Positions 1-21,190 of a stretch of 21,190 bases of DNA are shown one piece after another. The position numbers and the translations under genes are program-made. Under the pieces are notes generated by a model that did no database searches, was not told the origin of the DNA, and worked only from the letters and a program-made list of their open reading frames with translations. This stretch comes from a virus, in the IMG/VR virus record IMGVR_UViG_3300035034_001192, positions 1-21,190 of that record. One strand, given 5' to 3'. Position 1 is the first letter of the stretch. The number at the start of each line of letters is the position of its first letter.

Positions 1-205
1 ACCAGAACCGGTATGTCCAATTCAAGGGAAACGATCTTGATATTTTTTCAATAACATGATTCATTTCTTCTATATCTTTACGACCTTCAATGCTGCAGGA
101 GCAAGTAGTATATTTATTTTCATTTTGGTAAGCTGTGCATCTTGTATGATGTGGTACTTCATTGGGTATGATTTCTACTCTGGGTTTGGATTTGGTTGGC
201 AGACT
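1..205 (-). CDS. Partial hypothetical protein, runs off the left edge
   Basis: On the minus strand one frame stays open from just after a TAA at 208-206 to the window edge, about 68 codons. The translation looks protein-like: it is charged, with a Cys-Ser-Cys-Ser-Ile-Glu-Gly-Arg stretch and then an Asp-Ile-Glu-Glu-Met helix-like segment. I do not recognise the family. There is no ATG, GTG or TTG near the beginning; the earliest plausible start is CTG at 202-200, which lies inside a hairpin. It follows the SSB-like gene on the same strand with a gap of about 30 bases, so it is probably the next gene of that operon. The start and even the reality of the gene are uncertain, because a short rival frame overlaps it. 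Confidence 0.42.
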
Positions 206-220
206 TTAAGCGGTCTGCCA
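197..220 (-). other. 8-bp hairpin after the SSB-like gene
   Basis: TGGCAGAC (197-204) and GTCTGCCA (213-220) form a perfect 8-bp inverted repeat around an 8-base loop. It lies just downstream of the SSB-like stop codon (236-234) and covers the presumed start of the next minus-strand ORF. No T-run follows it on either strand, so it is not a standard intrinsic terminator. It may stabilise the upstream mRNA end or control translation of the next ORF. That role is inferred. Confidence 0.5.
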
Positions 221-233
221 GCGCCTGAGACGA

Positions 234-1160
234 TTACCTAGCTGGTGGTAAAGTCGGCATACCTGCAGCAGCCGGAGGTGCAGCAGCCGGAGGTGCAGCA
301 GCCGGAGGTGCAGCAGCCGGAGGTGCAGCAGTAGGTAAAGGTGCAGCAGCCACGTTTTGCACAAAATCATGTGCAGGTGGAGCATACCCTTGATGTGCAG
401 CAGCCGGAGGTGCAGCAGCCGGAGGTGCAGCAGCCAGAGGTGCAGCAGCCGGAGGTGCAGCAGCCGGAGGTGCAGCAGCCGGAGGTGCAGCAGTAGGTAA
501 AGGCGTGTTTGATGCAAGAGGTGTTAAACTCGCGCCAACAGGTAACTGATATTGCTGACCTTTAAACATTTCATCAGGGTTAGCACCAGCTGTTCCACTG
601 ATCGCAGGACCGTAGGCAACAAACTCGAAAGCATTAGGGTTAATGTAAATACCACCGTCACTATTGTTATGAACTTTAATTGTAACATTTGCTGCAATGT
701 AGTCACCAGTCTTGATTTCAGAAGCGTCCATTTGTCTGTACGTTCCGTTGTCACCTTTCTTGAAAACAGGAGGTGCAAAAGCTTGTGTTGATATTTTCAA
801 CACATAGTGACCTGGGAAACCTTCACGAACATTATAAGGTGTTTTAGATTTTTTAGGGCAGGCAGGACTGTCACCGTCTACGAACTTCCACGCAAAATCA
901 CGATCGACAACAGGTTGACCATCTGCTCCGATAGGGTACATGCTTCCAACTTCTTGAACCATTTTACCGTAAATATCATTAAACTGATCTTTAGGGATAG
1001 CGATCTCACAACGCCATTCTTGAACAACAAGACCTGTTGTTTTATCTATGATATTTTCACCGGTGTGAAAATCTGTCTTGTTTTGAGCAAGTGCTGGATT
1101 ACCAGCGACAATTCTTCCAGGCGGTAAAGTTATTTCTTCTATAGGCATAGTAGTCTCCAT
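234..1160 (-). CDS. DUF2815-type single-stranded DNA-binding protein with Ala/Pro repeat tail
   Basis: This 308-residue protein has an N-terminal domain of about 215 residues resembling the phage DUF2815 family, which is thought to be an OB-fold single-strand DNA-binding protein of replication and recombination. The most characteristic segment is IKTGDYIAANVTIKVHNN followed by an Asn-Ala-Phe-Glu-Phe-Val stretch. Residues from about 220 on are almost only Ala and Pro in five-residue AAAPP units. They form two arrays separated by a short Tyr/His/Asp-containing insert. The end is GMPTLPPAR, so the acidic tip common to bacterial SSBs and T7 gp2.5 is absent. It lies 8 bases after the DUF2800-like nuclease, a pairing common in phage recombination modules. 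The start is ATG; another Met at codon 5 is possible. Confidence 0.8.
   Translation of the reverse strand: METTMPIEEITLPPGRIVAGNPALAQNKTDFHTGENIIDKTTGLVVQEWRCEIAIPKDQFNDIYGKMVQEVGSMYPIGADGQPVVDRDFAWKFVDGDSPACPKKSKTPYNVREGFPGHYVLKISTQAFAPPVFKKGDNGTYRQMDASEIKTGDYIAANVTIKVHNNSDGGIYINPNAFEFVAYGPAISGTAGANPDEMFKGQQYQLPVGASLTPLASNTPLPTAAPPAAAPPAAAPPAAAPLAAAPPAAAPPAAAHQGYAPPAHDFVQNVAAAPLPTAAPPAAAPPAAAPPAAAPPAAAGMPTLPPAR
265..330 (+). repeat. 15-bp tandem repeat array (four units plus partial)
   Basis: The unit gcagcagccggaggt starts at 265, 280, 295 and 310 and ends in a partial copy. Being 15 bases long it keeps the frame of the minus-strand SSB-like gene and encodes AAAPP-type units. The same border sequence, gcagcagtaggtaaagg, closes this array (325-341) and the next one (487-503), so a block of 162 bases (54 codons) appears to have been duplicated as a whole. 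Confidence 0.93.
397..492 (+). repeat. 15-bp tandem repeat array (six units plus partial)
   Basis: The gcagcagccggaggt unit is repeated at 397, 412, 427, 442, 457 and 472. The third copy has one G-to-A change that turns a Pro into Leu in the protein. The array ends in the same border sequence as the array at 265-330. The near-identity of the copies points to recent slippage or unequal recombination. Confidence 0.93.
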
Positions 1161-1168
1161 TTAGTTGG

Positions 1169-2260
1169 TTAATTGTTTTTGCCGAACAATTGTTCAGCTT
1201 TTTTAGACCCGTCCACTCGGACAAGTTTAATTCCTTTATTAGGGCGTTCACAGAAAGCGTCTATAACTTCCTGCGAAACCCCGGCTTTCTTAGCTTGGTT
1301 AGGTGTGATAATAGCTTTTTTACTAACATCAACATTAGTCAACGAAGTTACCACTTCTACACTCATACCTTTTTTCCAAGTGTTATTACCTAAAGCTGTG
1401 TGCAACGAATAGTTAGGCACTATTTTACCGTGGCGAATACGGGTGGCAGCTAAATCATCGTAAGCAACCTCAGCTTCATTTAGAACAGATTTCGCCCTTT
1501 TAATCTCGTCCATAATCAAAGACAACTGATCGTTATCAACCTCTGAGTCATAAGCAATTTCAGCTACATCAATAGAGTTTGTTAAAGCAATTTGATTACC
1601 TGGGCATTGTGTCATTGAAGAACATTTATAACATTGTTCGCTCGTCACAACTTTATCTGAAGGATTTATCAACATTGTTTTTAATTCGTCAAATTTATCC
1701 TTCAGTTCACTGTGGGAAATTTCCCAAGTTCTTAAAGCACCTTGTGGGTGGAAACCACGAGGTTGATAAATCCTGAACACAATTTTTTCAGGTGTGATAC
1801 CTTTTACTGAATCATACCAACCCAAAGCGTGACTAATTAACGTCCAATTGTTTTCAGGCTCTACAACTTTCCAACCGTATTTGAAGTCAGAAATGAACAA
1901 AGTGTTTTCTTCGAAACACACATGATCTGCCCTGCCACGGATTTCATAATGTTGATTATCTGTGTGAGAAGTGACCAATTCCGTGTCACCTTTACCTACA
2001 ATGTCAGCAAGGTATTTTTCACAATCTTTGATCATACCAACAGTTATGAAAATACCGTTGGGTGCTTTCTTGTCGATCATGTCGTCAGCTTTAAAGTTAC
2101 CTTTAAAAACTTCTTCACACAACCAATGGGCAGCGTTTCCTTCATCTTTAACAGTTGTGTCTTGATTGATTCGGGTTACTTTACCCAATAATCTTGAACC
2201 ATTGCATTTCGCAAATCTGTTTAAATCTGTGGCAGTTAAACTCAACATACTAAATTCCAT
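1169..2260 (-). CDS. DUF2800-type PD-(D/E)XK nuclease (Cas4/RecB-like)
   Basis: This 363-residue protein resembles phage DUF2800 proteins, a branch of the RecB/Cas4 nuclease superfamily. The core shows EGNAAHWL (40-47), GRADH with Asp112, and SDFKYG with Asp125 and Lys127, followed by a Gln-Pro-Arg at 166-168. These match motifs H, I, II/III and QhXXY of the fold. Cys19 near the N-terminus and Cys210, Cys213 and Cys219 after the core have the spacing of a Cas4/AddB-type iron-sulfur cluster. It probably processes DNA ends in recombination or replication together with the SSB-like neighbour. The start overlaps the end of the upstream gene by 11 bases; ATG at codon 5 (2248) is an alternative start that would leave no overlap. 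Fold confidence is high; biochemical activity is inferred. Confidence 0.82.
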   Translation of the reverse strand: MEFSMLSLTATDLNRFAKCNGSRLLGKVTRINQDTTVKDEGNAAHWLCEEVFKGNFKADDMIDKKAPNGIFITVGMIKDCEKYLADIVGKGDTELVTSHTDNQHYEIRGRADHVCFEENTLFISDFKYGWKVVEPENNWTLISHALGWYDSVKGITPEKIVFRIYQPRGFHPQGALRTWEISHSELKDKFDELKTMLINPSDKVVTSEQCYKCSSMTQCPGNQIALTNSIDVAEIAYDSEVDNDQLSLIMDEIKRAKSVLNEAEVAYDDLAATRIRHGKIVPNYSLHTALGNNTWKKGMSVEVVTSLTNVDVSKKAIITPNQAKKAGVSQEVIDAFCERPNKGIKLVRVDGSKKAEQLFGKNN

Positions 2261-2942
2261 CAGTTGTCATTAAATTACAAGCTGTGTCGATTGCGACCTG
2301 ATTACCAGTAAAATCTGTAATCTGACTGAAATTAACACCTAATGTTGAGTTAATGCGTTGGACAAGCTCTGTTGTGTATTCCATTGTGATTTGTTTTTTA
2401 CCAAATGCTTGTTGAATACGCACCAGAAAAGAATTAATAGTGTTGACCGTTTGTGGAGCAACAGGAGCAACAGGAGCAACAGGAGCAACAGGAGCAACAG
2501 GAGCAACGATAGGAGCAACGATAGGAGCATCAGGAGCAACGATAGGAGCATCAGGAGCAACGATAGGAGCATCAGGAGCAACGATAGGAGCATCAGGAGC
2601 AACGATAGGAGCATCAGGAGTTCCTAATTGTTCATCACGCACAGCGATAAATGTTGCATCATCTAAACCGCGTCTTTTCTTGAATGAACCGTCTTTATTC
2701 ACTTTAACAGGGTCTGAGTGAATGCGAGCGTCCCATCTTAAACCTAATTTATCAACTGCTTCAGGAGCATCAGGAGCAACGATAGGAGCATCAGGAGTTC
2801 CTAATTGTTCATCACGCACAGCGATAGGAGCATCAGGAGCAACGATAGGAGCAACAGGTGTTTCAAGTTTTGGTATTGAGCCACCTAGTAAAGCCATAAG
2901 CTCCTCTTTGGTAGCGTCGTTGATAGTAACATTAAATTTCAT
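2250..2942 (-). CDS. WDARIHS-motif phage protein with Val-Ala-Pro repeats
   Basis: This 230-residue protein has three parts. Residues 1-27 are a short N-terminal segment. The middle holds RWDARIHS followed by NKDGSFKKRRG, a motif I recognise from many uncharacterised phage proteins of replication regions. The C-terminal 65 residues, after the repeats, look like the helical domain that usually ends this family. Between them lie IVAPDAP, IVAP and VAP repeats. The segment IAVRDEQLGTPDAP occurs on both sides of the WDARIHS module because of a 64-bp direct repeat. Function is unknown; an SSB or nuclease partner role is suggested only by the neighbours. It is the first gene of the minus-strand operon, with its start facing the divergent regulatory region. 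The start is ATG. Confidence 0.75.
   Translation of the reverse strand: MKFNVTINDATKEELMALLGGSIPKLETPVAPIVAPDAPIAVRDEQLGTPDAPIVAPDAPEAVDKLGLRWDARIHSDPVKVNKDGSFKKRRGLDDATFIAVRDEQLGTPDAPIVAPDAPIVAPDAPIVAPDAPIVAPDAPIVAPIVAPVAPVAPVAPVAPVAPQTVNTINSFLVRIQQAFGKKQITMEYTTELVQRINSTLGVNFSQITDFTGNQVAIDTACNLMTTDGI
2455..2625 (+). repeat. Nested 9-, 12- and 21-bp tandem repeats
   Basis: Reading on the plus strand: five ggagcaaca units (2455-2499), two ggagcaacgata units (2500-2523), then four units of ggagcatcaggagcaacgata (2524-2607) and a partial copy. All unit lengths are multiples of three, and in the minus-strand gene they encode VAP, IVAP and IVAPDAP. The 21-bp unit can be read as the 12-bp unit plus a further 9-bp element, so the array looks built by stepwise slippage. 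Confidence 0.95.
2586..2649. repeat. 64-bp direct repeat, copy 1
   Basis: The segment is identical to 2763-2826. It starts in the tandem array and runs through the sequence encoding IAVRDEQLGTPDAP. The two copies are 177 bases apart (59 codons), so the duplication keeps the frame and brackets the WDARIHS module. Confidence 0.95.
2763..2826. repeat. 64-bp direct repeat, copy 2
   Basis: Second copy of the repeat at 2586-2649, on the N-terminal side of the WDARIHS module in the protein. Recombination between the copies would delete exactly 59 codons in frame and remove the module. Confidence 0.95.
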
Positions 2943-3053
2943 TGTAGTTTTCCTTGTTTAGGTTGTTGGTGAATAAGTTTTAACATTCTCGTTGACAACA
3001 TACAAGTTATTTTTTACACTACTGTCAAATTAATTGCAACATGGAAATTTAAT
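2943..3053. promoter_or_regulatory. Divergent regulatory region between nuclease/SSB operon and helicase operon
   Basis: These 111 bases separate two diverging gene starts. The block gttgttggtga (2962-2972), then ttaac, then cgttgacaac (2990-2999) recurs with T for C in the last element in the other divergent region at 7886-7921. GTTGACAAC is an imperfect palindrome and overlaps the -35 box of the plus-strand promoter, so it could be an operator. A second TTGACA reads on the minus strand at 3028-3023, but no good -10 follows it. Confidence 0.55.
2992..3020 (+). promoter_or_regulatory. Sigma-70-type promoter for the helicase operon
   Basis: A perfect -35 box TTGACA (2992-2997) is followed after 17 bases by TACACT (3015-3020), which matches four of six -10 consensus bases. 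Transcription would start near 3027 and give a leader of about 27 bases before the ATG at 3054. Confidence 0.6.
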
Positions 3054-3686
3054 ATGTCTGTATTTCACGTAAAGTCTTCTACATTAAGTCGTCTATCTTC
3101 CCTCGCTACTTTCTTTGAGGCTTCAACACCTGAAGATATGAGAAAGGAATTAAACACTGTTCGACTGGAAAACAAAGGTGGAAAAACTTTCGCTATTGTC
3201 AGCAACCAGAAAATTGCTGCTATAGAACATGTGTCCACCACTGACGAACCGGATGGAGCGGTACACCTTATTTTATCCGAAGGTTTATTACAACAGTTGT
3301 TTATGGAAGCGTCTAGCGATTGTGAAATGACTCTCAACACAATTCCAGAAATGGGTATATCAACAATGGAATCCACATCAGGTTACAATGTTTCAAACTG
3401 TTGTCACTGGTGGGAACCTCGCTGGTTGGACAAGTGGCAAACCTGGGCGACTGAACCAGCGACTGAAACAATCGGGATAATGGCTTGGAACATGAATCGT
3501 GTTGAAAGTTTGTTGAAAACCAGTCCATCAGGTAACATTGTGTTTCCTGCGTTTGTTGACACGACCACACCTGTGGTTTTCAGAGATTACTTTAACCCAA
3601 AATGGGTCGGTATCATGTTTGCTCAATTAACAGATGATATAAAAATCACTGAACCTGCTGTACTACCTGAATGGTGGGGTGTGTGA
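3054..3686 (+). CDS. Hypothetical phage protein, first gene of helicase operon
   Basis: I do not recognise this 210-residue soluble protein with certainty. It has no signal peptide or membrane segment and is rich in Trp in the middle (CHWWEPRWLDKWQTW, residues about 120-134). The last 50 residues, including GNIVFPAFVD and TPVVFRDYFNPKWVG, look like beta strands ending in a conserved phage-type segment. Its place at the head of an operon with helicase and nuclease genes makes a DNA-replication role likely; a sliding-clamp-like processivity factor is one guess, not supported by a clear motif. A TGGAAA ribosome site lies 7 bases before the ATG. The stop overlaps the next start (TGATG). Confidence 0.6.
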   Translation: MSVFHVKSSTLSRLSSLATFFEASTPEDMRKELNTVRLENKGGKTFAIVSNQKIAAIEHVSTTDEPDGAVHLILSEGLLQQLFMEASSDCEMTLNTIPEMGISTMESTSGYNVSNCCHWWEPRWLDKWQTWATEPATETIGIMAWNMNRVESLLKTSPSGNIVFPAFVDTTTPVVFRDYFNPKWVGIMFAQLTDDIKITEPAVLPEWWGV

Positions 3687-4084
3687 TGGAAACTAGAATG
3701 TGCATGACAGTACACAACCCACCGAAATCATATGGTGATTGCATACGAGCGTGTGTTGCAACACTTGCTGATGACGATCAAGTACCCCATGTTTTCAGCA
3801 ACGAAAAAACATCAGAAGAATCTTGGGTAGAACTCAGAGCTTTTCTTAAAAGTAAAGGTCGCGCACTTTGGGTGTGGTCAACTAAAGACCATGAAAAAGA
3901 AATGAAAGAAAATAACCCGGACATGGCCTACATGTTGATATGTGGTACTGAAACAGGTAACCATGCTGTGATTTGCAAAAATGGTAAAGTGGTTCATAAC
4001 CCGGCCTATTACCGTTCTGAAATCACAGGTCCCCCAGAACCTTTAGATGAGTACATGATAGCAGTCGTAGGGATTTTAACGTGA
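3686..4084 (+). CDS. Small papain/C39-like cysteine peptidase-fold protein
   Basis: This 132-residue protein carries a Cys-His-Asn pattern: Tyr-Gly-Asp-Cys at 16-19 (Cys19) at the start of a helix, Gly-Asn-His-Ala-Val at 91-95 (His93), and Val-His-Asn-Pro with Asn105. The same GDC...NHAV...VHNP layout is found in a widespread small phage family of papain-like fold. Whether it cleaves protein, acts as an amidase or is inactive cannot be told. An upstream in-frame ATG at 3671 would overlap the previous gene by 16 bases; I prefer the ATG at 3686, which overlaps the previous stop by one base (TGATG). It ends in GTGA shared with the helicase start, so the three genes are translationally coupled. 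Confidence 0.65.
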   Translation: METRMCMTVHNPPKSYGDCIRACVATLADDDQVPHVFSNEKTSEESWVELRAFLKSKGRALWVWSTKDHEKEMKENNPDMAYMLICGTETGNHAVICKNGKVVHNPAYYRSEITGPPEPLDEYMIAVVGILT

Positions 4085-5751
4085 AAGAATTGATTTTAAG
4101 GGATTACCAAAACAAGCTGAAACAGGACGCTTACAACTCTTGGAATGATGGTAACAGAAATGTACTTGCAGTGCTTTCAACAGGTGGTGGTAAGTCTAAA
4201 ATCATGTCCAGCATTACACTTGACCACTATAGAGCTAACCAACGTGTATCAATCATGGCGCACAGAAACGAGCTTGTAACTCAAATGTCGCTACATATCG
4301 CAGAATGTGGGATACCTCACAGGATTATAGGTGCTAAAAATACAGTTACACAAGCTATTAACATACATAAAAAAAACCTAGGGAAATCTTTCATAAGTCC
4401 CACAGCCGCGACATCTGTAATCGGTGTTGATACTTTAATGGCTAGGAGTGATGACCTCACCGCATGGGCTAAACAGGTTGATGTTTGGTTGATGGATGAA
4501 GCACATCACTCTATCGGAAATGACAAGGTAGACCCTAACAAATGGGGTAAAGCTGTAAAGCTTTTCACCAATGCACGTGGAATGGGGTTTACAGCCACAC
4601 CAGTTCGTGCAGATGGTCAAGGGTTGGGGCGCACATCCGATGGTTGTATGGACAGCATGGTTATAGGGCCTGACACGCGATGGTTAATAAATAATCAACA
4701 CTTGTGTGAATATGAGATTGTTTGCCCTACCTCTGATCTACAAGTGGAGGATTCAAAACTAAGTAAAGACGGTGATTGGTCGAGTCAAACATTACGTAAA
4801 GCCGCTGAAAAATCCAAGATTGTTGGTGATGTTGCGGAAAACTATTGTAGACATGCTCTAGGTAGGAAAGCTGTTGTTTTTGCGACAGATTGTGAAACGG
4901 CTGACGAAATTGCTAAACAATTCAATGATTGGGGTATCAACGCAGCTTCGGTAAACGGTAAATCCTTGACTGCATATCGAGTCCAAGTGTTAGAGGATTT
5001 TGCAGCAGGGAAAATTTCAGTTCTTATAAACGTCGATTTGTTTGACGAAGGTTTTGATCTACCCACGTGTGAAGTGGTGATAATGGCAAGACCCACAGCG
5101 TCACTTGGGAAATACCTTCAAATGATAGGTCGTGTTCTTCGCTTCCTACCGGGTAAAACAGCTTTAGTTATAGACCATGTGTCAAATGTCATAAGACATA
5201 ACCTACCTGATAAACCTCGACTTTGGACGTTGGATAGACGTGAAAAACGAGCGAAACATGTTAAAGACCCTGACGAAATTGAACTGACTATATGTAAAAG
5301 CCCTGAATGTGCCAAACCTTATGAAAAGTTTAGAGAGGTTTGCCCTTATTGTGGTTTTGCCAAACCTTTACCTAACCCAGCAGACAGGTCTATTGAAATG
5401 GTTGATGGTGATCTAACATTGCTTGACAAAGCAGCTTTAGATAAAATGCGTGCAGCAATGGAGTTAGAAACACCTGCCAGCATTGCCGATCGGGTTGGCC
5501 ATGTGGCAGGACCTATTGCAGGTAAAGCTGCTTCTAACAGGCAAAACGAGAAGATGGAAGCACATGAGCAATTAGAAGAAAACATTGCACAATGGGCCGG
5601 TATAGAGCGCGTAAAAGGGTTCACAGACCGAGAAATACAGAAGAAATTTTACTTAACCGCAGGAATTGACGTGTTGTCAGCTTTGGACGGGAGCAGGAAG
5701 AGAAAAGAATTTGAACAATTGTCAGAAACAGTGAGGAATTGGTATGAATGA
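4081..5751 (+). CDS. Superfamily-2 DEAH helicase with C-terminal Cys4 knuckle
   Basis: The 556-residue protein is a RecG/UvrB/RadD-like superfamily-2 helicase acting on phage DNA during replication, recombination or repair. Visible motifs are the Q-like RDYQ near residue 8, Walker A STGGGKSK (33-40), DEAH (139-142), TATP (171-174), a second RecA-like domain with LINVDLFDEGFDLP, and motif VI MIGRVLR (about 348-354). Cys405, Cys410, Cys421 and Cys424 form a zinc-knuckle, as in the bacterial RadD/YejH group. The last 120 residues are helical and of unknown role. The start is GTG, overlapping the previous stop as GTGA, and the end overlaps the VRR-NUC gene by 8 bases. Helicase assignment is secure; its exact pathway is inferred. 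Confidence 0.92.
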   Translation: MKELILRDYQNKLKQDAYNSWNDGNRNVLAVLSTGGGKSKIMSSITLDHYRANQRVSIMAHRNELVTQMSLHIAECGIPHRIIGAKNTVTQAINIHKKNLGKSFISPTAATSVIGVDTLMARSDDLTAWAKQVDVWLMDEAHHSIGNDKVDPNKWGKAVKLFTNARGMGFTATPVRADGQGLGRTSDGCMDSMVIGPDTRWLINNQHLCEYEIVCPTSDLQVEDSKLSKDGDWSSQTLRKAAEKSKIVGDVAENYCRHALGRKAVVFATDCETADEIAKQFNDWGINAASVNGKSLTAYRVQVLEDFAAGKISVLINVDLFDEGFDLPTCEVVIMARPTASLGKYLQMIGRVLRFLPGKTALVIDHVSNVIRHNLPDKPRLWTLDRREKRAKHVKDPDEIELTICKSPECAKPYEKFREVCPYCGFAKPLPNPADRSIEMVDGDLTLLDKAALDKMRAAMELETPASIADRVGHVAGPIAGKAASNRQNEKMEAHEQLEENIAQWAGIERVKGFTDREIQKKFYLTAGIDVLSALDGSRKRKEFEQLSETVRNWYE

Positions 5752-6127
5752 AACAGCGGTGAGTCAACACATAATCTTAGATGCTGCCCAACACAGTGTT
5801 GATCTCTGGAGGAACAACAGCGGTGGATTTTACGACGAGCGAGGGAGGTTTGTCCGATATGGTCTCGGAGCTTTCACAAAAGAACAACAGCTCGCCAGCA
5901 GTGATTATGTTGGCATCACTCCCATATTCATAACACCTGACATGGTTGGAACGTTTGTAGGGGTGTTTACGGCTGTTGAAATGAAGAATACTGGTTGGAA
6001 ATTTAACATCAATGATAAAAGAAGCTTGTACCAAAGCAATTTTATTGATATGGTGCTAAAACGAGGCGGTTATGCCGGTTTCGCACAGAACACAGAAGAA
6101 TTTAGAAGAATCATTAAACATGGCTAA
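5744..6127 (+). CDS. VRR-NUC-type PD-(D/E)XK nuclease
   Basis: The 127-residue protein matches stand-alone phage VRR-NUC nucleases. Key features are LWRNNSGGF (21-29), the RYGLG turn (38-42), Ser-Ser-Asp with Asp54, Glu79-x-Lys81 as the catalytic pair, Gln97, and the RGGYAG loop (107-112). Such enzymes are structure-selective or Holliday-junction-type nucleases, often beside a superfamily-2 helicase, which is the case here. The start lies 8 bases before the helicase stop, and the gene ends in ATGGCTAA shared with the next gene. The domain call is strong; the substrate is inferred. Confidence 0.88.
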   Translation: MNETAVSQHIILDAAQHSVDLWRNNSGGFYDERGRFVRYGLGAFTKEQQLASSDYVGITPIFITPDMVGTFVGVFTAVEMKNTGWKFNINDKRSLYQSNFIDMVLKRGGYAGFAQNTEEFRRIIKHG

Positions 6128-6395
6128 AAACACGAAAAAAAATATACTCCAGACAGGTGTGGAAATGTGGTTGGAAAATCCCATGTCTGTGAACGCACAC
6201 GCTATTGCTCGCAGAATGGGTATGACACACGGTGCGATCTTATATCATTTTCCTATCAGCGTTCGGGACGCAGTAGCAGACCATGCTGTTGAAAACGGTA
6301 ACTGCGCTATAATCTGTCAACTTATTGCTTCTGGTCATAAAGCTGTTAATGAGTTGACAGCAGAACTTCGTGATGAGTATTTAGCTAACTTTTAG
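6120..6395 (+). CDS. Short TetR-like helix-turn-helix protein
   Basis: From the ATG at 6120 the protein has 91 residues. Residues about 24-48, AHAIARRMGMTHGAILYHF and what follows, form a helix-turn-helix of the TetR N-terminal type. After it only about 40 residues remain, so the ligand-binding and dimerisation domain of true TetR proteins is missing. Similar short forms occur in phage replication modules. It may regulate transcription or recognise replication DNA. A longer frame from 6072 exists, but it would lie inside the VRR-NUC gene; the ATG at 6120 overlaps that stop by 8 bases, as elsewhere in this operon. It ends head-on with the minus-strand gene at 6385, overlapping by 11 bases. Confidence 0.78.
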   Translation: MAKNTKKNILQTGVEMWLENPMSVNAHAIARRMGMTHGAILYHFPISVRDAVADHAVENGNCAIICQLIASGHKAVNELTAELRDEYLANF

Positions 6396-6732
6396 TTAAT
6401 TTTACACAAGATTTGTTGATGCACGTTTTGAACTTCCTTTCGATAACGCCTTGCATTTCAACCTGCGCCATCGCAGCACCGCACTGACAGAAGTAGAGGT
6501 ATTCATGTTCGTCGAACTCAGGCAATTGTGCAGTTTTCCCACACTCCATGCAATCACCGTCAAGAACCTGTTCAGGGTATGATTCGGTAACACAACAATG
6601 GCAGTCGTCAGGGTGGTGATATATACAGCTGTAGTCAGTTTTTGGCACATGGAATAACATTAACTTCTCGACAAACTTTGTCAGTTTTTCTACATCCGCT
6701 TCAAGTTTAATAATTCTTTGCTGATCGTTCAT
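6385..6732 (-). CDS. Cys-rich protein with N-terminal coiled coil
   Basis: I do not recognise the family of this 115-residue protein. Residues 1-28 form a heptad-like helix (IIKLEADVEKLTKFVEKL), typical of an oligomerising coiled coil. The rest holds three groups of Cys/His: a His-His-Pro-Asp-Asp-Cys-His-Cys-Cys cluster, CMEC, and CQC with two later Cys. This suggests one or two zinc sites. It is the last gene of a five-gene minus-strand cassette and starts inside the stop codon of the 51-residue gene (ATGA). A nucleic-acid or protein-binding adaptor is a reasonable guess, nothing more. Confidence 0.65.
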   Translation of the reverse strand: MNDQQRIIKLEADVEKLTKFVEKLMLFHVPKTDYSCIYHHPDDCHCCVTESYPEQVLDGDCMECGKTAQLPEFDEHEYLYFCQCGAAMAQVEMQGVIERKFKTCINKSCVKLTKS

Positions 6733-6884
6733 ATCGCATCCTTTATTTTTTCCATAGCGGTTGTCATTTTCACAACAGCGCGTTCTTCAAACTCAGGGTG
6801 GTCGCGCCAACCCATCACAAAAATGCGAGTTTGCATTATGACTGTGATAGTATCGTCCAACAGTGCTGTTATCATTTCTTTCAT
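6729..6884 (-). CDS. 51-residue hypothetical protein
   Basis: A small gene fills the space between the exonuclease and the Cys-rich protein. Its ATG (6884-6882) overlaps the exonuclease stop as ATGA, and its TGA (6731-6729) overlaps the next ATG in the same manner. The translation starts MKEMITALLDDTITVIMQTR and has WRDHPEFEERAVVKM in the second half, so it is two amphipathic helices around a Trp. It has no membrane segment and no recognised family. The double 4-base coupling is the best evidence that it is expressed. Confidence 0.68.
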   Translation of the reverse strand: MKEMITALLDDTITVIMQTRIFVMGWRDHPEFEERAVVKMTTAMEKIKDAI

Positions 6885-7408
6885 GATCTAGGCCCTAAAG
6901 CTTTTTGAATACAGATTGCTTGGTGTTTAGCGTCAGCAAGTGCGTTGTGATAAGTTCCATCACGAGGAACGCTTCGAATGTCGAACTGGAACAAATCAAA
7001 CACTGTCCTGGTATCGCGCACGTTATAATATTTCCAAGGAACCTTGATGCCCACATACTTTAGAGCATGTTCAAGAATCGGTGCATCAAAAGTTGCGCCA
7101 TGACACCAAATCTTTTCACCACCGACAGACTTGAAATATTTAACAAAGTTTTGCAGTGCTTCAACAACCGACAACTGGTTAGGAACCAAATGATCTTTAG
7201 CTTCTTGTGATTGTTTAGACCACCAAGCAACGGTGTTTGGGTCAGTGAAGAAACCCATGTTGGTAGAATCTTCAACGTCAAGGTTGTTATAAAACTCTTC
7301 ACCCATTTCAGACCCTTGTGGGTTGAAAGCAACTGCACCTATGGACAAAGTAACGCACCCTGGTGTAGTACCTAATGTCTCTATATCAACCATTATGTCT
7401 TTGAGCAT
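6881..7408 (-). CDS. DEDDh 3'-5' exonuclease (DnaQ/RNase T-like)
   Basis: The 175-residue protein has all motifs of the DEDDh exonuclease family: Asp8 and Glu10 in VDIETLG (motif I), Asp108 in HGATFDAP (motif II), and His154 plus Asp159 in YHNALADA (motif III). It resembles stand-alone phage and bacterial exonucleases of the Rv2179c/ExoVIII type, which degrade 3' ends of RNA or DNA. It has no polymerase attached. It sits in the accessory minus-strand cassette, overlapping the membrane-protein gene by 16 bases and the 51-residue gene by 4. It could trim nucleic acid for replication, or act on host RNA or DNA. Activity is well supported; substrate is not. Confidence 0.9.
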   Translation of the reverse strand: MLKDIMVDIETLGTTPGCVTLSIGAVAFNPQGSEMGEEFYNNLDVEDSTNMGFFTDPNTVAWWSKQSQEAKDHLVPNQLSVVEALQNFVKYFKSVGGEKIWCHGATFDAPILEHALKYVGIKVPWKYYNVRDTRTVFDLFQFDIRSVPRDGTYHNALADAKHQAICIQKALGPRS

Positions 7409-7647
7409 CTAACGTATCCTTTTCTTGAAATGTGTGTTTCATTAATTTTTCGCGCAAAAAACGGAAGAATTAAAAATGAAGTAAATAGAGTAGTAGGTAA
7501 TAATATTAAACCTATGAAAAACCAACTCCAGTTCCCACGTATAGCAAAATAAAGAGGTCCTAACAGGAAACACCAGAGCATCGACATGCGACCACCATCG
7601 TTCACCTTATAATTGTTAAGAGGGTTAAGGAAGTATTTTTTAGCCAT
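7393..7647 (-). CDS. Small membrane protein (DUF2628-like)
   Basis: The 84-residue protein starts with a polar YFLNPLNNYK segment, then has two hydrophobic stretches: about residues 22-37 (MLWCFLLGPLYFAIRG) and 40-63 (ending in FLILPFF). A basic, polar tail follows, so it is probably a two-pass inner-membrane protein. The Leu-Trp-x-Phe-Leu-x-Gly-Pro-x-Tyr-Phe pattern resembles DUF2628-like proteins. Phages use small membrane proteins for superinfection exclusion or host modification, but nothing here proves that. The ATG overlaps the upstream stop as ATGGCTAA. Confidence 0.7.
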   Translation of the reverse strand: MAKKYFLNPLNNYKVNDGGRMSMLWCFLLGPLYFAIRGNWSWFFIGLILLPTTLFTSFLILPFFARKINETHISRKGYVRCSKT

Positions 7648-7867
7648 TGGTAACTCCGTTCTTTAAGTTTTTAACGAATTTTTCAAAGTCTGTGATTTCA
7701 ATTTTTAACGTGTCTTCGTTGTCTACATCAGGTAAACAACCTCTTCTAAAATCTCTGAAAGAAATAATCTCTACTTCAGAATGTTCAGACAGAGCTTCTT
7801 TAATAAACTGAGAAAGTAAAGATTTCCCGGAGCCTTCTTCACCTTCGATTTTAATTGTTACTGTCAT
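7640..7867 (-). CDS. Mini P-loop NTPase-like protein
   Basis: From the ATG at 7867 the protein has 75 residues. A beta strand (TVTIKIEG) leads into the Walker A loop GEEGSGKS (9-16), then a helix, a second strand (VEIISF) and an acidic C-terminal helix. This is only the first half of a P-loop fold; no Walker B or lid is present. The phage family may bind nucleotide without hydrolysis or work as a partner to another protein. A longer frame to 7996 would run across the whole divergent promoter region, so the 7867 start with AGGGAT 9 bases upstream is preferred. It is the first gene of the cassette. Confidence 0.68.
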   Translation of the reverse strand: MTVTIKIEGEEGSGKSLLSQFIKEALSEHSEVEIISFRDFRRGCLPDVDNEDTLKIEITDFEKFVKNLKNGVTNG

Positions 7868-7901
7868 CGTGGTATCCCTGATTAAGTTGTTGGTGAGACG
7901 A

Positions 7902-7930
7902 ACCTTAACAACGTTGATAACTTTTGTCAA
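7902..7930 (-). promoter_or_regulatory. Candidate promoter of the accessory cassette
   Basis: TTGACA reads on the minus strand from 7930 to 7925, and TAAGGT follows after 17 bases (7907-7902). The -10 keeps only the first, second and last consensus bases. It points toward the mini P-loop gene about 35 bases away. Confidence 0.45.
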
Positions 7931-7954
7931 TGTAAAAGAATGAAAAAACATGTA

Positions 7955-7983
7955 TTGACATGCAAATCGTTTTAAAATACTGT
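7955..7983 (+). promoter_or_regulatory. Candidate promoter of the primase operon
   Basis: A perfect -35 box TTGACA (7955-7960) is followed after 17 bases by TACTGT (7978-7983), a weak -10. It points toward the AlpA-like gene at 8017. A weak -10 would fit a promoter that needs an activator. Confidence 0.4.
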
Positions 7984-8016
7984 GTGGTTCTGACAAACAC
8001 CATAACAGGTTTTAAA

Positions 8017-8190
8017 ATGATTGTTGCCCAAAAAACTTTAACGCTTACAGAAGTCGCCACATATTTAGGTATTGAAAAACGCACACTCTATAACATGATA
8101 GAGGATGGTCGATTTAAAGTAGCACCTATAAAAGACCTAAACCCCAGAAGATGGAATGTTGAAGCAATTGATGCTTGGCGCTTAGGTTAA
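8017..8190 (+). CDS. AlpA/MerR-like helix-turn-helix protein
   Basis: From the ATG at 8017 the protein has 57 residues and is almost entirely one winged helix-turn-helix: LTLTEVATYLGIEKRTLYNM is the helix-turn-helix, and the strand pair with RRWNVEAIDAWRLG is the wing and last helix. This is the excisionase/AlpA (HTH_17) type. In phages such proteins act as excisionases, transcription activators or replication regulators. No integrase is in the window, so a regulator of the primase gene 30 bases downstream is more likely. The longer frame from 7960 would start inside the -35 box and is rejected; CAGG lies about 8 bases before the chosen ATG. Confidence 0.8.
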   Translation: MIVAQKTLTLTEVATYLGIEKRTLYNMIEDGRFKVAPIKDLNPRRWNVEAIDAWRLG

Positions 8191-8220
8191 TCATTTTATA
8201 AATTACAAGAGACAATATAC

Positions 8221-10542
8221 ATGCAACCTGAATTAACCCAAGCATTTATACATGCACTGACAGGAAACGCGGAGAACCCGGTCGATTGGCGAGCCATTCA
8301 CGATCGCGACAAAGGTGAGCAAGGTGTTAACCTTCGCGGTACTTTTACAGAGGTTTGGCAGCAACTGCAAGATTACAACAGTAAAGGGTGGGGAATATTC
8401 ACATGTATAAACGCTTTTAACGGTCAAGGGCAAACATTAAACTGCATTAGTCACATTCGCACCCATGTTGTCGATTTGGACGATGCGCTGTCCTCTCACG
8501 CGTCCTATGAGCAAGCCTCGAACTCGGTGCTACCGCCACATGTTGCAGTTCAATCCAGCCCTAACAAATTTCACCTCTATTGGTTCGTTGAACCTTATAC
8601 AGGAAACGATTTTTACACCACGCACCAACGTAAATTTGCGCAACTATATAATGGTGACAAAGTAATAATCGACCCAACAAGGGTTATGCGTGTTCCAGGT
8701 TTTAATCACTGTAAAGGTGAACCTACACCGGTTAGTTGCTGGTCGGTGTCAAACAACGCACCTTATACCAGTGCACAAATACAAGAACATCTTTCAAACG
8801 TTAATGTTATTGAACATGTCAGTTCAAGATCACCGCTAGGCACTTCTGAAATGCAAGCTCCGTCTCTGGAGTGGGCCACACTTGCCCTTAATTTGCGTGA
8901 CCCTAACACACTTACTCGCGGTGAATGGTTAACAAGCAGTGCTGCTTTTAGACAATGCACATATAATGCGGCTGACCAAGAAACCGTTTTGGAAATATGG
9001 CAAAAATGGTGTGCTAGATACACTGAACATCAAGGGAATGATGTTGGTGAAAACATGAAAATGTGGAAGACATTTGAAAAAGGAACTGAAGTTGGTTGGT
9101 CACATTTCAAACGTGTTACGGTGATTGACGCACATATATTAAACAGTGGTAAATCTGCTGTACCACCAGCACAAGAGCTAAAACCGCAAAGCGTTCTTAC
9201 ACCTGTAACTCTCAAGGAAGATGAAGAAGAGGAGTTTGGTGAAATATTGGACACATACAGTAAAAGAAGATGGTTTAAGAATTGTTTCTTCGTTGCTAGT
9301 GAAGGTCAGATATTCACACCTTCAGGAAGGTTTATGAACAGCAACAAGTTTAACGGTAAATACGGTGGTAAACAATTCTGCATGTCCACAGCCGGCTCAA
9401 AGGTGATAAATGAACCTTGGCAAGCAGCTCTAAGAGCAACAGATTGGCGAATCCCTAACGTAGACCATGTTAGATTCTTACCCGAGAAAAATTTTTGTGA
9501 CATTGTAAAAGATAGCATGGGTAGAAAAGGTTTGAATACTTATATACCAGCACAGATTGAAATGGAACATGGTGACGCTACGATTTGGACAGATCATTTG
9601 AATAAAATGTTTGCTTGTGTTGAAGACCAGAATATATTTTGTTCTTATTTAGCGCATTGTGTCAAATACCCAGGTTATAAAATCCCTTGGGCACCGTTGC
9701 TACAATCAATGGAAGGTGCTGGAAAAACTATCTTTGCACAGGTCATGCAGCACGCTGTGGGCGAAATGTATACCTACAGCCCTAAAGCACCTGAACTCGT
9801 GTCATCAGGCTCTAAATTCAATGCTTGGATGCGTTCTAAGTTGATAATCATTGTTGACGAGATAAGAATTGATGAACGTCGAGAGTTGATAGAAATTCTT
9901 AAACCTATGATTACAGATGTTCGTGTTGAAGTGCAAGCCAAGGGTTCTGATCAGGAAATGGAAGACAATTGTGCAAACTGGGTTTTCTTTACTAACCATA
10001 AAGATGCCATACCTGTTGGTAAAAATGGCCGTCGTTACTGTGTGTTCTTCAGTCCTTTGCAGACAAGAAAAGATTTGTTAAACGCAGACATGGGTGACCA
10101 ATATTACAAAAAACAAAGAGATTGGTTGGATGTCAAAGGTGATAAAAAAGGTTTGAAGATCATCACTCAATGGTTGATGGATTACCCTGTGGAAAAAGGT
10201 TCATTACCAGGGAGAGCACCTGATAGTTCTTCGTACGAAGAAGCTTTACGCATCAGTCGTTCACCACTTGAGGTTCTTTTGGACGAGAAGACAGACAACA
10301 AAGAGTACGGATTTAAAAACGGGTACGTCAGTTTGACAATGTTCACAAAAGCTGTAGCAAATAGTAAAATGCGAACACCACCTGAACATGTTTTGAGGTC
10401 TATACTTGAATCAAGGGATTATTGTGAACTCGGTACTTACACACGCATATTAAGTAACGAAGATTTTGGTAAACCACCGTTGTTGTTCGGAAAAGATTCA
10501 AGAATGTCGATAGAAAACTATGAGGCAGCGCAGGCGGGTTAA
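8221..10542 (+). CDS. Primase-polymerase fused to superfamily-3 helicase
   Basis: This 773-residue protein is probably the central replication enzyme. The N-terminal half resembles RepB/AEP-type primases: VVDLDD with Asp85 and Asp87 as metal ligands, QSSPNKFH with His118 (the S-x-H motif), and Asp151 followed by RVMRVPG. The C-terminal half is a DUF5906/D5-like superfamily-3 helicase with Walker A EGAGKT (498-503), Walker B IIIVDE (Asp546, Glu547) and the sensor-like WVFFTNH segment. It would lay primers and unwind DNA. A helical linker of about 150 residues joins the halves. It follows the AlpA-like gene by 30 bases with AAGAGA 9 bases before the ATG. It ends head-on with the minus-strand tail operon, overlapping by 4 bases. 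Confidence 0.88.
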   Translation: MQPELTQAFIHALTGNAENPVDWRAIHDRDKGEQGVNLRGTFTEVWQQLQDYNSKGWGIFTCINAFNGQGQTLNCISHIRTHVVDLDDALSSHASYEQASNSVLPPHVAVQSSPNKFHLYWFVEPYTGNDFYTTHQRKFAQLYNGDKVIIDPTRVMRVPGFNHCKGEPTPVSCWSVSNNAPYTSAQIQEHLSNVNVIEHVSSRSPLGTSEMQAPSLEWATLALNLRDPNTLTRGEWLTSSAAFRQCTYNAADQETVLEIWQKWCARYTEHQGNDVGENMKMWKTFEKGTEVGWSHFKRVTVIDAHILNSGKSAVPPAQELKPQSVLTPVTLKEDEEEEFGEILDTYSKRRWFKNCFFVASEGQIFTPSGRFMNSNKFNGKYGGKQFCMSTAGSKVINEPWQAALRATDWRIPNVDHVRFLPEKNFCDIVKDSMGRKGLNTYIPAQIEMEHGDATIWTDHLNKMFACVEDQNIFCSYLAHCVKYPGYKIPWAPLLQSMEGAGKTIFAQVMQHAVGEMYTYSPKAPELVSSGSKFNAWMRSKLIIIVDEIRIDERRELIEILKPMITDVRVEVQAKGSDQEMEDNCANWVFFTNHKDAIPVGKNGRRYCVFFSPLQTRKDLLNADMGDQYYKKQRDWLDVKGDKKGLKIITQWLMDYPVEKGSLPGRAPDSSSYEEALRISRSPLEVLLDEKTDNKEYGFKNGYVSLTMFTKAVANSKMRTPPEHVLRSILESRDYCELGTYTRILSNEDFGKPPLLFGKDSRMSIENYEAAQAG

Positions 10543-10871
10543 GGTTTCGGGAATTTTAGTTCAACTTCTGCTCTCAGAGTCTGAATGTCAGCAACTCTTT
10601 TTTCCACATCTTCACCCATTTCTTTTTTCCACATCAAAACGGTCAAAGCTTCAAGCGTTGCGCCTCTTTTATTATATTCTGCGCGGCGATCATCTTTGTA
10701 TTTGTCACCTGTTATGTAAGCAGCCTTTCTAGCTTCTGCATTAGCTTTATCTACATCCCGCTCTGCTTGTTCTTCGGCGGTCAGTAAATAATGAACACCT
10801 TTCTTAGTTTTCACGGTAGTGGAAACAGGCACCTGTTTTTTCTCACCTTTTAGATCGATAACTTCTTTCAT
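10539..10871 (-). CDS. Small phage protein next to tail fibre (XkdW-like)
   Basis: The 110-residue protein is highly charged and mostly helical. The segment YKDDRRAEYNKRGATLEALT resembles the RRxxYPxxGDQLDAL motif of small proteins coded after tail fibre genes (XkdW/DUF family), and the end, LKFPKP, also fits. Such proteins are thought to be tail or fibre assembly factors. It is the last gene of the tail operon, with a one-base overlap (TAATG) with the fibre gene. Confidence 0.6.
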   Translation of the reverse strand: MKEVIDLKGEKKQVPVSTTVKTKKGVHYLLTAEEQAERDVDKANAEARKAAYITGDKYKDDRRAEYNKRGATLEALTVLMWKKEMGEDVEKRVADIQTLRAEVELKFPKP

Positions 10872-12025
10872 TATACTGTCTCCTCACCTATTCCTTTAGT
10901 TATGAATGTACCTGACTCTATATCACCGCCTCCGAAGTATATTCTTAAAACATCTACCGCACTAGCAGTCCTAACACTGGCTTTTACATCACTTCCGAAG
11001 CAATTGTTGCTTGAGTTTGTGCCACTGATTTCCCCGCTCATCGCCTTAAACAACGCAGTACCTAGAGGGTTGAATATTCGTATTGTGCCTGATATACCCT
11101 GGCTTGTACCACTTCCTACAGATTCTAAAACTCTGATGTAGGTGCTACCGTCATTGTCAGAGATCACAGAGTTTTGTGCACCTGTGTTAGCGGTGTTGAC
11201 AGTGTTGTGGTATTCATAACTATTTGTGGCTGTTAACACCGTACTTCCTCCGTCTGTGGAGGCCCTGAAAAACAAAGTGCTCTCAGACGCTGGCACAACA
11301 TCTATGAGTTCCACCTCGATTATCGGGAAGTCACGGCTCATGTCGATATCTATGTATGCGGAGCTACTGGCCGCTTGCGTTTCAATTGTCGTGATTCCTC
11401 TACCTGAAGATACAACAGATGTACCGTCAGCTTTAGCTATGTTCGTTACTAAAACAGTGTTTGCGGCTGTGGACTGGCATGTTAGAACGTCACCAGCAGC
11501 CGTGGTGAAGTCTGCACCACCCGGCAATGTTATACCTGAACCGTGAGTTATGGTTAAAACCCCGTCAAACTGTAGTACAAAATTTCTATTAGCCGCAACG
11601 GTTATCACACTAAAACCTGTTGTTCCTGTCACATCTGACATGTCACCATCAGTACCTAGAACCAATGGTGAAGCAGACGCAATGTCAGCTCCTTTAGCCC
11701 GACCGATATATTTACTATTGGGGTCTAAGAACCCACCTAACTGTGGTGTAAGGTCGCCCACGATATTGGGAGTAGCACTTGGTGTGAACAACAAAGTGCT
11801 TGTGTTAGCAGTTCCGATAACAATGTCATCGGTTCCGTTGAAAATGTTCACAATCCAAGGGTTTGTTGTTGTGTCAAGCCATAACATTCCTGCAACAACA
11901 TAGGAGGGTCGAGAAGTACCACTGTGGTTAGTTCTCACATCTTCTTGAAAACCGGTCAGCAAAGTGTCCAATAAGTTAACCCCTGAAGGGTTTGATGCTG
12001 CAAAATCAATACCGTTTTGTGACAT
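10871..12025 (-). CDS. Tail fibre protein
   Basis: The 384-residue protein carries a module very common in phage tail fibres: a short N-terminal part with GMLWLDTTTNPW, then DLTPQLGGFLDPN, KYIGRAKGADIASASPL and the DGDMSDVTGTTGFS repeat-like beta region up to about residue 205. The N-terminus would bind the tail tip and the C-terminal 180 residues, rich in Ser, Thr and Gly, would form the receptor-facing beta part. It ends with a short Gly-rich segment. It lies directly after J with one-base overlap (TAATG). The receptor cannot be guessed. Confidence 0.82.
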   Translation of the reverse strand: MSQNGIDFAASNPSGVNLLDTLLTGFQEDVRTNHSGTSRPSYVVAGMLWLDTTTNPWIVNIFNGTDDIVIGTANTSTLLFTPSATPNIVGDLTPQLGGFLDPNSKYIGRAKGADIASASPLVLGTDGDMSDVTGTTGFSVITVAANRNFVLQFDGVLTITHGSGITLPGGADFTTAAGDVLTCQSTAANTVLVTNIAKADGTSVVSSGRGITTIETQAASSSAYIDIDMSRDFPIIEVELIDVVPASESTLFFRASTDGGSTVLTATNSYEYHNTVNTANTGAQNSVISDNDGSTYIRVLESVGSGTSQGISGTIRIFNPLGTALFKAMSGEISGTNSSNNCFGSDVKASVRTASAVDVLRIYFGGGDIESGTFITKGIGEETV

Positions 12026-15000
12026 TAAGAAGTTCTCCCATAACCGGCTGAAATAAAATCAAAAGACCTGGCAACATAACCGGATGCTGCATTGTTGTAA
12101 ACTTTTATCACAAAACCTGTGTTTGTTTTTGATATAAATTCTATCTTATCATCGACACTTCCGTTTTGCAAGGTGATATTGACGGACGGATTGTTCTTGA
12201 ACGCCATACCGTAAACCACGGTAGCACCACCGATTGGGCAATCCATGTCTTCACCTGTTTCATATCTGTCAGGCATGTCAACAGATACATCCGCAGTGGA
12301 TACTTTAGGTGTCACGTTGACATTAGAACTATTTAACACAAGTCTGAACTCTATGTATCTAAAACTGCGACTACCGTTGACAAATTCTTCCCAAGCGGTA
12401 AAAGTTATATTATCATCACTTTGCCGCATTTCAAGAGTCACTGACCATATATCAGGTGTTATACCTCTGACAGAAGTTAAATCTCTGATAGAACCAAAGG
12501 AGCGAATCAAAGTTCCTGCCGCACCACGGATTACAGCCGTGTCACGAATTACAGCAACAGAACGTATGTTTAAAAATTCTGTGGGTACTGCTAATATGGA
12601 CGAGGAAATAACAGACTGATAAACCGCTCCGACATCAATTTGAGGATAATAATAGTAACCTGCAGAACTTGTGTCTATCAGTGTCAAACTCGTTCCTTCA
12701 ACTCGAGTGTTTACTTTAGTGCCTGTCCAACCTGTTTGACCCGAAAGGTTTTCGACCACGTTTATCAAATTACCACTGTTTTCAGAAAGGATTGTTGTTG
12801 CGGTGTCACTCTCGTTTCCTGAAAGGTCTATTGCTTTGATTAAATATGTTCCGATTTGTATAGGGAAAGAAACACGATTAGTTCTCACATCTGCGGCAAG
12901 AGTTTGTGATGTTTCCCAAGTTGCACCTGTGGTCAAACCTGTGAAGCGTAAGAAATAGTGTGAAAGATCAATTTCAGAGTTTGCCGTCCATTCAAAATAA
13001 CCAATGCCTTCATGAACACTGACTTTAAATCCACTAACAGACGCAGGGTTCCCACCTGCTCCAGTGAAGAATGTGCTGTTCAATTGCAAAGCTTTTGATA
13101 TCAGTCTTGAGCCTGTTTGAGACTGATAGAAAACATGAACATCATAATTCGTAGAGTCCTGTAAACCTGTCAACACTATTTTTTGTGGAGAACTGGACAG
13201 AAGATCAGGTTTTGTCCATGTAGTTGCGCCTGTCACTCGAATCTTAACAACAGGCTCAACACCTATCGTGTTGATGTTGAGTAAAGGTATTATCATTCTT
13301 GTGACAAAACTACCGTCACTGTTGCGCGACATTACTGTTTCGTCACTGAGTATTGCACCACCTGATTGCGGTGCAAACGGTGCAAATAGATCAGCAGGCA
13401 GAGTCACGTTGCTGTTGAAAGCAGGTATCACACCTGTTGCTGCATCAAACCTAGCAGGAGCATAATTTATTGCAGTGATGCTCGCGTTTACATTCTTGTC
13501 TAGTTTTATATCTTTTATTAAGAGGTCTAGTTCCAAACCATCCTCAACAAAACTACATAAACTCCCTATTCCAGGAGCGGATGCAACAGCGATTGGTGTT
13601 GTGAAGGTGAGCGTGTTTGTTTCACCCACTGAAGTGGTGAGAGAATAGTAATTAAAACCTGATGCGTCATGATGTCTTATTCTAGCTGCAAAATTGCTCG
13701 CTGAAGGTATTGTAATAAAATCATCTATAACGACAGACACAACTGTGGTTGGTGAACCTGGGTTGTCATAAACCAACTCTTTAATCCGACCTTGACCGAC
13801 ACCGACCAGTATAGTGTCATTGACAAAAACAATTCTGTCACCACGATTGAAGGAAAGGTTTTCGATGTCCATCTTGAAAGTGTGAGTTTCAGGTTGTAGT
13901 TTTGCACTAGCAAGATATAAACGAGCATAATAATACGCTGCTTCAGGGTCCGTACAACTTGTGAATTGTAATCTTTCCAGCAACGTAGCGTTTGCAGCAG
14001 TATAACCATCCGCGTAAACAATGCGTTCGTCAGTTTCATAACCAATTGTGGGATTGCGAAACTCCACTCTCAGACCATGAGGTATTTCAGGGTAACTTAT
14101 ATTCCCTTTATAGTTCCAAGAGTTTCTAGGTGTGACCATACCTTTAATCACAGGACGCTCATTGTCCACAATTACACCATAAATGCCGTGTACTTTATGT
14201 GGTGTCGCCATCCCCGACGCTGCAATATCATTTAACAAATCATCAATGCTTGTTTCATAATCCACAACTCTGTTATAAGTAAGACCTTTCAACGCGCAAT
14301 AATCTGACCAATCCTCTAATGCATCAACGTCTATGCGAGCGTCAACAAGATTTTTAATGAAAGCAGGGCTTTGTAAAACATAACGATATATTGCGGCAGG
14401 GTTGGAAGAGATACCTGTTTCCCATGAAGAACCGTTATCATAGTTTAAAATTGAAGTAGAGACAATTGCGTTAAACCTGTCCACAGTTCCGTTGAGTTGG
14501 TCGGTCGCTAATATACGCAATGCACTACCTGATAGACCTTCTTTGAGCACAGGTGCTCCGTAAGTGACATTTTTCAAGGCGGTCCAATGAACTTTGTCAA
14601 GAACCCTAGTACTTACTGAGTCATGCGTTTTTCTTTTAATTCTCACATCATATTGATTTTGAGCAGGGAGAACAGCGCGTATCGAAACTCTCACAGCTTC
14701 ACCGGTAGCATTAGTAACTGTTGTAGGAGATAGAGCAGTGAAACCACCACCAGAACCTGTTACCCTGTATTCTGCTTGAAGCTCGACTGTTCTGTTCTGT
14801 CTTGCACCAGTGTTGTCGTAGGTTACCAAACCTTGTTGAAAGGTGATGTCAATTTCAAATTCGTCTACATTTTGCTGCGTTGTTCTTGTTGCGTATCCGT
14901 CTGCTTTTTCTAATAATATTGAAAGACTTTCTTGAAAATAATCAGAAGGGTAAAGACTTACGCCATCACTCAAATCACTTGACAACTTGTGTTGCAGTTG

Positions 15001-15681
15001 AACACCAGTAAACTCTGTGACTAATGTTTCACCTATTTTAATGTCGGACAAAGTTATATTACCGTAACCGTAGGTGAAAAGTTGTCTTGAGTACTGGTCG
15101 TTTCCTGAAGTTTCAGTAAACGGTAAAGCGGCTTGTGGTGGAAACATGCGGTTGACACCAAGGTTGGCAGGAACCACACCATAACGCTTAACAGCGTTGG
15201 TAGAACCTTCAACAAATTGCGTTGGTGACTCTGAAATGTCACCAGCTGCCCCGCCACCTCTGGCTTTTTGTTTAGGTACACCAGCAATCATTGAATAAGC
15301 TAATGAAGCGACCACTGTACCTGTTGTGACAGTTAGAGCACCTAAGAGTGTTAATGAACCACCTCCTGTGTAAGGCGCAAGAGTGATTGCTACAGTAACT
15401 ATCACAATTGCGACTATTGTTGCTAAAATCTTTCTTCCGGTACTACCACCGCTACCAGCCGGTACAATGTTTATACCCACCATAGCGTTGTTTTTAGGGC
15501 GTATGGTTTTCCACAATTCTTCAGGAACAACGCTGTCACCAATGTTTACAACAATGTCAACACCTTCCACGCTTAAAGGCATTACAAACTTAACCATTTC
15601 CTCTAAAGTAACTCCTTCAGGAACCGTTATAGTCTTTCTATGTAGATGGAACGGCAATAATGAAGTCTGAATTTCACGCAT
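12025..15681 (-). CDS. Tail tip / host specificity protein J with gpI-like N-terminus
   Basis: The 1218-residue protein is the lambda gpJ-like central hub and receptor-contact protein. The N-terminal 80 residues have the PEELWKTIRPK and VGINIVPAG pattern of tail assembly protein I, followed by two hydrophobic segments (about 84-105 and 112-135). A long central beta-rich region forms the tail hub. Two fibronectin-III-like domains lie near residues 800-870 and 875-965. The last 65 residues, with YGMAFKNNPSVNITLQNG and FDFISAGYG, resemble an H-type-lectin-like end found on many J proteins. It overlaps the NlpC/P60 gene by 8 bases. There is no separate gpI gene here, consistent with the fusion. 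Confidence 0.9.
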   Translation of the reverse strand: MREIQTSLLPFHLHRKTITVPEGVTLEEMVKFVMPLSVEGVDIVVNIGDSVVPEELWKTIRPKNNAMVGINIVPAGSGGSTGRKILATIVAIVIVTVAITLAPYTGGGSLTLLGALTVTTGTVVASLAYSMIAGVPKQKARGGGAAGDISESPTQFVEGSTNAVKRYGVVPANLGVNRMFPPQAALPFTETSGNDQYSRQLFTYGYGNITLSDIKIGETLVTEFTGVQLQHKLSSDLSDGVSLYPSDYFQESLSILLEKADGYATRTTQQNVDEFEIDITFQQGLVTYDNTGARQNRTVELQAEYRVTGSGGGFTALSPTTVTNATGEAVRVSIRAVLPAQNQYDVRIKRKTHDSVSTRVLDKVHWTALKNVTYGAPVLKEGLSGSALRILATDQLNGTVDRFNAIVSTSILNYDNGSSWETGISSNPAAIYRYVLQSPAFIKNLVDARIDVDALEDWSDYCALKGLTYNRVVDYETSIDDLLNDIAASGMATPHKVHGIYGVIVDNERPVIKGMVTPRNSWNYKGNISYPEIPHGLRVEFRNPTIGYETDERIVYADGYTAANATLLERLQFTSCTDPEAAYYYARLYLASAKLQPETHTFKMDIENLSFNRGDRIVFVNDTILVGVGQGRIKELVYDNPGSPTTVVSVVIDDFITIPSASNFAARIRHHDASGFNYYSLTTSVGETNTLTFTTPIAVASAPGIGSLCSFVEDGLELDLLIKDIKLDKNVNASITAINYAPARFDAATGVIPAFNSNVTLPADLFAPFAPQSGGAILSDETVMSRNSDGSFVTRMIIPLLNINTIGVEPVVKIRVTGATTWTKPDLLSSSPQKIVLTGLQDSTNYDVHVFYQSQTGSRLISKALQLNSTFFTGAGGNPASVSGFKVSVHEGIGYFEWTANSEIDLSHYFLRFTGLTTGATWETSQTLAADVRTNRVSFPIQIGTYLIKAIDLSGNESDTATTILSENSGNLINVVENLSGQTGWTGTKVNTRVEGTSLTLIDTSSAGYYYYPQIDVGAVYQSVISSSILAVPTEFLNIRSVAVIRDTAVIRGAAGTLIRSFGSIRDLTSVRGITPDIWSVTLEMRQSDDNITFTAWEEFVNGSRSFRYIEFRLVLNSSNVNVTPKVSTADVSVDMPDRYETGEDMDCPIGGATVVYGMAFKNNPSVNITLQNGSVDDKIEFISKTNTGFVIKVYNNAASGYVARSFDFISAGYGRTS

Positions 15682-16072
15682 ATCTGAATATTCCGTATAA
15701 CCTTTTTGTCCAGGTATAATCTTTCCTGAAATCAGTCAGGTGAGTGCCTTTTCCTTTCTCAGAATGTATCATACTCCCTTTTTTATACACTAAACCAACA
15801 TGTGTTGGAACGTTCATTATTCTAAAGATTACAACATCGAACTCTTTTTCTTCACCTTCAGGAACTTCAACCCATTTGATCTTTTTCTCAATCTCAACAA
15901 GACTTGATATGCTCAAACGATCTCTTGTGTCTCTGTAACCAAGCAACGAAGGCAGTTTAACATCTAACTCTTTTTCGTAGATTAATTTTATCAAACCCCA
16001 ACAATCACATCCTTCTTCGAGACGACCGTGTTCAACAAAAGGTATTTTAATGTACTTATTTATCCAATTCAT
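15674..16072 (-). CDS. NlpC/P60 tail assembly protein (gpK-like)
   Basis: From the ATG at 16072 the protein has 132 residues and is an NlpC/P60 cysteine peptidase. Cys24 in GCDCWGLI is the nucleophile, His91 in VPTHVGLVY is the second catalytic residue, and His103 may be the third. In lambda the K protein has this domain after a JAB domain; here the JAB part is absent. It may cut peptidoglycan during DNA entry or help tail-tip assembly. A longer frame to 16135 would overlap the DUF1833 gene; the ATG at 16072 has the TAATG overlap seen elsewhere in the operon and is preferred. Confidence 0.9.
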   Translation of the reverse strand: MNWINKYIKIPFVEHGRLEEGCDCWGLIKLIYEKELDVKLPSLLGYRDTRDRLSISSLVEIEKKIKWVEVPEGEEKEFDVVIFRIMNVPTHVGLVYKKGSMIHSEKGKGTHLTDFRKDYTWTKRLYGIFRYA

Positions 16073-16563
16073 TAGAACAACCCCGGAAACTGTGAAGGAA
16101 TGAAACGACCTGAAGGGAACGGTTCTAAACCCCAATAATCGAGTGTTAATTGACCAGAAACAGACATTGAATCATATTGTAAATTGGACAGAGTGAAGTA
16201 ATCGTACTCAACCTCAACAACGTCAACATCTGTTGAAAGAACCGTTTGCATCTTAACACTCAAAGGTGTTGTGACAGACCTTGCTTGTGCAATTATCTCT
16301 CTGTGCACATTGTCTATTTTCAAACTTGCGGAAACCGTACCACTACTGTCATCTCTAGGTAAAGTTATTTCAAAAGGTAAGAAAAGATATTCTAAACCAT
16401 TGCTTAACACACCAGGAACATTCGCTGCAGGTAACGTCTCAAAAGGGTCACTGGCAATTCTAATATCATCAGCAAGTTGTGCGCTTGACAACGTTAAAAG
16501 AACAATGAACACAGCATCCATTTCTTGAGCAAACACATCTTGGTTAAATGTTGTACTGGTCAA
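16072..16563 (-). CDS. DUF1833 minor tail protein (gpL-like)
   Basis: The 163-residue protein matches phage DUF1833 proteins, which sit in the position of lambda gpL at the tail tip. The opening FNQDVFAQEMDAVFIVLLTL, the LPFEITLPRDD segment and the end FIPSQFPGLF are typical. The start is TTG, which shares TTGA with the previous stop and has GGAG 8 bases upstream; the next ATG, at codon 15, would cut off a conserved segment. TTG here is therefore probably real and may lower expression. Confidence 0.85.
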   Translation of the reverse strand: MTSTTFNQDVFAQEMDAVFIVLLTLSSAQLADDIRIASDPFETLPAANVPGVLSNGLEYLFLPFEITLPRDDSSGTVSASLKIDNVHREIIAQARSVTTPLSVKMQTVLSTDVDVVEVEYDYFTLSNLQYDSMSVSGQLTLDYWGLEPFPSGRFIPSQFPGLF

Positions 16564-16892
16564 AACAATATCTCCAATTCAACAGCAACCTTCCAGAGTG
16601 TTTCGTCGTAAGCATATTTAGGCGGTGAAACAAAACGCGCTTGCACATTGGTTGCGGTCCTAGGGTCAGGGAAGGTGAAAGCGATTGCATCATTAGCGAG
16701 ATAAAAAGCGTCAAACGTTACCAACAACGCATCTGTTAATGTCAGCGATAGTTTTAGTGGTCGGACAGCGTTACTTGATCTCCTGCGCGTCTTATCAGGT
16801 CCTACATCCATCTTTGAACGAAGCACCCTGTCAGGAGGTGTTTCGTCGTATCCATCACGAGCTATGAGAAATGTGGAAGGCCATGTTTCCAT
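16560..16892 (-). CDS. Minor tail protein (gpM-like)
   Basis: The 110-residue protein begins with METWPSTFLIARDGYDETPP, contains a charged RRRSS turn, and ends YDETLWKVAVELEILF. The Trp-Pro start, the central beta strands and the LW-V-LE ending resemble lambda gpM-like proteins that join the tube to the tip. It follows the tape measure gene by one base and overlaps the DUF1833 gene by 4. The name rests on position and weak pattern resemblance. Confidence 0.72.
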   Translation of the reverse strand: METWPSTFLIARDGYDETPPDRVLRSKMDVGPDKTRRRSSNAVRPLKLSLTLTDALLVTFDAFYLANDAIAFTFPDPRTATNVQARFVSPPKYAYDETLWKVAVELEILF

Positions 16893-16893
16893 G

Positions 16894-18984
16894 TTAACCT
16901 CTTTTAATTAATTGACGACTGTTGAAAGCATTCAAAGAACGATTGGTTGCTGTACCTGGTGTTCCTAGTTTCTCGGAAACCATTTCGTCAATCAAAACGT
17001 CAATCTCGATACCGTCACTTGTTTCACGTTGTTCTGTTTTAGCGCTGGCATCTGAGTTGTTGGTAACATTCACAATAACGTTACCACCTCCACCACCGCT
17101 CGAACCATGCATTTGAACACCCAGTGAACCATCAGGACCTCGTTTCAGAGGCATTACAGCTTCTGGACCAGCTTCACCCATTACACCGAAAGAACCTCCG
17201 TTAGCAAAAGTAAAAGGTGTAGGTTGGTTTACTACACTGTTTGTGAAAGTTCCACCTTTTGCAAAAGGTCTGGCAACAGGTGAAGGAGCACCTCCGGCAC
17301 TACGAGCAGGTGCGTTAAATTGACCACCACCGAAACTGGTTGCGAGTGCGTTAAATCCTGCTTCAATACCAACGTTTAGTATTTTGTCCAATATTTTATC
17401 CAGCACGCTAGTGACCGCATTACCGAAAGTTTCCCACGCAGACCTACCTTGCATTAAACCCTGCCTCATGTTGGAAAAAAACGACTTCGTTGCAGATTTA
17501 GTAAAATCTATACGATCTTTCAGTTTCTTATTGTTTTCACTCAACACCGCCATGCCTTCAGCGAGTTCCGTTATTTTTTGCCTTTGTTGAGGTGTGAGTT
17601 CTATATTTTTTTGCTGCGCCTCGTTTAAAAGCTGGGTTTCACGAGTCAACTGTTCAGCAGCTAAGGAACTCATGGTTAGAGCTTCACCTTCAGCACGTAA
17701 AGTGTTTATAGTACGTTCACCACCTTCGACTAATTCATCCCATGCTTTAGCTGCAACACCTATCCCGTCAGCCAACCCACGGAGCTTGCTTGAAACAAAG
17801 TTTACAGCGCTATCGACACCTTTACCTATCGCACCCACATAATCTTCTGGTGCAACACCTTTACCAATACCAACCTGCAAAGCTATCGCTATTTTCGTCC
17901 CTGCGTCTTCCATCTGCTTCTCAGCAGCAGTAGTGTCACCGAAATTTGCTGTTGACCATATAAATTTACCTACACCAGATATGTAGTCTTTTAAACCGTC
18001 GAACAAGCTGAAAACTTTGTTGACGAAATTCCTGAAAGGTTCAAACGTGTTAGCAGCCCATGCAGCGACCATTCCAGTGAAAGCCAGTAAAGCAACTATT
18101 AAAACCAAAGGGTTGGCTAAGAGCCAAGCCCCTGCCATTTTTGTCCCTGCCACAAGGGTGGTTGTTCCCAAGACTGCAATGGATTTAATTAAACTGGCTA
18201 AACCAACAACAATTGCAGGTGAGGAAAACAAAGCTATAGACGCTGCGGCTGCAATTGCATAAGGGCCTATAGCTTCAATACCGTTTGCAAGACTGTTTAA
18301 GCTGTTTTTGGTAAACTTGGACCAGTCCACAAGTTGAATCAAGCTAACAACCAAAGCAATTATCGCGATCGTACCGAGTGAAACAGCGTTGAAAACAGAT
18401 TTAAACGCTACCGCCAAACCTTTAAGCGGGTTTTTCATAGTGTTTAAAATAGCGCTCAATTGAGTACCTTGCTGTAATGCAATTGTCAACGGGTTCATAC
18501 CCATCGCAGCCGTTACACCGATGTCTTGGAACTGCGCCGCAACATTCGCAGTATTAAACCTGTTAGGCATATTATCATTTGCAACACCTCCTGCGGCTGA
18601 ACTAACATCATTGCGTGTCATGCCCACACGTTTTTCAGCATTGACAACTCTAAGTGTTGCTTTAGCCATTTTATCAGCAGCTACAGCAGACGCATGTAAA
18701 CTTTTAGCGTTAGCCTCTTCTGCTACCGCTGCTTTCATTGCTGATCTTGCTTTCATTAGATCAGCTTTACTGGCTTTAGTTGTGGTTTGTAAAGATTTAA
18801 GTGTTGCGTTTGCTTTAGCTTTTGAAGCTCTGGCAGCAGCAAGACCGGCAGAGGTGACAGCAGTATCAACCTTGTTAGTTGCTGTTGAAACGCCTCCGGC
18901 AGCAGCCTTCAACTTGTTTAAAGAGAGTGTGGCTTTGTCCAAGTCAGAAGTTTCAGCTTTAAAACCTAATTCAGCAATGTCCAC
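16894..18984 (-). CDS. Tail tape measure protein
   Basis: The 696-residue protein sets tail length. Residues 1-130 are Ala/Lys-rich coiled coil, hydrophobic membrane-like segments lie at about 188-218 and 238-308, and the C-terminal part has the MGEAGPEAVMPL motif and the Gly-rich SSGGGGGN turn typical of tape measures. At the usual rise of about 0.15 nm per residue, the tail would be roughly 105 nm. The start is GTG at 18984 with GAGGG about 7 bases upstream, 11 bases after the end of the frameshifted chaperone gene. This layout is standard for siphophages. Confidence 0.92.
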   Translation of the reverse strand: MDIAELGFKAETSDLDKATLSLNKLKAAAGGVSTATNKVDTAVTSAGLAAARASKAKANATLKSLQTTTKASKADLMKARSAMKAAVAEEANAKSLHASAVAADKMAKATLRVVNAEKRVGMTRNDVSSAAGGVANDNMPNRFNTANVAAQFQDIGVTAAMGMNPLTIALQQGTQLSAILNTMKNPLKGLAVAFKSVFNAVSLGTIAIIALVVSLIQLVDWSKFTKNSLNSLANGIEAIGPYAIAAAASIALFSSPAIVVGLASLIKSIAVLGTTTLVAGTKMAGAWLLANPLVLIVALLAFTGMVAAWAANTFEPFRNFVNKVFSLFDGLKDYISGVGKFIWSTANFGDTTAAEKQMEDAGTKIAIALQVGIGKGVAPEDYVGAIGKGVDSAVNFVSSKLRGLADGIGVAAKAWDELVEGGERTINTLRAEGEALTMSSLAAEQLTRETQLLNEAQQKNIELTPQQRQKITELAEGMAVLSENNKKLKDRIDFTKSATKSFFSNMRQGLMQGRSAWETFGNAVTSVLDKILDKILNVGIEAGFNALATSFGGGQFNAPARSAGGAPSPVARPFAKGGTFTNSVVNQPTPFTFANGGSFGVMGEAGPEAVMPLKRGPDGSLGVQMHGSSGGGGGNVIVNVTNNSDASAKTEQRETSDGIEIDVLIDEMVSEKLGTPGTATNRSLNAFNSRQLIKRG

Positions 18985-18995
18985 AACCTAACCCT

Positions 18996-19376
18996 CTACT
19001 TTTTTTTCTGCTGTTCTTGTTCTCGTTTGGACTGAATATCTTCTATTTCTTTGTTTATCTCGTCACAGTAAGCAATGTCCATTGACATGAGTATATCATA
19101 TTCAATCGGATATACAAGATTTCCTGTAATAATAGACCAGGCGTGAAACTCTGTTGGGGGTATCAGTCGGCAATGACCTTCGACTATGCGAGAAATCGAA
19201 TCGTTTACAGAAGTGTACCACTCCCACAAATATTTACCTGCAAGAGGAAAACTGAACTCAGGAGTGTATATACCCAGTCGTTCATTACGTTCTCGTCGCG
19301 TTTCTCCGGTTTTATCTGGTGTTTCGTAACGTGCGTAAATTCTTACAGCTTCAACAAGGCACGTTTTCAGGTCTAA
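18996..19376 (-). CDS. Tail assembly chaperone, frameshift-encoded part (gpT-like)
   Basis: This frame is open from the slippery site at 19376 down to the TAG at 18998-18996, 126 codons, and would be the C-terminal part of a fused gpG-T chaperone of about 251 residues. It has no start codon of its own at the beginning: the only internal start is TTG at 19229, which would miss the first 49 codons. The first residues after the shift are Leu-Asp-Leu-Lys-Thr-Cys; a conserved WEWYTS stretch and a Lys/Gln-rich end follow. In lambda, gpGT binds the tape measure and the tube protein. Its place between the major tail protein and tape measure fits that role. Confidence 0.85.
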   Translation of the reverse strand, partial: LDLKTCLVEAVRIYARYETPDKTGETRRERNERLGIYTPEFSFPLAGKYLWEWYTSVNDSISRIVEGHCRLIPPTEFHAWSIITGNLVYPIEYDILMSMDIAYCDEINKEIEDIQSKREQEQQKKK

Positions 19377-19750
19377 AAAAAAGCCTTTTCGTCACTGATA
19401 GCCTCCTCAAGCTGAAGGCTAAACCAAGGAAGTTCTTTCATTACTTCGTCGAAATTCTTTCTGTTGAACTCAGGCGCTTTATCACCTTTGAAGGTCATGT
19501 TTTTATCCCACACCCAACCAGTTACTGCAGCAAATATAAGTTTTTTTGTATTCTCTTCTATATCTTCAGCTTTAAAAGTCTTACCACGAGCTTCCAAACG
19601 GTTCTTCTCATTCAAGATACTTCTTTTAATCTTCTTCAACGCAGGGTCGTTGATAGAAAGCAAAGAAACTTTTATACCTAACTCGATGTCAGTTTTAGGA
19701 TGAACGATTTCAACAAATCGTTCCATGGGTTTTAGATCACTTAAATCCAT
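19373..19750 (-). CDS. Tail assembly chaperone (gpG-like)
   Basis: The 125-residue protein lies between the major tail protein and the tape measure, the position of lambda gpG. It is helical and charged, with the motif TGWVWDKNMTFKGD in the second half. Near its end the mRNA has eight U residues: GCT TTT TTT TAG in frame 0. This allows a -1 slip at U UUU UUU that joins it to the downstream frame. AAGAAGG lies about 8 bases before the ATG. The unshifted product ends EKAFF. Confidence 0.88.
   Translation of the reverse strand: MDLSDLKPMERFVEIVHPKTDIELGIKVSLLSINDPALKKIKRSILNEKNRLEARGKTFKAEDIEENTKKLIFAAVTGWVWDKNMTFKGDKAPEFNRKNFDEVMKELPWFSLQLEEAISDEKAFF
19376..19382 (-). other. -1 ribosomal frameshift site (T TTT TTT)
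   Basis: On the minus strand the seven-base slippery sequence T_TTT_TTT ends two codons before the gpG stop TAG (19375-19373). After a -1 slip the next codon is TTA and the frame continues for 126 codons. The slippery pattern, its place in the gene and the gene order match the conserved frameshift in siphophage tail chaperones. I did not find a convincing downstream stem-loop by eye. Confidence 0.85.
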
Positions 19751-19770
19751 TTTTAATACCTTCTTGATTG

Positions 19771-20556
19771 TTAAGCTGCGATCACTGCGTCTGTTGGAGC
19801 TGCGAAACCGAACGCGAACCCAGAATCATTTGTAGCCGTAACTCTTGATGTAATCACAAGACCTAGTTCAGCAGTTGTGGCTGTAAATGTTGCAGATGTC
19901 TCACCTGCAATTGCAGTACCGGCAGCAAACCATTTGTAAGCGTAAGTGATTGTAGCGTCACCAGTGAATGTTCCTGTGCTACAAGTAAGCACTTCACCAA
20001 CTTGAGCAGTACCAGTGATTGCAGGGGCTGCTGTAAGAACAGGAGACGTACCAGCAGTTGTAGGGACAACCACAGTTTCTTCTTGTTGGAAACCTAGTGT
20101 GAAGATTTCAATATCGAAGTCTTCATTTCTACCGCCTGGACGAGTCGGGCCTGCAACTAAACCTCGGTTGTAGAAAATAGTTCCTGTTTCACCAACCGCC
20201 CCGTCTGGGCGCAATTCTTTAAATGCGTAGTTGTTGTTATTACCTACCACAGCAGCAGCACGCAGAATGATCTGCCCAGCGTCTGTTACCGAACGTGCGA
20301 CTTCTAAATCAGGTGAACCAGCATCTGTAAGACCTTTAGCTTTTTGAATAACAGTGTCACCCCACACGTCGTAGTTCAACATGTTAGTGTTTTTACCTGT
20401 TTCACCGCGAGAGCCAACACCACCCACTTCAACCCATGTTAGAGCGTTATAGTCACCAACACTTAAAACGGTGTTCTGTGGTGTTGCACAAACGTAAAAT
20501 TTTGAGGCTGCATTTGAGTTTGCAAAAGCTTTGATTAATTTTAGTAGATTTTTCAT
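19771..20556 (-). CDS. Major tail protein with C-terminal Ig-like domain
   Basis: From the ATG at 20556 the protein has 261 residues. Residues 1-160 form the tail tube domain, with VGGVGSRGETGKNTNML and the YNRGLVAGPTRPGG loop. A hinge, then an Ig-like or bacterial Big-type domain (about 170-258) follows, with AQVGEVLTCSTGTF, YAYKWFAAG and a strand ending SRVTATNDSG. Such domains project from the tube and may touch cell-surface sugars or decorate the tail. GTG at 20565 would add three residues, but AAGG lies at the right distance from the ATG at 20556. Its own promoter precedes it, in line with the high copy number of tube proteins. Confidence 0.88.
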   Translation of the reverse strand: MKNLLKLIKAFANSNAASKFYVCATPQNTVLSVGDYNALTWVEVGGVGSRGETGKNTNMLNYDVWGDTVIQKAKGLTDAGSPDLEVARSVTDAGQIILRAAAVVGNNNNYAFKELRPDGAVGETGTIFYNRGLVAGPTRPGGRNEDFDIEIFTLGFQQEETVVVPTTAGTSPVLTAAPAITGTAQVGEVLTCSTGTFTGDATITYAYKWFAAGTAIAGETSATFTATTAELGLVITSRVTATNDSGFAFGFAAPTDAVIAA

Positions 20557-20588
20557 GTCGGACACCTTGATTTTCTAATTTAAAGAAC

Positions 20589-20600
20589 GGCCATCCGGCC
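20589..20600. other. Short GGCC hairpin in the leader of the major tail protein gene
   Basis: GGCC-ATCC-GGCC forms a 4-bp stem with a 4-base loop. It lies between the promoter and the gene start. It is too short and has too weak a T-run to be a firm terminator; it may be a 5' stabilising element. Confidence 0.3.
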
Positions 20601-20618
20601 TGAATACTATGAGCACCT

Positions 20619-20648
20619 ATATTAAGGTGAAAACAGTTTTACTGTCAA
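20619..20648 (-). promoter_or_regulatory. Sigma-70-type promoter for the major tail protein
   Basis: On the minus strand TTGACA (20648-20643) is followed after 18 bases by TAATAT (20624-20619). The -35 box contains the TGA stop of the tail terminator gene. A 13-bp palindrome ACAGT-TTT-ACTGT (20633-20645) overlaps the -35 box and spacer and could bind a dimeric regulator. Confidence 0.6.
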
Positions 20649-21058
20649 GCTTTAAAATAATTGTACCTTAACGTTATGGGAATCATTATACCAGGAGATT
20701 GTTCTAAAATACCTTCAACGTTAGGGAGGTCGGTAATATTGACAACGACATTTCCCCCCAAGTCAGCAAATTTAGACCCTTTCACAAATCCGTCTGATAT
20801 CTGATTTGCTATGACAAGAGCTGAATAAATCCCACTGTCGTCAACAGGCCAGTGTAGAACCAAACGCATGATACCTCGGTAAGTTTTTGCGTCGTCCCAA
20901 TATTGGTTTGCAATATTGTTGGGAATATAAACAATCTCAACCCACTTATCTGTTGAATCTACTTTAAAAGTTCTACCAATGTATTTAACAGGAATGTTTG
21001 TTGGAGCAACCGCTGCTATGACCGCTTTCTGCAAAGCCTCTAAAACATATCTTTCCAT
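20645..21058 (-). CDS. Tail terminator protein (DUF4128-like)
   Basis: The 137-residue protein looks like the DUF4128/gpU group of tail terminators, which cap the tube and join it to the neck. Typical traits are the N-terminal helix ALQKAVIAAVAPTNIPVKYIG, the strand RGIMRLVLHWPVDD, the helix after it, and a beta end reading IPITLRYNYF. It is small and has no membrane segment. Its start overlaps the upstream neck gene by one base (TAATG). Its position directly upstream of the major tail protein agrees with the role. Confidence 0.82.
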   Translation of the reverse strand: MERYVLEALQKAVIAAVAPTNIPVKYIGRTFKVDSTDKWVEIVYIPNNIANQYWDDAKTYRGIMRLVLHWPVDDSGIYSALVIANQISDGFVKGSKFADLGGNVVVNITDLPNVEGILEQSPGIMIPITLRYNYFKA

Positions 21059-21190
21059 TATTTCTTCAACCTTTTAACAGCGTTATTAACATGAATTTGC
21101 CAATTTTGTGCAGCAGACTCAACAAAACCGTCGAACACTTCCCTATCTTTAGCATATTTTGCGGTCCAACCAAAGAAAAACACATCACCC
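21058..21190 (-). CDS. Partial neck/head-tail connector protein (HK97 gp10-like)
   Basis: Only the last 44 codons lie in the window. They read GDVFFFGWTAKYAKDREVF, then a helix with Phe-Val-Glu-Ser-Ala-Ala-Gln-Asn-Trp, and end Val-Lys-Arg-Leu-Lys-Lys. The aromatic-Tyr-Ala-x-x-x-Glu pattern followed by a C-terminal helix is typical of HK97 gp10-like neck proteins, coded just before the tail terminator. The stop overlaps the next start as TAATG. The N-terminus is outside the window. Confidence 0.7.
   Translation of the reverse strand, partial: GDVFFFGWTAKYAKDREVFDGFVESAAQNWQIHVNNAVKRLKK

Follow-up and report, generated by a model that had tools for sequence, protein, structure and literature searches.

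The window (the whole stretch of DNA that was analysed, 21,190 nt of the IMG/VR record IMGVR_UViG_3300035034_001192) carries on its minus strand a series of tail genes in the order terminator, major tail protein, A ORF, T frame, tape measure protein and further tail genes as far as a J-like protein. The gene pair studied here lies entirely on this strand and occupies the slot between the genes for the major tail protein and the tape measure, where the tail assembly chaperone pair is classically found. The features of the locus are as follows.

20645..21058, minus strand: tail terminator gene (Pfam PF13554, E = 5e-15; PHROG 179)
19771..20565, minus strand: major tail protein gene, directly upstream of the pair (PHROG 158, E = 7.3e-24)
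19373..19750, minus strand: frame-0 gene, G-like tail assembly chaperone of 125 aa (PHROG 313; fold matches)
19376..19382, minus strand: putative slippery heptamer U_UUU_UUU, in phase (U_UUU_UUN kept in 16 of 22 lineages)
18996..19376, minus strand: -1 frame, T-like extension of 126 codons (TTA 19376-19374 to TAG 18998-18996)
18996..19750, minus strand: predicted fused G-T product of 251 aa (two-frame layout also in relatives)
16894..18984, minus strand: tape measure protein gene, immediately downstream of the pair (PHROG tape measure families at E = 1.7e-57, PHROG 8892 among them; Pfam TMP_2)

Elsewhere in the window, coding tandem repeats were found at 264-493 and 2455-2858 in two minus-strand genes, with 15-nt units encoding PPAAA repeats and 21-nt units encoding PDAPIVA repeats.

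The 3' end of the frame-0 ORF, GCTTTTTTTTAG, is located at 19384-19373 (minus strand), and its stop codon is the TAG at 19375-19373. The heptamer lies within a run of eight T residues (T8, 19382-19375), and the UAG stop follows it immediately. The preliminary description had read this end as GCT TTT TTT TAG and had proposed that a -1 slip reads TTA and continues through 126 open codons to a stop 11 bases before the tape measure start, giving a fused product of about 251 residues. These readings, given there without a strand, were confirmed on the minus-strand sequence, with 11 nt between the T-frame stop and the GTG of the tape measure gene at 18984, and with 125 and 126 residues adding up to 251. 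The -1 frame is closed upstream by a TGA (19394-19392) and opens 18 nt before the post-slip TTA, and the two frames overlap by only five codons before that codon. The downstream frame had also been said to lack a usable start near its beginning, in agreement with which the first ATG, GTG or TTG after the slip is a TTG at +147 nt, without a clear Shine-Dalgarno sequence. When the downstream region was shuffled 10,000 times by dinucleotides, no shuffled version had an open frame of 126 codons, and T_TTT_TTT occurred in frame a single time, at the junction, among the 6,392 in-frame positions of the window's genes. The 3' end of the T frame (19007-18996, minus strand) reads CAG AAA AAA AAG TAG and places an in-frame A_AAA_AAG before the second stop; this motif is kept in the near-identical relative L002 and absent from the Rhizobium phages. 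A second slip there would add only about nine residues, and the motif is probably incidental.

The two halves of the predicted product were compared with known proteins by sequence profile and by structural model. The A half (the short form) matched PHROG 313 "Tail assembly chaperone" over residues 9-125 (E = 3.6e-10) and no Pfam family, and the T half matched PHROG 20700, a family of unknown function (E = 9.4e-23). When a Pasteurella relative was searched in its fused form, the tail assembly chaperone family PHROG 15027 covered both halves nearly end to end. AlphaFold models were obtained with pLDDT values of 78 (A half) and 93.9 (T half). In Foldseek searches against BFVD, both half-models matched the same full-length phage tape-measure/tail-assembly chaperones, including those of Escherichia phage Seurat, Acinetobacter phage Loki and Escherichia phage K1H, with E values of 6.7e-5 for the A half (CcrColossus) and 6e-4 for the T half (Seurat). 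Superposition of the A half on the solved HK97 chaperone 2ob9 gave a VIA Z score of 5.0 and an rmsd of 4.2 over 93 aligned residues, which is too low to be used alone. Against the PDB, Foldseek returned nothing significant for the A half, a second structural look at the T half gave no match above Z 3.4, and a sequence-profile search gave nothing credible. The assignment to the gpG-T type of chaperone, made in the preliminary description, is supported by the PHROG 313 match of the frame-0 product and by the chaperone-like fold of both halves.

Relatives were gathered by tblastn against phages and by profile searches of viral contigs, and after removal of duplicates at 90% identity 22 lineages were counted. 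The tblastn matches were Rhizobium phages P106B and X2_24 (both halves), Pasteurella phages Pm86 and Pmp13, and Roseobacter phage CRP-6; the fused profile, run against genome contigs, retrieved no relatives. Comparison of homologues had been proposed as one check, and a frameshift would have been refuted by homologues whose frames were continuous or were kept apart with no slippery site. In all 22 lineages, at every locus where both halves were present, the second half was in the -1 frame relative to the first, and in none were the two joined. An in-phase heptamer of the form X_XXY_YYZ was present at the junction in 17 of them and GAU_UUU in the other five. By lineage, the junctions were U_UUU_UUU (8), U_UUU_UUC (7), U_UUU_UUG (1), G_GGA_AAC (1) and GAU_UUU followed by A or U (5), with the canonical G_GGA_AAC replacing the U-type site in the Pasteurella phages. 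The codon before the U sites was GCT, GAT, CGT, TCT or AGT, so that the amino acid varied (A, D, R or S) and the final T was constant, even at a GC3 of 0.6, where T is seldom the third base of a codon. If the lineages are treated as independent and the codon usage of each genome is taken into account, the probability of finding xxT-TTT at all 16 U sites is about 10^-15.8, a figure that is too extreme because the lineages share ancestry. Two groups of relatives without X_XXY_YYZ carry GAU_UUU sites that are preceded by G (GGAUUUU) and followed by UAY or ACG (L024, L025, L026, L027 and L029 in the first group; L006, L037-L041 and L045 in the second), and the slip in these groups likely falls on U_UUU.

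The T half was 22-54% identical to its relatives in the same frame, and it was conserved from the first post-slip residues (L7, G24, R28; TRRERN motif), long before a start codon occurs in the window. In 10 of 10 pairs tested, pN of the T half was lower than pS (ratio 0.21-0.50), and this also held for the first 60 alignment columns. These substitution patterns indicate purifying selection on the -1 frame, beginning at the slip.

Taken with the family and fold resemblance, the exact anatomy of the junction, its conserved site and the selection on the -1 frame argue strongly that the gene pair is one recoded tail-assembly-chaperone gene of the lambda G/GT type, with a -1 slip on the U run; we hold this to be very probable. 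The layout, the conserved site, the selection and the family and fold resemblance are seen in the sequences themselves; the occurrence of slippage, its rate and the chaperone roles of the products are inferred from them. Most ribosomes would decode GCU UUU UUU UAG and terminate, yielding the 125-aa G-like protein. In a minority, tRNA-Phe in the P and A sites on U_UUU_UUU would move back by one base and re-pair with UUU UUU; the slipped ribosomes would then read UUA (Leu) and 126 codons in all, yielding the 251-aa G-T-like protein. If the proteins act as in lambda, the tape measure protein would be coated by the short form, the rare long form would recruit the major tail protein, and the slip rate would set the ratio of short to long form.

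The same fused protein would result if RNA polymerase added one U on the T8 run, so that some mRNAs encoded the fusion in frame, and a run of this length is present in the window and its two nearest relatives. The other relatives mostly have 6 or 7 T residues, often as TTTTTTC, and some have 4 or 5, whereas the Pasteurella phages have G_GGA_AAC and no T run at the junction. What is conserved is the phase of the heptamer and not the length of the run, which makes transcriptional slippage an improbable explanation of the locus, although it may play a small part in the window itself. Fainter still is the prospect that the second frame forms a gene by itself, with a start of its own that is used by re-initiation or coupling. 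X2_24 is annotated in that way, and some relatives have a TTG, GTG or ATG in the overlap or soon after the slip. The start-free stretch after the slip nevertheless measures 147 nt in the window and 168-246 nt in others, among them L015 and L020 (180 nt) and P106B (246 nt), yet the post-slip residues are conserved, and a separate gene would leave the kept heptamer unexplained. Least credible of all is a sequencing or assembly error in which the true run is T9 and the gene continuous: errors are frequent in homopolymers, and a single additional T would fuse the two frames, but the same T8 is found in near-identical contigs from two other metagenomes, which differ from the window by substitutions, and all 22 lineages, with their varied run lengths, hold the frames apart in -1.

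Elements that might stimulate the proposed ribosomal slip were sought around the site. Single-sequence folds of the RNA downstream of the site in the window were no better than those of shuffled sequences, no consensus structure was found downstream of the site in 15 relatives, and a search of Rfam gave no match. Not every -1 frameshift site has a detectable stimulatory element. An AGGAGG was present 19 nt upstream of the site in the window, further than usual, and 16 nt upstream in CRP-6, and it was not general in the relatives. UUN codons, UUY in particular, are counted among the shifty A-site codons (PMC4066793), and in E. coli U_UUU_UUU is a weaker shift site than A_AAA_AAG (PMC5009743). 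The distance from site to stop is zero only in the window and its near-identical relatives and 6-24 nt in the other lineages. With the stop codon directly behind the heptamer and no structure seen, slow termination at the UAG might be the main stimulator in the phage of the window, a tentative proposal that we consider rather unlikely. If it were true, the family would exchange U_UUU_UUY, G_GGA_AAC and GAU_UUU without a conserved RNA structure, and the ratio would be tuned only by the slippery sequence and its spacing from the stop.

The principle of G/GT recoding is long established, and the gene pair of the window is a well-supported example that had escaped annotation. What is new is the family-wide view: a U-type site is retained, and in places exchanged for other motifs, among phages whose records omit it. 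As had been anticipated for ordinary gene callers, the GenBank records of two relatives show the second frame only in fragments. The annotation of one morphogenesis gene is corrected here, and the same evidence covers Rhizobium phages P106B and X2_24. The relatives also offer a compact natural set of sites for measuring U-rich slippery sequences in bacteria and for following the evolutionary replacement of one site by another.

These two Rhizobium phages, vB_RglS_P106B and RHph_X2_24 (Rigallicvirus), are the closest named relatives, with halves about 43-50% identical to those of the window, the same layout, and the sites U_UUU_UUU and U_UUU_UUC. Unlike the window, they have extra genes between the T frame and the tape measure gene (a "putative tail protein" in P106B, L003:3283-4134; a putative homing endonuclease gene in RHph_X2_24, L004:3246-3872), and their frameshift is unannotated; a search of the accessible literature found no paper on it for P106B. 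The slippery site of lambda is a G-A heptamer, in place of which the window has U_UUU_UUU, and the two systems are likened by layout: both have two overlapping frames between the genes for the major tail protein and the tape measure, a -1 slip (predicted in the window) near the end of the first frame, and a short form with a rare long form. Lambda G/GT and its counterparts in long-tailed phages are given as known cases of -1 recoding (Xu, Hendrix and Duda 2004, as cited in PMC5009743), and the lambda ratio of short to long form, about 30:1, matters for assembly (PMC5009743). In Escherichia phage 9g, the tail chaperone gene likewise has a U-rich slippery site, CCCUUUUUUU, with a reported shift of -2 (PMC4276943) as against -1 in the window. 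Genes 17.5/17.5* of SPP1, a phage of a Gram-positive host, have the same role and a putative -1 site of the all-U type, UUUUUUC (PMC6316719), which is identical to the site of several relatives; the likeness is one of role and site, and the SPP1 site is itself predicted. With this example, and with U_UUU_UUY as the rule among the relatives, the preliminary description somewhat overstated the rarity of an all-U site. The PRFect training data include 2,476 phage genomes in which a gene is frameshifted, a tail assembly chaperone gene in 2,397 of them (PMC10885494).
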